A stretch of DNA of 64,000 bases from the NCBI RefSeq assembly GCF_000091325.1, contig NC_014012.1, forward strand, positions 620,001 through 684,000, written 5' to 3'. Position 1 is the stretch's first letter. Every line of letters starts with the position of its first letter. Both the position numbers and the translations under genes were made by a program. The notes under the pieces are model-generated. The model saw only the letters and a program-made list of their open reading frames with translations, did not search any database and was not told the origin of the DNA. Below are positions 1 to 64,000 of this stretch, piece after piece. This stretch comes from Shewanella violacea DSS12 (GTDB lineage Bacteria > Pseudomonadota > Gammaproteobacteria > Enterobacterales > Shewanellaceae).

Positions 1-1280
1 GCGCCGCGGATGCCAACCGTAAAAATTTCAGTGCCTTGGCTAAATTGAGTGGTCATTTCATGGACCGGTTAAAGGGCTTGCCGACCTTGAAGTTATTCAA
101 TCGAGGTGATGCTGAAGTCAAGGAGATCGAAACTGCGTCAGAAGAGTTTCGTGAAAGAACCATGTCAGTGCTCCGAATGGCCTTTTTGAGCTCGGCAGTA
201 CTTGAGTTCTTTTCCGCTGTGTCTATCGCTGTACTGGCGGTATATTTTGGTTTCAGCTATCTGGGTCATCTAAATTTCGGTGATTACAATGGCGGAGTCA
301 GTCTGTTTATCGGCTTATTTGTTCTTATGCTTGCTCCAGAGTTTTATCAACCCTTGCGTGACATGGGCACCCATTATCATGCTAAAGCTCAAGCCATAGG
401 GGCCGCCGAAGAGTTGATGGCCTTGCTTGAGTATCGAGTCGAATCGAATTCAGTTGAGTCTAAGTCTGGCGGTAAAGAAATAAAACATATGGCTGTTAAT
501 GATAAGGCAATTGATTGGCAGGCTGGTGTCGAGATTGAGGCAAGAGATCTTAAGGTGTTGAGCCATGACGGCGCCACTTTAGTTGGGCCTGTGAGTTTTC
601 ATCTATCTCCGGGGCAACATGTGGCGATAGTCGGGCCGAGCGGCTCAGGCAAGACCAGCTTACTCAATGCCATGTTGGGCTTTCTTCCCTATGAGGGGTC
701 ACTCAAGGTCAACGGTTTGGAGTTGAGTGAGTTGGATATGACCCTGTGGCGCCGCCACCTCGCCTGGTTGGGTCAGGACCCTCAGCTATTTCATGGCACA
801 GTGCGTGACAATGTGGCTATGGCCGACGTGGCTATGGGGGATGAAGCGATCAAACTCCTGCTGGAAAAGGCAAATATACTCGAGTTTGTGGAGCAACAGA
901 GTCTAGGTCTATCTCACCCGATAGGGGAGCAGATGGCTGGGTTATCTGTCGGGCAGGCTCAACGTATCGCCTTAGCCAGAGCTTTGGGGCAAGATGCCCA
1001 CTTGTATCTATTAGATGAACCCACCGCGAGCTTAGATAGCCACAGTGAGCAGGCGGTGTTAAGCACATTATGGCAGGCAATGGATAAGACCTCGTGCCTT
1101 ATGGTGACCCATAGACTCGATCAATTACATCAGATGGATACTATTTTAGTATTAGATGCAGGGGCCATAGTTCAGCGAGGAAGTTTTGAGGATCTCAATC
1201 GTGCAGAGGGATTGTTTAAGCTGATGCAGGAAGATGAGACAGATGTTGAGGCTCAAGCTAATAAGGAGTCGAACTCATGA
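1..1280 (+). CDS. cydD: CydD, ABC exporter subunit (5' end outside window)
   Basis: This is the C-terminal ~425 residues of CydD. The reading frame is open from base 3, so the gene starts before the window. CydDC is an inner-membrane heterodimeric ABC exporter that moves cysteine/glutathione to the periplasm and is needed to assemble cytochrome bd oxidase. The visible part holds the last membrane helices, then a nucleotide-binding domain with Walker A (GPSGSGKTS), an ABC signature (LSVGQAQR, a slightly unusual LSGGQ) and Walker B (LYLLDEPTASLD), followed by the switch histidine in VTHR. The stop overlaps the next gene's ATG by 4 bases (ATGA), so the two are translationally coupled. The family assignment is firm; the transported substrate is from knowledge of E. 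coli CydDC. Confidence 0.93.
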   Translation, partial: AADANRKNFSALAKLSGHFMDRLKGLPTLKLFNRGDAEVKEIETASEEFRERTMSVLRMAFLSSAVLEFFSAVSIAVLAVYFGFSYLGHLNFGDYNGGVSLFIGLFVLMLAPEFYQPLRDMGTHYHAKAQAIGAAEELMALLEYRVESNSVESKSGGKEIKHMAVNDKAIDWQAGVEIEARDLKVLSHDGATLVGPVSFHLSPGQHVAIVGPSGSGKTSLLNAMLGFLPYEGSLKVNGLELSELDMTLWRRHLAWLGQDPQLFHGTVRDNVAMADVAMGDEAIKLLLEKANILEFVEQQSLGLSHPIGEQMAGLSVGQAQRIALARALGQDAHLYLLDEPTASLDSHSEQAVLSTLWQAMDKTSCLMVTHRLDQLHQMDTILVLDAGAIVQRGSFEDLNRAEGLFKLMQEDETDVEAQANKESNS

Positions 1281-3070
1281 GGGCATTATTACCTTTCATA
1301 AAGTTATTTAAACATCAGTGGTTAATGATGTGCATAGGCTTGATTTTGAGCATCACAACCTTAGTCGCTGGCATAGGTTTACTCTCGCTCTCAGGCTGGT
1401 TTTTATCGGCAGCAGCTGTTGCTGGTTTAACTGCGGCGACGGCCATGATGTTCAACTTTTTCACCCCATCTGGTGGGGTGAGATTTTTCTCCATAATCAG
1501 AACTGCCAGTCGCTACGGTGAGCGTTTAGCGACCCATGAAGCCACCTTTAAACTACTGACTCAATTGAGAACATGGGCGTGGCGAAAGCTAATGCCACTC
1601 AGTGCCAGTAATATGCAAGGGATAAGGCAGGGAGATCTGCTTAACAGACTCGTAGCCGATATTGATACCTTAGATCATCTCTATCTGAGACTGTTGACTC
1701 CAATGGCCGCATCATTCCTGATGTTAGGGGCACTCTATTTTTTTGTTGCTTGGTTCGATGCCGATCTGGCGTTGATCTTATGTGGCAGCTTACTCTTGGT
1801 ATGGCTGGTATTACCTTGGGTCTTCTATCACCTGGGGCGTAAGCCTGGTGTGGACCTTCTAGAGAGCAAGCGCATCTACCGGGTGCAAGTTCTGGAATTT
1901 GTACAGGGACTGGCAGAGATTTCCCTCTTCGGTGCTAATGAGCGCTTTCGGACCCAGCTGGCAGAGTCTGAAGCTAAGCTATTAGCTAGCCAAAGTGCTA
2001 TGGCGAATGTCACAGCCTTGAGCCAGGGGGCACTTATCCTATGTCACGGCTTAGTTGTCATGGGGATCCTCTATATGGCGTCATCGGGAGTCGGTGAGCA
2101 TCAGCCTCCTGGACCTATGCTTGCCATGATAGTGTTTATGACCTTGGCCTGTATCGAAATGCTGATGCCAATTGCCGGCGCCTTTCAGCATCTCTCTTCT
2201 TGTGTCACGGCAGCCGAGCGAGTCAATGAACTGGTGGAGCAGGAGCCGGGCATAGTATTCAATAATGTCAGCGATATTCGCGTTCAACATGGTGAGCTAG
2301 CACTCAAGGGGATCTTTTTTTCCTATGAGCAAGGTAGTCAACTTGATACTCAACAAGTGGTGCTGCAAGACATTAACCTGAATATTAAACCTGGCGAAAA
2401 GGTGGCCCTGTTGGGTCAGACTGGCTGTGGTAAGTCCAGCTTATTGTCCATGATCACCAGGGAGTGGCAGCCTCAATCCGGCAATATCTTGCTCGATGGT
2501 GTCGAGATCGATCAATATAGCCAAGAGTCTTTAACCGATGGCATCACCCTTGTGAGCCAACGTATCTACTTGTTTAGTGGCACCTTGAGAGACAATTTGA
2601 CCTTAGTACAGAAGTCAGTTGCTGATTTACCAACACGGGCCGAACGCAGAGCCGCCCAAACCGCCAATGATGAGATCCTCGTGGGCGTTTTAGATAAAGT
2701 TGGACTATCAAATTTGATTCAAGGTGATAAGCCGCTCGATGCTTGGATAGGCGAAGGGGGCAGGCAGCTCTCGGGCGGCGAGCAGCGTCGTATTGGTGTG
2801 GCGAGAGCCTTGTTGCGTGATGCGCCAGTCTTATTACTCGATGAGCCAACCGAAGGGTTGGATAAGCGTACTGAGAGAGAAATATTAGCCCTACTGTTTG
2901 AATTTGCCAAAGATAAGACCTTGCTGATGATCAGTCACAGGCTGACAGCTATGACTCAGATGGATAAGATCCACTTGATGGAAGATGGTCAGTTGAGAGT
3001 ATCAGGCAGCCATGATGACTTGTTAGTTAAGGATGAATATTATGCCAGTCTGTATCACAAGCTGAATTAG
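1277..3070 (+). CDS. cydC: CydC, ABC exporter subunit for cytochrome bd assembly
   Basis: Partner half-transporter of CydD (597 aa, normal length). The N-terminal half has about six membrane segments, beginning WLMMCIGLILSITTLVAG. The C-terminal ATPase domain has Walker A (GQTGCGKSS), signature (LSGGEQRR), Walker B (VLLLDEPTEGLD) and the switch histidine in ISHR. It begins inside the end of cydD (ATGA overlap), giving the conserved cydDC order. cydAB is not in the window. No clear terminator follows the stop; the next gene on the right is on the opposite strand. Confidence 0.95.
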   Translation: MRALLPFIKLFKHQWLMMCIGLILSITTLVAGIGLLSLSGWFLSAAAVAGLTAATAMMFNFFTPSGGVRFFSIIRTASRYGERLATHEATFKLLTQLRTWAWRKLMPLSASNMQGIRQGDLLNRLVADIDTLDHLYLRLLTPMAASFLMLGALYFFVAWFDADLALILCGSLLLVWLVLPWVFYHLGRKPGVDLLESKRIYRVQVLEFVQGLAEISLFGANERFRTQLAESEAKLLASQSAMANVTALSQGALILCHGLVVMGILYMASSGVGEHQPPGPMLAMIVFMTLACIEMLMPIAGAFQHLSSCVTAAERVNELVEQEPGIVFNNVSDIRVQHGELALKGIFFSYEQGSQLDTQQVVLQDINLNIKPGEKVALLGQTGCGKSSLLSMITREWQPQSGNILLDGVEIDQYSQESLTDGITLVSQRIYLFSGTLRDNLTLVQKSVADLPTRAERRAAQTANDEILVGVLDKVGLSNLIQGDKPLDAWIGEGGRQLSGGEQRRIGVARALLRDAPVLLLDEPTEGLDKRTEREILALLFEFAKDKTLLMISHRLTAMTQMDKIHLMEDGQLRVSGSHDDLLVKDEYYASLYHKLN

Positions 3071-3245
3071 TCAGTCTTTAGGGGATAATGACTGGCACAT
3101 AAAGCTAGTTCATAAAAGATAAGAGCAAGAACTCATCTCTTAACTTGGTTGATACCCTGACTGTGGGGATCTGGCATTAGTGATTGTGGAAGCAGAGGGA
3201 GGACAAGGATGTGTTCTCCCTATCAGATTAAGCACAGGCACTTGC

Positions 3246-3422
3246 TTAACCTAGCCGTTTTGAGAATTCCAGATAGCGGTTGACTTCATCTTCATTGAAT
3301 TTGTACTCGTCATTTTCGCCAATATTGGTGAGTAGGTTTTCTCTGGCATAGCGTTTTATGGTGGCTTCTGATTTTCCTAAGAGCTTACTGACTTCATCGA
3401 GATCTAACACTTTGTCACTCAT
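3246..3422 (-). CDS. Small MerR/excisionase-type HTH protein
   Basis: A 58-codon ORF read directly from the minus strand. It starts MSDKVLDLDEVSKLLGKSE, continues with ATIKRYARENLL and ends YLEFSKRLG. The pattern (LDEVSKLLGKSEATIKRYAREN) is the winged helix-turn-helix of MerR or excisionase-type (HTH_17) proteins, so DNA binding is likely. The start is supported by AGGAG six bases before the ATG. It sits convergent to cydC and downstream of putA on the same strand. The putA terminator at 3551-3582 separates it from putA, so it probably has its own promoter in 3423-3550. Target and role unknown. Confidence 0.72.
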   Translation of the reverse strand: MSDKVLDLDEVSKLLGKSEATIKRYARENLLTNIGENDEYKFNEDEVNRYLEFSKRLG

Positions 3423-3550
3423 TATTCACTCCTGAAATTGGATGGGAATGACTCAAGTATAGTCAAAGACCATATCTGTGTGCCCTATAAAAATAGTCAA
3501 ATCATGCCATTTTACATCTTGTCAAAGTGGGATAAGAGTTCAGAACGCAC

Positions 3551-3582
3551 AAAAAAGCCAGACACTAAGGTCTGGCTTTTTT
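3551..3582 (-). terminator. Rho-independent terminator after putA
   Basis: The inverted repeat AAAAAAGCCAGAC / GTCTGGCTTTTTT has a 6-base loop. On the minus strand it lies 26 bases after the putA stop and ends in a T tract. It would also work on the plus strand. Confidence 0.85.
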
Positions 3583-3607
3583 AGCTGAAAGTTATTGAAG
3601 GATTCAA

Positions 3608-6600
3608 TTACTCGTCGCTGTCACCCAATGACAATAATGTCGCATTACCACCTATGGCGGTGATGTTATTGGTGCGGGTTTTCTCTGTGATGAAGCGAGT
3701 CAGGTAGTGTGGTCCACCGGCCTTAGGACCAGTGCCCGACAGGCCTTGCCCACCGAAAGGTTGAACGCCAACAACCGCGCCAATTTGGTTACGGTTGATA
3801 TAGACGTTGCCTACGTTGACCTTGCTAGCAATTTTCAGAGCATGTCCTTCGTTACGGCTGTGGATGCCTAAGGTCAGACCGAAGCCTGTGCTGTTGATCT
3901 CATCGATCACCTTAGCCAGCTCGGAAGCCTTGTAGCGAATAACATGCAGGATAGGACCGAAGTGCTCCTTCTCCAATACCTTAATTGAATCTATTTCTAC
4001 CGCAGTCGGAGCAACGAAGTGACCCTTATCTGTTCCAGCAGGCAGCTCTAATTGCTTAAGCAAAGTTCCGACCTGTTTGATATGGTCGATATGAGCATTT
4101 AGGTTTGCTTTAGCCATTGCATCGATCACTGGGCCTACATCAGTCTTGATGGAGCTAGGATTACCTATGCTTAGTTCGTCCATGGCACCTTTCAGCACTT
4201 CGAGTACGCGATCTGCGATATCTTCCTGGAGGAAGAGGACACGCAGGGCTGAACAACGTTGACCGGCACTGGTGAATGATGAAGCAACTACATCGTTGAC
4301 CACTTGCTCAGGCTGAGATGTTGAATCCACAACCATAGCATTTTGACCACCTGTCTCAGCGATCAGTGGAATGATGGCACCTTCACGGTTTGCCAATGTG
4401 CGGTTAATCAGTTTAGCCGTGCCCGTAGAACCGGTAAAACAAACACCAGCAATGCGTTCATCTGAAGTGATTGCTGCGCCAACAGTTGCACCAGTACCTG
4501 GTAGGAATTGCAGTACATCTTTAGGAATACCCGCTTGGTGTGCCAGTTGTACCGCACGGAAACCTACGATAGATGTTTGCTCGGCAGGCTTAGCGACAAC
4601 GGTATTACCCGCGGCAAGCGCTGCGGCAACTTGACCTAAGAAGATGGCCAGAGGGAAGTTCCACGGGCTAATACAGACGAAGATACCGCGGCCTTGGAGG
4701 AACAATTCATTCAGTTCACCCGTTGGGCCAGGAAGAAGTTCAGGCTGAGCCATCATCTTCTTGGCTTGAACGGCGTAATAGCGACAGAAATCTACCGCTT
4801 CACGTACTTCATCGATACCATCTTGAATACTCTTGCCCGCTTCTCGGGTACAAAGGGCGATAAGCTCTTCACGATTCTCTTCTAGTAGGTCCGCAAGCTT
4901 CTGTAGTGCATTTGCTCGTACTTCTACAGGCGTATTACACCAGCCACTAAAAGCAGCATCTGCGCCTGTGAGGGCCTGCTCTATGGCCTGGTTATTAGCG
5001 AAAGCCAGCTTACCCACTACTTGAGTCGTGTCGTAGGGACTGACAACTTCATTTGTTTCGCCGCTTAATAGCTCGCCATTGACCAGAGGGCCTGCGTTCC
5101 AGGTAGTGTCTTTAAATTTATCGAGAGCTGCGAAAAATGGCTCAGATTCAGAGATGATGTTCATGTTGAGTCCCTTGGAATTTTTTCTTTCTTCACCGAA
5201 AATATCGCTTGGCAGTACTATTTTGCTGTTAGCGAAGCTTTTGTATTTTTGCAGCGTGACTAGCGGATGCACCACGAGTGATTCGATGGGCGTCTTAGGG
5301 TCTATTAGCTTATGTACGAAGGAAGTGTTGGCACCATTCTCGAGTAATCTACGTACTAAATAGGGCAGCAAGTCTTTGTGAGCGCCAACTGGCGCGTAGA
5401 TACGTACCGTCTTCACACCACTCTCGGCGAGAAGGGTATCGTAAAGCTCTTCACCCATACCGTGTAAACGCTGAAACTCATAGTTTCTATCACCTGCCAT
5501 ATCGGTGATCGATGCGACGGTTTGTGCGTTGTGGCTGGCAAACTGAGGGTAGATGGCACCGCGAGTGGCATCGGATAACAAGTAACGAGCACAAGCCAGG
5601 TAAGAGACATCGGTACCGGCCTTGCGTGTGAATAGCGGGTAACCGGCTTCACCTTTTTCCTGACCCCATTTTAGCTCACTGTCCCAATAAGCGCCTTTCA
5701 CGAGGCGTACAGGTATTTCATCGCCCTGATCTTTAGATAGACGGGTCAACCAGCAAAGCACAGGTAGCGCACGCTTAGAGTAAGCCTGAACCACTATACC
5801 TAACACCCCCCAGCCCTTGGCCGCATCGGAATTAAACAGTTTCTGAAACAGTTTGAGTGATAGCTCGAGTCTATCCATCTCTTCGGCATCGATGGAGATA
5901 CCGATATTGACGCCGCGCGCCTGTTGAATAAGCTTGATGAGTGTGTCGTACAGCTCGGTCAGGGTTCTGTCTTCATTGGCAACTTCATATCTAGGGTGAA
6001 GGGCTGACAGCTTAATTGAGATGGTTGGGCGTGGTGCCTGAGATTCATCGTAGCTCTGCTCACCAAGGGATGCGATGGCACTAGAGTAGTCTTCGAAGTA
6101 TTTTTGGGCATCTGTTTTAGTCAGTGCCGCTTCACCCAGCATGTCATAGCTATGGGTATAGCCGAGCTTGCGCTTGTCTAGGCTATTTTTAAGCGCCTCT
6201 TTAACCGTGCGGCCTAGTACGAACTGCTTGCCCATGATCTTCATGGCGGCAAGCATGGCTTGGCGAATAACTGGCTCACCCATGCGGTTTACTAGTCTAT
6301 TGAGTAGACTGCTTGGCTTACCATCAATATTTCGATCTAGTTTGACTATCTTACCTGTGAGCATTAGGCCCCAGGTCGATGCATTAACCAGTATTGAGTC
6401 ACTCTTACTTAGATGGATGTCCCATTTAGCGCCTGATAATTTATCTTCAATCAGGGCATCAGCTGTGGCTGCATCAGGAATACGTAACAAGGCTTCAGCA
6501 AGACACATAAGGATGATTCCTTCTTGAGTCTCTAAGCTATATTGTTGCAAGAAGGCGTCAATACCGACCATTAGGCCTTTCTTATCATATTGGCGAACGT

Positions 6601-6787
6601 TATTAACCATCTCGTGTGCACGTTTAGTGACTCGGTTAATTTCCTCATCACTTGAAGGCACAAGCTTGATGAGTTCAGAGAGGTATTGCTCCTCATCGAC
6701 AATATAGTTATTGGTGATGGCTTTAAATAGCTCATCGAGATTGGCTGAGTCATAGTGACCAGTTAGAACTTCACTCGCTTTGAACAT
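3608..6787 (-). CDS. putA: Bifunctional proline dehydrogenase / P5C dehydrogenase PutA
   Basis: Oxidises proline to glutamate in two steps: an FAD-dependent proline dehydrogenase domain (about residues 80-500, with RLVKGAYWDSE and RIYAPVGAH) followed by an NAD+-dependent delta-1-pyrroline-5-carboxylate dehydrogenase (about 540-1030). The second domain shows SPWNFPLAIF, FTGSTGTAKLI and the catalytic cysteine in SAGQRCSALR. It lacks the N-terminal ribbon-helix-helix DNA-binding domain of E. coli PutA (1320 aa), so it should be an enzyme and not also a repressor. Start: the second in-frame ATG (MFKASEVL) is preferred, because GGAAG lies 8 bases upstream; the other ATG is at 6802. Single gene with its own terminator. 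Confidence 0.95.
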   Translation of the reverse strand: MFKASEVLTGHYDSANLDELFKAITNNYIVDEEQYLSELIKLVPSSDEEINRVTKRAHEMVNNVRQYDKKGLMVGIDAFLQQYSLETQEGIILMCLAEALLRIPDAATADALIEDKLSGAKWDIHLSKSDSILVNASTWGLMLTGKIVKLDRNIDGKPSSLLNRLVNRMGEPVIRQAMLAAMKIMGKQFVLGRTVKEALKNSLDKRKLGYTHSYDMLGEAALTKTDAQKYFEDYSSAIASLGEQSYDESQAPRPTISIKLSALHPRYEVANEDRTLTELYDTLIKLIQQARGVNIGISIDAEEMDRLELSLKLFQKLFNSDAAKGWGVLGIVVQAYSKRALPVLCWLTRLSKDQGDEIPVRLVKGAYWDSELKWGQEKGEAGYPLFTRKAGTDVSYLACARYLLSDATRGAIYPQFASHNAQTVASITDMAGDRNYEFQRLHGMGEELYDTLLAESGVKTVRIYAPVGAHKDLLPYLVRRLLENGANTSFVHKLIDPKTPIESLVVHPLVTLQKYKSFANSKIVLPSDIFGEERKNSKGLNMNIISESEPFFAALDKFKDTTWNAGPLVNGELLSGETNEVVSPYDTTQVVGKLAFANNQAIEQALTGADAAFSGWCNTPVEVRANALQKLADLLEENREELIALCTREAGKSIQDGIDEVREAVDFCRYYAVQAKKMMAQPELLPGPTGELNELFLQGRGIFVCISPWNFPLAIFLGQVAAALAAGNTVVAKPAEQTSIVGFRAVQLAHQAGIPKDVLQFLPGTGATVGAAITSDERIAGVCFTGSTGTAKLINRTLANREGAIIPLIAETGGQNAMVVDSTSQPEQVVNDVVASSFTSAGQRCSALRVLFLQEDIADRVLEVLKGAMDELSIGNPSSIKTDVGPVIDAMAKANLNAHIDHIKQVGTLLKQLELPAGTDKGHFVAPTAVEIDSIKVLEKEHFGPILHVIRYKASELAKVIDEINSTGFGLTLGIHSRNEGHALKIASKVNVGNVYINRNQIGAVVGVQPFGGQGLSGTGPKAGGPHYLTRFITEKTRTNNITAIGGNATLLSLGDSDE

Positions 6788-7048
6788 AGTTATCACTTCC
6801 ATCTGGGCCTTTTAAAGGGACAGTTTGCTTGAAGAAATTCCTTAGTTAATTCTCTATCAAAAGAATCGGTTAACTAAGAGTAATAAGATGCATGTTAATT
6901 TTGTATACAATCTGGCATCTCTTCGCGGGATTATACATTCAAAATGTGACGAACGACACTATTGTGGGTGTGAATGTGAGTTTTGTTTGATCCAGCTGGG
7001 GTGGATAGCGCTCTAGCTCAATGAAATAAGGCTTTTTAGGCAGGAAAT

Positions 7049-7080
7049 AAAAAGGCCCGCATTTGAATGCAGGCCTTTTT
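7049..7080 (-). terminator. Terminator after the SH3-domain gene
   Basis: Inverted repeat AAAAAGGCCCGCATT / AATGCAGGCCTTTTT with a one-base mismatch, 28 bases beyond the stop of the 7108-7683 gene. It is T-rich on both sides, so it may act in both directions. The rest of 6803-7048 is the putA upstream region, with no gene seen. Confidence 0.78.
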
Positions 7081-7107
7081 AAGATATTTTGATGAGTGCT
7101 TTACCGT

Positions 7108-7683
7108 TTACCAGTGATTCTTCTTCTTACGTCTGGGTCTTGGTAGGTAAACTAAGACTACACCTATGAACAAACCTATGAGGGCTATGATGCCGCCTTC
7201 TTGCCACATTTGGAAACGCTCATTCTTTTCGATACTAGCTAGCTGGCTGGTGGCGCGATCACGTTCGCTGCTTGCTGTAGCTAAGTCGCGTTGAGCGCGA
7301 CTTAGATCCGACTTGAGTTTGCTGAGTAGCTGAGTATTGTTATCACTCGAGCTAAGGTTTTGCTCTAATTCAGACTTGGTCTTATCTAACTCAGCCTGCA
7401 CTTCGGGTAGCTGTTGACGGAAACTCTTCTTACGAGTCACCATCTTGGTTTCTACCCAGCCTTCACGGCCTTTATGGTCGATGATCTTAGAGTAATTACC
7501 TTGAGTTTCGCCCAAAAGTGAGATTGCCTGGCCAGCCTCTATACTGCCCAAAATACGATATTGGGTACCCGGTCCGCCATGAAGATAAAGATAAACTTTA
7601 TCAGATATGTATCCAGCTTGGCCAGCGGCCAATAGGCTAGGAGAGAGCAATAACAGTCCCACTAAAGCAAAGAATCTTAACAC
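7108..7683 (-). CDS. YgiM-type SH3-domain, coiled-coil membrane-anchored protein
   Basis: A 191-aa envelope protein. It has a signal peptide (residues 1-20, cut near SLLAAG), a bacterial SH3 domain (about 22-85, with YLHGGPGTQYRILGSI and GREGWVE), a long charged coiled coil (about 90-155) and a C-terminal membrane helix (IIALIGLFIGVVLVYL) followed by a basic tail. This is the architecture of the TIGR04211 'SH3 and anchor' family (E. coli YgiM). In E. coli ygiM lies near the ygiF/glnE region; here ygiF is 2.5 kb away with pit between. The exact role is not established; SH3 domains of this class usually bind peptidoglycan or peptides. The start codon is probably GTG. Confidence 0.85.
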   Translation of the reverse strand: MLRFFALVGLLLLSPSLLAAGQAGYISDKVYLYLHGGPGTQYRILGSIEAGQAISLLGETQGNYSKIIDHKGREGWVETKMVTRKKSFRQQLPEVQAELDKTKSELEQNLSSSDNNTQLLSKLKSDLSRAQRDLATASSERDRATSQLASIEKNERFQMWQEGGIIALIGLFIGVVLVYLPRPRRKKKNHW

Positions 7684-7887
7684 TTTGAATTCTCAAAAAC
7701 GAAATATAACCACATGCTAGGGATTTGCTTGGTGTTTTGCAAGGCCTAGATGCAAGAGATATGTCTGTGAGTGGATGAAGCTTAATTAATGTAAAAACTT
7801 AGGTGTAACTTAGAGGTTTTGCAGGGGGAATAGTGAAAATAACTGGGTTATGGAAATTTTAAAACTCTCACTATTTGAGCAATAAAA

Positions 7888-7909
7888 AAGGGAAGCCGCA
7901 GCTTCCCTT
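7888..7909 (-). terminator. Terminator after pit
   Basis: Perfect stem AAGGGAAGC-CGCA-GCTTCCCTT, followed on the minus strand by TTTTTTATT, about 30 bases past the pit stop. The remainder of 7684-7887 shows no gene. Confidence 0.85.
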
Positions 7910-7939
7910 AATATTTTTACCTACAGCCTATTCAGTGAT

Positions 7940-9208
7940 TTAACCGAAAATGCCTTTTATGGTGAAGAAGAATAGAATCGACAGGGCGGCACCAGCAGGT
8001 AAGGTGATAACCCAAGAAACAACTATGTTTCTGACTACACCCATATTAATCGCTGCAATACCACGGGCCATACCTACGCCTAACACTGCACCCACTAAGG
8101 TTTGTGTCGTAGAAATTGGTAGACCTGTACCCGATGCAATGACTACGGTTGACGCAGCAGCAAGCTCAGCAGCAAAACCACGGCTTGGGGTAAGGTGAGT
8201 AATGTTCTTACCTATGGTCTTCATTACGCGTTTACCAAAGATGGCTAGACCCATAACGATACCTACTGCACCAAGTGGAAGGATCCACCATACAATAGCG
8301 GCCTGGCTACCGATTTCGCCACCACTGTTGACCACTGAAACGACAGCAGCTAGTGGGCCAATCGCGTTTGCTACATCGTTAGAACCGTGTGCAAATGCCA
8401 TACAACAGGCAGTGACGACCATTAAGACAGCGAATACCTTCTCGACATTGCCGAACTGAGTTTGGCGATCGGCCTTGTCATCCATCTTGAGGCGTTTAAT
8501 CGCTAACATACCACCGATACCTACAATAACCGCCACACCTATGGCTAATCCATAGGCCTCTGGGGTGCTGAAGTTTATACCGATATGCTTAAGGCCTTTC
8601 TGAATGGTAACCAGAGACATCATAAAGCCTGCCAGCGCCATATAAAAAGGCACGTAACGCTTAGCATTTTTCAGCGGATTATCTGTATTGAAGATAAGTT
8701 TTTGCACGCTCTGGAATATCATGAAGGCGATAAAGCCGGATATTGCCGGAGTGACTACCCAGGAGCCAACGATGCCGGCAACCTTGCCCCATTCGACAGC
8801 TTCAGTGCCCACACCTACCGCGGCAAAACCAACGATGGCGCCAATGATAGAGTGAGTGGTAGATACAGGCCAGCCCAATGCAGATGCTGATATTAGCCAG
8901 ATCCCTGCGGCTAAAAGTGCTGAAATCATGCCATAGACCAGTAACTCAGGAGAGTCGACGAAGTAGGAAGAGTCGATGATCCCTTTACGGATCGTGCTCG
9001 TTACTTCGCCACCAGCTAAATAAGCACCGGCAAATTCAAAAATCATCGCTATGATGATCGCTTGTTTAATTGTAATAGCGTTAGAACCAACCGAGGTTCC
9101 CATCGCATTGGCTACATCGTTTGCGCCAATACCCCAGGCCATTAAAAAACCAAATGTAGCCGCAATTGCAATCAGCAATGGGCCATTGGTGACTAATACA
9201 TCAACCAT
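7940..9208 (-). CDS. pit: Low-affinity phosphate permease (PHO4/Pit family)
   Basis: A 422-aa inner-membrane transporter of inorganic (metal-)phosphate driven by an ion gradient. The two inverted family signatures are visible: GANDVANAMGTSVGS near residue 27 and GSNDVANAIGPLAAV in the second half, each followed by helices. About ten hydrophobic segments can be drawn. The DUF47 gene lies 24 bases upstream on the same strand, which is the usual two-gene unit. A good terminator follows. A sodium- versus proton-coupled mode cannot be decided from sequence reading alone. Confidence 0.92.
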   Translation of the reverse strand: MVDVLVTNGPLLIAIAATFGFLMAWGIGANDVANAMGTSVGSNAITIKQAIIIAMIFEFAGAYLAGGEVTSTIRKGIIDSSYFVDSPELLVYGMISALLAAGIWLISASALGWPVSTTHSIIGAIVGFAAVGVGTEAVEWGKVAGIVGSWVVTPAISGFIAFMIFQSVQKLIFNTDNPLKNAKRYVPFYMALAGFMMSLVTIQKGLKHIGINFSTPEAYGLAIGVAVIVGIGGMLAIKRLKMDDKADRQTQFGNVEKVFAVLMVVTACCMAFAHGSNDVANAIGPLAAVVSVVNSGGEIGSQAAIVWWILPLGAVGIVMGLAIFGKRVMKTIGKNITHLTPSRGFAAELAAASTVVIASGTGLPISTTQTLVGAVLGVGMARGIAAINMGVVRNIVVSWVITLPAGAALSILFFFTIKGIFG

Positions 9209-9232
9209 GTTGTTACCTTGATAACTTTGTTG

Positions 9233-9913
9233 TTAGACGCGAGCTAGCATTAGCTCTAAGCGGGAACCGACACGTTCGGCAAGATCTGCCAGGTCGCCGA
9301 CCCATTCAATTATTTTGTAGAGAAACATCACATCGATAGGGTTCATATCATTTTCGATAGCGAACAACTGACGACGGATCTTGATTTGAAGAACATCGGT
9401 ATCTTCCTCGATTTTATCGAGTTTGGCGATCATCTTTGCGACCAAATCAACTTCACGACCACGGAAACCAGTTTCTAACAGGTCATCGAGTTCGTTGATT
9501 GCTTGTTTGGCCAGAACGACTGCATCTAGGCAGCGGGACAAATAAGCAGCGAAGGGAACTTGGATCTCTTGGGGGATAAGCAGCTGACGGCCTATGATAC
9601 GACCGGAGATATCTTTTGCCTTGTTAGCGATCTTATCTTGCTGGGTTAGAAGCTCCAGAAGATCGGTTCGCTCGACAGGCATAAACAGACCACCAGGAAG
9701 TGTTAGGCGGATCTCACGTTTTAGCGAGTCAGCTTCACGCTCCGTAGCACTGATCTGCTTACGTAGTTCTATAGCCTGATCCCAATTTCCTGCGACTGTT
9801 GCGTCGAAAAATGGGACAAGTATGGATGCACATTCGTGCACTTTGTCTATATGCTCTTGTAGAGGCTTAATTGGCGATTTTGCAAACACGCCCAAAATAG
9901 AGTTTACTGGCAT
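9233..9913 (-). CDS. DUF47/PhoU-like regulator of Pit
   Basis: A 226-aa all-helical cytosolic protein of the UPF0111/DUF47 family, a distant PhoU relative. It starts MPVNSILGVFAKSPIKPLQEH and contains DLLELLTQQDKIANKAKDIS and the C-terminal IIEWVGDLADLAERVGSRLELM, typical of the family. It is the first gene of the pit operon (24-base gap). DUF47 proteins beside Pit are thought to control transporter activity. The region 9914-10198 upstream is the shared divergent promoter area with ygiF; a weak PhoB-box-like stretch there (around 10070-10092) is not convincing. Confidence 0.88.
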   Translation of the reverse strand: MPVNSILGVFAKSPIKPLQEHIDKVHECASILVPFFDATVAGNWDQAIELRKQISATEREADSLKREIRLTLPGGLFMPVERTDLLELLTQQDKIANKAKDISGRIIGRQLLIPQEIQVPFAAYLSRCLDAVVLAKQAINELDDLLETGFRGREVDLVAKMIAKLDKIEEDTDVLQIKIRRQLFAIENDMNPIDVMFLYKIIEWVGDLADLAERVGSRLELMLARV

Positions 9914-10198
9914 TGCCGTGTACCTATTTAGGTTATTTCACTGTTGGAAAAAGCGGGCGCATATTAACTCAAGCGACCGCGTATTGAAACTGTGATTTAC
10001 ATTAAAACTATCAGTTTATATTCTAACGAGTTATATCTTAACTGGAAAGCGCAATCCTACGAATTGTTTGTGACAGTCATATTACAATTCATCCGATAGA
10101 TGCAATATTGATGAAATATTAATGAAATTTTGATGACAGCTTCTCCGGTGTCAACAAAATACAGATCTAAACCTGAAGACAAAGTGAGCGACTGGCTA

Positions 10199-11701
10199 AT
10201 GAATGCCGAGATAGAACTTAAATTACTTTTTCAATTAGAACAACAACAAACCTTGATTAGCCTGCTTGATAGCTTGCCTAATAGTGAGCAACAAGCTTGC
10301 CGTAAATTGTCGAATGCTTATTTCGATACCCCAGATTTGCAACTGAGACTTTGGGACATGGGTCTTAGGGTTCGAGGTTGCGATGGCAAGCGTGAACAGA
10401 CCATAAAAACAGCAGGAACTGTGATCGGCGGGATCCATTCGCGGCCGGAATACAATCTAGATATAGATCAAGCCGAGCCCGATTTAAATTTATTTCCTTC
10501 AAATATATGGCCTGACGCGGCGAATATTACAGCAGTGCAATCTCAATTGACCTGTTTGTTCGATACGGATTTTGAGCGACGAACCTGGCATATTTATGTG
10601 GATGAGAGCCTGGTTGAAGTTGCCTTAGATATTGGTGAAGTGAGCGTTACCAGAGATGGTGAAACGAAATCTGAGCCGATTTGTGAATTAGAATTTGAGT
10701 TGATGGCTGGTAAGACTGGGGCGTTAATTGAGTTGGGTATCAAGGTCGCCGAAACCATTCCTATGCGCTTAGGCAAGGCAAGTAAGGCTTTTCGAGGTTA
10801 CCGACTAGCGGCCCAATCGAGCCCTTTGAGTTTGGAGGTGCTAGAGTTTATCGCCTTAGAGGCTGGTCAAGACCTCAAGCAGACACTCACCTCTCTTTTA
10901 AGCACAGGCCTGGACCGGTGGCAGCAGCTAGAAGCCATGATATTAGAAACGGATGTTCATAGCCTAGAACAAGTGCCAACTCTTTGCTATCGACTGCGTG
11001 CTTGTATACGACTGCTAAGATGTACCTTAGAGCAGTTTAATCTGCTGAGCGATAGTCTGAACGCTAATTTTGACTCTATAGAGGGCCACTTAAGTTTTGT
11101 GGAGACTGGATTGAGTCTGTCGGAAGTATTGAGTCATAATTGTCAGCTTATTGCTAAGCAGCCGACAAAGGCTAAATTAGCCGAGCAGGCCTTAAGAGCA
11201 CTGCAACAATTATCCATCTCGAGTCTTATGCAGAAGATGTTAGCCGATACCTGCTACGGCAGTCTGCAACTTAGTTTAGTGGATCTCTTGTTTGCAATAA
11301 GAGCCGGGGAGACCCGTGTCGATATTAAAACAGATCTTAAGACCTTTGCCGATCAAATGCAGGAAGCTTCATGGCAGAAAATCTTAGGCTTGATGCCATC
11401 GGAAGCGGACTTAACTAGCTGTGAGTACCAGTCCTTCGCTCGTGCATTAGATGACAGTATATTTGTCGGCGTGGCTTATGGCGAGCTATATACCAGGCAA
11501 AGCAGAGATGCCTTCAGAGCACCTTGGCAAGATTTGGTGTTAGGGATTAGAACCTTGGCTGCCTATCGGCAATTAGCTCACATAAGTAAATCCCTGGATA
11601 TCGATATCTCGGATTGGCTACAGAATAAAGAGGAAAGCTTAGTGTTTGCCATGGAGCACTCGAGACGCTCAGCATTGAGCAATCTGCCATATTGGCGATA
11701 G
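10199..11701 (+). CDS. ygiF: CYTH/CHAD inorganic triphosphatase YgiF-type
   Basis: The N-terminal CYTH domain begins with EIELKL a few residues after the chosen start (MNAEIELKLLF). It continues with NAYFDTPDLQLRLWDMGLRVR, a tunnel of alternating charged residues, and ELEFELMAG. Such enzymes hydrolyse inorganic triphosphate using metal ions. The C-terminal half (from about residue 230) is helical and fits a degenerate CHAD domain. The frame is open further upstream to an ATG at 10130; 10199 is preferred because CYTH proteins start close to the ExExK motif. In E. coli ygiF is directly followed by glnE; here a 7-kb minus-strand cluster lies between them. Confidence 0.85.
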   Translation: MNAEIELKLLFQLEQQQTLISLLDSLPNSEQQACRKLSNAYFDTPDLQLRLWDMGLRVRGCDGKREQTIKTAGTVIGGIHSRPEYNLDIDQAEPDLNLFPSNIWPDAANITAVQSQLTCLFDTDFERRTWHIYVDESLVEVALDIGEVSVTRDGETKSEPICELEFELMAGKTGALIELGIKVAETIPMRLGKASKAFRGYRLAAQSSPLSLEVLEFIALEAGQDLKQTLTSLLSTGLDRWQQLEAMILETDVHSLEQVPTLCYRLRACIRLLRCTLEQFNLLSDSLNANFDSIEGHLSFVETGLSLSEVLSHNCQLIAKQPTKAKLAEQALRALQQLSISSLMQKMLADTCYGSLQLSLVDLLFAIRAGETRVDIKTDLKTFADQMQEASWQKILGLMPSEADLTSCEYQSFARALDDSIFVGVAYGELYTRQSRDAFRAPWQDLVLGIRTLAAYRQLAHISKSLDIDISDWLQNKEESLVFAMEHSRRSALSNLPYWR

Positions 11702-11746
11702 GTTGAACAGACCTTAGACCTTAGAACTTAGACCTAGACCCAGATT

Positions 11747-12553
11747 CTAGGAACTAGGGTCTTCTTTCCCTTCTCGTATCTCTTCACGTAAACTATTTAT
11801 CTCTGCCAACAAGACATTCTGGTTCTGCTCCATGCGGTCGATGGCCATTTTTAGTTCACATTTTATCTCTTCACTCTGGAGTTCGAGTTTTTCAGTCTCA
11901 TCGGGTGCGATAAAGATAGATGCCATATAACCTGAGATAACACCGAAGAAACTGACTCCACAGATGATGACGATTGCACCGATAACATGTCCTGCTGTCG
12001 ATACCGGGTAGAAGTCACCATAGCCTACAGTGGAAATGGTGACTAATGCCCACCAGATAGCGTTTTCTGCCGTATGAATATTTGCATTAGGTACACCAGC
12101 CTCGACGATCAACATCAATACTGAGGAGAAGGTCAGAATAGTCACCATGGCGACCAGCAGGCTAGCTAAGGTAGCTTGTCTGCGCTGTTTTACCATAGGG
12201 ATGATCAGCGAGTGGGTCATACGAATGAGGCGGATCACTCGTAGTATCTGAAACAGGCGGGCTAGTCTCAAGGGTTCTATGGCGGGAATACTGGCAACCA
12301 GATCGATCCAGTTATGTTTAAAATATTGAAGTTTGTTTTCGGCTCTAAACAGATTAAAGAAGAAGTAACTAAGAAAGATCATGCAGATACTGAAATCGAT
12401 TATCAGGAGTAGGCGACGGGTTTCCTCATCGACTTTGGCAAAAGTGAGCACCAGCACCACTATGACAGACAGAAAAGACAGAACCATCATGGCTAACTGA
12501 AAGGGGGTGGGGTGAGTCTCTGTTTCGGGTAACCATCGACTTAAGTTTGCCAT
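11747..12553 (-). CDS. Voltage-gated-type potassium channel
   Basis: A 268-aa inner-membrane protein with about six membrane segments. It has an S4-like helix with regularly spaced arginines (RLARLFQILRVIRLIRM, about residues 100-116), a pore loop with the K+ selectivity filter TVGYGD (about 183-188), and a cytosolic C-terminal tail predicted as coiled coil (about 225-262). This is a Kv/KvAP-like ion channel. It is the last gene of the PspA cluster, separated from the 109-aa gene by a perfect hairpin. A link between membrane potential and the PspA module is an inference from position. Weak ribosome binding site. Confidence 0.88.
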   Translation of the reverse strand: MANLSRWLPETETHPTPFQLAMMVLSFLSVIVVLVLTFAKVDEETRRLLLIIDFSICMIFLSYFFFNLFRAENKLQYFKHNWIDLVASIPAIEPLRLARLFQILRVIRLIRMTHSLIIPMVKQRRQATLASLLVAMVTILTFSSVLMLIVEAGVPNANIHTAENAIWWALVTISTVGYGDFYPVSTAGHVIGAIVIICGVSFFGVISGYMASIFIAPDETEKLELQSEEIKCELKMAIDRMEQNQNVLLAEINSLREEIREGKEDPSS

Positions 12554-12573
12554 TTCACATACATCCGTTTTTC

Positions 12574-12600
12574 ATCCAATCGCTAGATTAGCGATTGGAT
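12574..12600. repeat. Perfect 12-bp inverted repeat, 3-base loop
   Basis: ATCCAATCGCTA-GAT-TAGCGATTGGAT lies between the 109-aa gene and the channel gene. It has no T tract, so it is not a classical terminator; an RNA-processing or stabilising hairpin inside the operon is more likely. Confidence 0.7.
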
Positions 12601-12626
12601 ATTCCATAGGTATCTGACTGAGTGTA

Positions 12627-12956
12627 CTAGTTTTTATCACTAAAGTGGATGAGATCATCCAGTACGCGCTTCTTTATTTCAAGCTGGGACTCAGGAGACA
12701 GGTCATACATCTTGGCTAGTTGCACATAGTCTTCAGGGCTGAGAGACACGGTTAGGCGTGGACGTTTAGGGCGCTTAGTGACTGAGAGCCCTAAGATGGT
12801 ACGGATCTGATCCGAGGGACTGAAACCTGAATCTAGCGCGGCTTTACGGATGGAATACTGAAATTTTTCATCTAAGTCGAACGCCACTTGAGTCGCTTTC
12901 GCCGCTTTCTGGTTTTGTAACCATTGCTCCGGAAGCGAATTCTTTTTCTTAGTCAT
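12627..12956 (-). CDS. 109-aa conserved-looking protein in the PspA cluster, family not recognised
   Basis: A basic, mostly helical 109-aa protein (MTKKKNSLPEQW...). The middle has a motif resembling short DNA-binding or ribbon-helix-helix modules: FQYSIRKAALDSGFSPSDQIR and then RLTVSLSPEDYVQLAKMYDL. No signal peptide or membrane segment. AAGG lies nine bases before the ATG. It sits between the DUF2491 gene and the K+ channel gene on the same strand, bounded on each side by a perfect hairpin (12574-12600, 13009-13038). The repeated '(V)SL(S)PEDY..LAK' type pattern suggests a small regulator, but this is inference only. Confidence 0.7.
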   Translation of the reverse strand: MTKKKNSLPEQWLQNQKAAKATQVAFDLDEKFQYSIRKAALDSGFSPSDQIRTILGLSVTKRPKRPRLTVSLSPEDYVQLAKMYDLSPESQLEIKKRVLDDLIHFSDKN

Positions 12957-13008
12957 TCGGTATTACCTTAAAAAATTAACCTTAACAATTAAACTGTATC
13001 TTGAAACT

Positions 13009-13038
13009 CAGTTCCTAGCTTGTAGAACCTAGGAACTG
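13009..13038. repeat. Perfect 10-bp inverted repeat after the DUF2491 gene
   Basis: CAGTTCCTAG and CTAGGAACTG separated by 10 bases, directly after the stop of the DUF2491 gene (minus strand). No T tract follows. Probably a processing or attenuation hairpin. A related half sequence (CTAGGAACT) recurs at the stop of the channel gene near 11746-11754. Confidence 0.65.
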
Positions 13039-13044
13039 TAGCGC

Positions 13045-13698
13045 TTATTTCCCGGGCCAATAATCTCGAATATCGGCAAGGGGTCGATACAAGGTTAACA
13101 TGACATCGGTATCACCATCTGCATAGACTTCAACATCGACGGCATATTTCTCATCTTCATCAAGTAGATGATAAGATTCGAATTCATCGCCTGTGGCACC
13201 ATCTGCATCCTGGGGCGGCTTCTTACCGCGGAAATCTTCCCGGTGGAAGTAACCAAATTGAGCGAAATTGACCTGGTGGTATTCTTTGCCTAGCCACTGA
13301 GAAAACTCTGAGACTAGTTCGCTCGGTAGTTTTAATGTGGTTAATTGTGCCTGCTCATCTTCTTCGAATATGGCCCCAAACTGATCGAGATCGAAAATAT
13401 GTTCAACCATAGAACGATTGATTTTAATTGAAAAGGCCAGATAAGTTTCATCATCTTCATCGAGAGACAAAAATACTGTGTCATTTCCATGACCCTTGAG
13501 TATCCATTCAGTCTGTTGACTGCGCTGGTATTCATAGGTACTGATGGATTCGACTCTTAACTGCTGGCCTCTAAGCTGTGGCGGCAGGGCGAAGCTATCA
13601 TCCAGAGAGATCATGTCTCCCTTGAGGAGTTTAGAGGGGTGATCTAGCTGACGTTGGGGTGCCTCTTTCTTACCAAAAAGACCTTTTAAAAAACTCAT
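13045..13698 (-). CDS. yjfK: YjfK-type DUF2491 protein
   Basis: A soluble ~217-aa acidic protein. It starts MSFLKGLFGKKEAPQ, with AGGAG five bases before this ATG; an in-frame upstream extension to 13728 has no better signal. Sequence features include PSKLLKGDMISLDDSFALPPQLRG near the N-terminus and many D/E residues later (DEDDETYLAF, DEDEKYAVDVEVYADGDTDVMLTLYRPL). This matches the DUF2491 family of E. coli YjfK, found beside YjfJ (PspA-like) and YjfI. Its biochemical function is unknown. It follows pspA-like yjfJ after a ~200-base gap that holds a hairpin. Confidence 0.82.
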   Translation of the reverse strand: MSFLKGLFGKKEAPQRQLDHPSKLLKGDMISLDDSFALPPQLRGQQLRVESISTYEYQRSQQTEWILKGHGNDTVFLSLDEDDETYLAFSIKINRSMVEHIFDLDQFGAIFEEDEQAQLTTLKLPSELVSEFSQWLGKEYHQVNFAQFGYFHREDFRGKKPPQDADGATGDEFESYHLLDEDEKYAVDVEVYADGDTDVMLTLYRPLADIRDYWPGK

Positions 13699-13812
13699 CA
13701 TCACTCCTGATTGGTTAATATATTTCAACTGGCGCTTCCCCTAGGATAATTTACTGGGAAAACATCTTCGATGGTTAGCCTGCTACAGGCTATTTGTGGC
13801 TTAAGACAAAAG

Positions 13813-13842
13813 AGCGCCTTTCTTTATGAAAAGAAAAGCGCT
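13813..13842 (-). terminator. Hairpin between the PspA-like and DUF2491 genes
   Basis: On the minus strand AGCGCTTTTCTTT and AAAGAAAGGCGCT form a stem with a small loop, followed by CTCTTTTG. It may reduce or end transcription between the two genes. The T tract is short, so read-through is possible. Confidence 0.6.
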
Positions 13843-13901
13843 GCAGTCTTAGTCAAGGCATGAGCGGCTAGTATCTAGCTTCATGTGAAATCTAATTGCG
13901 A

Positions 13902-14588
13902 TTACTTACGTGCCTTGAGGCGTTCCAATACGGCATTCGCGTTGGACTTTTGCTCGCCGATACCAGCTTCAGCTAATTTTGCATGTAGCGACTTATCGCT
14001 GTTCTCATCTTCTAAAGCTTCTGATGCTTTGAGGCGGTCATCAAACTGCTGTTGACGAGCCTTGATACGCTCCAGTGAATCTTTAGCATTTAACAGCTTA
14101 GAGTTACTGCCGGCGAAAGAGTTAGTTATTGACGCCGTAGCCTTCTGTACGCTCTCTGTGGTCTTAACCATAGTGAGTTGACGCTGGTAGTCGGTTAACT
14201 GACGTTCAGTCTTACGTACTAAGTCCTTAAGACGTGCAGCATGAGCACTGAAGCTGTCGTTAGCGGACTGCTGCTCTAAAAGCTCTTGATCGAGTTGAGC
14301 TATCTTCTCGGCAACTTCTAAGGCAAGGGTTTCATTGTCTTGTTCTAAAGCTTGAGTCGCAAAACCTTCATGCTCTGTGACTGAACGCTTCAAGCGGTCG
14401 ATTTCACGGCTGGCTTGCATCTCTTTGGCCATAACATCAGTCAGTTCACGCTTAGCCTTGGTTAAGTGCTTCTCTGCATCACGGATCTCCTGTTCGAAGA
14501 TACGGGTCGAGTTTGCATCGACTATGGTCTGACCAACTTCGGTAGCGCCGCCACGAAAAGCGGTTAAAATCTTGTTTAGTATGCCCAT
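13902..14588 (-). CDS. yjfJ: PspA/IM30 family membrane-remodelling protein (YjfJ-type)
   Basis: A 228-aa protein, nearly all coiled coil, starting MGILNKILTAFRGGATEVG (amphipathic N-terminal helix). It continues with DANSTRIFEQEIRDAEKHLTKAKRELTDVMAKE, matching the PspA/IM30 family (ESCRT-III-like). These proteins bind stressed inner membranes and form rods and rings. It lacks the short C-terminal tail typical of E. coli PspA and matches the YjfJ branch. AGGAG lies seven bases before the ATG. Upstream is DUF2170 (yjfI), downstream DUF2491 (yjfK): the conserved yjfIJK order. No pspF/pspBC genes are present, so control differs from the classical Psp response. Confidence 0.92.
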   Translation of the reverse strand: MGILNKILTAFRGGATEVGQTIVDANSTRIFEQEIRDAEKHLTKAKRELTDVMAKEMQASREIDRLKRSVTEHEGFATQALEQDNETLALEVAEKIAQLDQELLEQQSANDSFSAHAARLKDLVRKTERQLTDYQRQLTMVKTTESVQKATASITNSFAGSNSKLLNAKDSLERIKARQQQFDDRLKASEALEDENSDKSLHAKLAEAGIGEQKSNANAVLERLKARK

Positions 14589-14671
14589 GATGTGGCTCCT
14601 TTAATTATGTAATCACACTGACTTCAACTTGTGCCATTACTTAAAAATTCAGTTAATTAACTAGATAAAAA

Positions 14672-15085
14672 TTACTTGAGGAAGTCGCTCATCTCATCGA
14701 TGACTTCCAGGCAGTTATCAGATAGAACTGAGAGTTCCTGTTCGATCTCCTGCATATCCGAGTGCACCGACAGCGCACCATAAACAACGTATTTGTCATC
14801 TACTTTTGCGAAGGATGACAATGGCATCGGGATGTTAAGCTCTAACATGGTTTCAAACATCGCCATGCGAGTTTCCTGTTTGACTTCGTCTTCACCCCAA
14901 AGGTAACTGATACAGAGAACCTGGTTTTCCGTTACCGATACAAATACGGGTATCTCTTCACGACCTACGATATTGACCTGCAATACTTCGACTTCACCAT
15001 CGATTGGGTAGCAATCGAATTGAAGGCCTGTGTGACTCTTGTCACAAAGATCATTGAGGTGGTTAGCAATATTGTGGATATTCAT
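14672..15085 (-). CDS. yjfI: YjfI-type DUF2170 protein
   Basis: An acidic ~137-aa cytosolic protein (MNIHNIANHLNDLCDKS...). It contains EVLQVNIVGREEIPVFVSV and NIPMPLSSFAKVDDKYVVYGAL, features of DUF2170 (E. coli YjfI), which is found almost always beside PspA-like YjfJ. The ORF is open further upstream to 15103, but AGAGGA six bases before 15085 supports this start. The upstream ATG overlaps a palindromic operator-like site. Function unknown. Likely first gene of a yjfI-yjfJ transcript with its own promoter in 15086-15145. Confidence 0.85.
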   Translation of the reverse strand: MNIHNIANHLNDLCDKSHTGLQFDCYPIDGEVEVLQVNIVGREEIPVFVSVTENQVLCISYLWGEDEVKQETRMAMFETMLELNIPMPLSSFAKVDDKYVVYGALSVHSDMQEIEQELSVLSDNCLEVIDEMSDFLK

Positions 15086-15098
15086 ATTTGTCCTCTTT

Positions 15099-15145
15099 GA
15101 CATATTATGTCTGCGGTTAAAGATAGCACTGCGACATAATATGTC
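15099..15145. promoter_or_regulatory. Pair of GACATAwTATGTC operator-like palindromes before yjfI
   Basis: Two perfect 13-bp inverted repeats, GACATATTATGTC at 15099-15111 and GACATAATATGTC at 15133-15145, centres 34 bp apart. They lie just upstream of the DUF2170 start; the second overlaps the stop of the preceding gene. The same palindrome occurs before the first gene of the cluster (19056-19068). Likely binding sites of one regulator. Confidence 0.7.
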
Positions 15146-16892
15146 AAGTGCTATTTTTGAAAAAAATCATAACTCCCTGGTTTTCATCCCAGGCCTGCTG
15201 GTGATACTGGTATAACTGCATCGAGCCAATTCTGTTGGCTTGAATCTTGTCTATATCTTTATAGAAATTCCCCGGGAATTCGAAGGCGCCCTTGATAAGC
15301 CCAGGCGTCAACCAGTCATCTGTTATGGACAGCTGTTTGATATTACTCAGTCTTGCCTTGGCATTCTTGCCCGATGCAGTGGCTATGCTCCAGCCCCACT
15401 CGCCGAAACTCGGTACATTGTGGTGGTACTGGCTAACATCGAAGCCCGCAAGTGCTAAGGTTTTTCCAACAGAAATAAAGGCCTTAGGTGCATGATAGGG
15501 GGATGTCGACTGTACTGTTAGGGCGCCGTCGGCACTCAAGAGTTCTTTTAATTTCTTATAAAAAAGATCTGAGTATAGCTTGTTGAGATCCGGATGGCTG
15601 GGGTCCGGTAGGTCGACTATGATGACATCATATTTTTCGCCTTTCTTCAGTAGTTTATCTACGCCATTGAAGGCGTCGTCCACCAAGACTTCGACCCTAG
15701 GGTCGTTGAGGGAATCACCATTGAGTTTGAGCAAGGTTTGGCTCAAACGCTTCGGCATATCGGCGTCGTGAGAGGTGAACAGGGCTAGCAGATCTTTATC
15801 GAGATCCATCAAGGTGACGTGTTTAGGCTGCCACTTCAAAACCTGTTTTAGCCCTAATCCATCGCCGCCGCCTATGATCAACACCTTGTCATGGCGAGCT
15901 GCCGCTTCCATGGTCGGATGGACCAGAAATGCATGATAGATATGCTCGTCAATACTGGAGAATTGTAACCTGCCATTGATATACAGAGAATAGACAGGAT
16001 CTATGCCACTGCCTCTGAGCCTCTCGGTAAAGGTGAGCTGCTGAAAACGGGTCGATTTGGCATAGATAACCTGATCTTTATAGAGCAAATTATTGAAATT
16101 TTGCTCCCAGCCGGGACCGTGCCAGGCCAACAGAAGTAAGATACCCGATGCGATAAAATGGCCAACCAGCAAGACTTTGACGAACTTGATGCGATCCCAG
16201 AAGCGCCAGATGAAGATAAAGCCTGCCAATAAGTTAAAGCTGGCAGTCAAGGCAGCCGCAAGCTGAATATCTATGGCTAGCATAAAGGTCACCCAGATGG
16301 CGGCTCCTATACCTGCACCTATGTAGTCGGCGCCATAAATGGTGCCGGCATTATGCATCAAATGCTCATCACATAGAGACTGGCGCACACGAGCTATGAG
16401 GGGGATCTCCATGCCAATCATCAAGCCGAGTAATATGCCCCAGAAATAAGGTAAATACTCACTCAGATGCTGTAGTAGGCCGATGAAACCACCTTCGGGG
16501 AGTTGATCTGGTGGTAAGCCTAATGTGCTAGCTATGATCAGAGGTAGCTGTTGACCGAAGCCGATAACGGCAGCTGTGATCAAGATGGCCAGTGAGCCAC
16601 ACAGGGCAACGCTGAGTTCGAGTACGGCAAAACCTGTGTAGGCACAGCGTATCTTTCTGGCAGCGAATGCCCCGACTCCCATGGAGACGATCATCAGGCC
16701 TATCATGGTATAGATGGCGGCCTCTAAGGCTCCTAGGATTCGACCGGCATAATGAGAGAGTAGATATTCATAAATTAAACCACAGCCAGCGAGTACGGCC
16801 ATGATGCCTAGCAATAAGGTATCGTCGAACCAGCTGAGTTTTCTTTCTTGGTTTGTCGAGCCGGTATTAAGCGCTGATTCAGTCACTTGCAT
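15144..16892 (-). CDS. Membrane-anchored spermidine synthase-like protein
   Basis: 582 aa: an N-terminal half with about seven to eight membrane segments (residues ~25-250), then a spermidine-synthase-type Rossmann methyltransferase-fold domain (about 270-540). The latter has the nucleotide-binding loop LIIGGGDGLGLK, the acidic residue in TLMDLDKDLL, and DVIIVDLPDPSHP, which holds the catalytic Asp of aminopropyltransferases. So aminopropyl transfer from decarboxylated S-adenosylmethionine is plausible, but the true substrate is unknown; no speD-like gene is nearby. Such fused membrane versions are known from PspA/DUF350/DUF2170 neighbourhoods. It follows DUF350 by 67 bases and overlaps the operator before yjfI. 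Confidence 0.86.
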   Translation of the reverse strand: MQVTESALNTGSTNQERKLSWFDDTLLLGIMAVLAGCGLIYEYLLSHYAGRILGALEAAIYTMIGLMIVSMGVGAFAARKIRCAYTGFAVLELSVALCGSLAILITAAVIGFGQQLPLIIASTLGLPPDQLPEGGFIGLLQHLSEYLPYFWGILLGLMIGMEIPLIARVRQSLCDEHLMHNAGTIYGADYIGAGIGAAIWVTFMLAIDIQLAAALTASFNLLAGFIFIWRFWDRIKFVKVLLVGHFIASGILLLLAWHGPGWEQNFNNLLYKDQVIYAKSTRFQQLTFTERLRGSGIDPVYSLYINGRLQFSSIDEHIYHAFLVHPTMEAAARHDKVLIIGGGDGLGLKQVLKWQPKHVTLMDLDKDLLALFTSHDADMPKRLSQTLLKLNGDSLNDPRVEVLVDDAFNGVDKLLKKGEKYDVIIVDLPDPSHPDLNKLYSDLFYKKLKELLSADGALTVQSTSPYHAPKAFISVGKTLALAGFDVSQYHHNVPSFGEWGWSIATASGKNAKARLSNIKQLSITDDWLTPGLIKGAFEFPGNFYKDIDKIQANRIGSMQLYQYHQQAWDENQGVMIFFKNST

Positions 16893-16959
16893 CTCTTGCG
16901 TTAAGGAAAATAAAACGGCTAATCAGATGATTAACCGTATTTTGGGAACGTTAATTAAT

Positions 16960-17859
16960 TTAATACATCAAGCTGGTAAGTATGAGAGCCACGGCGACAC
17001 TGATGGCTAACTCTACGGTAGCTATACCTATGTTGTGTTGCTGTTCCACTTCCTGGGCCAAGTTAATGTTAGAAAGTACTAACTTCTTCACTATCTTTAT
17101 CAGCACAGTGAGTGCTACTAACATGATGACCGAGAAGATTAGCCAACCTATCAGGTTTGCTATGTAGGCCTGTGGGTTATAGATAATGAAATGACTCGCG
17201 GCGTTGAAGCTCAGTGCCATGGCAAGCATATATCCGCTATGACGAATCGCCACGGCAGTATGACCCTGAACTAGGGCATCTTGCATGGAAGCATCTTGGT
17301 TACGTTTGGCATATCTGTGCTCACGAAAACGTGTCAGTAGTACTAACATGAGTTGAGAAATGGCGAAGGCACTGAAGATGGCGATGAAGGTATCGACAGT
17401 CAGATCTTCGGCCCAGATAAGTACAGAGCGGATGATAATCGCCGTGGCTATCGCAGCGCAGGCATCGACGATGGCAACTGAGATATTGCCTTTAAGGATC
17501 TGTTCACCCTTATTGAACTCATTGAGTGCGATCTTATCGTGAAGATATCGACCTAACTTGATCAGTATCAGACCAAATAAACCGTAGGCACTCATGCCTA
17601 TTGCTTCGGCAGCATAAGAGCTGGCAGCCTCACCCGAGATGGCTCCGGTAAGCACAATACCAAGGCCCGCTATGGCGCCAGCAGTGCTGATGCCGAAGGC
17701 AAAGTTATCTCTTTCTGCCAGTTCGACTCGACTATCGACCTTAGCCGTCCAGCCTTGAAGATAACGCATCAAGGTAAGCAGAATAATGGCGATAGTCAGA
17801 TCGATCACTAATATGATCGCCAGATCCGTTGTTATGCCAAAGTGTTGAAATATTGTCAT
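16960..17859 (-). CDS. DUF350 membrane protein (YjfL-type, duplicated)
   Basis: A 299-aa inner-membrane protein with about eight hydrophobic helices. The DUF350 unit appears twice: FAFGISTAGAIAGLGIVLTGAI (about residues 52-73) in the first half, and a second repeat around residues 150-290 ending VELAISVAVALILTSLMY. E. coli YjfL is about half this size, so this is the two-unit form. AAGGAA lies before the ATG. It is the second gene of the cluster, 13 bases after the lipoprotein stop. Function unknown; DUF350 is a regular partner of PspA-like and spermidine-synthase-like genes. Confidence 0.83.
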   Translation of the reverse strand: MTIFQHFGITTDLAIILVIDLTIAIILLTLMRYLQGWTAKVDSRVELAERDNFAFGISTAGAIAGLGIVLTGAISGEAASSYAAEAIGMSAYGLFGLILIKLGRYLHDKIALNEFNKGEQILKGNISVAIVDACAAIATAIIIRSVLIWAEDLTVDTFIAIFSAFAISQLMLVLLTRFREHRYAKRNQDASMQDALVQGHTAVAIRHSGYMLAMALSFNAASHFIIYNPQAYIANLIGWLIFSVIMLVALTVLIKIVKKLVLSNINLAQEVEQQHNIGIATVELAISVAVALILTSLMY

Positions 17860-17872
17860 GTGATTTCCTTAC

Positions 17873-18832
17873 CTATTTGCCTCGGCGTACACCGCGAGTC
17901 GTGCGACTGTTAGAATTGCGGAAGTTACTGTTCTTAGAGTAATTAGAACGGAACTTACTGCTACTTTTACTGCGAGTGCCTGTGGTGCTCGCCTTAGGTG
18001 TACTTGTGCTTTGTCTCGATAGGCTGGTAGAGCCTGAGCGTGACTTAGCATAGGGGCTATCGAACTTCTTCCCTTGTGAGCTGAATTGTTTCTTGGTGCG
18101 CTCGAAGGTCTTATTCTGTGCGCTGGCTTGTTTGGGGGAGGTATAGCGGGAACGCCCCACATCGTTGTAATAGCTGTAGTTTCTTCGACCTGACCAACGA
18201 TCGTAGCCGATAGGTCCGCGCATCACGTTGGAGAACATGGAATACATACCGTACCAGGCCCAGAAGGACGTGCCGCTAGAACCTGTTTGCCAGCTGCCAT
18301 AACCTGGGTTACCCACAAGTTGACTACCAGCACCGAAATTATCGGCTCCGTTAGCCAGGGCTGAGGCCTCACGGCTAATGGAGTTCACTCTGGCTAGGGC
18401 GCCATCAGACATGTCGGCGACCACATTGAGAGGATCTGAGATCATATCGTTATACAGGCTAGGATCGGCGGCATAATAGACATTTTCAGCTTCGGACAAC
18501 TGCTGATCGAGATCCACATACTTGCTGGCGTTACCGAGATCTCGATATCGACTCATCAAAGAGGTGTACATGGGGCCCTTGGTGGTCGCATCTTTGGCGA
18601 GTTCACCAAATAGTGGTGCCATTTCCGGTTTCTGCTGCTGCATAATACTCGTGTACTGCTTGAGTAACATTGCATTACGGATCTGGCCGTCATTGAGCAT
18701 CTGGCCCAAGGTATCGATTCTCTGGCCGGCGAGTTGCTGAAATTGAGCAATCTTGTCGGGTCTGTCATCGCCACAACCAACTAAGGTGAATAGCAATGTA
18801 ACAGTGAGAATACGCATAAGCATTGCTGCCAT
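17873..18832 (-). CDS. Lipoprotein with Ser/Arg-rich tail, first gene of the PspA cluster
   Basis: About 319 aa. The start MAAMLMRILTVTLLF is supported by GGAG five bases upstream; the frame runs further to 18889. A lipobox (TLVGC) gives a lipidated cysteine about residue 20. Then comes a helical domain (residues ~20-160), an aromatic/glycine stretch (NPGYGSWQ, SFWAWYGMYSMFS) and a ~110-residue low-complexity tail rich in S, R, K and T, very basic, ending TTRGVRRGK. The family is not recognised; E. coli has YjfM (DUF1190) at a similar position, but the resemblance is only in layout. The basic tail could touch peptidoglycan, lipopolysaccharide or nucleic acid. Confidence 0.75.
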   Translation of the reverse strand: MAAMLMRILTVTLLFTLVGCGDDRPDKIAQFQQLAGQRIDTLGQMLNDGQIRNAMLLKQYTSIMQQQKPEMAPLFGELAKDATTKGPMYTSLMSRYRDLGNASKYVDLDQQLSEAENVYYAADPSLYNDMISDPLNVVADMSDGALARVNSISREASALANGADNFGAGSQLVGNPGYGSWQTGSSGTSFWAWYGMYSMFSNVMRGPIGYDRWSGRRNYSYYNDVGRSRYTSPKQASAQNKTFERTKKQFSSQGKKFDSPYAKSRSGSTSLSRQSTSTPKASTTGTRSKSSSKFRSNYSKNSNFRNSNSRTTRGVRRGK

Positions 18833-19015
18833 GTTTTCTCCATTATTATTTGGTGGTGACTGAATTTTATTTTCAGCGCAAGATTTCACTACCCAAGATA
18901 GTGCTTGCTTAGGGTATAGTAACCTTTCAACTGAGTTTATAAATAGTCGTTTTATCTAAGATATCAGTTAGCTGTTCATCTTAATGCAAGATGATGACTA
19001 ATATATATCATTCGG

Positions 19016-19068
19016 GACATAAGCAGATCATTTAAGACATATCTATATCACCAAAGACATAATATGTC
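19016..19068. promoter_or_regulatory. Three GACATA sites at exact 20-bp spacing between the PspA cluster and glnE
   Basis: GACATA occurs at 19016, 19036 and 19056. Each is preceded five bases earlier by ATCA, giving a 20-bp direct repeat (about rATCA-N5-GACATA). The third is completed to the palindrome GACATAATATGTC (19056-19068), identical to the site before yjfI. This sits in the divergent region between the lipoprotein gene and glnE. 20-bp spacing places sites on nearly the same DNA face. Confidence 0.7.
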
Positions 19069-19091
19069 GACAGCCAAAATTGTTAAGGATT

Positions 19092-21965
19092 ATGATCACC
19101 ATGGAAAATATCAGTAACAAGCCCTTATCTGCCATCATAGTTAAAGTTGCAGATCGTTACTGGCAAAGGCTGAATGAAGCCTGGCCTGAGCTCCCCAGCA
19201 CACTTAGCCAGCAGCAGAGCGACGAGCTGTATCGTATCATGGGACTCAGTGATTTTGTTGCAGAGCAATTATGTCGTCATCCGGATTGGATCTCTCCGCT
19301 TTTTAATGGACTGCTCGATAATTTGGAACGTCAAAGCTTAGATAAAGAGGTTCATGAGCTGCTTGAGGCCTGCACCAGTGAAGATGAAGTTAAGCTTCAC
19401 CTTCGACGTTATCGAAATCAACAGATGGTGCGCTTAGCTTGGCGGGATTTTTTTGGTTATGTCAGTCTCGAAGACTCATTGTTAGATCTGTCGGCCCTGT
19501 CTGAAGCATTAGTGATAGCCGGGCGAGACTGGCTATATACAGATATGTGCAAGCAACTCGGCACCCCCTGTGATAGTGACGGTAATCCTCAGCCTTTACT
19601 CGTGTTAGGTATGGGTAAGCTAGGCGGGCGTGAGCTTAACTTCTCTTCCGATATCGATCTTATTTTTACCTTTCCAGAGCATGGCGAGACTCAGGGAGGA
19701 CGCAGAAGCATAGCCAACCAGCAGTTCTTCATTCGCATGGGTCAACGTCTAGTTAACCTGCTACATCAAGTCACGGTCGATGGTTTCGTCTATCGCGTCG
19801 ATATGCGCCTGCGCCCCTATGGCGAGAGTGGCCCCTTGGTGGTGAGTTTTAGTGGCCTGGAGGATTATTACCAGGAGCAGGGTCGGGACTGGGAGAGATA
19901 TGCCATGGTCAAGGCCAGGGCGCTAGGTCCTTGGACGGCGTACTCAGATGAACTCCACTCCATGCTAAGACCTTTCGTCTATCGTCGCTATATTGATTTC
20001 TCTGCCATCGAATCTCTGCGCAAGATGAAGCAACTTATCACTCAGGAGGTGAGACGCAGACAGCTCACCGACAATATTAAGTTAGGCGCTGGTGGCATCC
20101 GCGAAGTTGAGTTTGTCATTCAGAGTTTTCAACTCATTCGTGGCGGCCGTGAGCCTTCGCTGCGTCAGCAGAGCCTGTTTGCGGCGATAGATACCCTTTA
20201 TAGCCTTGGCCAACTCGAATATCTGGTGGTGGATGAGCTTAAGCAGAGTTATCTATTGTTAAGGCGTGTGGAGAACCTGCTACAGGCCATAGGCGATAAA
20301 CAGACCCAAACCTTGCCGGATAATGGCTTGGACTGGTATCGATTATGTCATGCCATGGGCATGGCTTCGGAAGCCGAACTCAGGACTCATATCGAGTCGG
20401 CCATGAGTAAGATCCACCGTCACTTCAAGGATACTGTTGGCGGGCATGATCAAGATGAGATCACAGATCTTTGGACCCAAGATCTTTGGAATGTTCAGGA
20501 AGATGACCATGCTCAAAGCCTGATAGGCGAGCAAGCCATAGAAGATCCCGACCTCTGGCCCTTGCTTAAACAATGGCGTGACACCATAGCTAAACGTAGC
20601 ATAGGCCCCCGTGGACGGGACACTTTAGATAAGCTTATGCCTTGGCTATTGCGTGAGCTGATTAACTTCGATTCACCTTCAAAGGCTTTTGCGGCAGTTT
20701 CTAAGGTGTTGGATCAGATCTTGACTCGTACTACCTATCTCGAGCTCCTCTATGAGAATCCTGGAGCTCGACAGCAATTGGTGAGCCTGTGCCAGGCTAG
20801 CCCCTGGATTGCAGAGCAGTTGGCTAAGTTTCCCATGTTGCTCGATGAACTTATCGATCCGACTCAGCTATATGACACCACTTCTCTCGATGATTATGGT
20901 AGCGAGCTGAGGCAATATTTGCTGCGTGTGCCTGAGGAGGATATGGAACAGCAGATGGAAGTTCTTAGGCAATTTAAGTTATCACAGCAGTTAAAAATAG
21001 CTGCTGCAGATGTCACCGGAGTTTTACCTGTGAGTGAGGTTAGCGAGCATCTTACTTTACTGGCCGAGGCTGTTATCGATCAAGTGGTCACTCAGGCCTG
21101 GCTGCAAATTATCAGTCGTCACGGGGTTCCGGGTCACCTCGAAGACGGTGATATGGGCTTTGCTGTTATTGGTTATGGTAAAGCTGGTGGGCTAGAGCTT
21201 GGGTATGGATCGGATCTCGATCTGGTGTTTTTGCACAACTATTCTCGTGAGATCTATCCAGAGCACAGAGAGACCGATGGCGATCGTCCCATAGAAATTG
21301 GGCATTTTTATCTCAAGCTAGCTCAGCGGATCTTACACCTGTTTTCTACCCGTACCACATCAGGTGAACTCTATGAAGTGGATATGCGTTTACGACCATC
21401 AGGCTCATCGGGCTTGCTAGTAAGCGAAATAGAAAATTTTGGTCAGTATCAGAAAGAGGAAGCCTGGACCTGGGAGCATCAGGCTTTGGTTAGAGCCAGG
21501 TTTATGTTTGGTGCAAATGAGCTATCGAGTCGCTTTAGTCAGATACGATCTCAGGTTATCGAATTGGAGCGGGATAAGCATACCTTGGCCAAAGAGGTAA
21601 GAGGTATGCGGCTCAAGATGCGTGATCATCTGTTAAAGTCTGCACCAGACATGTTCGATCTTAAGCAGAGTGAGGGTGGCATTGCCGATATCGAGTTTAT
21701 CGCCCAATTTCTGGTGTTAGCCTATGCCCATGACCACGATGAGCTGTCTACCTGGTCTGATAATCTGAGGATTTTTGAAGCCTTAGGAGAACTGGAACTC
21801 TTGCCTCTAATCGATGTTCAGTCCCTCATTCAAGCTTACTTCTTTCTACGTGATGAGAGCCATAGACTTGCCTTACAACATCTTCCTGCTCAAATACTCA
21901 AAAATAAGGTTGAGGAACATGCCCATAGGGTGATGGATATCTATCGTCGGGTCTTGCAATCATAA
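19092..21965 (+). CDS. glnE: Glutamine synthetase adenylyltransferase / adenylyl-removing enzyme
   Basis: Two homologous nucleotidyltransferase halves: [14 protein letters not shown] with [15 protein letters not shown] in the N-terminal (adenylyl-removing) half, and [14 protein letters not shown] with [15 protein letters not shown] in the C-terminal (adenylylating) half. Each is followed by a GlnD-PII-uridylyltransferase-like helical domain. It controls glutamine synthetase activity according to nitrogen status, together with PII proteins. About 957 aa, normal length. AAGG precedes the chosen ATG; a second ATG at 19101 is possible. Its promoter region contains the GACATA array, so it may share control with the PspA cluster. 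Confidence 0.95.
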
Positions 21966-22088
21966 TGCATTAAATAGGCTGAATTTTATCATGTTTTAAA
22001 TTTGCATTTTGCCATGCAGTTTGTCGAAATCGAAGCAAACTCTAATTTTTAACAGTGCTAATAGTCTGAAACACAACTAGAAAATAAC

Positions 22089-22104
22089 TGGCCTGCTCTA
22101 TGCA
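22089..22104 (+). promoter_or_regulatory. Sigma-54 promoter of the giant surface protein gene
   Basis: TGGCCTGCTCTATGCA matches the -24/-12 pattern TGGCACG-N4-TTGCW with the correct GG-N10-GC spacing (GG at 22090-22091, GC at 22102-22103). It lies 40 bp before the ATG. Identical geometry is found before the next two genes. Confidence 0.75.
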
Positions 22105-22143
22105 TCCAAGTTGAATTGTATACTTTTCAACTTGGGGTGAGCG

Positions 22144-25100
22144 ATGAAACTTGATCTTATATATACATGCTTTCTCCTGCTAACTCGATGGGTTAGCAGA
22201 TTCATTTCATCGCTACTCTCTGGCGGACATCATCTTTCTAAACTCATTTCGAAACTTGTCTCCCGAGAAGGAGATAATGTCACTCATCTGAGTGGTCTTC
22301 TGTTACTTATCACCTGTTTTCTGGCTGTGCAGCAGGCGAAAGCGGTTGAGCATGAGCTTGAGTCTTTATCAGCTGATATCACTGAAACTGAGCTGATCAT
22401 CATAGATCCAGCGGTTCATGATCCTTACATGCTTTACCAAGCGTTAAACGCCAAGTTTAGACAGCATCTAGGCCAGAACAGTAAAACTCAAATCGTCTTC
22501 CTCAGGCCAGAACTTGAGCCCTTGCAGCAGATACTCATTGCGATCAAAGACAAGCCTAACCTATCTCAGCTATCTATCATTTCCCATGCGTCTAACGGCG
22601 CTATCTTTCTGGCAGGAAAATGGATAGATAAAGATTATATTAATCAGCATAAAGCTATGATGAGTGAGATTGGCTCTAGCCTGAAAAAGGGGGCGGATCT
22701 CAAGTTGTATGGCTGTAATCTAGCTGCTGGCTTATCGGGTAAACGTTTCGTCAACAGGGTGGCTGAGTTAACTCAGCTGGATGTGGCCGCCTCTACCGAT
22801 ACGACTGGTGGAGCAAAGCAAGGCCATAACTGGGAGCTGGAGTATAAGGTGGGGAGCATAAATTCTCGCTCGCTGTTTTCTGAAGCACTGCCCACTTCTT
22901 ACTCCTCCACACTGAATCACTTTCGGTACGGTACCATGGCGGTTGAGCCCATTACTGGGGAGAGTGGCAAGGTAAGGCTCAAGGTGCAGATTGGCTATAC
23001 TTTGAATCACTACATCATGACTCAGTTGGTTAACTCGCCGGTGGGCACGGTAAATTGTCAGATGCCTTACCTACAGAGTTTCTCGTGGGGAGATGGACAA
23101 GGACAGGGAGGTATTTGTGTACAGCTGCTTTCGAAAGACACTGCCACCAATGATGCCCTTGTCGAGGTGGTGAGTATTGGAGCCAATGGCTATGAGCCTG
23201 GCCTAGTGCATCAATATCAAGCAGATGGTAACTACACGCTCTCTTGGTCCTCTTATGCCAGAAGTCCCGCCATGAGCCAGGACAACGCATACTGGCGCGC
23301 AGAGGCAAGTACTTCAGTGGTTAACGGTGAAATTACTAATGCCTCGCCAGTAACCGCGGTATCGGCTCTGGTATATGTCAGAGACGATCACCCCTTTACC
23401 ATGCAAATATCTGGGGTTGATCAAAATGGCGATCAAATACGCTATCGCTGGGGCAAGCAGAAAGAGTTTTACTCGGGTAATAGTAATAATGAGGTAAAAA
23501 AACCTACTGGGATGCAGCTTTCTGCCGAAGGTTTAATTACCTGGGATCTGGCAGCGGATCTGGCTAATGGAGATCTGATTACTTATACCGACAATGCCAA
23601 TCCCAGCACAGTAACCAGTAATCGTTGGCAGGCAGCCATAGTTCTGGAAGATCTGGACATTAATGGTGTGGTAAAGTCTAAGGCGCCATTGGATTTCGTG
23701 TTTATTATCAGCGATCCAGATAATGCCTCGCCAGGTTTCAATCCCGCCCCCGAGATCACCGCAACCCAATATATCCAGCTGCATCAAACAACCACTTTTA
23801 CTATCACGGCGACTGATGTCGATGAGAATGGCGATCCAGATGTACCCAGCATCAGCGTGTTAAACCCGCCTTCCACGGATACGGCAATATGGAGCACCAG
23901 TACCATAAGCCAAGACCCAACAACCGGGACTAGCGTGATTGAAGTGACATTCTCCCCTTCCGATGACATGTTAGGTAAGGCATATGCGGTGATCTTTAGT
24001 GCCAAAGATAGCAATGGCATCACCTCCGAAGCCGCGGTTAACTTAGTTATCGTTAATGAAGCACCGATTGCACAAGATGACTCGGCCTTCACTCAGCAAG
24101 GTCAGATGGTGATAGTCGATGTGTTGGCGAATGATTCAGACCCAGACGGTGATCCCTTAACCATTACTCAGTTCAATGCTCCGAATGGCACTGTGGTGCT
24201 AAATCCAGATAACACCATCTCTTATACGCCGGATGCGAATTTCAGTGGTTTAGAAATTATCTCCTATGTTATTTCTGACGGTATCGGCTCTGTGGCAAGT
24301 GCCAATATCTTAGTCACGGTTAATGGCAAGCCAATTGCTCAAGATGACCTTTTCACTATCAATGAAGATACAAGCTCAGTGCTGGATGTGCTGGCTAACG
24401 ATAGTGAGCCTGACGCTGATACGTTAAATATAACTCTCACATCGGCGAGTTTTGGTCAGCTGAGTCTGGTTAATAACTTGGTCACCTATACACCCAATGG
24501 CCAATTTTATGGAACAGATACATTTAGCTACACCATTAGTGATGGGCTAGGTGGCAGCGATACTGCCAGCGTGACTGTGACTGTGGTGAGTATCAATGAT
24601 CTGCCTGTTGCGAATAATGACTTAGCTGAAATAGATGAAGATCAGAGTATTGCTATTTCAGTACTGGCAAATGATAGCGATCCTGAAAATGATCCTCTGT
24701 CTGTGACTGCTCACCAGTCACTACATGGAACTACATCGGTGAATTTAGACCAGAGCCTAACCTATGTGCCTGCATTAAATTATTTTGGCCCAGATCAGAT
24801 CACTTACACCATTAGCGATGGTAATGGCGGTGAGTCGACGGCTACCGTGGCAGTGACAGTTACGCCTATCAATGATGCGCCCGTTGCAATTGATGATGTG
24901 GCGACACTTGCTGAAGATACCAGTGTGCTTTTGACTCCTCTTAGCAATGATGTGGACGTAGAGGGGGATCTTCTCTCTTATGTTTCTGTTGTGGCTTCCA
25001 GTGGACTGGTGACGGTTAATGCAGATATGAGCGTGCTGTACACCCCAGCAGAAAATTTCCAAGGTAATGTACAGATTAATTATCTTATTTCTGACCCTTC

Positions 25101-28100
25101 AGGCCTGCAGTCTGCCGCCGTGATTTCAGTGAGTGTTACTCAGGTTAACGATGCCCCCAAGGCCAATGCAGATACAGCCTCTGTCGATGAGGACGGTACG
25201 CTTACATATGCTGTGCTAGATAACGATACCGATGTTGAAAATCATGCTTTAACGGTTTCTGTTGCTCAGTCTAGCCATGGTCAAGCCAATGTAGAAGCGA
25301 ATGGCAGCATCACCTATGTACCCGATCCCGACTTCAATGGCAGTGATAGCGTTATCTACACCATAGACGATGGTCATGGGGGACAAGACTCGGCCTTGTT
25401 TAGCGTGACGGTTAATGGCGTCAATGATGAACCTATAGCGGTCGATGACAGTGTCACTCTGGATGAAGACGCGAGTGTTACTGTCCCCGTGCTAGCTAAC
25501 GACAGTGATGTCGATGGCGATAGCTTGACGGTAACCGTGCAATCTTCAGTCAATGGCACGGCGTCAGTTACGGCGCTAGGTTTAGTGCTGTACACGCCGA
25601 ATGCGAATTTCAATGGGGCCGATAGTCTCACGTACACCATTGAGGACGGTAATGGCGGCAGTGCTAGCGCCGTACTCTCTATTTTTGTGAGCAGCGTTAA
25701 TGATCAACCGCTTGCCATGAATGATACGGCGAGTCTAGATGAAGACACCAGTATAAGGGTACATGTGCTGGCAAATGACAGCGATCTCGATAACGACTTG
25801 CTGGTGGTCACGGCTCAATCTGCGAGTCATGGTGATGTCACCGTTGGGCTAGATGGCAGTATTAGCTACATGCCAGAGCAGGACTTTAATGGTGTCGACA
25901 GTGTGACTTATTCAATCGATGACGGTCATGGAGGCACGGCTCAGGCTCTGCTCACTATCACAGTTAATGCCGTTAATGATCTGCCCGTGGCAGTGGATGA
26001 TTATGCCTATGTCACCGAGGATGGCTCTGTGACTTTCTCTGTGTTGAGTAACGACACAGATGTTGATAACGATGTGCTAACCCTAACCTTAAATGCCGCC
26101 AGTAATGGCAGTACAATTAATCATAATGATGGCAGTGTTAGCTATACACCTGATGCCAATTTTAATGGCAGTGATAGCGTTCAATATAGCGTGAGTGATG
26201 GCCAAGGCGGTGAAGCTCAGGCAGTCATTTATCTCAACGTCACAGCGGTCAATGATGCCCCCGTGGCCGAAGTCGATCTTATTAGCATGGAGGAAGATAC
26301 GTCACTGAATTTTGACTTATTACTTAATGACACAGACGTCGAGTTTTCTCTCAACCCTGCTAGTGCCGAGTTGCTAGATCTGCCACAGCATATGAGTGTC
26401 AGAGTGGTAAATGGTGTGGTGACTTTAACGCCCGATGCTGACTTTAATGGCAGTGACAGCCTGACTTATCGAGTATCAGATGGCGAGGGTAAAGCCTCCA
26501 ATATTGCAGTTGTAACCATAGAAGTGGCAGCTGTGAATGATGCGCCGCGGCCCGAGCCAGATTTTGTCAGTGTCGATGAAGATATCACCTCAGACATCGA
26601 AGTTTTGGCCAATGACATAGATATCGATGATAGCGGTGAGTCATCTTTGGATATTCATTCCGTGGTGGTAGTACAAGCGCCGCTTCATGGCCAGTTAACC
26701 AATGTTGACGGTGTCTTAAGTTACCATCCAGATAGTAATTATGTTGGCTCTGACAGTTTCAGTTATACCGTGGCAGACATGATAGGGGCTGTGAGCCAGG
26801 CCAGTCTGGTCACCTTAAACGTGCAAGGCATCAATGATGCCCCCGTTGCTGTGAGCGACAGCTTTACCAGCGATGAGGACCTGGGCATAAGCTTCAATGT
26901 GACCACGAATGACACCGACATAGACTCCCAACTAGCGCCTGAATCGGTGAGCATATTTAGCGCCCCAACTCATGGAGTGGTGAGTATTTCAGCAACGGGA
27001 GAGCTTACTTACACGCCCAATGCCGATTATTTTGGTGATGACAGCTTCAGCTACACGGTCAAGGACGCTGAAGGGGCAGTGTCCTTGCCTGGTACTGTGA
27101 GTGTGAGCCTAGCGTCTATCAACGATGCCCCAAGGCTGGATGATGATATGGCTCAACTCATGGAGGATGGCGTCAATGACATCAATGTGCTGGGTAATGA
27201 CCTAGATATTGATGGTGAGCTCGTTTTAGCTAGCCTGATGGTGACGGTTATGCCGGAGCACGGCACAGTCTCAATATTGGCGAGTGGATTGCTTAGGTAC
27301 ACCCCGGATGATAACTACTATGGAGCGGACAGCTTTAGTTACTCGATTAACGACAATGATGGCGTGACGAGTGAAGCTAATGTTCAAATCACCATAGATA
27401 GCATCAACGATCGACCCATGGCCCAAGATGATGGCGCTGTGCTAGATGAAGATAGCCTAATAACACTCGATATTTTGGCCAATGACACCGACTTAGATGG
27501 AGCCTTAGATGTAAGCAGTGTGATCATCATTAATGCGCCGACCTCAGGAATAGTGGAAGTAAATTCTGATGGCAGCCTGCTTTATATACCAGATGCTAAC
27601 TTCAACGGCAGTGACAGCTTTAGCTACCAAGTCAGCGATGATGGGGGGGGCAGCTCTGAAATTGCATTTGTCAGTTTAGATGTAATCTCAGTCAATGATG
27701 CACCGCAAATTTCGGGGAATGCACCTGAGACTCTCATCGAGGGTGAGTCCTATCAATTCACTCCCTCTAGCCTAGATATCGACAATGATACTTTGATATT
27801 TTCTATCACAGGCTTACCGATATGGGCGAGTTTTGATGGGCTTACTGGAACCTTGAGTGGTATTGCCGCTTATGAAAATGTCGCTAGCTATGGCCCTATG
27901 GTTATTTCAGTGTCTGACGGGGTTATAGAGGTTGAGTTGGAGGCATTCTATATCCAAGTTGAGGTGCTTGATTCTGATGGTGACAGTATCCCAGATACTA
28001 TTGAGATTGAACTAGGCTTAGATCCATTCGATGCCTATGATGCCGGGCAAGATGCCGATGGTGATGGCCTTAGTAACTTGGATGAATGGTTAGGGGGAAG

Positions 28101-30564
28101 CAACCTCTACCTAGATGATGTCGCACCTGAGCTTATTATTCCTGATGATATCTGGATTGATGCCACCGGCTTATTTACAGGTGTGAGCATAGGGCAAGCC
28201 CAAGCCTATGATTATGTCGATGGTGTCAGGCAGATTTGCTGTGAAGACTTAAGTAACACCATGGTAAGTGACCAGCCTGAGTTACCTCCTGGAACACATC
28301 AGGTGACATGGACCGCTGTAGATGCTGCCGGGAATGTCAGTGAGTTAATCCAAAATATCTTTGTGCGTCCGCTCATCTCTCTACCGCAAGATCAAATCGT
28401 CTCTCGGGGTAATCGGGTGTTAGTTTCTGTTTATCTTAACGGGCCATCTCCTGAGTATCCTCTTTCGGTAGCTTACAGCGTGGCTGGCAGTGCCGTTGAA
28501 GGGCTACACCATGATCTCACTAGCGCAGTGGTGACGTTCGAGCCTGGACAAGTCGTGGCAAGGATTGAGTTTACCGCCTTGGATATTGAGGTGGACGCGT
28601 TACAGGATGAGCTGGTGTCCATTCATCTGGATGACCAATTAAATCTTGGCAGTAAGAAAGATCACTACGTCACTATCACCTTAGATAATCTGGCTCCTGA
28701 GGTACAAGTCTCCTCTTACCAATCTGAAGAGTTACGTACCTGGGTTGCACAGGTCAATGGGGTTGTAGAAGTACAGGCCAGCTATAGTGATCCCAATATT
28801 CAAAATAGCCTTACTCTGGATTGGAGTTTGACCGACAGTGAACTACAAGAGGTTCAGCTCCCTGAAGGGCAAGAGGTGATGCAAAAGGTCTCCAGCCTGG
28901 GAGTCAATAATATCAAGTTGCAGACCTGGTTGTTCGACCCCAGTGGATTAGCCGAAGGTGTCTATACCATTAGGGCTAAGGTCACTGATGATGGTGAGCC
29001 TAATTTAAGTCACTTCAGTGAGTTAAGAGTACGAGTATCGGAACATTTACCCCTGCTAACCATGGCTGATACCGATGGCGACGGCATTGCAGATATTGAG
29101 GAGGGCTTAGTCGATTCTGATGGCGATGGTATTCCCGATTACTTAGACCCTATTGTTGCAGCAAACGTGCTACCCGAGAGAATCGTCAATACTGAATCTT
29201 ATTTGGTGGAGTGTGAATCTGGGGTTAAGTGTCGTTTGGGACAATATGCTATGTCTGGTGTGTATATGGGAGCCCAAGTAGCAGGCTCAGATATTCATGC
29301 CAATCTGCAAGGCATCATGCCTGGTGATTTTGTCGATGTGGGTGGTGTATTTAACATAGAGGCACTGGATTTATCCGAGCAAAACCAGGCCGTTAATATC
29401 GTTATTCCACAGCGTAACCCTATTCCTGAGAATGCTGGCTATCGTCACTTCATTCATGATAAAGGCTGGTTTATATTTTCAGTTAATGCGGATAACCAAC
29501 TAATGTCGGCACCAGGCGCCGCAGGTTATTGTCCTCCACCTGGCTCTGATGAGTATACAGATGGGCTCAATCAAGGGGATTGGTGCCTACAGCTTGTGAT
29601 TAAGGATGGCGGTATCAATGATGCCGATGAAATGGTGAATGGTGCGGTCAATATTACCGGCTGCTTGATCCAAGAGGAGCTAGTACAGCCCGGTAGTGAA
29701 ACTGTCGAGGTGGAAATTTTAACTGAGGGAGGTGGTGCCTCATCTGGAGCTAGTATGCAAATCTTCATCTTGTACCTATTGGCTATTATTGCCTTCTTTA
29801 GAAATGGCTTCTTGAGAAATGGATTGTTTAGAAACGGACTGTTTAGAAATGGACTGTTAAACAATAGACGGCTTAAAAGTCTACGCCATAGATGCCAAGT
29901 TCACCGTTTATCATTATTAGTCACTATTATTTTTGTTTCACTGACGACTCAGGTCAAAGCCGATTCCGCCCCGCAAGTGATACCTGAAGATGTAAGCCAG
30001 ACTGGCTTCTTTATTTCTGGGCTCTTTGCTCGGTCTCAGGGCTCGGATAACACGGGGGATATCAACCAATTTCTAGTGGATGCTGGATTAAATGCTCAAG
30101 TGTTCGAAATAGATGATTCGACTTCTGGGTGGAAACTCGGTGCCGGTTATGCCTTTACACCAAGCTGGTCTGTGGCTCTGGAATATATAGATCTAGGGGA
30201 GGTGAGCGTAAGAATAAAAGGAGTGACGGACGACCCTGAGGCTTTTTATGCTACAGCGAGCCAGTTTCATCCGGACTCAGCAAAGGGGCTAGGATTGAAC
30301 CTGGGCTATCGCTATCAATTTATAACCGATGTAAGCGCCTTACTTCATCTAGGCCTGTTTCATTGGCAAGCCGACTTCACCTCTTATGATATAGATACTC
30401 AGCAGGTAGCGACCAGCGAAGATGATGGTAATTCATTGTATGGAGGGATAGGTGTTGAGTACGCATTAACGCAAAATATCCGTTTCTCAGTGCAATGGAG
30501 TCATTTTAGTTTAGATGAGCAGAGCCGTGATTTGATTGGTGTTGGAGTTCAATATCAGTTTTAG
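22144..30564 (+). CDS. Giant DUF4347/cadherin-repeat GlyGly-CTERM surface protein fused in frame to an outer-membrane beta-barrel
   Basis: 2806 aa. Order: long signal peptide (about 1-67, cut near QQAKA); DUF4347 (about 75-250, with KLYGCNLAAG and DVAAST); unassigned segments to ~637; 13 tandem VCBS/cadherin-like domains of ~93 aa (about 638-1850, each starting NDxPxA.DD....DED and holding VLANDxD and YTPxxNFNGxDS); a dystroglycan-type cadherin unit; DSDGD calcium-type repeats (~1943 and ~2309); HYR and Calx-beta-like segments; a choice-of-anchor-U-like domain (~2339-2516); GGGASSG plus a membrane helix and Arg-rich run (~2528-2575), a GlyGly-CTERM signal. Then a second signal peptide (cut near QVKA) and a ~200-aa barrel ending VGVQYQF. 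Probably a surface adhesin processed by rhombosortase; the fusion is unusual. Confidence 0.85.
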   Translation: MKLDLIYTCFLLLTRWVSRFISSLLSGGHHLSKLISKLVSREGDNVTHLSGLLLLITCFLAVQQAKAVEHELESLSADITETELIIIDPAVHDPYMLYQALNAKFRQHLGQNSKTQIVFLRPELEPLQQILIAIKDKPNLSQLSIISHASNGAIFLAGKWIDKDYINQHKAMMSEIGSSLKKGADLKLYGCNLAAGLSGKRFVNRVAELTQLDVAASTDTTGGAKQGHNWELEYKVGSINSRSLFSEALPTSYSSTLNHFRYGTMAVEPITGESGKVRLKVQIGYTLNHYIMTQLVNSPVGTVNCQMPYLQSFSWGDGQGQGGICVQLLSKDTATNDALVEVVSIGANGYEPGLVHQYQADGNYTLSWSSYARSPAMSQDNAYWRAEASTSVVNGEITNASPVTAVSALVYVRDDHPFTMQISGVDQNGDQIRYRWGKQKEFYSGNSNNEVKKPTGMQLSAEGLITWDLAADLANGDLITYTDNANPSTVTSNRWQAAIVLEDLDINGVVKSKAPLDFVFIISDPDNASPGFNPAPEITATQYIQLHQTTTFTITATDVDENGDPDVPSISVLNPPSTDTAIWSTSTISQDPTTGTSVIEVTFSPSDDMLGKAYAVIFSAKDSNGITSEAAVNLVIVNEAPIAQDDSAFTQQGQMVIVDVLANDSDPDGDPLTITQFNAPNGTVVLNPDNTISYTPDANFSGLEIISYVISDGIGSVASANILVTVNGKPIAQDDLFTINEDTSSVLDVLANDSEPDADTLNITLTSASFGQLSLVNNLVTYTPNGQFYGTDTFSYTISDGLGGSDTASVTVTVVSINDLPVANNDLAEIDEDQSIAISVLANDSDPENDPLSVTAHQSLHGTTSVNLDQSLTYVPALNYFGPDQITYTISDGNGGESTATVAVTVTPINDAPVAIDDVATLAEDTSVLLTPLSNDVDVEGDLLSYVSVVASSGLVTVNADMSVLYTPAENFQGNVQINYLISDPSGLQSAAVISVSVTQVNDAPKANADTASVDEDGTLTYAVLDNDTDVENHALTVSVAQSSHGQANVEANGSITYVPDPDFNGSDSVIYTIDDGHGGQDSALFSVTVNGVNDEPIAVDDSVTLDEDASVTVPVLANDSDVDGDSLTVTVQSSVNGTASVTALGLVLYTPNANFNGADSLTYTIEDGNGGSASAVLSIFVSSVNDQPLAMNDTASLDEDTSIRVHVLANDSDLDNDLLVVTAQSASHGDVTVGLDGSISYMPEQDFNGVDSVTYSIDDGHGGTAQALLTITVNAVNDLPVAVDDYAYVTEDGSVTFSVLSNDTDVDNDVLTLTLNAASNGSTINHNDGSVSYTPDANFNGSDSVQYSVSDGQGGEAQAVIYLNVTAVNDAPVAEVDLISMEEDTSLNFDLLLNDTDVEFSLNPASAELLDLPQHMSVRVVNGVVTLTPDADFNGSDSLTYRVSDGEGKASNIAVVTIEVAAVNDAPRPEPDFVSVDEDITSDIEVLANDIDIDDSGESSLDIHSVVVVQAPLHGQLTNVDGVLSYHPDSNYVGSDSFSYTVADMIGAVSQASLVTLNVQGINDAPVAVSDSFTSDEDLGISFNVTTNDTDIDSQLAPESVSIFSAPTHGVVSISATGELTYTPNADYFGDDSFSYTVKDAEGAVSLPGTVSVSLASINDAPRLDDDMAQLMEDGVNDINVLGNDLDIDGELVLASLMVTVMPEHGTVSILASGLLRYTPDDNYYGADSFSYSINDNDGVTSEANVQITIDSINDRPMAQDDGAVLDEDSLITLDILANDTDLDGALDVSSVIIINAPTSGIVEVNSDGSLLYIPDANFNGSDSFSYQVSDDGGGSSEIAFVSLDVISVNDAPQISGNAPETLIEGESYQFTPSSLDIDNDTLIFSITGLPIWASFDGLTGTLSGIAAYENVASYGPMVISVSDGVIEVELEAFYIQVEVLDSDGDSIPDTIEIELGLDPFDAYDAGQDADGDGLSNLDEWLGGSNLYLDDVAPELIIPDDIWIDATGLFTGVSIGQAQAYDYVDGVRQICCEDLSNTMVSDQPELPPGTHQVTWTAVDAAGNVSELIQNIFVRPLISLPQDQIVSRGNRVLVSVYLNGPSPEYPLSVAYSVAGSAVEGLHHDLTSAVVTFEPGQVVARIEFTALDIEVDALQDELVSIHLDDQLNLGSKKDHYVTITLDNLAPEVQVSSYQSEELRTWVAQVNGVVEVQASYSDPNIQNSLTLDWSLTDSELQEVQLPEGQEVMQKVSSLGVNNIKLQTWLFDPSGLAEGVYTIRAKVTDDGEPNLSHFSELRVRVSEHLPLLTMADTDGDGIADIEEGLVDSDGDGIPDYLDPIVAANVLPERIVNTESYLVECESGVKCRLGQYAMSGVYMGAQVAGSDIHANLQGIMPGDFVDVGGVFNIEALDLSEQNQAVNIVIPQRNPIPENAGYRHFIHDKGWFIFSVNADNQLMSAPGAAGYCPPPGSDEYTDGLNQGDWCLQLVIKDGGINDADEMVNGAVNITGCLIQEELVQPGSETVEVEILTEGGGASSGASMQIFILYLLAIIAFFRNGFLRNGLFRNGLFRNGLLNNRRLKSLRHRCQVHRLSLLVTIIFVSLTTQVKADSAPQVIPEDVSQTGFFISGLFARSQGSDNTGDINQFLVDAGLNAQVFEIDDSTSGWKLGAGYAFTPSWSVALEYIDLGEVSVRIKGVTDDPEAFYATASQFHPDSAKGLGLNLGYRYQFITDVSALLHLGLFHWQADFTSYDIDTQQVATSEDDGNSLYGGIGVEYALTQNIRFSVQWSHFSLDEQSRDLIGVGVQYQF
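29794..29868 (+). repeat. Five 15-bp tandem repeats coding (F/L)(F/L)RNG
   Basis: Units begin at 29794, 29809, 29824, 29839 and 29854, and encode FFRNG, FLRNG, LFRNG, LFRNG and the diverged LLNNR. They lie directly after the GlyGly-CTERM membrane helix and form the seam to the following signal peptide and barrel. Unit length is a multiple of three, so copy changes keep the frame. Confidence 0.88.
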
Positions 30565-30708
30565 CGGGTGTTGAATATCTTGGAATAAAGCCCCTCAAAT
30601 TTAGACTTCAGCTTGGTTAATCGCGTTTTGCGCAGCACATTGCGGTCAATTCGCAGATTAAAAAGATGAGTAAATCATTAAGATGTTGATAGTAAGATGG
30701 TTAAAGCT

Positions 30709-30724
30709 TGGTACGTTCTATGCA
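30709..30724 (+). promoter_or_regulatory. Sigma-54 promoter of the short DUF4347 gene
   Basis: TGGTACGTTCTATGCA: GG at 30710-30711 and GC at 30722-30723, spacing N10, 43 bp before the ATG at 30767. It is close to the consensus TGGCACG-N4-TTGCW. Confidence 0.75.
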
Positions 30725-30766
30725 TTTATTAGGTGAGTAGATAACAAGATAAAATTGGAGTTGGCT

Positions 30767-31522
30767 ATGAAACCTTTATTCTGTCACTTAGGCAGAGGCT
30801 GGGTTCCCTCTGGTATACAGACAGTGTCTGATTTGTTTGGTCAATTAGTGACCCAAGTTAGCAGACGAGTATCGTATTCGCGTTTTCTAACCATCAAAGA
30901 TATTAAGTTCTTCAATTGTGCGGGGATAGTGCTAGCTAGCTTGTTAGTGAGTCCCCTAGCACATGCAGAGCTGACAATGCAGGTCCAAGTTAGTAGGGAA
31001 CTGATCATCATGGATCTGTCGGTTCATGACCCCAAAATGCTGGTGGAAGCACTCAATACTAAGTTTAAACAGCATGCTGGTCATGCTAATAACACTAAAA
31101 TATTTTTCCTTAAGCCCAATAAGGAGCCCCTGTTACAAATAAAGAATGCCATAGAGGCTACAGCAAATATTTCACATGTTTCCATAGTGTCCCATGCATC
31201 CAACGGTGCGCTGTTCCTGTCTGAAAGGTGGGTTGATAAAGAGTATATTTCGGCTAGAAAAACCTTGATGCTGGAGATTGGTGACTTATTGCAATCAGGC
31301 ACAGACCTTAATTTGTATGGATGTAATCAAGCTTCTGGACGCTTAGAAAGGAGCTTTGTCGATATATTAGCTAAATTGACTTCCTTAGACGTTGCAGCTT
31401 CTATAGATATAACCGGTGAGCTGAGTGAGGGGCGTAATTGGGAGCTGGGATATCGAGTGAGAGATATGGAGGTCGCGTCTCAATTTAATATAGGGATGAC
31501 TAAATCTGTCCATCAGCCATAG
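30767..31522 (+). CDS. Short DUF4347 protein, paralogue of the giant protein's N-terminus
   Basis: About 251 aa. The start MKPLFCHLGRGW is supported by GGAG six bases upstream. A long N-terminal signal region ends near SPLAHAE (about residue 70). The DUF4347 domain follows: SIVSHASNGALFLSERWVD, LNLYGCNQASG and LDVAASIDITGE align with the giant protein's SIISHASNGAIFLAGKWID, KLYGCNLAAG and DVAASTDTTGG. It stops soon after the domain: no cadherin repeats, no anchor. Either a free DUF4347 protein or a relic of a longer gene. It has its own sigma-54 promoter and RBS, so it is probably expressed. Confidence 0.8.
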   Translation: MKPLFCHLGRGWVPSGIQTVSDLFGQLVTQVSRRVSYSRFLTIKDIKFFNCAGIVLASLLVSPLAHAELTMQVQVSRELIIMDLSVHDPKMLVEALNTKFKQHAGHANNTKIFFLKPNKEPLLQIKNAIEATANISHVSIVSHASNGALFLSERWVDKEYISARKTLMLEIGDLLQSGTDLNLYGCNQASGRLERSFVDILAKLTSLDVAASIDITGELSEGRNWELGYRVRDMEVASQFNIGMTKSVHQP

Positions 31523-31713
31523 TCAGATATAGCAGCTCTTGATGAAGCATTTTGAGTATGAATATTGAGTTAATGCCGGGGCGAGAATCATATTTGATTT
31601 CTCGCTGTTCATTTTGATTGGTCATAGGGTCCAGCATAAGCCGTGACAAGATTTTGCCTTTATTATTTTATTCTTGAACTAAGGTATTGAAAAGCTTAAA
31701 TCATGAAATTAGC

Positions 31714-31729
31714 TGGCTCGTCTATTGCT
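31714..31729 (+). promoter_or_regulatory. Sigma-54 promoter of the separate barrel gene
   Basis: TGGCTCGTCTATTGCT: GG at 31715-31716 and GC at 31727-31728, spacing N10, with the full TTGCT -12 box. It lies 37 bp before the ATG at 31766, the best match of the three. The rest of 31523-31713 holds a possible weak hairpin (31581-31605) and no gene. Confidence 0.8.
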
Positions 31730-31765
31730 TAGTATTTCTTAAGGCATGTGATTTTGAGGTGCATT

Positions 31766-32584
31766 ATGAAATTGGCAGTTTCGAGAATGAATAGTAATAA
31801 TAAGTTGGCTCGAGGTCTGCCTGTACTGAGTCTTATCAGTACAGGTGAAAGGTTACATTCCAGGGCTCTTCCCCCAAAAAAAGATATCAGAAACAAGAGA
31901 AAAAAATCCAGATCTACTTTTCCTTATGCCTGGATTGGGATCTTATGTTGCCTCTTCATCGTACAGGCGAGCGTTGCTGGAGAAGCCGATAACATGGATT
32001 TAGAAAGTGATTTTTTCGATGTTTATGACTATCAATATATGGCGGAGATAAGTCAGTCAGATATCCCATTAAGCCCAAACCAACAGAGGAGCTTGAGATT
32101 TAACCTCAAGCTCAATTCTAGTGGGAATTTATTAGAGCTGGAGTACCATTTTAGTCCTGCTTGGCAAGTGTCTTTCGAATCTCTGCAGCTAGGTGCAGGG
32201 GTATTTCCCGGCGCTAATGTATATCATTCTAACCAGGGTTATCTTAATTTTGATAGATATAACGATTCGACGGGCTTATATGCTTCTAGTCTATATGGCC
32301 TTAGATTATATGAAGCTTGGGGGGCGAGTGTGAGCCGTATATTTGAGTTAACCGATAAACTCTCCACTCAAGTCTATCTTGGTGCTTACCATTGGCAGCA
32401 AGAAGAGCTCGTTTTTTCAGCAATAGATAAACATGCTTCTTCGAAGGGAGTATCCCCCTATGGAGGGCTTGGTGTCAGGTACCGTTTGTCGGATGAAGTG
32501 AACCTTAGACTGGATTGGGATCATTTTAGTCTACAGGGAGATACTTATGATCAAGTTGGGATCAAGTTTCAATATCAGTTTTAA
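31766..32584 (+). CDS. Outer-membrane beta-barrel protein, paralogue of the giant protein's C-terminus
   Basis: About 272 aa. The start MKLAVSRMNS has GAGGTG five bases upstream. A basic N-terminal region of ~50 residues precedes the hydrophobic signal (WIGILCCLFIVQASVAGE). The rest is a small barrel with alternating strands, ending with the outer-membrane motif KFQYQF. It aligns with the giant protein's last ~200 residues: YLGAYHWQ versus LGLFHWQ, YGGLGVRYRLS versus YGGIGVEYALT, HFSL in both. So this locus has the barrel as its own gene where the neighbour has it fused. Exact role unknown; OmpW/OmpA-like small barrels are the nearest type. Confidence 0.78.
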   Translation: MKLAVSRMNSNNKLARGLPVLSLISTGERLHSRALPPKKDIRNKRKKSRSTFPYAWIGILCCLFIVQASVAGEADNMDLESDFFDVYDYQYMAEISQSDIPLSPNQQRSLRFNLKLNSSGNLLELEYHFSPAWQVSFESLQLGAGVFPGANVYHSNQGYLNFDRYNDSTGLYASSLYGLRLYEAWGASVSRIFELTDKLSTQVYLGAYHWQQEELVFSAIDKHASSKGVSPYGGLGVRYRLSDEVNLRLDWDHFSLQGDTYDQVGIKFQYQF

Positions 32585-32609
32585 TATGACTTGTTGAAAA
32601 CTAAGATAC

Positions 32610-32669
32610 AAATGCCTAAGGGTTAAATGTCTATTGGTTAAATGCCTCTTGATTAAATGCCTCGGGGTT
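32610..32669. repeat. Four 15-bp tandem repeats, non-coding
   Basis: AAATGCCTAAGGGTT, AAATGTCTATTGGTT, AAATGCCTCTTGATT and AAATGCCTCGGGGTT follow one another without gap just after the barrel gene. No ORF or promoter is apparent in 32585-32786. Confidence 0.85.
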
Positions 32670-32786
32670 AACCTATTCACTGGTGCCGATGCGCTTGTAT
32701 TATACTTGTACCTAAACTTTGGCTAAAAACTTAAAAATAGCTAGATCCTTTGGTCGAGTTATTATTCTATTTATCCGATATCTAGG

Positions 32787-33683
32787 CTAATCATTTTCAA
32801 ACACCTCTTCTAGAAAGTTCAGCATAGCACGCACCTTAGGTGTGACGCTCTTATGACTTGGATAGAGGGCATAAACGTTCGACTGCTCACATTGCCACTC
32901 TGGCAGTATATGTAACAAGCTTCCCTCAATAATGGCCTCATCACACAGATAAGCGGGTAGCATGGTAATGCCGCATCCGGAAATACACAGCTGGCTGAGG
33001 GAGAGAAAATCGTTCACTTGTATCTTAGGAGCCAAGTGTACAGATTCTACTAGATCTTCTCGGCTTAATAGCCATTGATTCTTAGGCATGCCACTGGTCA
33101 TAAACAGGCTAGGTAGCAAGGATAATTCGGCTGGTATCGATGGGAGTGCATACAGGTTAAACAAAGCGGGACTAGCACATAACTTTCTTTCTATCTGGCC
33201 TAAATATTTGGCTATCAGGCTCGAATCTTCTAACTTTCCAATTCGAATTGCCAGATCGAATCCTTCTTCAATGAGATCGATACGTCGATTGGTGAGTTCC
33301 AGTGTCACATCAATATCTGGGTAGAGGGCGATAAATCGACACAAATTCCTACTGATTATCTGTTGCCCCATGGTGACAGAGACGCAGATTTTTAGCTGGC
33401 CTCTGGGGCTTTCAACCAGATGATCGACACAAAGCTCAGCCGACTCAACTTCTTCCTGAATGCGCTGGCAGTGTTGCAGGTATATTTGACCCACTTCGGT
33501 AAGGTGAATACTGCGAGTGGTGCGTTCGATCAGTCGTACGCCCAGATGTGTTTCTAATCGGGTGAGCTTGCGACTGATATTCGATTTAGGCAGATCCAGT
33601 ACTTCGGCGGCCTTGGTAAAGCTACCTGCCTTAATCACCTCGGCGAATACCAACATATCGTTAATGTTTTGCACTTCTATCAC
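32787..33683 (-). CDS. LysR-family transcriptional regulator
   Basis: A 298-aa regulator. The N-terminal winged HTH (about residues 5-65: MLVFAEVIKAGSFTKAAEVLDLPKSNISRKLTRLE) is followed by a linker and the periplasmic-binding-protein-like effector domain (SPRGQLKICVSVTMGQ onward). It belongs to the CrgA/DsdC-like LysR branch common in proteobacteria. It is divergent from the pirin and isochorismatase genes, so it probably controls them; the 33684-33828 gap would hold its binding sites. The start is GTG at 33683 or GTG at 33674; the latter has better spacing to GGGAG. Confidence 0.88.
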   Translation of the reverse strand: MIEVQNINDMLVFAEVIKAGSFTKAAEVLDLPKSNISRKLTRLETHLGVRLIERTTRSIHLTEVGQIYLQHCQRIQEEVESAELCVDHLVESPRGQLKICVSVTMGQQIISRNLCRFIALYPDIDVTLELTNRRIDLIEEGFDLAIRIGKLEDSSLIAKYLGQIERKLCASPALFNLYALPSIPAELSLLPSLFMTSGMPKNQWLLSREDLVESVHLAPKIQVNDFLSLSQLCISGCGITMLPAYLCDEAIIEGSLLHILPEWQCEQSNVYALYPSHKSVTPKVRAMLNFLEEVFEND

Positions 33684-33828
33684 TCTCCCTAACTAGTTAA
33701 ATTCAATTGTAACCATAAATAGAACTATTGTTTCTATTTTGTGGTGTTTATCCCATTTGTTTTGATGACTATGATTAATACATCACCAGCCACTCAGGGC
33801 TGCATTGACAAGGTTAAGGAGTCACAAG

Positions 33829-34503
33829 ATGGAAATTTTAACAAAATCAGATCTCAGAGAAGGTGGTTTTGCGGGATTAAAAGAACATCAGTTTGTGATG
33901 GACAAGAAAGCCTTCGGTCCAAATCGTAATCCACAAGCATGGGATGGTTTAGGAAATTTTGTTTACTTGGCCGACGCGAGGTTTATGCCCAAGGGTGAGA
34001 CAAGAATGCACGGCCATAAAGAGGTGGATGTGATCTCTGTGATGGTAAGAGGGCGCATCAACCATGAAGGCTCTCTTGAGCATGGTCAGATGATGAATGC
34101 CAAGCAGGCTCAGGTACAGAGAGCGGGCGGGGAAGGTTTTTCACACAATGAGGTCAATCCTGATAGTGAAGAGAACCAGATGATCCAGCTTTGGGTTCTT
34201 CCCGATCGCCAGGGAGAAAAAGCCGGCTATAAGTTATATAGCCCTAAAATCGGTGAGCTGACACGGATCTACGGCGGGGAGATTGAACAAGATCAAACCT
34301 TCGATAGCCATACGCTGATAAGTGTCGCCAATCTGGAAACGGGTCATAGTGTCGAACAAGCTACAGCAAGTTTAGTCTATGTCAGTGATGGCGAGGTTGA
34401 GATTGACGGAGCACGTATTGAGGCTGGTACTCTGGTGCGAAGTCATGGGTTTACGCTAGTGGCGTTAACCTGTGCTCAAGTCATAGTGATCCATGAAAGC
34501 TAG
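33829..34503 (+). CDS. Pirin/YhhW-type bicupin protein
   Basis: About 224 aa. The start MEILTKSDLREGGF has AAGGAG eight bases upstream. The N-terminal cupin shows the metal-binding set of pirins: RMHGHKEVDVISVMVRG (two His) and later GFSHNEVNP (His and Glu). The second cupin is degenerate. Some family members (E. coli YhhW) are quercetin dioxygenases; others act as redox sensors. Transcribed away from the LysR gene, with the isochorismatase gene 85 bases downstream, probably one unit. Confidence 0.87.
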   Translation: MEILTKSDLREGGFAGLKEHQFVMDKKAFGPNRNPQAWDGLGNFVYLADARFMPKGETRMHGHKEVDVISVMVRGRINHEGSLEHGQMMNAKQAQVQRAGGEGFSHNEVNPDSEENQMIQLWVLPDRQGEKAGYKLYSPKIGELTRIYGGEIEQDQTFDSHTLISVANLETGHSVEQATASLVYVSDGEVEIDGARIEAGTLVRSHGFTLVALTCAQVIVIHES

Positions 34504-34588
34504 CCTCTAAGTGTCGAGTTTATATTGGCACTAGATAAATGATTAAAACAATAAATAATAGATTTTTTGAACAGGGAAGGACATAGAA

Positions 34589-35206
34589 ATGAGTAAATTT
34601 TCAGAAGTGTTAACACCGGATAATGCCGTGCTTGCCATGATAGATCACCAGACAGGATTACTGGTTAGTTGTGCAGATGAGCATCCACTAGTGGTTAAAA
34701 ATAATATTCAGGGTTTGTGTAATATGGCCAAAACCTTAGGCCTGCCTTCTGTGGTGACGGCGAGTTTGGCCGACGGACCTAACGGTCCTATTATGCCCGA
34801 GATCACCAAAATATTAGGTGATAAGGTGATTAATCGTGAGGGTGAGATCAACGCCTGGCACAGCTCAGAGTTTAAATCGGCTATCGAGGCCACGGGTCGC
34901 AAGAAGATCATCATGGCGGGGATTGTGACCGATGTCTGTCTGATGTTTCCGGCACTGAGTGCAGTAGAGGAAGGCTATGATGTCTATGCCGTTATCGATG
35001 CATCGGCCACCTGGAATAAGACGGTACAGCAAGCTTCTATTCATAGATTGACCCAGGCGGGCGTAAAAGTGACAACCTGGGCATCAGTACTGGCTGAGAT
35101 AATGTCTGATTGGCGCAGTGACAAGGGCATGGAGTTAGGACAGGTATTAGCAGACCATACGACCTCATATAACTATGTGATGAATAGTTACTTTGCAAGA
35201 AGCTAG
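34589..35206 (+). CDS. Isochorismatase-family (YcaC-like) hydrolase
   Basis: 205-aa cysteine hydrolase. Visible landmarks: the catalytic Asp in AMIDHQTGL (about residue 18), the cis-peptide region near GIVTDVCLMFPAL with the nucleophilic Cys (about residue 116), and the family fold throughout. YcaC-type proteins are common next to pirin genes under LysR control; the natural substrate is unknown. Preceded by AGGGAAGGAC near the ATG, a good RBS. No terminator is seen before the convergent FetB gene. Confidence 0.88.
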   Translation: MSKFSEVLTPDNAVLAMIDHQTGLLVSCADEHPLVVKNNIQGLCNMAKTLGLPSVVTASLADGPNGPIMPEITKILGDKVINREGEINAWHSSEFKSAIEATGRKKIIMAGIVTDVCLMFPALSAVEEGYDVYAVIDASATWNKTVQQASIHRLTQAGVKVTTWASVLAEIMSDWRSDKGMELGQVLADHTTSYNYVMNSYFARS

Positions 35207-35273
35207 TCCTAGTTTAAGTCGCTCAATATGTCCTGATCTCTTGCATAAATCTGTAGGGCTCTAGTTTGATAGA

Positions 35274-36065
35274 TCATTTTTTCCTTATAACGACTCTAAT
35301 TAATCCACTGGGTTCGATGCAAGATTTAATCGTTAGTATTAAAGATAGAGTGACAGAGACAGTTAGCATGACGAATATGGCGACTAATATGATCAGTTGA
35401 TATTTTATCGCCACCATGGGGTCGATACCGCCCAATATTTGCCCCGTCATCATACCCGGCAATGTCACTAAGCCTGTGGTGGTCATCGAGGCGAGGATGG
35501 GGGCGAATGATTGCTTCAATGCCGACTGCATAAAGGGAAAGCTGGCCTGATAGGGGCTCGCCCCCAATGCCAGCGCACCTTCATATTGATCTTTCTGCTC
35601 ATCGAAGGCGGAAAATAGTCTCTGTAGCGCGACAATATTCCCGCTTAAACAATTACCCAGTAACATGCCAGCCATGGGGATCATATATTGGGCGCTATAT
35701 AGAGGCGCTGGTTTTAACAGAGCCAGAAGTAGAATAGCGATTAAAGGAGTAATTCCCACCACGAGCCCGGTAATTATGGGGAGGTAGAGGCGTCGTTTAG
35801 GCAGCTTAGCACTCCCTATAATGGCACTCGCCCCGATGAGTAACATCATGGTAAGCCAAAGCAGGTTAAGCAATAAACTGTTCAGTTCGAACAGAAACTG
35901 CAAATACAGGCCGACGAGAATGAGCTGAGCCGTCATGCGAAAAACCGCTGTGATGATCTCTTTGCCCAGATCGAGTTTGAGGTATCGGTCGATGGAGAAA
36001 GGAATGACTAATACCAGCATAAATAGGGCAAGCTCGGGCCAAGATACATCAATCGTCGACTGCAT
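35274..36065 (-). CDS. FetB/YbbM (UPF0014) membrane permease, ATPase partner not adjacent
   Basis: A 263-aa protein with about seven membrane helices and the UPF0014 signatures GNCLSGNIVALQRL, EGALALGAS and LVTLPGMMTGQILGG. E. coli FetB with the ATPase FetA exports iron under oxidative stress. Here no ATPase gene lies on either side: the next gene upstream on this strand begins at 38657 and encodes a lipoprotein, and 36066-36413 has no ORF with Walker motifs. The ATPase may be elsewhere, or lost. Confidence 0.83.
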   Translation of the reverse strand: MQSTIDVSWPELALFMLVLVIPFSIDRYLKLDLGKEIITAVFRMTAQLILVGLYLQFLFELNSLLLNLLWLTMMLLIGASAIIGSAKLPKRRLYLPIITGLVVGITPLIAILLLALLKPAPLYSAQYMIPMAGMLLGNCLSGNIVALQRLFSAFDEQKDQYEGALALGASPYQASFPFMQSALKQSFAPILASMTTTGLVTLPGMMTGQILGGIDPMVAIKYQLIILVAIFVMLTVSVTLSLILTIKSCIEPSGLIRVVIRKK

Positions 36066-36413
36066 ATGTAAAGTTAGGGCTTATTGGTGGTTAAGAAGAT
36101 TAATATCTTCCAAGTCGACATACAGGGCAAGGAGTTTCTTGCATCAGATAAATTTATCCGGAAGCATAATCCGCATATTCCAGCCAAATACATAGAGTCC
36201 TACCGTCTTAGTGTTATTCGGTACCAATGGCTAACTCGACCGACATTGTTTAGATATAGCTACTATCTTGGCCCTAATCCTGGTAATCCAGACTATTCTC
36301 ATCGGCCTGTGGATTAACTGACCCGTGACTAGACGCGCTCGCCAAGAACTATAGCCAAGTACTCTGTCATATTTTTAGCTAGGTCGCCCATATGCTAGTA
36401 CCTTAATCTAGAC
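36066..36413. other. Intergenic stretch without recognisable gene
   Basis: 348 bases between the FetB gene and the lipoprotein gene, both minus strand. Short plus-strand ORFs exist but have no RBS and no family features. No ATPase remnant was recognised. It should contain the FetB promoter. Confidence 0.6.
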
Positions 36414-38657
36414 TCATTTTTCTAAGCTTTGTATTACGCCTACAGCCGAAACTGGGCTAACTTGCTTGTTCTTTCTAGCCTGCAGACTCGGTGTTAAACC
36501 TAGATCCGGCTTACTTATATCCCCTTGAGTGTAGTCACAGACACCATCGGGAAATATGTTTTCCAGTCTTTGCTGATAGGCGTGTATCGGTGTTTTACCA
36601 TACAAGCCGGCCTTTATTGCATCTCCTACCGGAATTCTGCCGCATTTGAAGATACTCCCGGCCCAAGGACCGCCGGCTTGTACGCGTATATTGCTATATA
36701 TGGGGTAAATTTTGCTGCATTTCCCCACCGGCCGCTTGTTCCATTCTCCATCCCACACATGCTCTCCTGCAAATTGCACCTGACCCAGATGATCTATGCA
36801 GGTATCGACTAAGTCTGTGGGTTTGCTGGTAACTGGGTCTTTATCTTCCGATGCTCTTATGGCCATCAGCCACTGGTCAAGATACTCCATGCCCTTATCG
36901 ATCGGAATATGATCTTTATGGGATATCCATACCACCTGATTATCATGATGTCCCTGATATTCCTGGATCCTTAACCGAGTCTCGAAGGAGGCTAAGGTGT
37001 GGTGCATATTGAGATCGTCTTCCAGATAGTGACGGATCTCCAAGATCGGCAGCTCGGCCTTGCCGATGAATATCTGCCCATATTTATAGCCGTTAACGAT
37101 CGCTTGAGGATCTGAGGGTTTACGCTTGGCGATATCAGGCTCAGGTTCTGTGATGTTATTGCGACTCCAGAGGCTCAACCAGATAGGGAATTTCATGCCA
37201 AACGGTGTCAGCGCACTCTCTTTACGCATCTTATTCTGGGGAACCCATGAGCCGATATATTGATTGAGGTGAATAAACTCATCTATGCTGATATCTCCTC
37301 GTTGCATCGCTCTTAGTCCGTATTGAACGCCTTCATTGCCCCAAGTCGTGAGAGCAAATCCGTTACTATCAGTACCGTAAATCTGGGCTAGGTCTTGCCA
37401 GTATGTCCAGTTAACTTGCTCTTTAACTTCATCGGAGAAGTAAGGTTTGACGAAGCCTTGCTTAGGGTTGTAGAAGAAGGTCGCGGCGATAAACCAAGAG
37501 TAGACACATTCACTGCTGCCATTTGGCATAGAGGGCCAGGCGCCTGCAAATAGTTGATTGAGGGGGATGAGAAAGGTATAGGGATGGTCGAAACCATTAA
37601 TGCCATTCATGCCTTCGATATTTTCTCTCTGCTCCCAATCTTTCCATTTACTATTGCCGTTATCTGTGACGTTAAAATAGTGCTGTAGCAGGTCGCAATC
37701 GAGTAAAAATATCGATTGGGAGACCATATCTGGATAGCTATAAATCGGCATTATCCCATCTAAAACTCCGGTGCTGTTCTGGGCAATAAGGTATTGAGCA
37801 AGCCCGCCGCCTGAGCCACCAATGCCCAAGGTATAGAGGGGATCGCCATAGAGGGAGGTGAACTGGGCCTTGACCCTTCTGGCTGTATCTTCGGCGAGCA
37901 GCATGTTGTAGCTGTAGCTGGTATTATTGCCGCTGGAGGCTATGACTGCATATCCTTGCCTGAGCAAGGTGTGTCGTCGATTAATCAATCGGCTTGCGCC
38001 CATCTGGCCTTGTCGAAAGCCAATGCTGGCGCCACCTTTAAACTGATAGATAAGTTTGTTATTCCAATATCGTTTATCTTGGCGTTGTCCAAGCCCCTCT
38101 TCGGGGACCAACATGGCAATGTAATAGATGTAGCGGTTGATACTCCCCCTCTCTAACCGATAGATCTCTGGAACTGACTTACCTTGGATCTCTGTGGTTG
38201 CTATCTCTGCTTTTGCTGGTGGGCTGCTGAGATCATAAGCACGTATTTTATCTGTGCCTGTTAAGGTATAAAAGTAGTCGATTCTAGAGGTGGTCATACA
38301 GTCTTTACTGTAGCCTATGACCTTGTCATTCTTATCATATACTGTGACGCCATAGCCCTCTTGATTATCGACTAAGGGCTGACCTAAACCAGCGTCAATT
38401 GTCATGCAGTAGAAGGGGTATTGGCGTTTACCCGAATAGAGGCTATCCGCGGGGCCTACGCCACCGAGTTCAATTGGGAAAGGATAAGTATCTTTGGGTC
38501 TTGGGGTGAGGCTTATATGCCTATCTATCTGTAATAATAGATTATCTTGATCCATAGGTGCAATAGATTTCACCTGGCGCTTTACCAAAGGGTCCTCTTC
38601 ACAGGCGATTAAAAAAGTGCACAAAAGTAATAATGATACTAAGAGTTTTCTGCCCAT
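36414..38657 (-). CDS. Lipoprotein with alpha/beta-hydrolase-like core (DUF6351-like)
   Basis: 747 aa. A signal peptide with a lipobox (CTFLIACEED) makes it a lipoprotein, start supported by GGAGGT. The core carries LGIGGSGGGLAQYL (GxSxGG nucleophile elbow, Ser about residue 283), then DGIMPIYSYPD and a large C-terminal part with LEIRHYLEDD and a possible catalytic His near EYQGHHDNQVVW. Overall this matches what I recall of DUF6351, a tannase/esterase-like alpha/beta hydrolase group. Substrate unknown; it is single-gene and exposed to the periplasm or cell surface. Another possibility is a steryl or polymer esterase. Confidence 0.72.
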   Translation of the reverse strand: MGRKLLVSLLLLCTFLIACEEDPLVKRQVKSIAPMDQDNLLLQIDRHISLTPRPKDTYPFPIELGGVGPADSLYSGKRQYPFYCMTIDAGLGQPLVDNQEGYGVTVYDKNDKVIGYSKDCMTTSRIDYFYTLTGTDKIRAYDLSSPPAKAEIATTEIQGKSVPEIYRLERGSINRYIYYIAMLVPEEGLGQRQDKRYWNNKLIYQFKGGASIGFRQGQMGASRLINRRHTLLRQGYAVIASSGNNTSYSYNMLLAEDTARRVKAQFTSLYGDPLYTLGIGGSGGGLAQYLIAQNSTGVLDGIMPIYSYPDMVSQSIFLLDCDLLQHYFNVTDNGNSKWKDWEQRENIEGMNGINGFDHPYTFLIPLNQLFAGAWPSMPNGSSECVYSWFIAATFFYNPKQGFVKPYFSDEVKEQVNWTYWQDLAQIYGTDSNGFALTTWGNEGVQYGLRAMQRGDISIDEFIHLNQYIGSWVPQNKMRKESALTPFGMKFPIWLSLWSRNNITEPEPDIAKRKPSDPQAIVNGYKYGQIFIGKAELPILEIRHYLEDDLNMHHTLASFETRLRIQEYQGHHDNQVVWISHKDHIPIDKGMEYLDQWLMAIRASEDKDPVTSKPTDLVDTCIDHLGQVQFAGEHVWDGEWNKRPVGKCSKIYPIYSNIRVQAGGPWAGSIFKCGRIPVGDAIKAGLYGKTPIHAYQQRLENIFPDGVCDYTQGDISKPDLGLTPSLQARKNKQVSPVSAVGVIQSLEK

Positions 38658-38780
38658 TTTCTACCTCCAGTTTTTTGTTGTTCTCTTCTTAAGTCTTGTT
38701 CTATTCGATAAAAAAGCAAACAAATATGTAGAAAAACTTTCTCAAGAAAACATCAAAGCCTAATGTGTATGAACATCATC

Positions 38781-40219
38781 TATTTGTAATATTTAAACTC
38801 CCATGATGAGCCCTTTAGTGGCCGGAGTTAGGCGGAATACTTTTAGCTGTCAGTAGCGGAAATGGTTTATTTTCTCGTTGACCTCATCCACCAAACTAGC
38901 AGAACTCTTGCTCTCCTCTTGGCCGATACAGCTTCTTGTGCCAGAGACTCAGCAGCATTTTGTAATATTCAGGCTCCCTATGTATAACGAGCCCTTTAGT
39001 GGCCGGAGTTAGGCGGAATACTTTTAGCTGTCAGTAGCGGAAATGGTTTATTTTCTCGTTGACCTCATCCACCAAACTAGCAGAACTCTTACTTTCCTCC
39101 TGAGCCGATACAGCGCCTTGTGCCAGAGACTTAGCAGCATTTTGTAATATTCAGGCTACTAACTATAGTGAGCCCTTTGGTGGCCGGAGTGAGGCGGAAT
39201 ACTTTTAGCCGTTAGTAGCGGAAATGGTTTATTTTCTCGTTGACCTCATCCACCAAACTAGCAGAACTCTTACTTTCCTCCTGAGCCGATACAGCGCCTA
39301 ATGCCAGAGACACAGCAGCATTTTGTAATGTTTAGGCTCTCTATGTATAACGAGCCCTTTGGTGGCCGGAGTTAGGCGGAATACTTTTAGCCGTTAGTAG
39401 CGGAAATGGTTTATTTTCTCCTTGACCTCATCCACCAAACTAGCAGAACTCTTGCTCTCCTCCTGAGCCGATACCGCGCCTAATGCCAGAGACTCAGCCG
39501 CATTTTGTAATGTACAGGCTACTATGGTGAGCCCTTTGGTGGCTGGAGTTAGGCGGAATACTTTTAGCCATCAGTAGCGGAAATGGTTTATTTTCTAGTT
39601 GACCTCATGCACCAAACTAGCAGAACACTTGCTCTCCTCCTGAGCCGATACAGCGCCTAATGCCAGAGACTCAGCCGCATTTTGTAATGTTTAGGCTACT
39701 AACTATAGTGAGCCCTTTGGTGGCCGGAGTTAGGCAGAATACTTTTAGCCATCAGTAGCGGAAATGGTTTATTTTCTCGTTGACCTCATCCACCAAACTA
39801 GCAGAACTCTTGTTCTCCTCTTGGCCGATACAGGGCCTAATGCCAGAGACTCTGCCGTATTTTGTAATGTTCAGGCTACTAACTATAGTGAGCCCTTTGG
39901 TGGCCGGAGTTAGGCGGAATACTTTTAGCTGTCAGTAGCGGAAATGGTTTATTTTCTCGTTGACCTCATCTAGCTGAACTAGCAGAACACTTGCTTTCCT
40001 CCTGAGCCGATACAGTGCCTTGTGCCAGAGACTCTGCCGCATTTTGTAATGTTCAGGCTACTATGGAGAGCCCTTTAGTGGCCGGAGTTAGGCAGAATAC
40101 TTTTAGCCATCAGTAGCGGAAATGGTTTATTTTCTCGTTGACCTCATCCACCAAACTAGCAGAACTCTTACTTTCCTCCTGAGCCGATACAGCTCCTTGT
40201 GCCAGAGACTCTGCCGCAT
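38781..40219. repeat. About eight tandem ~180-bp units made from the 3' end of the chemotaxis receptor gene
   Basis: The marker CAGTAGCGGAAATGG (or TAGTAGCGG) is at 38851, 39032, 39213, 39395, 39572, 39753, 39933 and 40111: spacings 181, 181, 182, 177, 181, 180, 178. The last copy is the true end of the receptor gene. Read on the minus strand, each unit encodes the receptor's last ~35 residues (from AAESLA to INHFRY and stop) plus ~75 bp of the flank. Copies differ by scattered substitutions; one (near 39970) has an in-frame stop. Left edge near 38781; right edge where the genuine gene continues at 40220. No gene was found otherwise in 38658-40109. Confidence 0.92.
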
Positions 40220-42197
40220 CATTGATGGCCACTATGTTGCGATTGACCTCTTCGGTTACCGCAGCTTGCTCCTCGGCGGCGCTGGCAATTTGATGGGCCA
40301 TATCCTGAATTTTGCTACTCTGCTTATTGACTTCATCTAGCTCAATTACGGCCTGCTTAGCATGAGTCAGACAGGTCTGGCTGAGATCTTTGCTCTGTGA
40401 CATGGTATTCACCGCTTGCTTACTCTTATTGCGCAGGGCATCTATCATCTGTTGGATCTCATCGGTAGAGTCTGCGGTTCGGGTGGCTAATACCCTAACT
40501 TCGTCGGCGACCACGGCAAATCCCCGCCCTTGCTCTCCGGCTCGTGCGGCTTCGATTGCGGCGTTGAGTGCCAATAGGTTGGTTTGTTCTGATATGTTAC
40601 GGATCACATCTAAGATGGAGCCGATACTCTCGGTCTGCTTTTCCAACTCTATGATCTCATTCGATGCATGCTCCATTTGTTCCGATAGTGATTGCAGACC
40701 TTCGGCATTGGCCTGAACGACCTCCTGGCCTCTGGATACAGATTCCTGAGTTGTGGATACAGAATCTGCCGTTACCTGGGCGTTATCAGATACGCTGTGG
40801 GCGGTAGAGGACATCTCATTGGTTGCGGTAACGACTTGCTCTATTTCCATCTGCTGTTGGCTTATTTTATCTCTGCCAGACTCAGATAAGGCGGCATTAC
40901 GCTCTGCGCTCAGGGTGAGTTCTCCCATGCTATTGGCAACATCTGAGACTATAGAGCGCACATTGGCTATGAAGGTATTGAGATGAGTGGCAAGTTGGCC
41001 AGTCTCGTCGCTGCGCTTAATCTTGATCTCCTGGGTTAGGTCGCCACCGGATTGGGTCAAGTTGGCGACCACATCGACCAATTCTCGAATGGGTCGATAG
41101 ATAGATCCAGACATAAACCAGATGAGTAGCATGCCAAAAAAAGCGGCGATAAAGCTCACTATGAGTTGGCCGTTAAGGTTAGAGGCAAAACCGCTTTCTA
41201 GCTGTTCGACTATGGCACTGGCCTTGGCGAGTGCCATATTTTTTGGCACCTTGATTAAAATTTCCCAGCTGGCATCGGTCCCTGTCACCGCAAATGTTTT
41301 ACTGGTAATGATACTAGTATCATTAATGACGGTTTGCTGTTTCTGTCTGGCCGATATCAGGCTGGTAATGTCTGTGCTCGTGGCGACCTTACTAATGTTG
41401 GCCTTATTTGTGCTATCGGCACTGACTAGCCCTCTAGGGCTGAGAATGATCACCCTGGCTGCGCCGCCATAAAGATTTCCGGCGGCTTTGATGGCAAGTT
41501 GCTGGAGGAAGTTGAGTGAGTAATCGACCCCCACCATGCCTACATAGGAATTTTTACGAATGATAGGGGCAACAAATGAACTTAGCAGGGTATCGACCCC
41601 TTGAACCTTGTAGGAGGCAGGGTCGACCACACAGGGGGAACGACTCTCCATTGGGCATAGATACCACTCGGAGTTTCTTACTCCTGTTGGGGTTAATTTC
41701 TCGGTGTAGAAGTCACTCAAGGCTTGGATATCTATCTTACCCGAGGCAGAGCGAGTCCAGTATGGGGCAAACTTACCATCGGACTGTGAATACTTATTAT
41801 CCGTATTCTCAGCATCTGAGCCGTCGAACTTATCGGCTTCCCAACCGGTATAGATACCTAATATATCGTGATTATTTTCCACCAAATTCTTTAGCATGCT
41901 GTTGATCTGGATACGAGTCAGACCAGGGGCTTCGGGAAACAGGCTTCCAGCCACTGAGGTGGCAATATCCATGGCATGATCGAAGGCAGTCTTTATTTTT
42001 AGGGCTTCATGTTGGGCTGCTAAATTAATATTTTCAATCACTTGCTCTTGTGCCTGAACGAGCACACTAGTATGCACTTCATGACGTAAAGCTTGATTGG
42101 AAAAATAGCCATAGCCGATAATTGCAAGGGTTACCGCGAGTAGACTCGCGGTACCGAAGAGTAAAATTTGGTGTCGGATACTGGAAAATTGAATCAT
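40110..42197 (-). CDS. Methyl-accepting chemotaxis protein with double Cache-type sensor
   Basis: 695 aa. A short cytosolic start, then a membrane helix (about 12-32), a large periplasmic sensor of the dCache type (about 35-335, with [13 protein letters not shown] and [21 protein letters not shown]), a second helix (about 340-360), HAMP, and a cytosolic signalling domain whose hairpin tip is [19 protein letters not shown]. No C-terminal CheR-binding pentapeptide; it ends KINHFRY. GGGGG six bases before the ATG is a good RBS. Its 3' end is copied seven more times downstream. Ligand unknown; dCache sensors often bind amino acids or related small molecules. Confidence 0.93.
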
Positions 42198-42337
42198 TGT
42201 GCCCCCTGACTAAAATCTACTTTTTAAATATTAGTTCACTATCTTGAGTTCAGGGGGGCTAGAAGGAGTAATAGTGTAAAACCAACAGGTTTACCTTGTT
42301 TACTTGGGCGCTAACATAAGGGGCAGAGGCACAGGTA

Positions 42338-43480
42338 TTAAGCGGCTCTACGTTTCGAACTGCCGGCATATTGTTTGGATTGCATCTCTTGTAAGCGGCT
42401 GAAGGTTCGTCTAAATTCGAAGCTTAGCGCACCTTCGCTATAGAGCTCTTCCAGGGGCACTTCGGCTGACAGATAGAGATTGACTCGTTGATCGTAAAGC
42501 TCGTCAATTAGTGCAATAAAGCGTCTGGCAGGGTCGTCACCCACAGCATAAGATAGCTGGCGTTCGCCCGTCTCGGTGGCTATTGCGCCATCTTCCGTGC
42601 CTCTGGCGCGGATCCAGGATTTAGGGCGTCCGCCGAGCACGGGAATGTCGCTGACGAACAGGGTGTCAAAGCGAGCGGCTAGCTCAATATAGTCAAGCTG
42701 AGATCTTGGCCCGTCGCAAAGCGCATCGAAGCTAAACCAGGCCTGATCATCACTGACCTTGATGACAGGAATATCGCGACCTAAGATCTTTATCGATCCA
42801 TTGCTAGACGTCTTTTCATCAGCTTTCAGGCCAAAGAACTCATTAAAGTCGGCCTGCTGATCCAAGAAGTAGATCTGCTGGAACTCTAGGGATCGCAGTC
42901 GATGATCTTCTTTACCATCTAAGTGAAATTCGGTGCAGTGGTTCTGCAGCAAAGTGATAGTCGACAGGAAACGGTCCCTTTGCAGCCCTGATTCATACAG
43001 ACGTGGGATAGGTATGTTGGAGGTGGCGACTAAGAGCACGCCCTGCTTGAACAGCGCCTCAAACAGGGTGCCGAGGATCATGGCATCACCTATATCAGCA
43101 ACGAAAAACTCATCGAAACAGATAACCTGGCACTCATCGGCAATTCTTTTAGCGATGCGAACTAAGGGATCCCTTTTACCGGATTCGGCCAACATCTCTT
43201 TATGGATCCGTGCCATAAATCGATGGAAGTGCAGCCTGAGTGTTAGTTTATCGTCCAGTGCATCACAGAAAAGATCCATCAACATGGTCTTACCCCGGCC
43301 CACATCCCCCCAGAGATAGAGTCCTTTAACTGAGCCTGACGGATTTATGCCTCGAGGTGAGGCGGTGATCTCCTCAAACAGAGTATCGAGTAATACCATG
43401 GCCTGCTCTTGCTTAGGATCTAAGCTAAAATCTGGCTGAGTGAGTTTCTGTCGATATTTAACGAGAGGAGAGAGGCTCAT
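42338..43480 (-). CDS. zapE: ZapE (AFG1-like) cell-division ATPase
   Basis: A 380-aa AFG1-family P-loop ATPase. Walker A is in YLWGDVGRGKTMLMDLF (about residues 50-66), Walker B in VICFDEFFVADIGDAM, and an arginine-rich C-terminus holds FRRTFSRLQEMQSKQ. E. coli ZapE binds the Z ring and is needed during division under low oxygen or heat. Single gene, minus strand. ATP-dependent and cytosolic by family. Confidence 0.92.
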   Translation of the reverse strand: MSLSPLVKYRQKLTQPDFSLDPKQEQAMVLLDTLFEEITASPRGINPSGSVKGLYLWGDVGRGKTMLMDLFCDALDDKLTLRLHFHRFMARIHKEMLAESGKRDPLVRIAKRIADECQVICFDEFFVADIGDAMILGTLFEALFKQGVLLVATSNIPIPRLYESGLQRDRFLSTITLLQNHCTEFHLDGKEDHRLRSLEFQQIYFLDQQADFNEFFGLKADEKTSSNGSIKILGRDIPVIKVSDDQAWFSFDALCDGPRSQLDYIELAARFDTLFVSDIPVLGGRPKSWIRARGTEDGAIATETGERQLSYAVGDDPARRFIALIDELYDQRVNLYLSAEVPLEELYSEGALSFEFRRTFSRLQEMQSKQYAGSSKRRAA

Positions 43481-43572
43481 ATTGACTGGATATATCGATT
43501 GGGAATGCCAGCGAGTATATCAGTTGTACCGTTTGAAAGCTGGTATAGCCTAATTTAGCTAATGTTTGGTTC

Positions 43573-45015
43573 TTATATATTATCTGATCTTAGTACCAGC
43601 TCGACCCGTCGATTAAGCTTCTGACCTGCATCATTGCTGTTATTAGCGACAGGGGAGTACTCGCCAATGCCCTTAGCTTCCAGCTGGCTCTTAGGCACTT
43701 TATAAACAGAAAGGAGTTGCTTCACCACAGCTTTAGCCCGTTTATTCGATAGCACCTGATTATAACTTTGCTTGCCTAAATCGTCGGTGTGGCCGATAAC
43801 ATAGAAACTCTGCTTGGGATGAGATTTAAGATAAGTCGCCACCACCTCTACCACAGGTGTCGCTTCTAACAGCATTTCATCACTATCAAATTTAAACAGT
43901 AAGCCTTCGAGTGCCACATGGCCGGTTTGGGCAATTTTGTCCGTGAGACCATGGAGATCTATGCTCACCCTATCATCGACTAAGCTAGTTTCCTCAACGA
44001 GCTTGAGCTCAGCCCACAAGCCGCCTACGAAGCCGGTAATATAGGTCATTGCGTGCACATTTCCCTCTGGACGTTTGAGGGTATACAAGCTATAAAATTG
44101 CTGCTCATCAAAACCAATATAGGCTAAGGTCTTGATTCTTTTTTGGATATGCCGGGATTTTCCACATTCAAGCCCTTGGCAGTTAAAGCCCTGAACAAAA
44201 CCAAGCTTTAGCAGTGCGGCCTTATAATTGGCATTGACCTCAAATTCGGAATAGGTGCGTGGCAGTTTATAGTTGATATCGGTAATCTTACCTTCCAGTT
44301 GTTCAACCTTGTGCTGGCCATTCTTTACCGAGGTGAACACTGTGGTCTGACCGAAATCAAACTGTTGGTAGTTTTGAATATAAGCACCAGGTAGCCTAGC
44401 AATCATAGGGTGATCACTCGAGTTGTCTGTGTCTTTGTGACTCATATCTTCGAAGGTTTTCTGCACTACCTCAGCATCGAGATAAGCCAAGTTGACATCA
44501 ATCAAGTCGAGTGGCTCTGGAATGACCTCGATAATATCCACTTGCAAGGTCACACCTAACTTCCAGTTAGTCGATAAAATCGAAACATATAGCAGTTTTT
44601 TTTCTAATTGTATCTTAGCCGATAAGAGGGCCGGAGACTCTTTGCCAATATTATAAAGTGGTTTAATCTGCTTAATCAGCTTATTTATATTCCCACATGC
44701 TGTTTTATGACATTCAAACAAGATGCTGCCACCCAGAGCCATTATCTGCTGCTTGTAATTATTGATGATATGGCTGGGTTCGAAACTGACAGGGACTTTA
44801 TAGTTGATACGGGTGAGTTTACCTTGCACTTCTTGGGTGTTTATCTTGGATTTTGTGATAGCCGAAATAATGGTGAATGGAGAAAAGTGACGGTTAGCCT
44901 CCTCGTGTACCTTAGCTTCATCTAGAGGCGTAAACAGAGTTTCATCCGCCACTGCTTGCCAACTAAGAAATATATAGATGGTTAGCAAGAATGCTATCCC
45001 AGTTCGTAAGGCCAT
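43573..45015 (-). CDS. OmpA-family protein with two DUF4892 domains
   Basis: About 480 aa. The start MALRTGIAFLLTIYIFL has GGAG seven bases upstream; the frame is open to 45069. A signal peptide cut near QAVADE is followed by two DUF4892 units (about 25-195 and 210-355), each with a YR/YKLP-type strand, (V)NYKxxxxxxG, and two Cys (CHKTACGN and CQGLECGK). The C-terminal OmpA domain (about 370-480) has YVIGHTDDLGKQSYNQVLSNKRA, for peptidoglycan binding. A periplasmic or outer-membrane protein of unknown purpose. The lipoprotein gene 45073-46953 ends 57 bases upstream of this start, so the two may be co-transcribed. Confidence 0.85.
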   Translation of the reverse strand: MALRTGIAFLLTIYIFLSWQAVADETLFTPLDEAKVHEEANRHFSPFTIISAITKSKINTQEVQGKLTRINYKVPVSFEPSHIINNYKQQIMALGGSILFECHKTACGNINKLIKQIKPLYNIGKESPALLSAKIQLEKKLLYVSILSTNWKLGVTLQVDIIEVIPEPLDLIDVNLAYLDAEVVQKTFEDMSHKDTDNSSDHPMIARLPGAYIQNYQQFDFGQTTVFTSVKNGQHKVEQLEGKITDINYKLPRTYSEFEVNANYKAALLKLGFVQGFNCQGLECGKSRHIQKRIKTLAYIGFDEQQFYSLYTLKRPEGNVHAMTYITGFVGGLWAELKLVEETSLVDDRVSIDLHGLTDKIAQTGHVALEGLLFKFDSDEMLLEATPVVEVVATYLKSHPKQSFYVIGHTDDLGKQSYNQVLSNKRAKAVVKQLLSVYKVPKSQLEAKGIGEYSPVANNSNDAGQKLNRRVELVLRSDNI

Positions 45016-45072
45016 AATTCTACTCCATGAATAAGGGGAGCAATGCTCCCCGGTAAATATGTCAGTCAAGCA

Positions 45073-46953
45073 TTAAGGCTGTGACGTTGGTAACAGCCTT
45101 GATAGATGCTCTAAAAATCGTTGACTAAAGTTATTTGTTTCACCGTCGTAACTGAGTAGCAGGAAATCGTTCATATCTTCAAAGCTAATCGCCTGATGCA
45201 CTTCTACTTCAATAATTTTAGTGTCATCGACAAGGTACTCACCGAAAATTGAACTTCCTGAGCTGGCTACAGGTAAATTAACTTCTATGGTTCGAATCAA
45301 GGGTAATCCAATAGGGCTGATATTAAGTTGCCATTCGAACGTGCTAGTAACGCCTGTGGTGTACTCTACTGACAGCTGCTGATTATCTTCATCGATGACA
45401 ACATCATTAGGGTAAAATTCCGCCCAGAATAATCTGGCGATATCTGCCGTGGTTAACATCTCTGCTGAATTGTGTAGCGGCATATCCCAGATACTAACGT
45501 TTGATTCAGTGTGGCAGATGACGTCGTATATTTGCTCTATATGGTAGCGGTAAACGTATTCAGGCCATTCTAGTTCAGTTAGTTTTAGCTGCTCAGGTTG
45601 AGAGTTTAAGATGGCTCTCCAAGTTTCACTATTGGTGTTATATTTTTCTATCTTTATATTGATAGCAACCGAAGTGCCTTGGTAGTGTGTATTGATTGTG
45701 TTGTTCGCATATTCAGCGGCGATAGGCTGATAACCTTGATCGTTGCGATCTGGGTTTATCCATTTTCCAAGCTGCTCATTCCAGCAAGTCATAGCAAGGG
45801 CTTGGGTGTCCCCGGTATCTATCACTGAGCCAGATAGCGTGTTATTTGAGATAAAGCCGGATAAACTTTGGGCTGTATTTCCATACTCTAAAGAGTAGAA
45901 GTTGTTGAGATGTGTGGGGGCTAAGGTAAATCCGTGAGAGGTTATATCATCGCTGAGTAAATTGCTTTGTAGTATCAGCCAATCTGCATCAGTCATGATT
46001 TTATTATCAAAAGGCGTGACAATATATCCTTGAGCGATAAGCGTATCGTTAACAATAAAGCGAACATCTATAGGGTCACTTGCTAAGTAGTCACCGATTG
46101 TCATACCAGTTTGCAGGGCTAAATACTCCATTGAGGCTTTACTTGCTGCCATCACTTCATCGATGGCGAGTGTAGCCATTAATCTATCGCCAATGAGAGC
46201 CGTAATATATTGATGACTAAAATAGGTATTGAGAAATGCATCAGAAGCCGATATGTCAGCAGTGACTTGATAAGCCTGGCCAGTTAATGGCGCGTACAAG
46301 GCATCGAGTATAATTGATAACTGTTGGAGCAGTGCTTGAATGGCTTCAGCTGATAGTTCTTGATTTATCATCTGCTCGTAGCGTTGAAATTCAATATGAG
46401 TAAGGGCGTTAATCGCACCTTGATGACCACTCATTGAAATAAGTTGCGCATCACCATTGTTAATAACGTCGGCATAAGTTGAATGGCTTAATGTATTCTC
46501 TGAAGAGGATTCAATAACCGATACTTGTTTAAGTTTTCTGGCTTTAAACTTGCTGGATAATAATGTCGGCTGTACTTTATCGCTATTGCTATTGCTATTG
46601 CTATTGCTATTGCTATTGCTGGTATCGGTCCAGTTAGCAATCAAGTAGTAAGTCGGCAATTCTGTGGTGCCCGCCCAGTCAATTTGGTATAGGCCATCAC
46701 CGTCGGTTGTCGATGCAGGCTCATTAGCATCACAAAGCTTATTCATATTTAGGTCAATACAAACATCGGCGCCAGTAACAGCGCCTTGGTATGCAACTAG
46801 GCCTTGAACCTGATGATTATACTCAGTCGGTTCTGGTGTGTCTGTGACTAGTGGAGGAACATCTGCAAGTCTTGTATCGTCAGAGTCTGAACCGCCACAT
46901 GCTGTTAGCAAGCTTGATGATAAAAGTAAAAGGCCTAATTTTTTTACGAACAT
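45073..46953 (-). CDS. Unrecognised lipoprotein with Ser-Asn repeat
   Basis: 626 aa. The start MFVKKLGLLLLSSSLLTACGG has AAGGA upstream and a lipobox LTAC, so it is lipidated. It begins with a prealbumin-like segment (YNHQVQGLVAYQGAVTGADVCIDLNMNKLCD, resembling carboxypeptidase regulatory-like folds), then a repeat of SNSNSNSNSNSNS from a hexanucleotide microsatellite (46582-46620), then a long region with no recognised domain. Its start region resembles calcium-adhesin-type lipoproteins of marine bacteria. Probably exported to the outer membrane. Function unknown. Confidence 0.75.
   Translation of the reverse strand: MFVKKLGLLLLSSSLLTACGGSDSDDTRLADVPPLVTDTPEPTEYNHQVQGLVAYQGAVTGADVCIDLNMNKLCDANEPASTTDGDGLYQIDWAGTTELPTYYLIANWTDTSNSNSNSNSNSNSDKVQPTLLSSKFKARKLKQVSVIESSSENTLSHSTYADVINNGDAQLISMSGHQGAINALTHIEFQRYEQMINQELSAEAIQALLQQLSIILDALYAPLTGQAYQVTADISASDAFLNTYFSHQYITALIGDRLMATLAIDEVMAASKASMEYLALQTGMTIGDYLASDPIDVRFIVNDTLIAQGYIVTPFDNKIMTDADWLILQSNLLSDDITSHGFTLAPTHLNNFYSLEYGNTAQSLSGFISNNTLSGSVIDTGDTQALAMTCWNEQLGKWINPDRNDQGYQPIAAEYANNTINTHYQGTSVAINIKIEKYNTNSETWRAILNSQPEQLKLTELEWPEYVYRYHIEQIYDVICHTESNVSIWDMPLHNSAEMLTTADIARLFWAEFYPNDVVIDEDNQQLSVEYTTGVTSTFEWQLNISPIGLPLIRTIEVNLPVASSGSSIFGEYLVDDTKIIEVEVHQAISFEDMNDFLLLSYDGETNNFSQRFLEHLSRLLPTSQP
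46582..46620. repeat. Hexanucleotide microsatellite (GCTATT)6.5
   Basis: Seen on the plus strand as 6.5 perfect copies of GCTATT. On the coding (minus) strand it reads AGCAAT and encodes Ser-Asn repeats. Unit changes keep the frame and would vary linker length. Confidence 0.92.
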
Positions 46954-47160
46954 ATTTGTGTCCTTACAAATATAAATAAAGATAAATCAAAGATAATTTA
47001 ACCGCGATATTATCCATTGTTCTCTTTAACTTACCATTATCCATTCGGATGTATGTTCAATAGGGGGTAATACTTTTTTATTACCCTAGTCTCGTTAATA
47101 GTGGGGGAAGGATACGTATTATGTAGTCAATAAATCCCTCCATAAAGATGTGATATAGGG

Positions 47161-48708
47161 CTAAAGTGAATTAACTTGAATCTTGGTACAGTTAGTCATC
47201 ACCATCACAGACTTAGTGCCATTATCAATCTGGCCCATAGCAGCCATTAACTCGTTGGCGTCGAGACCTTTATACATAACAGCCACATTGCTTGCATTGG
47301 TTAATGGTTGAAGCGATTGACAGTTATCGAGTTGGTTAATGTTGATTGAATCAGCGTTAGATAGTGCCAACTTTGCCCAATCACTGCTGCTGACATTACT
47401 AAAATTCAAAGAACCGGTAAATTGGCTAACGCCATCAAACTGATTTACCGCTAATTGGCTTAAGTAAAGAGTGTTTAAAGAGGATAACGATGCTAAAGGG
47501 GCTAACGAATCGAGAGCTCCCCCTTTAACGCTGAGCATATTAAGTTGTTTAAACTGGGTCAGATCATCGAATCGTATGATACCAGCTTGGATGAACGTGC
47601 AATTAAGCTGGGTGAGCTGGTGGCTATAAGTCATTTTATTCAGCTGTGCAGCTTGGTTCACACAGTTTTTGACTTGTTTATCGATAAATTGAATATCACC
47701 AATAAGAGATGTTGCTGCACGCTCTACAGTGATATCCAGCGTGACAATCTCAGCGTCAGTCTCAATGGTTCCGTTAATTTTAGCTTGGTAGTTCTGGTTG
47801 ATATTAGCCTGTGCACTGGCCGGAAGTTTGAGTGATAAGTCATCATTAACCGATAACCCATTAGAAAATGTAAGACCTTTGAGCTGAGCGATATTATCAA
47901 TATACAGATAAGTTAGCTCATTAAAATGTGGTACTGCATCGGCTTTAAATTGGTATATCTGCACAATATTATCGCGATACTTTGCTGTTATTTTAGGGTG
48001 AGAATTAGCATCTGTTAGCTCACTGGTATCCGCTTGTTCTCGTGCATCAGTGTCTTGCACATAGCCTAGCTTTGCCGCTTCTTGCTCAAGTACCTTTGAT
48101 AGTGCTTCGAACTCTTGGCCGAGAGGGCCTATAGCTTCAGTTAGATAGCACAGCTTAAACATCTCAAATAGGTTAACCACCATAGAGACTCGGGCTTGAT
48201 TGATATTTATCTCCATCAGAGCCGCGAATGCTTCAGTGCTATCTTGGGTCGCTGCTAGCTGTTGAATGCTACCGACATACTCTTCGAGTTCTGCAATGGT
48301 CTGTTCAAATTCGCCCACTTGCTTAGGCTGATAGCAAGTCGATTCATGCCTAATCGAATTGATGAAGGTTCGATAGTGACTGACATACTGGTTGGCAAGC
48401 ACTAACATCTTGGTGGAGTTGTGTTCGATATCTCCGATAAGATTGCTTTGTAATACGGCTTTGGCACTTTCAGTCTGCTGCAAGACATCAGTTAGTTGTT
48501 GCATTTGCACAGCGTGCTGGTCATTGAGTTGATGTGCATTATCTAACAGTGCTTTAGTACTGTTTTGAAAGGTTTCAATCGCCTCTTGGGTATCTTGCAA
48601 CCTGGTATCTGAACTGTCACTGACTTCGCTTGCGGTAACAGAACCAGCTAATAGCAATCCAATAAGTGCTGGGTATATTCGTGTACATGAATATTTTGAG
48701 TTGGCCAC
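47161..48708 (-). CDS. Secreted protein with coiled-coil and leucine-rich-like C-terminus
   Basis: 515 aa, GTG start with AAGGA upstream. A signal peptide (about 1-26, IGLLLAGSVTASE) is followed by a long helical/coiled-coil half with Gln-rich heptads (residues ~30-240). The second half has regularly spaced leucine segments (LTQLNCTFIQA, FKQLNMLSVKGGALDSLAPLASLSSLNTLYLSQL), like short leucine-rich repeats. No known family was recognised. It lies between two other unassigned envelope genes on the same strand. The stop is followed by 107 bases to the 45073-46953 start region (46954-47160), with no gene. Confidence 0.68.
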   Translation of the reverse strand: MANSKYSCTRIYPALIGLLLAGSVTASEVSDSSDTRLQDTQEAIETFQNSTKALLDNAHQLNDQHAVQMQQLTDVLQQTESAKAVLQSNLIGDIEHNSTKMLVLANQYVSHYRTFINSIRHESTCYQPKQVGEFEQTIAELEEYVGSIQQLAATQDSTEAFAALMEININQARVSMVVNLFEMFKLCYLTEAIGPLGQEFEALSKVLEQEAAKLGYVQDTDAREQADTSELTDANSHPKITAKYRDNIVQIYQFKADAVPHFNELTYLYIDNIAQLKGLTFSNGLSVNDDLSLKLPASAQANINQNYQAKINGTIETDAEIVTLDITVERAATSLIGDIQFIDKQVKNCVNQAAQLNKMTYSHQLTQLNCTFIQAGIIRFDDLTQFKQLNMLSVKGGALDSLAPLASLSSLNTLYLSQLAVNQFDGVSQFTGSLNFSNVSSSDWAKLALSNADSININQLDNCQSLQPLTNASNVAVMYKGLDANELMAAMGQIDNGTKSVMVMTNCTKIQVNSL

Positions 48709-48888
48709 TGTGTATTCCTTGTGTGTAAAAAATCAGTTGAATATTTACAACTTTAATCCTAACAAAACAACTAAGACCCCCATAATAGTAATCGACAGAT
48801 AAACAACCCTTGTTCAAAGTAGAAGTGAGCACTGAAATAATTATGGGGGTCTTTATAATTTTTGTTTAAAACTCTCTTACCATTAGCA

Positions 48889-49569
48889 CTATAAAAAATA
48901 CTGCTTAAACAATAAACCATTGACTGTAATGTTAACCAAGACAGGGAATGTAACCGCTATAATGCTGGGGATATTGCTCCATGACCACTGACCGTGCTGC
49001 GTGAACAATGGGTAGTCAAAAAATCGCAGCAAATAAACAATGCGCTTAAGCGGGAAATACATTGCATTAAGCGAGATAACTTCCCCAGTTTTTAACTCTA
49101 GGTTACAAGAAATAATATGATTACGTACATGTAAACGATGCATTTTTGATTTATATTGAACGGTAATACGTTCGATTTGATCGCGGTAGAGTTCCAGCTG
49201 TTCTGCTGGCTTTTTAATGATCGCGTTCGCTGGAATGGATAAGCGTTGCTGACTGACGTAACAACGTAATGTGCCTTTAATTGAGTAACGTAACCTGATT
49301 AATATATATCGAACAATTAAATAAACAGGTAATAGCCCAATATTAATAAGTACCATGGTTCTAGCGAGTTCTGTATCAGCAAAGCTTAATGGGGATACTG
49401 CTAGCCCTATCATTACAATAAAAAGTAGTAATGAAATACCAATTGATAAAGGGTAAAACACATTCGTTACATATAAGCTGACGTCACTTTGTGAATTAAA
49501 GTTACGCATCCCTTTTATATACAGATCAAAAAACCAAGACTCACTGTCTAACTCTATTATTTTAGCCAT
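48889..49569 (-). CDS. Membrane protein, family not recognised
   Basis: 226 aa with two adjacent membrane helices near residues 35-60 and 68-88 (PLSIGISLLLFIVMIGL, MVLINIGLLPVYLIVRY), a cytosolic middle rich in basic residues (YRDQIERITVQYKSKMHRL) and a hydrophobic C-terminal helix (SIIAVTFPVLVNITVNGLLF). The pattern resembles bacterial PH-domain-like membrane proteins, but this cannot be confirmed by eye. It is 43 bases downstream of the 168-aa secreted-protein gene, probably one transcript. Confidence 0.65.
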   Translation of the reverse strand: MAKIIELDSESWFFDLYIKGMRNFNSQSDVSLYVTNVFYPLSIGISLLLFIVMIGLAVSPLSFADTELARTMVLINIGLLPVYLIVRYILIRLRYSIKGTLRCYVSQQRLSIPANAIIKKPAEQLELYRDQIERITVQYKSKMHRLHVRNHIISCNLELKTGEVISLNAMYFPLKRIVYLLRFFDYPLFTQHGQWSWSNIPSIIAVTFPVLVNITVNGLLFKQYFL

Positions 49570-49611
49570 ATCGCTATGAGTATTTCCATTTATTTATACT
49601 TTTAACCGCAT

Positions 49612-50118
49612 TTAGAGCAAAGAAATAACCTGCCACTTGTCTTGTAAGTAAGCTAGCTTACACAGGCCGCCGGCGATATGGGCATTGTTATTCCTTGCAT
49701 CAAAGGTATCGAATTTATACTTAACCCAAAGCTCTAAGTTATGTCCAAATTTTTCAGAAGAACTACTTACAGTGTAATTAAGACTATTTCTTGCATTTTC
49801 AAAGGCAAGTTCCCTACCTTTTTCTATTCGGTAATTATTAATGCCTAAGTATTTCTTCTTAAAGTATTTGTGATGCACTTCTGCTAAATATGCTTTTACT
49901 TGATCATCCGTTGCAGGCGTTTCAATAAATATTTCTCTAAAAAGCGTAACATCCTGGTTTGTTACCACCTTTTCCGCTTGCTCACACAATAAATAGGGCT
50001 GTGAAAGTTCGATTTTTTTAGCTGCTTTACTCCATCTAGCATAGTCTGCTTCACCCGCAGCTGCCCAAGCTGAGCTGGTTATAAACAAGAGTGGAATTAA
50101 CACTAAATACTTAACCAT
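49612..50118 (-). CDS. Small exported protein, family not recognised
   Basis: 168 aa. The signal peptide MVKYLVLIPLLFITSSAWAAAGE is cut after AWA. The start is supported by AAAAGGA. The mature part is charged and mostly helical, with two cysteines (YLLCEQAE and GGLCKLAYL). Periplasmic by prediction. It is upstream of the 48889-49569 gene on the same strand. Function not assigned. Confidence 0.65.
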   Translation of the reverse strand: MVKYLVLIPLLFITSSAWAAAGEADYARWSKAAKKIELSQPYLLCEQAEKVVTNQDVTLFREIFIETPATDDQVKAYLAEVHHKYFKKKYLGINNYRIEKGRELAFENARNSLNYTVSSSSEKFGHNLELWVKYKFDTFDARNNNAHIAGGLCKLAYLQDKWQVISLL

Positions 50119-50230
50119 AAATAAGTCCTTTTAATTTTTTGCATCGTTTACCCCTGTCTGAAGTGGTCAAATAAATTTGGTGACCAAATTAACTATGCCA
50201 CTTCACTAAGCATAAATAGGTTTATCAGTA

Positions 50231-50452
50231 TTAGTCTTGCCATGACAAAGTATCTCCTTGGTTTATATTCTTATTATCTGTATTGCCTGCTGCCAGTTCT
50301 AATACTTGAGTGGCTCCTCTACAGGCACTGCTGCGCCAGGGTTGTAGGTTCCTTTGGATTTTTAGCACCTTATTTTTATTATTGAGGTAGACAATATCAA
50401 TCGGGTATCTCATGCCTATGGTATGCACTGAGTTACACGGCGAGATCAACAT
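50231..50452 (-). CDS. DUF192 protein, start codon damaged or unusual
   Basis: The C-terminal 73 residues fit DUF192 well: ISPCNSVHTIGMRYPIDIVYL and VLKIQRNLQPWRSSACRGATQVLELAAGN. But the same frame continues upstream for ~37 codons and keeps the family pattern (TTPWLRLRGLLGRKPLT) up to a stop near 50566, with no ATG, GTG or TTG there. A GTG at 50554-50556 is in another frame, separated by an A6/T6 run at 50542-50547. So the gene either uses a rare start (ATT), starts at this ATG as a shortened protein, or is frameshifted in the homopolymer. DUF192 proteins are small and often secreted; role unknown. Confidence 0.62.
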   Translation of the reverse strand: MLISPCNSVHTIGMRYPIDIVYLNNKNKVLKIQRNLQPWRSSACRGATQVLELAAGNTDNKNINQGDTLSWQD

Positions 50453-50667
50453 GGCTTGTTCTGTGGTGAGAGGTTTTCGTCCGAGTAAGCCTCTGAGTCG
50501 TAACCAGGGAGTGGTTGCAAGAAATACTTCAGTGAGGTGATAAAAAATATTATCACCCTATAAATAATAAAATACATCGATATATCCTTGTGGTTTATTT
50601 ATAATCGACCGATTATAGTCGCGTAATTTCCGCTCGACGATTAGCCTTTCTTCCTAACAGAAACAAC

Positions 50668-50681
50668 CAAGACATGTCTTG
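50668..50681. promoter_or_regulatory. Perfect 14-bp palindrome CAAGACATGTCTTG
   Basis: Lies between the DUF192 gene and the 100-aa gene (stop at 50746), both minus strand. Its core GACATGTC shares the GACAT/ATGTC arms of the operator motif near the PspA cluster, with a shorter centre. Possible regulatory site for DUF192. 50453-50745 otherwise holds no gene besides the upstream part of DUF192. Confidence 0.4.
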
Positions 50682-50745
50682 ACACTACGAGAGCGTCCAT
50701 ATATGTCTTTATAATTGATATCTTTATTATTGATAGTTATATGGG

Positions 50746-51048
50746 TTAAAAATCAGCAAAATCTTGCGGGTCTTGTGCAATGCACCAATCCCAGAAAGCT
50801 TGGGTCACAGGGGACTCATCACTAGTTTCATCACCGTCAACTAGATCAGCCATTTCAAAGGCCAGATCCATTACCTTTTGATTAATCACATCTCGGAAAC
50901 TATCATTATCAACCGGGTAAATATCGCGAATAATCTCACGCATAAAACCAGGTAGCTCTTTGTTTAATTGAACTCCTAAAGCCATTCGATCAGCTGAGGG
51001 GGCTATCCTTGAGCATTCATCCCATTGGGTGTATTTATTTAGCAGCAT
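50746..51048 (-). CDS. 100-aa acidic protein, unrecognised
   Basis: MLLNKYTQWDECSRIAPSADRM..., ending TQAFWDWCIAQDPQDFADF. Rich in D and E, no signal peptide or membrane segment. The frame stays open upstream for ~25 codons (PWHFDSNIYSELLDKSNDE) with no standard start codon other than a possible CTG at about 51108, so the true N-terminus may be longer. No RBS stands out. It is the gene farthest downstream in a weakly defined minus-strand group. Function unknown. Confidence 0.5.
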   Translation of the reverse strand: MLLNKYTQWDECSRIAPSADRMALGVQLNKELPGFMREIIRDIYPVDNDSFRDVINQKVMDLAFEMADLVDGDETSDESPVTQAFWDWCIAQDPQDFADF

Positions 51049-51227
51049 TTCATCGTTACTCTTGTCTAGTAGCTCGCTATAAATATTGCTGTCAAAATGC
51101 CATGGCTTCAGTTTTTTTCTGTGGCGCTAGTTTGATCGCAAAAAAATAGTGACGTTATCACTAAAGTATATTTGAGATTATAAAAGCACTTGCTTGACAT
51201 GTTAAAGTCCTGATTATAAAGTTAAAT

Positions 51228-51248
51228 AGTGCGGTTAAACCCCGCACT
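51228..51248 (-). terminator. Hairpin after the pilin-like small ORF
   Basis: AGTGCGG / CCGCACT with a 7-base loop; on the minus strand it is followed by ATTTAACTTTATAAT, a weak T-rich tail. It lies about 24 bases after the TAA of the ORF at 51272-51373. Confidence 0.5.
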
Positions 51249-51271
51249 GTAATAATGAAATTAATTTTCTA

Positions 51272-51373
51272 TTACTGCTTAATTGATGAGCCAGCAGTTG
51301 CGTTATACTTATCTAAACCGCCTTCATTAGCTGTAATTGCCATTAGTGCCACGATAATCATATATTCAGTCAT
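51272..51373 (-). CDS. 33-aa ORF resembling the N-terminus of Flp/Tad-type small pilins (possible remnant)
   Basis: The ORF reads MTEYMIIVALMAITANEGG and then LDKYNATAGSSIKQ, with GGG six bases before the ATG. The start TEY(x)IIVALxAI is what I recall from small pilin-like proteins of marine bacteria, which normally continue with about 40 more hydrophobic and polar residues. Here the hydrophobic stretch is cut short after ITA and joins a polar tail, as if by internal deletion. It directly follows a CsgD-like regulator gene and is followed by a hairpin. Could be a real micropeptide, a remnant, or chance. Confidence 0.4.
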   Translation of the reverse strand: MTEYMIIVALMAITANEGGLDKYNATAGSSIKQ

Positions 51374-51398
51374 ACCTACCCTTAAGAGTGGGGACTAG

Positions 51399-52028
51399 TT
51401 AATTTAGGTAGCCTTGACCGTAAGTTAATAGGAGCTGGCCTCGATTATTAATGTGTGCCTTTTTATATATGTTTTGTAAATGCATTTTTATGGTGTTTAT
51501 CGACACATGTAGTTTGTTGGCGACCTGCTCATTACTCATACCATTGCAAACAAGATTAATGACTTCTTGCTCTTTTCTCGTTGTCGAGGAGATAAGGCTA
51601 AGTCGCTCTTTTTTTAATGGAGCTCTGTTTGTGCTTAATATGAAACGTGAAAATGCTTCATTACTGAAACACAAGTTTCCCTCAATTACGTTTGTCAGTT
51701 TTTTTAGTAAGTTGTAAGAGCTTTCATTTGAAGGCAAGGCTGCATTAAATCCATATTCAATGAGTAACAATTCATCTTCTACGGTTAATTTGGAGCAAAT
51801 AGCAATATGCGTTCCAGATTTAAATAAACTATATTCTACTTGTTGTAGATGACTTGATATACAGTCAATGAAGTGTATTAATATTTTCGTATTAGATGTT
51901 GTGTTAAACCAGGCTTGAGTGAGGTTTTTATCATTATTTACGCTCAGGTTTAGTAGTCCGGCAGCACTTCTTACAATAATTAAATTTTTGCTTGATTGAT
52001 TATGGGTAAATAACTCACCATCATACAT
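51399..52028 (-). CDS. CsgD/VpsT-like LuxR-family regulator
   Basis: 209 aa. The N-terminal ~130 residues are receiver-like without the phosphorylation Asp pattern. The C-terminal LuxR HTH (about 145-205) shows TRKEQEVINLVCNGMSNEQ and LHVSINTIKMHLQNIYKKA. Length and layout match CsgD/VpsT regulators of surface attachment; the c-di-GMP W[FLM][TS]R motif of VpsT is not seen. The neighbour downstream is a pilin-like small ORF. The 345-base upstream region is very AT-rich. Confidence 0.82.
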   Translation of the reverse strand: MYDGELFTHNQSSKNLIIVRSAAGLLNLSVNNDKNLTQAWFNTTSNTKILIHFIDCISSHLQQVEYSLFKSGTHIAICSKLTVEDELLLIEYGFNAALPSNESSYNLLKKLTNVIEGNLCFSNEAFSRFILSTNRAPLKKERLSLISSTTRKEQEVINLVCNGMSNEQVANKLHVSINTIKMHLQNIYKKAHINNRGQLLLTYGQGYLN

Positions 52029-52373
52029 TTTATTTCCTTATGACATCTGTGCGATGTAGTTCCTTTGTACTAGTATAAATGTGCTATTTTATTTTTATTA
52101 TAATCTTATGGTTGTGGATTATATATTGAAACTTATTAATGTTGTGACTTTATTATTTATTTATGGACATAAGTATTAGATTTGATATTTGTGTTGATAT
52201 AACTTAAATGTCTTTAATATATTATTAATCTCATATTAATTTAATGGTTTTTCGCTTGGTATTTTGTCGATAACTTTATATTTGTCAGTGATTTAAAATC
52301 TATTGATACAATGTTTTCATAGGGGCTTGGTTTGTAATAATAGTAAAACTGACGGGTTCTATAAGATTAGGTA
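52029..52373. promoter_or_regulatory. Very AT-rich upstream region of the LuxR-family gene
   Basis: About three-quarters A+T, with many TTTAT/ATTAAT runs, no ORF. Regions like this before CsgD-type genes often bind H-NS and carry long 5' leaders. It probably holds the regulator's promoter; no specific box was identified. Confidence 0.5.
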
Positions 52374-54047
52374 TCAAGGTTTAATCATTTGTATGCGCCA
52401 GTCTGGCAGTTTATCTGTTAGGTCTTGGCGGATTTTATTTGCATCGCCTCTGAGTAAAATGTAGGGAGGCGAGGCGAAAATAGACTGAGATATCTGCATT
52501 AGCTCCTTGTCGGTCAATTGTTTTATCATCATTTGATTATGAGCTAAATCTTCACTGCTGCGTTTGAGTGTCAGTTGTTTAATATATTCTAGCTTCATAG
52601 CGTGTTGAGACTGGATTGTTAGCGTGTACTTACTTCTTTCATAGGTCTTCAATGCTGAGAGTTCGGCGCTGCCTATACCTTGCTCTGTGGTGAGCCCCTG
52701 GTGGGCTAAAATACCCGCTACAAATGCACCTGTGTGTTGCACTTGTGTGCTGCCATAATATTTGAGCGTACGTGACTGAGGGTTATCGAAACAGCGGCCA
52801 TAGATGCCATAGGTGAGTCCTCGTTTTTCTCTTAAATCATAGTAGAGGCGACCGGAAAAACTGCGACCCAACCAATCGGCGAGCAGCTGGCAGCTTAAGG
52901 GATGGCTAGATGAAAACTCATTCTTCCAGGTATCAGAATTAGAGGCAGAACTCGAAGCTAAAAGTGGCAACCTATATCCCACTCTCACCTGGGTCTGCAC
53001 TGCGCTAGGTGCATCTATCAGGTAGAGGACCTTAGCCTTGTTGATAAAAGCCTCAGCAGCTATATCTGTTTCTCGGGCTTCTTTGACTAAAGCCCTAGCG
53101 TCTTCTCTTGCTTCGCGCTCTTCTTTAGCCGTGACACTAGCAGACCTAGTTAACCGCTTAGCAAGCCGCTCAGCCTCTTCTATTAAGTCTTCCTGAGTAA
53201 GAATAGTGGCTTGGACTGGTTCTGAGACTGGATGATTCGATGGCAGTGACATAAACAGGTGCCATTTAGCGCCTGCTCGCATCTTCTGCTGGAGTTCAGC
53301 TAGCGTGTCTAGGGTTAGCTCATCCTGAAGTGTTTGATTGTTGAGAGCCTGATTATAAGGATGCTTATCCCCCAATATTATTTTCGCCCACACTTTATCT
53401 ATTTCCGCACCGCTATAGGCATTAATGTGCTTATTAAGCTTTAGCTTACGTCGAATATTATCTATATCAATGTGCTCAAATGCAGACCTCTTCCAGCTAT
53501 CATTGAGTATGCTCAGGGATTGGGGGACCTCTTGACTTGGACAGGCCATTTTTATGCTAATGCTATGCATTCTTGCGCTAATTCGAAGGCTGTCGATACA
53601 TGAGAGTGAATGCTGACTCGCTAGCCAGAGTGCGCGTTCATTGAGTGCAGTATTGAGAATGTCTATGTTGTTAAAGGGGCGGTCCGAATTAATCAATACC
53701 AGCTCGATATAATTAAGCTCAGAGGGGCTAGCCGGGAAGAGGTGCAGGGTAAAATCAGTATTTAGTGAATGAATTTGCGGAGCCCATGTTCCAATCCCTT
53801 GGTTCAATTGAGCTTGAGCTGGATGAGATTCTAGGCTTTGAGACTGTGGAAGCTGAGGTTGTCGTTTTATTGGTTGTGATTTATGTAGCTGTGGCGCGCC
53901 TTCAAGCTGGTTAAAACTTGGCGTGATAGGGGCTTGCTCGTCGGTGAACACTAACTTTGTCTGCTGGCAGCCGAGAAGCTGCAGTAGTAGTAAGAGGCTA
54001 AGCAGGTATCCTACTGAGTTAAGTCGATACTTGTTAAAGCAGATCAT
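52374..54047 (-). CDS. M16 peptidase homologue without catalytic motif (lipoprotein)
   Basis: About 557 aa. Start at the ATG overlapping the upstream stop (ATGA), MICFNKYRLNSVGYLL; a lipobox follows (LQLLGCQQ), so it is outer-membrane or inner-membrane lipidated. No HxxEH zinc motif. It shows the M16 C-terminal signature RLYYDLREKRGLTYGIYG (about residues 440-457). This makes it the non-catalytic half of a two-protein M16 peptidase, pairing with the 54044-55483 product. A basic/acidic coiled-coil stretch (ERLAKRLTRSASVTAKEEREAREDA) is an addition. Single RBS-less coupling by overlap. Confidence 0.83.
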   Translation of the reverse strand: MICFNKYRLNSVGYLLSLLLLLQLLGCQQTKLVFTDEQAPITPSFNQLEGAPQLHKSQPIKRQPQLPQSQSLESHPAQAQLNQGIGTWAPQIHSLNTDFTLHLFPASPSELNYIELVLINSDRPFNNIDILNTALNERALWLASQHSLSCIDSLRISARMHSISIKMACPSQEVPQSLSILNDSWKRSAFEHIDIDNIRRKLKLNKHINAYSGAEIDKVWAKIILGDKHPYNQALNNQTLQDELTLDTLAELQQKMRAGAKWHLFMSLPSNHPVSEPVQATILTQEDLIEEAERLAKRLTRSASVTAKEEREAREDARALVKEARETDIAAEAFINKAKVLYLIDAPSAVQTQVRVGYRLPLLASSSASNSDTWKNEFSSSHPLSCQLLADWLGRSFSGRLYYDLREKRGLTYGIYGRCFDNPQSRTLKYYGSTQVQHTGAFVAGILAHQGLTTEQGIGSAELSALKTYERSKYTLTIQSQHAMKLEYIKQLTLKRSSEDLAHNQMMIKQLTDKELMQISQSIFASPPYILLRGDANKIRQDLTDKLPDWRIQMIKP

Positions 54048-55483
54048 AAGACACCATCCTCTAAGCTGTCGGTTAGCCCATGGGGAAGCCATTCCAGTAA
54101 GGTTTTTCCCCACCTGATATACCAAGGGGGTAATAAGTCTAGCCTGACATAGCCATGATTAAAGTAGCGACTGGCTACCCTCTGTATATCGGCAGCTGTC
54201 ACCGCATTTATGCGCTCCCACGGGCCACTAAGAGGAGTTTGGCTGTCTTGGGTTAATGTTGCCGATAGAAGTCTGGCTAATGCTGAAGGGCTATCGACTT
54301 GCCTGAGCTTCAGGTTGAGCCATTGAGCCTTCAGCTGGGTTAATTCAGCCTCACTTATTGCTTGGCTGCTTAGCTGATTTATCATCTGCTCAATATTCTT
54401 GGCCAGTCTGTCTAGGGAGATCTTGGCCCTGGGGACCATGACTAGGTTGGTAACCCCCATCAGTTCCATAGACAAGGGTATCGAGTAAGTGAGTAGTTGC
54501 TCTGGGTCCTGTAGCCCACTCTGCTTGATGATGCTATTTCGATTTTGAAACAGGTAGCCTTCGAGTAAGCTGACGGCAGCAGCATCGGGATGGACTTGTC
54601 CTACCGTATGCCAGGCAAGTAATAATGCGGGCCAGGGACCTCGGCTATCGACAATCTCGGCGCGAGCAGATTTATTGTCGAAAATGTATTCCTGGTGGGC
54701 CTTAATGGGGCTGACAGGTTTAACCCAGTCACCAAACTGCGATTGAACCCAGTCTGTGGTCTGCGCCGGAAGGCCGCCGACTATGCTGAGCTGCATTGCG
54801 TCGGGGCGATAATGATTTTGATGGAACCGGTTTAGGCTCGCTGGAGTCGATTGCGCTATATCTTGCTTAGAGCCAATAACGGCGTGTTGATAGGGGGTGC
54901 CTTGCACTTGCTTTAAGAGAAACTCCATCGCCTGACGCACATAGGGCTGATTATCTATGGTGCTAGCCATCTCCTCTAACACGGTTGCCTGCTGGTTGGT
55001 GACTGTCTCTTGAGTTAAGGCGGGGCGAATGAAGCGGTCGGCCTCCAGCCATAGGGCAAGTTCGAGTGCTTCGGATGGAATAGTCAGATAGTAGTTGGTG
55101 AAATCGAAGAAGGTGGAGGCATTAAATTGACCGCTGAGTGAGCTCATTGTCTGGGCATAGCTATCGCCGGGGGCATTTTTACTTCCCTTAAACAACATGT
55201 GTTCAAAAAGGTGCGCATAACCGGTTTGTCCCGACACTTCATCTCTGGAGCCTACACTGAACTGGCTGGCAATAGACACGCTCAAGGTGTTTTCTAAGGC
55301 AAGTAATCTGATCTGCAGCCCGTTGTCTAAGGTCTGGTAGTTTATCTTTTGCTCTAGATGGTAAAGAGGCGCTGCCAGCTGATTTAGGTTCAACTCATCA
55401 GCTAAGGTGTTTGGGCTTATAAAAGCGCATAGGCACCAACAGCAGGTTAGCAGGCAATATTTTAGACTGAATTCCGTTTTCAT
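54044..55483 (-). CDS. M16 (pitrilysin/processing-peptidase) zinc protease, catalytic subunit
   Basis: 479 aa. A signal peptide ends near TLADELN. The inverted zinc motif HxxEH is in GYAHLFEHMLFKGS (about residues 89-93), with the downstream Glu expected near EEMAST (about 170). It is secreted to the periplasm and should cleave peptides or small proteins together with the next gene's product, whose ATG overlaps its stop. Substrate unknown; paired M16 proteins in Shewanella-like bacteria have been linked to peptide turnover. Confidence 0.9.
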   Translation of the reverse strand: MKTEFSLKYCLLTCCWCLCAFISPNTLADELNLNQLAAPLYHLEQKINYQTLDNGLQIRLLALENTLSVSIASQFSVGSRDEVSGQTGYAHLFEHMLFKGSKNAPGDSYAQTMSSLSGQFNASTFFDFTNYYLTIPSEALELALWLEADRFIRPALTQETVTNQQATVLEEMASTIDNQPYVRQAMEFLLKQVQGTPYQHAVIGSKQDIAQSTPASLNRFHQNHYRPDAMQLSIVGGLPAQTTDWVQSQFGDWVKPVSPIKAHQEYIFDNKSARAEIVDSRGPWPALLLAWHTVGQVHPDAAAVSLLEGYLFQNRNSIIKQSGLQDPEQLLTYSIPLSMELMGVTNLVMVPRAKISLDRLAKNIEQMINQLSSQAISEAELTQLKAQWLNLKLRQVDSPSALARLLSATLTQDSQTPLSGPWERINAVTAADIQRVASRYFNHGYVRLDLLPPWYIRWGKTLLEWLPHGLTDSLEDGVL

Positions 55484-55659
55484 TTTATCGCTTAATCTGG
55501 CAGTTATAGGCTATTTTATAACAGCTTTTTATCTAGTAGGGTTAGCCTTCTAGGCTCAACTAGCGTTTATTTAAGTCTCAATTTGTTAATTTAGGGGCGA
55601 GCATCTGGGGGCAGGTTTAGGCTCGCGGGAGTTGGCTATCTCCCGCTATCTAGTGCAAA

Positions 55660-56586
55660 TTATTTATATAGCGATGGATCATCCTGATTAGGACGTGTCT
55701 TGAAGCGACGGTGTAGCCACATATACTGGCTGGGACTGCGATTGATGATGCCTTCGATGATCTTATTGCCTCGCTTAGCATCTATAACCTCATTTTCACC
55801 AGGGAAGTTATCTAGGGCTGGCATGATCTCTATGGTGTAGCCTTTATCATCGGCGTTACGGACCACACTGAAGGGTAATACCTTAGCCTTGCCCAAGCGT
55901 GCCAAGGTGGTGGCACCTGTGATCGTCGCCGCTTCTTGCATGGCGAAGAAGGGAATAAATGTGGCACTAGAGCGGCCAAAATCTTGATCTGCCGTGTACC
56001 AGATAACATCCGGACTGCGAAGGCAACGTATCATCTGCCGCAGATCCCGTTTAGATACCAGAGCCTTATTGGAACGCAGACGTCCCTTGACCTGTAGGTA
56101 TTCCATCACAGCATTGTTATGGGGGCGATAGACACCTACGCCGGGTTGAAACTGGCCAAATACTCTCGCGCCCATCTCTAGGGGCAGGCAATGTACGGCG
56201 AACAGGATAACGCCATGGCCGTCAGAGAGTGTGTTTTCGACATGTTGCTGGCCTTTGATGCTCATGTGGCTTTGCACTTTGGCATCGGACCACCACCAGG
56301 CATTGATGGTATCGAAGATGGCCTTACCGGTCTCTTCAAAATTACGGTTCAGCAAGTCTTGTCGTTCACTTGCGCTCATCTCGGGGAAGCAAAGTTCCAA
56401 ATTACGCTTGGCAGTATTGACTCGACTGCCCATGACGGCTTTCGCTAAGCGCCCTATGAGGCTACCTAGTTTCATCTGTATCGATAGGGGCAGCAGCTGT
56501 GTCAGGCGCATCAAACCCACACCGAACCAGAGTAGCCAATATTTGGGGTGAAATAGATGAGTCGAAAATTGGGCTTTTTCTACCAC
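55660..56586 (-). CDS. LpxL/LpxM-type lipid A acyltransferase
   Basis: 308 aa, GTG start (56584-56586). One N-terminal membrane helix (YWLLWFGVGLMRLTQLLP) then the HtrB/MsbB acyltransferase fold with the catalytic His-x4-Glu in FAVHCLPLEMGAR (about residues 132-137), RPHNNAVME, and WYTADQDFG. It adds a secondary acyl chain to Kdo2-lipid IVA at the inner membrane. Choice between LpxL, LpxM and LpxP is not possible by eye. Single gene on the minus strand, convergent with nothing; divergent from the metallopeptidase gene at 56830. Confidence 0.9.
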   Translation of the reverse strand: MVEKAQFSTHLFHPKYWLLWFGVGLMRLTQLLPLSIQMKLGSLIGRLAKAVMGSRVNTAKRNLELCFPEMSASERQDLLNRNFEETGKAIFDTINAWWWSDAKVQSHMSIKGQQHVENTLSDGHGVILFAVHCLPLEMGARVFGQFQPGVGVYRPHNNAVMEYLQVKGRLRSNKALVSKRDLRQMIRCLRSPDVIWYTADQDFGRSSATFIPFFAMQEAATITGATTLARLGKAKVLPFSVVRNADDKGYTIEIMPALDNFPGENEVIDAKRGNKIIEGIINRSPSQYMWLHRRFKTRPNQDDPSLYK

Positions 56587-56829
56587 GGAAAACTCTAAAA
56601 TTAAAAAAATTAGCGCTCATTCTAACGTAATTAATCTGGTAAAAGTTGAAAACTTGCCGAATATTGCCACTGATACTGGTCAATAAAATTAGGTACAATC
56701 GAGGATTAATTCTACAGATTAAGATACGCGTGTTATGAAGGTTTCTCTGGGTGTATTTGCAAAATCTAAATTCATGCTTGGTAGGGGCTATTTGAGCATT
56801 GAAGTCATCAGCGACAATAAGGTTGAATT

Positions 56830-57654
56830 GTGATTTTACTGGCACTGGTTTTTAGCTCCAGCTTTTATTGGAGTGATGTTGGCTCTAAGCAAGCACTTGT
56901 GTGTCAGGTGACAGAGTTGGAATCATGCCTGACTCACTTGCCTGCTAAAGTCAGGCAACAATTGCCGCCAACTATCGATAGCCTTAATCATGCAATGGCT
57001 CGAAGAGGGGCCATGGTGTTACCTCTGGTAGATACAGATATATCGGGCCTGATACTCATCTCACCTTCTCAGATCCCAGATTCGATATTAGTGGAACTCT
57101 CAGGGAAACTGCATTCTTTCCCCTTAGTTGAGCAGCCAAAATTGACTCTATGGCATGAACTCGGTCATCTGCAAGGGGGAGATTTAGTAGATAAGGGATT
57201 GATGGGGGAGCTTAGCGATTATCAACATGAATGGGTGGCTGACTGCTATCTGGTCTGGCGCTCGGCGAGAGAAAAGCAAGGCTTGGATTTAGCCTGGCAG
57301 CAATATCACAGAAGAAATATCGATGTGATGAAAGATGTGTCTTTTATGTCTCATTGGACTGTGCCTGTGTTATCTCAGCTGTTAAGCCGTTATAGCCTAG
57401 AGGAGTTAAATCAGTTTGAAACATTCGCAGCTTTGATGAGTGATTTCTTGCCACAAGTAAAACAAGCAAACCAAGATACTCTGGATGAGTTTTCCAGCTT
57501 AATACATAGAAGTTTCAGTACTCAGGCATCCTTACATCTTCCCAGTTATATCTATTGGCGTAAACCTGCCCTGCGACGTTATTTCGAGCCCAGCTTAGTG
57601 AGCTTGCTTGGAAGAGATGGCGCTAACCTTTGGCTTAAAGATAAAAGCCTGTAA
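56830..57654 (+). CDS. HELGH zinc-metallopeptidase-like protein, family not recognised
   Basis: 274 aa, start GTG with AAGG seven bases upstream. A short hydrophobic N-terminus may be a signal. In the middle is a zincin motif, LTLWHELGHLQGGD (about residues 109-122), followed by HEWVADCYLVW about 30 residues later, giving a third ligand and the spacing of gluzincin/metzincin-like enzymes. The remaining sequence matches no family I know. Probably a periplasmic or membrane-associated metallopeptidase. Divergent from LpxL. Confidence 0.65.
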   Translation: MILLALVFSSSFYWSDVGSKQALVCQVTELESCLTHLPAKVRQQLPPTIDSLNHAMARRGAMVLPLVDTDISGLILISPSQIPDSILVELSGKLHSFPLVEQPKLTLWHELGHLQGGDLVDKGLMGELSDYQHEWVADCYLVWRSAREKQGLDLAWQQYHRRNIDVMKDVSFMSHWTVPVLSQLLSRYSLEELNQFETFAALMSDFLPQVKQANQDTLDEFSSLIHRSFSTQASLHLPSYIYWRKPALRRYFEPSLVSLLGRDGANLWLKDKSL

Positions 57655-58087
57655 GCGGGATTTTTAAGCTGAATGTTTTTAAGTCGAATAAGTGATTCTA
57701 GATAGTCTGTATGGGTTCTCCTACTTCTCCTACTTCTCCTACTTCTCAAATCGGTATATGACTCAATAACTAAGTATGTTACTTACTCAGTAAGCAGGGA
57801 TGTTTAAGCTGAATGCCTTAATTCGAATAAGTGGTTTGAGATATTCAGGATAAGTTATCTATTCTTCTTGCTTCTCTTGCCTAATAGCATCTGGTTAATC
57901 GAGCTAGGTATCTAGTTACAGATTTGATATGACCCCGGTAAAGTGGACACGGATTTTCAAGCTGAACCTTAGCTGAATAAGTATTCGATATCTCATTAAT
58001 AAGCTTAGTTACTCAGGTATTAACCTAACTGGTTTGATAGCATCTATTTGGGCTATAAGGTACCAAACTAAGATTAGGGGAGCTGTC
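57655..58087. repeat. Degenerate direct repeats and a 9-bp tandem repeat
   Basis: TTTAAGCTGAAT-type sequence followed by TCGAATAAGTG appears at about 57660 and 57801, with a weaker copy at about 57957, suggesting a ~140-160 bp duplication. TTCTCCTAC is repeated 3.5 times at 57716-57747. Near 57931-57950, TGACCCCGGTAAAGTGGACAC recalls IS3-family element ends, but no transposase is here. No gene seen. Confidence 0.55.
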
Positions 58088-58573
58088 ATGGCTAAACGTT
58101 CGAAAGCGCAAACAGAGCTAACAATAAAGCAGATTTTGGATGAGGCGTTACAGCAAGTTTTATCCATCGGCTATGAGTCTATGTCTTATACCACCTTGTC
58201 AGAGGCGACCGGTATCAGTCGCACAGGCATCAGCCATCATTTTCCTCGTAAACTTGAGTTCTTGATACGATTAGATGCCGATATAGTGGGACTCTTTATT
58301 CATGAGTTGGATTTTTCGACACCCGCGGCATTAGAGGGCTCTTGGATGAAGGCGCTGAAAAATCATCGTTTTTGCGCCATCCTACGTCTATTTTTTAGTT
58401 TGTGTGGTTATTCCGGTAAAGATACCAGTCTGTTTAAGGCGATCGATATCGCCAGAGATAAGGCTATATCAAGCTTGGGCTTAAAAGGTGAGGGTGTATT
58501 CAATGATCTGCTGGGGAGGAGTGCCGTGGTATTGCTCTCCAGAGACTATGGTATTGAGGTAGAGGCTGCATAG
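58088..58573 (+). CDS. TetR-family transcriptional regulator
   Basis: About 161 aa, start MAKRSKAQTELTIKQILDEA with GGGGAG six bases upstream; the frame is open from 58034. The N-terminal HTH (about 15-55) shows the TetR pattern: LSIGYESMSYTTLSEATGISRTGISHHFPRKLEFL. The C-terminal ligand domain is shorter than in most TetR proteins. The regulated genes are not evident; a strong terminator follows, so it is a single-gene unit. Confidence 0.87.
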   Translation: MAKRSKAQTELTIKQILDEALQQVLSIGYESMSYTTLSEATGISRTGISHHFPRKLEFLIRLDADIVGLFIHELDFSTPAALEGSWMKALKNHRFCAILRLFFSLCGYSGKDTSLFKAIDIARDKAISSLGLKGEGVFNDLLGRSAVVLLSRDYGIEVEAA

Positions 58574-58585
58574 CTAGTTAGACAT

Positions 58586-58610
58586 AAAAGGTGCTAGTTG
58601 CACCTTTTTT
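58586..58610 (+). terminator. Terminator after the TetR gene
   Basis: AAAAGGTGC-TAGTT-GCACCTTTTTT, about 13 bases past the stop: strong stem with a T tract. It could also serve the minus-strand gene that ends at 58644. Confidence 0.88.
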
Positions 58611-58643
58611 ATTTAATGCTTCGACTCAGGTCATCTCGCATTA

Positions 58644-58907
58644 TCAATGGTTACGTAGCACCAAGCTAGGGTTAAAGTTTATATGACCCTCACTGTCTAT
58701 GGTAACCAGCAGACCATCTTGTCTCGCCACTGCGGTGTTTTCATTCTTAGATTGTCTTACGAATAACAGTTGGTAGCCAAGTTTTGCCAAGGTATAAAAC
58801 GCAAATCTTTGGGCCGTAGATAGCTTATGCCAATGTTGGTCTATATGAGCCTGAGCTATCCTTCTATCATCGAAGTCAGTGAAAGAACTGATGGCAGATG
58901 TTTGCAT
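58644..58907 (-). CDS. 87-aa small soluble protein, unrecognised
   Basis: MQTSAISSFTDFDDRRIAQ..., with AAGGAG eight bases before the ATG. A helical middle (HKLSTAQRFAFYTLAKLGYQLLFVRQ) and a short beta-rich tail (LLVTIDSEGHINFNPSLVL). Such proteins recur in this group of bacteria, as far as I recall, but no function is known to me. It stands alone on the minus strand between TetR and the 59241 gene. Confidence 0.68.
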   Translation of the reverse strand: MQTSAISSFTDFDDRRIAQAHIDQHWHKLSTAQRFAFYTLAKLGYQLLFVRQSKNENTAVARQDGLLVTIDSEGHINFNPSLVLRNH

Positions 58908-59240
58908 ATTAACAACTCCTTGTTATTCACTCATGGGCATCCCTGAATGCAGACTCAATATAACCAGTTGGCGATATTTTATGCAAGTTGGTTTGTGGTT
59001 TTTTGGTCGATGGACGGAGAACACAATGTTCTATTATCAGAAAGGAGCCTTTTTCACATTTATTTCAGTTGGTTAATCATGGTCTCTATTATGGTTTCAT
59101 TTGTAAAGCTTAGGGTGTAGGCCTAGTAGATATGTGGCAGCTCAGCTATCCTCCCGTGAGTTTTAGTCCAATCGACTCAATAAGTGCGATGGGCTATGTA
59201 TTTACTGAGCGAATGTTACAAATAAGGAGTGTTACAGAAT

Positions 59241-59828
59241 ATGGAGATCAAACCTAAGCCTCAACCGGCTAACGAACCGCTAAAACGTTTCCCGCAATTA
59301 GATAATCGTGAACTGGTAAAAACCAGCTTTTGGATTAGCCAGGTCTTTATGATTATCGCGACTATAGTCGGTGTCTATCTCGCGGCCCAAGAAGGTCTGT
59401 CTCAAGCGCTGGCCTTTGATAATTTGACCAATAAACAGAATAACTATTACTTGCGTCATGCACTTTACGATGAAGTCAGTGATAACGTTAATATCATCAA
59501 TGATTATGCTGACTTGATATCGGAGACATCCCCCCATGACATCAAGGCCGTACATCCAAGCATGGCCACCTTTATCTGGGATAACATGCGATTTTCTGCC
59601 TATACCTTAGAAACTCCAACCAAGATATTGTCTGAAACTAGGCGCTTCTATATGGGGGCTGATGAGATTATCACTAAGGTTGAGACGCGCTTCTATGGGG
59701 CTAAATTTGGTGCCGAACAGCTTAAGAAGCTGACTATTAAGGTATCGGAGCAGACGTTGCCGTCATTGAAAGAGAACTATTTAGCACTAGCGCTAGAACT
59801 GAAACAAGCAAAAATCATCGTCGAATAA
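59241..59828 (+). CDS. Single-pass membrane protein upstream of rhomboid
   Basis: About 195 aa, start MEIKPKPQPANEPL, with AAGGAG 11 bases upstream (a GTG at 59229 is also possible). One membrane helix near residues 30-50 (SFWISQVFMIIATIVGVYLAA), then a soluble helical domain. It is followed after 12 bases by the rhomboid gene, so likely one operon. Family not recognised; it could be a substrate or partner of the protease. Confidence 0.68.
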   Translation: MEIKPKPQPANEPLKRFPQLDNRELVKTSFWISQVFMIIATIVGVYLAAQEGLSQALAFDNLTNKQNNYYLRHALYDEVSDNVNIINDYADLISETSPHDIKAVHPSMATFIWDNMRFSAYTLETPTKILSETRRFYMGADEIITKVETRFYGAKFGAEQLKKLTIKVSEQTLPSLKENYLALALELKQAKIIVE

Positions 59829-59840
59829 AAGGATTTTAAG

Positions 59841-60923
59841 ATGAGTATGAAATGCCCTGGGTGCAGTGCTACCCAAATGAAAGTGTATGACTTTCATGGT
59901 GAGGAGGTCGATAGCTGTCAAGACTGTGGTGGTATTTGGTTTGAAAATGGAGAGCTTAACCGTGCCCTATCTAAGGCTGATAATGGTGACGACAGTGTCC
60001 GTGTCGAAGAAACTTTAGGCCAACATTTAGGCGGCTCTAATCGTCAATGTGATCAATGTGACAGTGCCATGGCGCGTTACTACCTAATGGATGGATATCA
60101 GATAGAGGTCGATGTTTGTCACAGCTGTAGCGGTGTTTGGATTGATGAGGCTGAAAGAACTAAAGTGGTGCAATCACCCAGAGTGAAAGCCCTATTATCC
60201 GAGTTGGATGCAAAAATTAGCACTAAGACCTGGCTGTTTCAGTTTCTTTCGCAGATGCCGGTTGAATTTAATATTAAACCTAAGCGCCGCCCAGTAATAA
60301 CTTACCTTTTACTTGCCTTGAATATCATGATTTTTGCCGCCTATGGCTTCAATTATGAGATGACAGATCGCGTATTCGATAACTTTGCCATGCGAGCCAG
60401 CGATATTGTCGACGGTAATCATGTCTGGACCTTGTTGAGTCATATGTTCCTCCATGGTGACTTGATGCATCTGGCTGGCAACATGTATTTTCTTTATGTG
60501 GTGGGTGACAACTTAGAGGATTCTTTAGGCCGTATGCGATTCTTAGGGCTTTATCTCTTATGTGGTTTTGCCGCTGCGGCAGCCCAGATTATGGCTGATC
60601 CGACTTCGGGTATCTATATGGTAGGTGCAAGCGGGGCTATCGCTGGTTTATTTGGCATGTATCTACTGTGGTTCCGTCATGCCAGCCTGACTTTCATGTT
60701 TGTTATCTATCAGAAGAAATTGAGTCCCATGGCATTTTTTACCATTTGGCTAGCCTTTAACATTCTCGGTATGCTGATGGCTGGAGAAGGCGTGGCCTAT
60801 TGGGCGCATATCGGCGGTTTTGCTGCCGGGCTTGTCATAGGCTTACTGATGAAACATAAGGTTATGGAGACTAATCCTATCTTGGCCATGCTCAACGAAC
60901 CTGAAGTTAAAGTGACCAGATAA
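59841..60923 (+). CDS. Rhomboid intramembrane protease with two N-terminal zinc ribbons
   Basis: 360 aa. Two TFIIB-type zinc-ribbon units with four cysteines each (CPGCSA...CQDCGGIWF, about 4-38; CDQCDSA...CHSCSGVWID, about 73-107). Then a rhomboid core (about 150-350) with six membrane helices; the catalytic Ser is in VGASGAIAG (residue 264) and His in WAHIGG (residue 323). AGGA lies nine bases before the ATG. It cleaves membrane substrates within the bilayer. It is not a typical rhombosortase (which lacks zinc ribbons), so it need not be the enzyme for the giant protein's GlyGly-CTERM tail. A strong terminator follows. Confidence 0.9.
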   Translation: MSMKCPGCSATQMKVYDFHGEEVDSCQDCGGIWFENGELNRALSKADNGDDSVRVEETLGQHLGGSNRQCDQCDSAMARYYLMDGYQIEVDVCHSCSGVWIDEAERTKVVQSPRVKALLSELDAKISTKTWLFQFLSQMPVEFNIKPKRRPVITYLLLALNIMIFAAYGFNYEMTDRVFDNFAMRASDIVDGNHVWTLLSHMFLHGDLMHLAGNMYFLYVVGDNLEDSLGRMRFLGLYLLCGFAAAAAQIMADPTSGIYMVGASGAIAGLFGMYLLWFRHASLTFMFVIYQKKLSPMAFFTIWLAFNILGMLMAGEGVAYWAHIGGFAAGLVIGLLMKHKVMETNPILAMLNEPEVKVTR

Positions 60924-60949
60924 ACATATTTCAGGACGGGACACTCTAA

Positions 60950-60987
60950 GTAATAGAAAAGGCTGCAGTTGCAGCCTTTTCTATTAC
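60950..60987 (+). terminator. Long perfect hairpin after the rhomboid gene
   Basis: An 18-bp perfect stem (GTAATAGAAAAGGCTGCA / TGCAGCCTTTTCTATTAC) with a 2-base loop, 27 bases beyond the stop. Both flanks are T/A rich, so it can terminate on either strand. Confidence 0.85.
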
Positions 60988-61146
60988 TGGTTTCGAGTCT
61001 TGTTTTTACACTGCCACTATGGACAGTTACTTTAATAGTGATTTTCTGATTGAATTCCCGATTATTTTTCCGGTTGAGTTTTGATTAAAGAGCTTGTTTA
61101 TGCTGATAAGCAACGAGCCATAGTCTTATAAAGGTATGCAAAAAAT

Positions 61147-62712
61147 ATGGATATGAAAGAATGCCTCTGGTCGCAAAAGAGTGCAGAAGAGCCTATTACT
61201 GTGATTGTTGGTGGTGGTGTTTCCGGCCTCTATGCCGCATGGAAATTAGGAGCAGCAGGTAAGAGAGTTGTATTAGTGGAAGCTTCTCCTGACCGCATTG
61301 GAGGAAGAATTGAAACCATAGAGTTGGAAGGGTTTACCGCCGAATTTGGTCCAATGCGTTTCGAGCCCACATTGCAACCTACCTTTGATAACCTGATTAA
61401 GTCTCTGGATATCGAATATATAGACTTTGTTGGCCCAACAGCTGAAAAAATGGAGTTTCCTAAGTACGACGTACTCCCGGAAGAAAGTGACATGGACGCC
61501 CTGACACTTTTAAAAAGAGGCATCATGCTTATCATGGGGCAAGAGCCAAACGATCAGGATTGGATAGATAAGCAAACGGAAGACGATTATCGACGCTGGA
61601 GAAAACATCAGAAATTAAAAGGCCGGAATTTATGGCAAATGGGCTTTTGGAATGCATTAAGTGCCGATGGGGTACTCAGCCATCAGGCGCTAATGAAGGT
61701 GAGAGACACGGGCACTTTCTACCATATGATCCCGGAAAATCTCAATGCAATAGAATGGATAATTTGGTGGATGCGTGCATTGAAAACTGTGGGCCAAGAC
61801 CTAGTCAGTATAAAAGGCGGCACAGCAAAAATAACCGATACCTTGTTGTCTAAGCTACAAGCCATGCCTAATGTTGATATATTTCAAGGATATGAGCTGC
61901 TTTCATTTAATGAATGTCATGAACAGCAGCAATATATTGAACTGTTTTTTAACCACCGCCGGGAAAAAGTGAAGGCTTACGCAGATAGGTTGATCTTGGC
62001 CTTGCCGCAACTGCCATTGAAAAAACTGGGTCGCTCACTTCCGCCACATGTCGAGGACTTGCTTGATACCGTAAATGGTTTTGCCATGCTGAAAATCTTT
62101 TTTGTCACCGACACCCCTTGGTGGAATTACGACCAAAAACCACAACAATACTCTAATAGAATGCCCACTCGAGAGTTGCATTATTATCGCCGTGACAACG
62201 CAGAAGAAAGCGATGGTTACGGTATGGTTATGCTTTACACCGACAGGCCAGCGACCGAGTTTTGGCGACATTATGTGGTCGATCAAAATAATCATGATCG
62301 CGCAGAAATGGACAAGAATAACGAACTGGTCAATGAGTTTGCTAAATTTATTGCTCGGGATGTTAAGCATGAACTCACCTCTGATGACAGTGGCAAGCCA
62401 CTGAATCTGACACCTTATGCCATAGAGCTTTTCTCCAATGCAACATTGGATGAGGCGGCTGAGATGATTCGTCGCTCGATTATTACCTATGGTATTCATG
62501 ACTGGGCTTGTGAGCCTTTTGGTGCAGCGAATCATGGTTGGAAACCTAATGTGCAGTCATGGAAGGTCCAGCAAACGCTAAAAAGCTTCTCTCTTGGCTC
62601 GGGCCGCAATAACGTTCATATTTGTGGTGAGGCATATTCCGATTATCACGGATTTGTGGAAGGTGCCCTGAACTCAGTCCACCTGGTTATTGATGATCTA
62701 CTCGAGGCATAA
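61147..62712 (+). CDS. Flavin monoamine oxidase-family protein
   Basis: 521 aa. N-terminal FAD-binding Rossmann motif VIVGGGVSGLYAAWKLGAAGKRVVLVEAS (glycines at about 19-25), then GGRIET near residue 51. The C-terminal FAD motif VHICGEAYSDYHGFVEGAL (about 493-511) is typical of amine oxidases. Substrate could be an amino acid or amine; the middle part does not resemble a specific one I can name. A single gene with its own 220-base upstream region and bidirectional terminator. Confidence 0.85.
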   Translation: MDMKECLWSQKSAEEPITVIVGGGVSGLYAAWKLGAAGKRVVLVEASPDRIGGRIETIELEGFTAEFGPMRFEPTLQPTFDNLIKSLDIEYIDFVGPTAEKMEFPKYDVLPEESDMDALTLLKRGIMLIMGQEPNDQDWIDKQTEDDYRRWRKHQKLKGRNLWQMGFWNALSADGVLSHQALMKVRDTGTFYHMIPENLNAIEWIIWWMRALKTVGQDLVSIKGGTAKITDTLLSKLQAMPNVDIFQGYELLSFNECHEQQQYIELFFNHRREKVKAYADRLILALPQLPLKKLGRSLPPHVEDLLDTVNGFAMLKIFFVTDTPWWNYDQKPQQYSNRMPTRELHYYRRDNAEESDGYGMVMLYTDRPATEFWRHYVVDQNNHDRAEMDKNNELVNEFAKFIARDVKHELTSDDSGKPLNLTPYAIELFSNATLDEAAEMIRRSIITYGIHDWACEPFGAANHGWKPNVQSWKVQQTLKSFSLGSGRNNVHICGEAYSDYHGFVEGALNSVHLVIDDLLEA

Positions 62713-62776
62713 ATGTTTCACTTGGTTTGAGGTTCGTTGCCTTGAATAAGTGTTTATAGTGTCATGAGTTAGATGT

Positions 62777-62819
62777 CGAAAAAGAGCTAGGGCGATAAAA
62801 TCGCACTAGCTCTTTTTCG
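62777..62819. terminator. Bidirectional terminator between amine oxidase and MipA-like genes
   Basis: CGAAAAAGAGCTAG / CTAGCTCTTTTTCG with an inner GCGAT/ATCGC pair. It serves the plus-strand oxidase and the minus-strand porin, which are convergent. Confidence 0.88.
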
Positions 62820-62852
62820 TTTCAATCAGTTATGACTATCTATTAGCAACTA

Positions 62853-64000
62853 TTAGAAGTGCCACTGTAGGTATAAGGCCTGATAGTTACTGCCGCCACC
62901 GATTCGGCCAAAGGCTGAGCTCTTCTCATAGATGCCAGATCTGTGGTGTATGCTGTAACCCATCCACATCTTGTCCATGGCGCGGCGATTAAACAGGTCA
63001 CCCATATTCACATCTAAGGAAAAATTCAGATAGTTGAGTAGTTTGGATGGCCTATAACCTTTCTCTTCCAGCTCAGAGCCTTCTATATAGGTGACACTAG
63101 AAGTATAGGATAGACCCTCAGCTACGCCCAGACGCCATCTTGGGCCTAATTCAAAGGTATAGAAGGCCTTAATGGCAACAACACCTTCGGCCAAATTATT
63201 CTGTACTTGAGAGTCGTGGTGCCACACTAAGCCAGGAGTGAAGTAGAGCTCTATGGGAAAGTTAAATAGGCTGTCGGTGAGACGGGTACCGTAGAAAACT
63301 GAGGTGAGTTGATTATTGTAAGGATCTGTCTGGGTCTGCCAAGAGAAGATCGCGCTCAGGTTCGAAGGCGTGGCCCAGCCATGTGCAAGCTGTATAAACT
63401 CACCATCGCTAGCATCAGAGGCTCTTGATTCGGACTTAGTCGTCTTATTCTTAATGCTTTTATTACTGAAGTCAGGAAAGAAACCTAAACCGAGAAAGGA
63501 TTCAAATTGATATTGAGTATCTAAGGTCGGCAGGTTAGCTGTTTCGTTATCGATGCGGCCTAGATTAAACTGTCCAAGTAGATACAGGTTGCTATAGAGG
63601 TGATACCTAGCTTTAACTCCCATATTAAATTCAATACCTGCACCGACCTCATATTGATCTAAGCCGTAATAGTGTTGGCTAAAATCGGCGCTCTTCCAAT
63701 GCAACTCAACATAGGGATTAAGATACCAGTCTCTGGTCTCCCAATGATATTGAGTTCGGGTATAGCCATAGCTACGTTTATTCGAGTCAGACATGAAGGC
63801 GGTATCAAACTCCCAGGCGTCATGGAGGAATCTATACTGGATGCCAAAGTCGAAAGCCTGAGATTGAGATTTATTCTGTAGCTCCTGAGGTATGTCGACG
63901 AAACGAAAGCGAGTATAGAGGTTAACCTGATGCTCATCATTGTTCCAAAGATGTACCCCAGCTTCCATCCCATTGATGAAGACATAATCGTTACGGTATT
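62853..64000 (-). CDS. MipA/OmpV-like outer-membrane barrel, 5' end outside window
   Basis: The frame stays open past the ATG at 63968 to the window edge (YRNDYVFINGMEAGVHLW), so the start is beyond it. The N-terminal part resembles MipA/OmpV proteins (compare the YYLW- and YYGV-like motifs: VHLW and YYGLDQYEVGAG). The C-terminal ~170 residues are a further barrel-type region (YFTPGLVWHHDS, YSIHHRSGI) and it ends with a C-terminal Phe (LQWHF), an outer-membrane signal. It is larger than normal MipA (248 aa). Scaffold for murein enzymes, or a porin-like protein, are the likely roles. Confidence 0.72.
   Translation of the reverse strand, partial: YRNDYVFINGMEAGVHLWNNDEHQVNLYTRFRFVDIPQELQNKSQSQAFDFGIQYRFLHDAWEFDTAFMSDSNKRSYGYTRTQYHWETRDWYLNPYVELHWKSADFSQHYYGLDQYEVGAGIEFNMGVKARYHLYSNLYLLGQFNLGRIDNETANLPTLDTQYQFESFLGLGFFPDFSNKSIKNKTTKSESRASDASDGEFIQLAHGWATPSNLSAIFSWQTQTDPYNNQLTSVFYGTRLTDSLFNFPIELYFTPGLVWHHDSQVQNNLAEGVVAIKAFYTFELGPRWRLGVAEGLSYTSSVTYIEGSELEEKGYRPSKLLNYLNFSLDVNMGDLFNRRAMDKMWMGYSIHHRSGIYEKSSAFGRIGGGSNYQALYLQWHF

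Follow-up and report, generated by a model that had tools for sequence, protein, structure and literature searches.

Sorting tags of the LPXTG, PEP-CTERM and GlyGly-CTERM type are defined, and have been sought, at protein C-termini. For VesB from Vibrio cholerae, published accounts describe rhombosortase cleavage, after which the protein is modified and reaches the surface by type II secretion (PMC3237569, PMC6219818, PMC11389362), and the 2011 paper places the GlyGly-CTERM tag at the extreme C-terminus (PMC3237569). In a largely open literature, including PMC3237569, PMC13393428, PMC6219818, PMC11389362 and PMC5300114, we found no account of a fused or internal GlyGly tag. The NCBIfam family TIGR04219 ("OMP_w_GlyGly") was considered as a description of the layout reported below and rejected, because its 37 matches (36/40 genomes searched) are unfused frames of 217–329 aa.

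The window analyzed here is a 64,000-nt stretch of the Shewanella violacea DSS12 genome. It contains a single ORF of 2806 aa (22144–30564; this and all features below lie on the + strand), which comprises an adhesin, a GlyGly-like tag, a putative second signal peptide and an OmpA-type barrel; the frame indeed runs on from the Gly-rich tail into the second signal-like segment and the barrel, as the first-pass annotation had claimed. The N-terminal region (22144–22344), read by eye, carries a long signal-peptide-like sequence ending in AVQQAKA, with a putative cleavage site, and is followed by a DUF4347 domain (residues 84–257, 22393–22914; PF14252, E 2e-43) and by the passenger (22915–29727), i.e. 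tandem bacterial-Ig/cadherin-like repeats, with 13 stretches matched by Big_9/cadherin-like profiles, and the C-terminal part of the adhesin. The internal GlyGly-CTERM-like motif and the first membrane helix, GGGASSGAS-MQIFILYLLAIIAFF, occupy positions 29728–29799 (GGG at residues 2529–2531 counted from the ATG, helix up to Arg2553), with rhombosortase cleavage expected near SSGAS. The long basic loop that follows (29800–29916), predicted to face the cytosol, would also be the n-region of the second signal peptide; its FRNGL-like units are encoded by a 15-bp tandem repeat of 4.1 copies, revealed by repeat analysis (29797–29858). The second hydrophobic core starts at residue 2592 and leads to a signal peptidase I-type site, VKA/DSAP (29917–29961), where the chain is predicted to be cut just ahead of Asp2607 (nt 29962); a positive n-region, a hydrophobic core and small residues at -3 and -1 make up the pattern of this putative signal peptidase I substrate. 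More than 250 residues lie C-terminal to the Gly motif. Neither promoters nor terminators stand out in the junction, where promoter-like (3 vs 2.1 expected) and terminator-like sequences (1 vs 1.1 expected) occur at chance level.

The C-terminal part of the ORF (29962–30561, ending with QYQF) was identified as an outer-membrane barrel of the OmpA type by Pfam profiles and an AlphaFold2 model. The profile search placed the OMP_b-brl domain at residues 2647–2806, and the piece 29878–30561 scored above the gathering thresholds of both PF13505 (52.0 bits, threshold 28.7) and PF01389 (32.7 bits, threshold 21). The model of the piece 29707–30561 shows helices at 17–32 and 60–80, followed by a confidently predicted barrel that reads as 8 strands and resembles OmpA, unlike the 12-stranded translocator of type Va secretion. 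Downstream in the window, a separate gene encodes a DUF4347 domain alone (30755–31522; 52% identity over 170 residues with the DUF4347 domain of the adhesin), and another one encodes a diverged barrel protein of the OmpA-like type, which begins with a signal-like N-terminus of its own (31748–32584; 27% identity over 164 columns with the fused barrel).

The window tag presents the Gly-rich motif, the membrane helix and the basic cluster in the GlyGly-CTERM order, and in this respect its description as a GlyGly-CTERM-like tail stands; the motif itself, GGGASSGAS, is a variant, with SSGAS in place of the SSGGS or SSGGA of close relatives. No match to TIGR03501 was found at the window ORF, either with the entire protein (E<=0.1) or pieces from its C-terminal end (E<=1) as the query, or in a search of its own genome, whereas 25 of 53 selected relatives match this model at E<1 (best 5.9e-5). 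Judged by its sequence, the window tag is predicted to work like a GlyGly-CTERM tag, yet, being internal, it is not a standard member of that class. The two ordinary GlyGly tags of the same genome end with RRRKR and RRRKH. The degenerate Gly motif is common to the window copy and the relative G003 discussed below. Gly-Gly is kept in at least 90% of the 53 selected members, which form an alignment of 53 rows (A3) built without the odd or divergent L050, L074, L122–L125, L140, L141 and L143, L071, the unparsed L106, and rows more than 92% identical to another. The own genome encodes a T2SS secretin and a rhombosortase (178.5 bits, cut-off 84) containing SGMLH. A rhombosortase above the cut-off is present in 44 of 47 genomes with the barrel vs 187 of 347 others, counts that ignore phylogeny, and in one genome (G799) its gene (138 bits, cut-off 84) starts 41 nt downstream of a fused lectin-like gene. 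No rhombosortase above the cut-off was found in G227 (99% complete), which has two fused genes, and in G284 (80% complete), which has one.

A first scan of named genomes with the window protein as a query yielded no match. Collection of barrel ORFs reaching at least 350 aa upstream, in which the Gly motif played no part, revealed at least 82 fused frames in the order, including at least 55 loci in at least 45 of 129 genomes of the same genus, Shewanella sp. ANA-3 being one of the carriers. In the genus, all matches listed above 100 bits were examined except two 85-aa fragments of G131, together with some weaker ones from a listing that reached down to about 45 bits; elsewhere in the order, weaker matches (G157:C1:3119518, G163, G168, G220:C422 and G310:C67) were left out. 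The sequence GG/SGS-helix-R/K precedes the barrel in all 82 frames (81 parsed automatically; L106, missed by the junction parser, assigned by eye). Among the 81 parsed linkers, with 25 different lengths, K/R exceed D/E in the loop of all 81 and the second hydrophobic core reaches at least 2.0 in 78, with L122 lacking a separate second hydrophobic segment. Ala at -1 was picked in 80 and AxA in 53 of them, by a picker written to prefer Ala and with a doubtful choice in L083. The linker dN/dS ranges from 0.00 to 0.43 in 11 groups and exceeds that of the flanks in most of them, calculated from pairs with usable dS only (e.g. 25 of 28 and 13 of 21 pairs for the linker). Two barrels, in L033 and L034, additionally bear an OmpA/Pal-like C-terminal domain, whereas the window copy stops at the barrel. 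Beyond the order, 20 of 28 matches were examined, giving 8 further tag-bearing fused frames; in three others (L169, L174, which lies at a contig end, and L175), neither a tag nor a signal separates the barrel from the Ig-like repeats to which it is directly joined. The notion that genomes with such direct fusions lack rhombosortase was abandoned, as it holds for G593 and fails for G850 and G552.

Could the long frame be an artifact, two genes joined by a sequencing error or by loss of the stop that separated them? Split neighbors do exist in other genomes, and within the window nothing speaks for it. The frame is open in the orthologues G003 (85% identical, 2802 aa) and G010 (60% identical, 3466 aa), as well as in 79 further frames, and the possibility raised in the first-pass annotation can be dismissed: the recurrence of fused frames in the order means that the window fusion is neither a sequencing error nor a coincidence. 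The search for fused and split forms proposed there found both. At least 13 loci encode the pair as two neighboring genes, overlapping in 10 of 13 cases; the split adhesin ends with GG/SGS, a helix, basic residues and a stop, and the next gene encodes an OMP that has a signal-like start of its own. Close relatives with two separate genes would have spoken against a natural fusion; in the nearest relatives, however, the gene is fused. The 13 split pairs belong to more distant homologues, and that such pairs exist argues that two products are made in the end. As far as the gene phylogeny tells, the fused and split forms interconvert: the tree, which left out L092, whose gene is broken, L071, whose barrel is truncated by a contig end, and unfused barrels below 100 bits, requires 6 changes between them, 5 changes being imposed by its starred branches for the label "split".

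We propose, with a probability of slightly more than three in four, that the ORF encodes an envelope polyprotein, which would be cut at the internal GlyGly tag by rhombosortase and at the internal signal peptide by signal peptidase I to yield an adhesin and an OMP. This reading is supported because the layout of tag, signal and barrel is conserved in the order and beyond it, because the in-frame fusion and the two-gene form interconvert, and because rhombosortase is present and in one genome adjoins the fused gene. Both cleavages, the topology and the fate of the products we infer as follows. The N-terminal signal peptide would direct the adhesin into the Sec pathway, the segment of the GlyGly type would act as a stop-transfer sequence with its basic end in the cytosol, and the next hydrophobic segment would re-open translocation as an internal signal peptide. 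The rhombosortase cut at the Gly motif may then release the adhesin, which would receive an ethanolamine-type modification, as in VesB, and travel to the surface by type II secretion, as VesB does, and the signal peptidase I cut at the AxA-type site may free the OmpA-like barrel for insertion by BAM. One translation event would give two proteins, perhaps in the equal amounts suggested in the first-pass annotation, with a short helical hairpin left over; the barrel may, as also suggested there, anchor or display the adhesin.

One argument previously made for the polyprotein, namely that no ATG, GTG or TTG occurs in frame between the tail and the barrel, is wrong, as two in-frame TTG codons (29812 and 29824) follow the helix in the window. 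If ribosomes also started within the linker, the barrel would be synthesized on its own, and the read-through from the adhesin would be incidental. Of 81 linkers, 70 indeed contain in-frame start codons after the first helix, with an ATG in 35 cases; some of these codons (e.g. in L036) stand ahead of what would be a canonical signal peptide, and in the ANA-3-like group the loop with the second core shows a low mean dS (0.29, compared to 0.59 in the preceding repeat and 0.72 in the barrel; a short segment, with 20 of 28 pairs usable). However, 11 of the 81 linkers lack a start codon there, the candidate positions appear not to be conserved when inspected by eye, and an SD-like stretch precedes a post-helix start codon in 14 of 81 linkers, compared to 10 of 13 first ATGs of the split OMP genes scored by the same pattern. 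In the window, where the first helix itself contains an in-frame ATG (29755) and two TTGs (29770 and 29779), only the ATG at 29755 among the five candidates is preceded by an SD-like stretch. We regard an internal start as unlikely, at about one chance in ten.

Slightly less probable still is an uncleaved single protein, in which the barrel would anchor the adhesin covalently in the outer membrane, as in autotransporters. The three direct fusions of the barrel to Ig-like repeats fit such an anchor, and the autotransporter-barrel model TIGR01414 gives borderline scores (16.3 bits for the barrel alone, 15.7 and 15.8 bits otherwise, cut-off 16); on the other hand, a conserved membrane helix, a basic loop and a second hydrophobic segment separate the two parts, split genes exist, and the predicted barrel resembles the 8-stranded OmpA. 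Or perhaps signal peptidase alone acts, freeing the barrel and leaving the adhesin with its hairpin in the inner membrane, especially in the SSGAS copy? The degenerate motif of the window and G003 and the fused genes of G227, with its lack of a rhombosortase over the cut-off, would agree with a single cut, which we nevertheless consider very improbable in view of the Gly-Gly conservation and of the rhombosortase gene in G799.

A broader and more tentative proposal, to which we give somewhat less than even odds, is that envelope polyproteins of this class are widespread in bacteria and produce, in one translation event, a rhombosortase-tagged adhesin and a dedicated outer-membrane partner, the barrel perhaps receiving, retaining or helping to export the processed adhesin, and that the directly fused, polyprotein and split forms are evolutionary versions of one two-part surface-display device. 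What is seen across many genera is a sorting tag in mid-chain with a signal-peptide-like segment directly behind it. If the cuts are real, this would be a recurrent bacterial secretory polyprotein and a natural coupling of the amounts of two envelope proteins. The layout also offers a handle on the question of how GlyGly-CTERM proteins reach the surface and stay there, since it points to a candidate partner in the outer membrane. For annotation, caution is advised, as such genes may be recorded as a single, very large protein that carries an OMP domain.

As in GlyGly-CTERM substrates such as VesB, a secreted passenger is followed in the window protein by a Gly-rich motif, a membrane helix and a basic cluster, and the genome has a rhombosortase and a type II secretin; here, however, the tag is internal, and the frame continues behind it through a signal-peptide-like segment into a second protein. 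Its barrel matches the transmembrane domain of OmpA in sequence and model, like the 8-stranded barrels of PF13505 and PF01389, but its putative signal peptide sits inside another protein. Autotransporters (type V secretion) likewise combine a large adhesin and a C-terminal barrel in one ORF, whereas here the model has 8 strands, a helix pair lies between the parts and two-gene forms exist. The cytochrome b/c1 polyprotein FbcH from Bradyrhizobium is reportedly processed at a signal peptide within the chain, as we propose for the window protein; it differs in giving rise to respiratory proteins, with no rhombosortase tag and no outer-membrane product.

The long reading frame of the 2806-aa ORF (22144–30564, + strand), which joins a DUF4347/cadherin-like adhesin to an OmpA-type barrel, is not explained by a sequencing error, as the frames of its relatives are equally open: in a search of 60 genomes of relatives the two nearest matches (85% and 60% identical) lie in uninterrupted frames of 2802 and 3466 aa, respectively. 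Scans with a barrel-only query of 129 Shewanella genomes and of 394 genomes of Enterobacterales revealed, among the matches listed, numerous barrels within frames of 1000–4700 aa. We regarded as fused those fetched frames in which 350 aa or more precede the barrel, with the Gly motif not required; among the matches listed and fetched there are 82 such frames, 55 in 45 of the 129 genomes of the genus and the remaining 27 in other members of the family and order. Carriers include Shewanella sp. ANA-3, S. xiamenensis and S. decolorationis S12, as well as five Rheinheimera records. An automatic parse of the junction (GG/SGS, a helix of 11–21 residues, R/K, loop, second hydrophobic core, cleavage site) succeeded for 81 of the 82 frames, and the same layout was read by eye in the last one (L106; L and G denote fetched loci and compared genomes). 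K/R outnumber D/E in the loop of all 81 parsed linkers, and in 78 of them the second core has a Kyte-Doolittle value of at least 2.0 (the others being L035, 1.83; L118, 1.46; and L122, where it is genuinely absent). The predicted site has Ala at -1 in 80/81 and AxA in 53/81 cases, with a site picker biased toward Ala, and linker lengths take 25 different values from 29 to 75 residues.

Both forms of the pair, whose comparison in other genomes the first-pass annotation had proposed, were found, since at 13 loci adhesin and barrel are encoded by separate neighboring genes (within the genus L094, with two copies, and L095–L098; elsewhere L112, L115, L117, L121, L131, L133 and L139). In these the adhesin stops shortly past the basic cluster and the barrel protein has its own signal-like start; the stop and the start overlap in 10 of the 13 (in L121 the start is uncertain, the first two ATGs both overlapping the adhesin gene), and the genes lie 1, 7 and 22 nt apart in L115, L098 and L097, respectively. 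A quick tree of 96 barrel rows, of which 81 are fused, 13 split and 2 orphan, requires six fused/split changes; for the label split, five are forced by starred branches (support from SH-aLRT alone, with long branches flagged). L050, a fused frame from the window's own genome, groups with split rows. Clustering of the barrels at 60% identity gives 37 clusters with fused members only, 7 with split members only, 1 with both and 2 of orphans. The pair thus switches between one ORF and two, and therefore, most simply, both forms give two final proteins.

The earlier claim that no start codon lies between tail and barrel does not hold, as in-frame TTG codons occur at 29812 and 29824. In one group of sequences synonymous divergence is low in the loop and second core, which leaves some room for the barrel being made from an internal start in the linker. 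However, 11 of 81 linkers have no ATG, GTG or TTG past the helix; a post-helix start codon with a Shine-Dalgarno-like stretch is present in 14/81, and the same pattern precedes the first ATG in 10/13 split barrel genes. Linker dN/dS (medians 0.12 and 0.19 in two multi-sequence groups, 0.00–0.43 in nine pairs) exceeds that of the barrel and repeats in most groups, yet stays under 1, in line with membrane helices that are subject to selection. A rival possibility, that the barrel is a covalent anchor of the adhesin, draws on loci outside the order, where 20 were fetched and their junctions read by eye. Three of them (L169, L174, at a contig end, and L175) have the barrel directly on Ig-like repeats, without helix or signal; eight (L170–L173, L178, L180–L182) have the tag, a second hydrophobic segment and the barrel; three (L179, L186, L187) are split and six (L176, L177, L183–L185, L188) are stand-alone or unclear. 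The existence of direct fusions suggests a functional association of adhesin and barrel.

Most likely, the fused protein is processed by two cuts. Its N-terminal signal would direct Sec transport of the adhesin, the first helix would act as a stop-transfer segment with its basic end inside, and the second helix would serve as a signal peptide with which translocation resumes; signal peptidase I would then release the barrel and rhombosortase the adhesin. The genome of DSS12 encodes one rhombosortase (178.5 bits, cut-off 84) with the SGMLH stretch that is marked at the active site in PMC3237569; it also encodes a type II secretin, which scores 526 bits (cut-off 351). Within the order, rhombosortase scores over the cut-off in 44 of 47 genomes with a barrel match at E<=1e-15, some of which hold stand-alone barrels only, versus 187 of 347 others (Fisher p 2e-8, related genomes not being independent). 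The three exceptions are G225, where no tag is linked to the barrel; G284, an 80% complete genome carrying one fused gene; and G227, which carries two and is 99% complete. Outside the order it is present in 8/8 tagged-fusion genomes (G564, G569, G620, G623, G658, G660, G767, G799); in G799, where the fused gene encodes a lectin-like, tagged, barrel-bearing protein of 691 aa, the rhombosortase gene lies 41 nt 3' of it on the same strand. In G778 (L176) the gene for a tagged Ig/FG-GAP protein overlaps the rhombosortase gene start, with a gene for an OmpA-like barrel coming next on the opposite strand.

Several loci deserve separate mention. Just downstream of the ORF are a DUF4347-only gene (30755–31522; 52% identical to the DUF4347 of the adhesin) and a divergent barrel gene (31748–32584), an arrangement resembling an adhesin-barrel unit from which the central part is gone; similar stand-alone barrels occur in G003, G010, G011, G014, G067, G073, G083, G127 and G130. 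Both DUF4347 proteins have unusually long N-terminal signal-like regions of about 67–71 residues (22144–22344, 30755–30967). L050 (14522–16012 of that locus; C1:2258556-2259164 in the same genome) is a second fused adhesin-barrel, with a frame of 4116 aa and a long repetitive insert of SIEPIETEAWYTS units from the signal site to the barrel. In G035, near-identical or identical linker-barrel cassettes stand in frames of unequal length (L041, L042 and L062; 1131, 2657 and 1961 aa), suggesting cassette exchange. By eye, the fused gene of L046 and a barrel remnant in L075 lie downstream of gspM/gspN-like genes of type II secretion, and a small phage tail-collar/microcystin-dependent-like protein (MSDPFIGEIRMF...) recurs upstream of the fused gene (L035, L036, L037, L040, L044, L046, L059). 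An OmpA/Pal-like domain follows the barrel in L033 and L034, which places an entire OmpA-like protein behind the tag; L065 extends ~170 residues past the barrel, and in L092 (G149) the gene is apparently broken into three overlapping frames.

The 2011 paper (PMC3237569) places the GlyGly-CTERM tag at the extreme C-terminus and, in its account of the tag, reports no further helix between signal peptide and tag. Our literature search found no report of such a tag continuing into another protein, and NCBIfam TIGR04219, despite its name, identified stand-alone frames only and no fusions in 40 genomes searched. Both Gly columns are kept in at least 90% of an alignment of 53 selected rows, 25 of which match the NCBI GlyGly-CTERM model at E<1. 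The window copy does not match this model, which at E<=0.001 finds two places only in the genome, both ordinary C-terminal tags; its motif is SSGAS, versus SSGGS or SSGGA in close relatives. Ala could be tolerated here, since the V. cholerae enzyme is described as favoring small residues at both cut positions (PMC11389362). For VesB of V. cholerae, publications describe a cut behind the second Gly, a modification of the glycerophosphoethanolamine type and export by type II secretion (PMC6219818, PMC11389362). Secretion is described as directed by the tag in combination with an Ig fold (PMC13393428), and the passenger encoded in the window likewise has Ig-like repeats.
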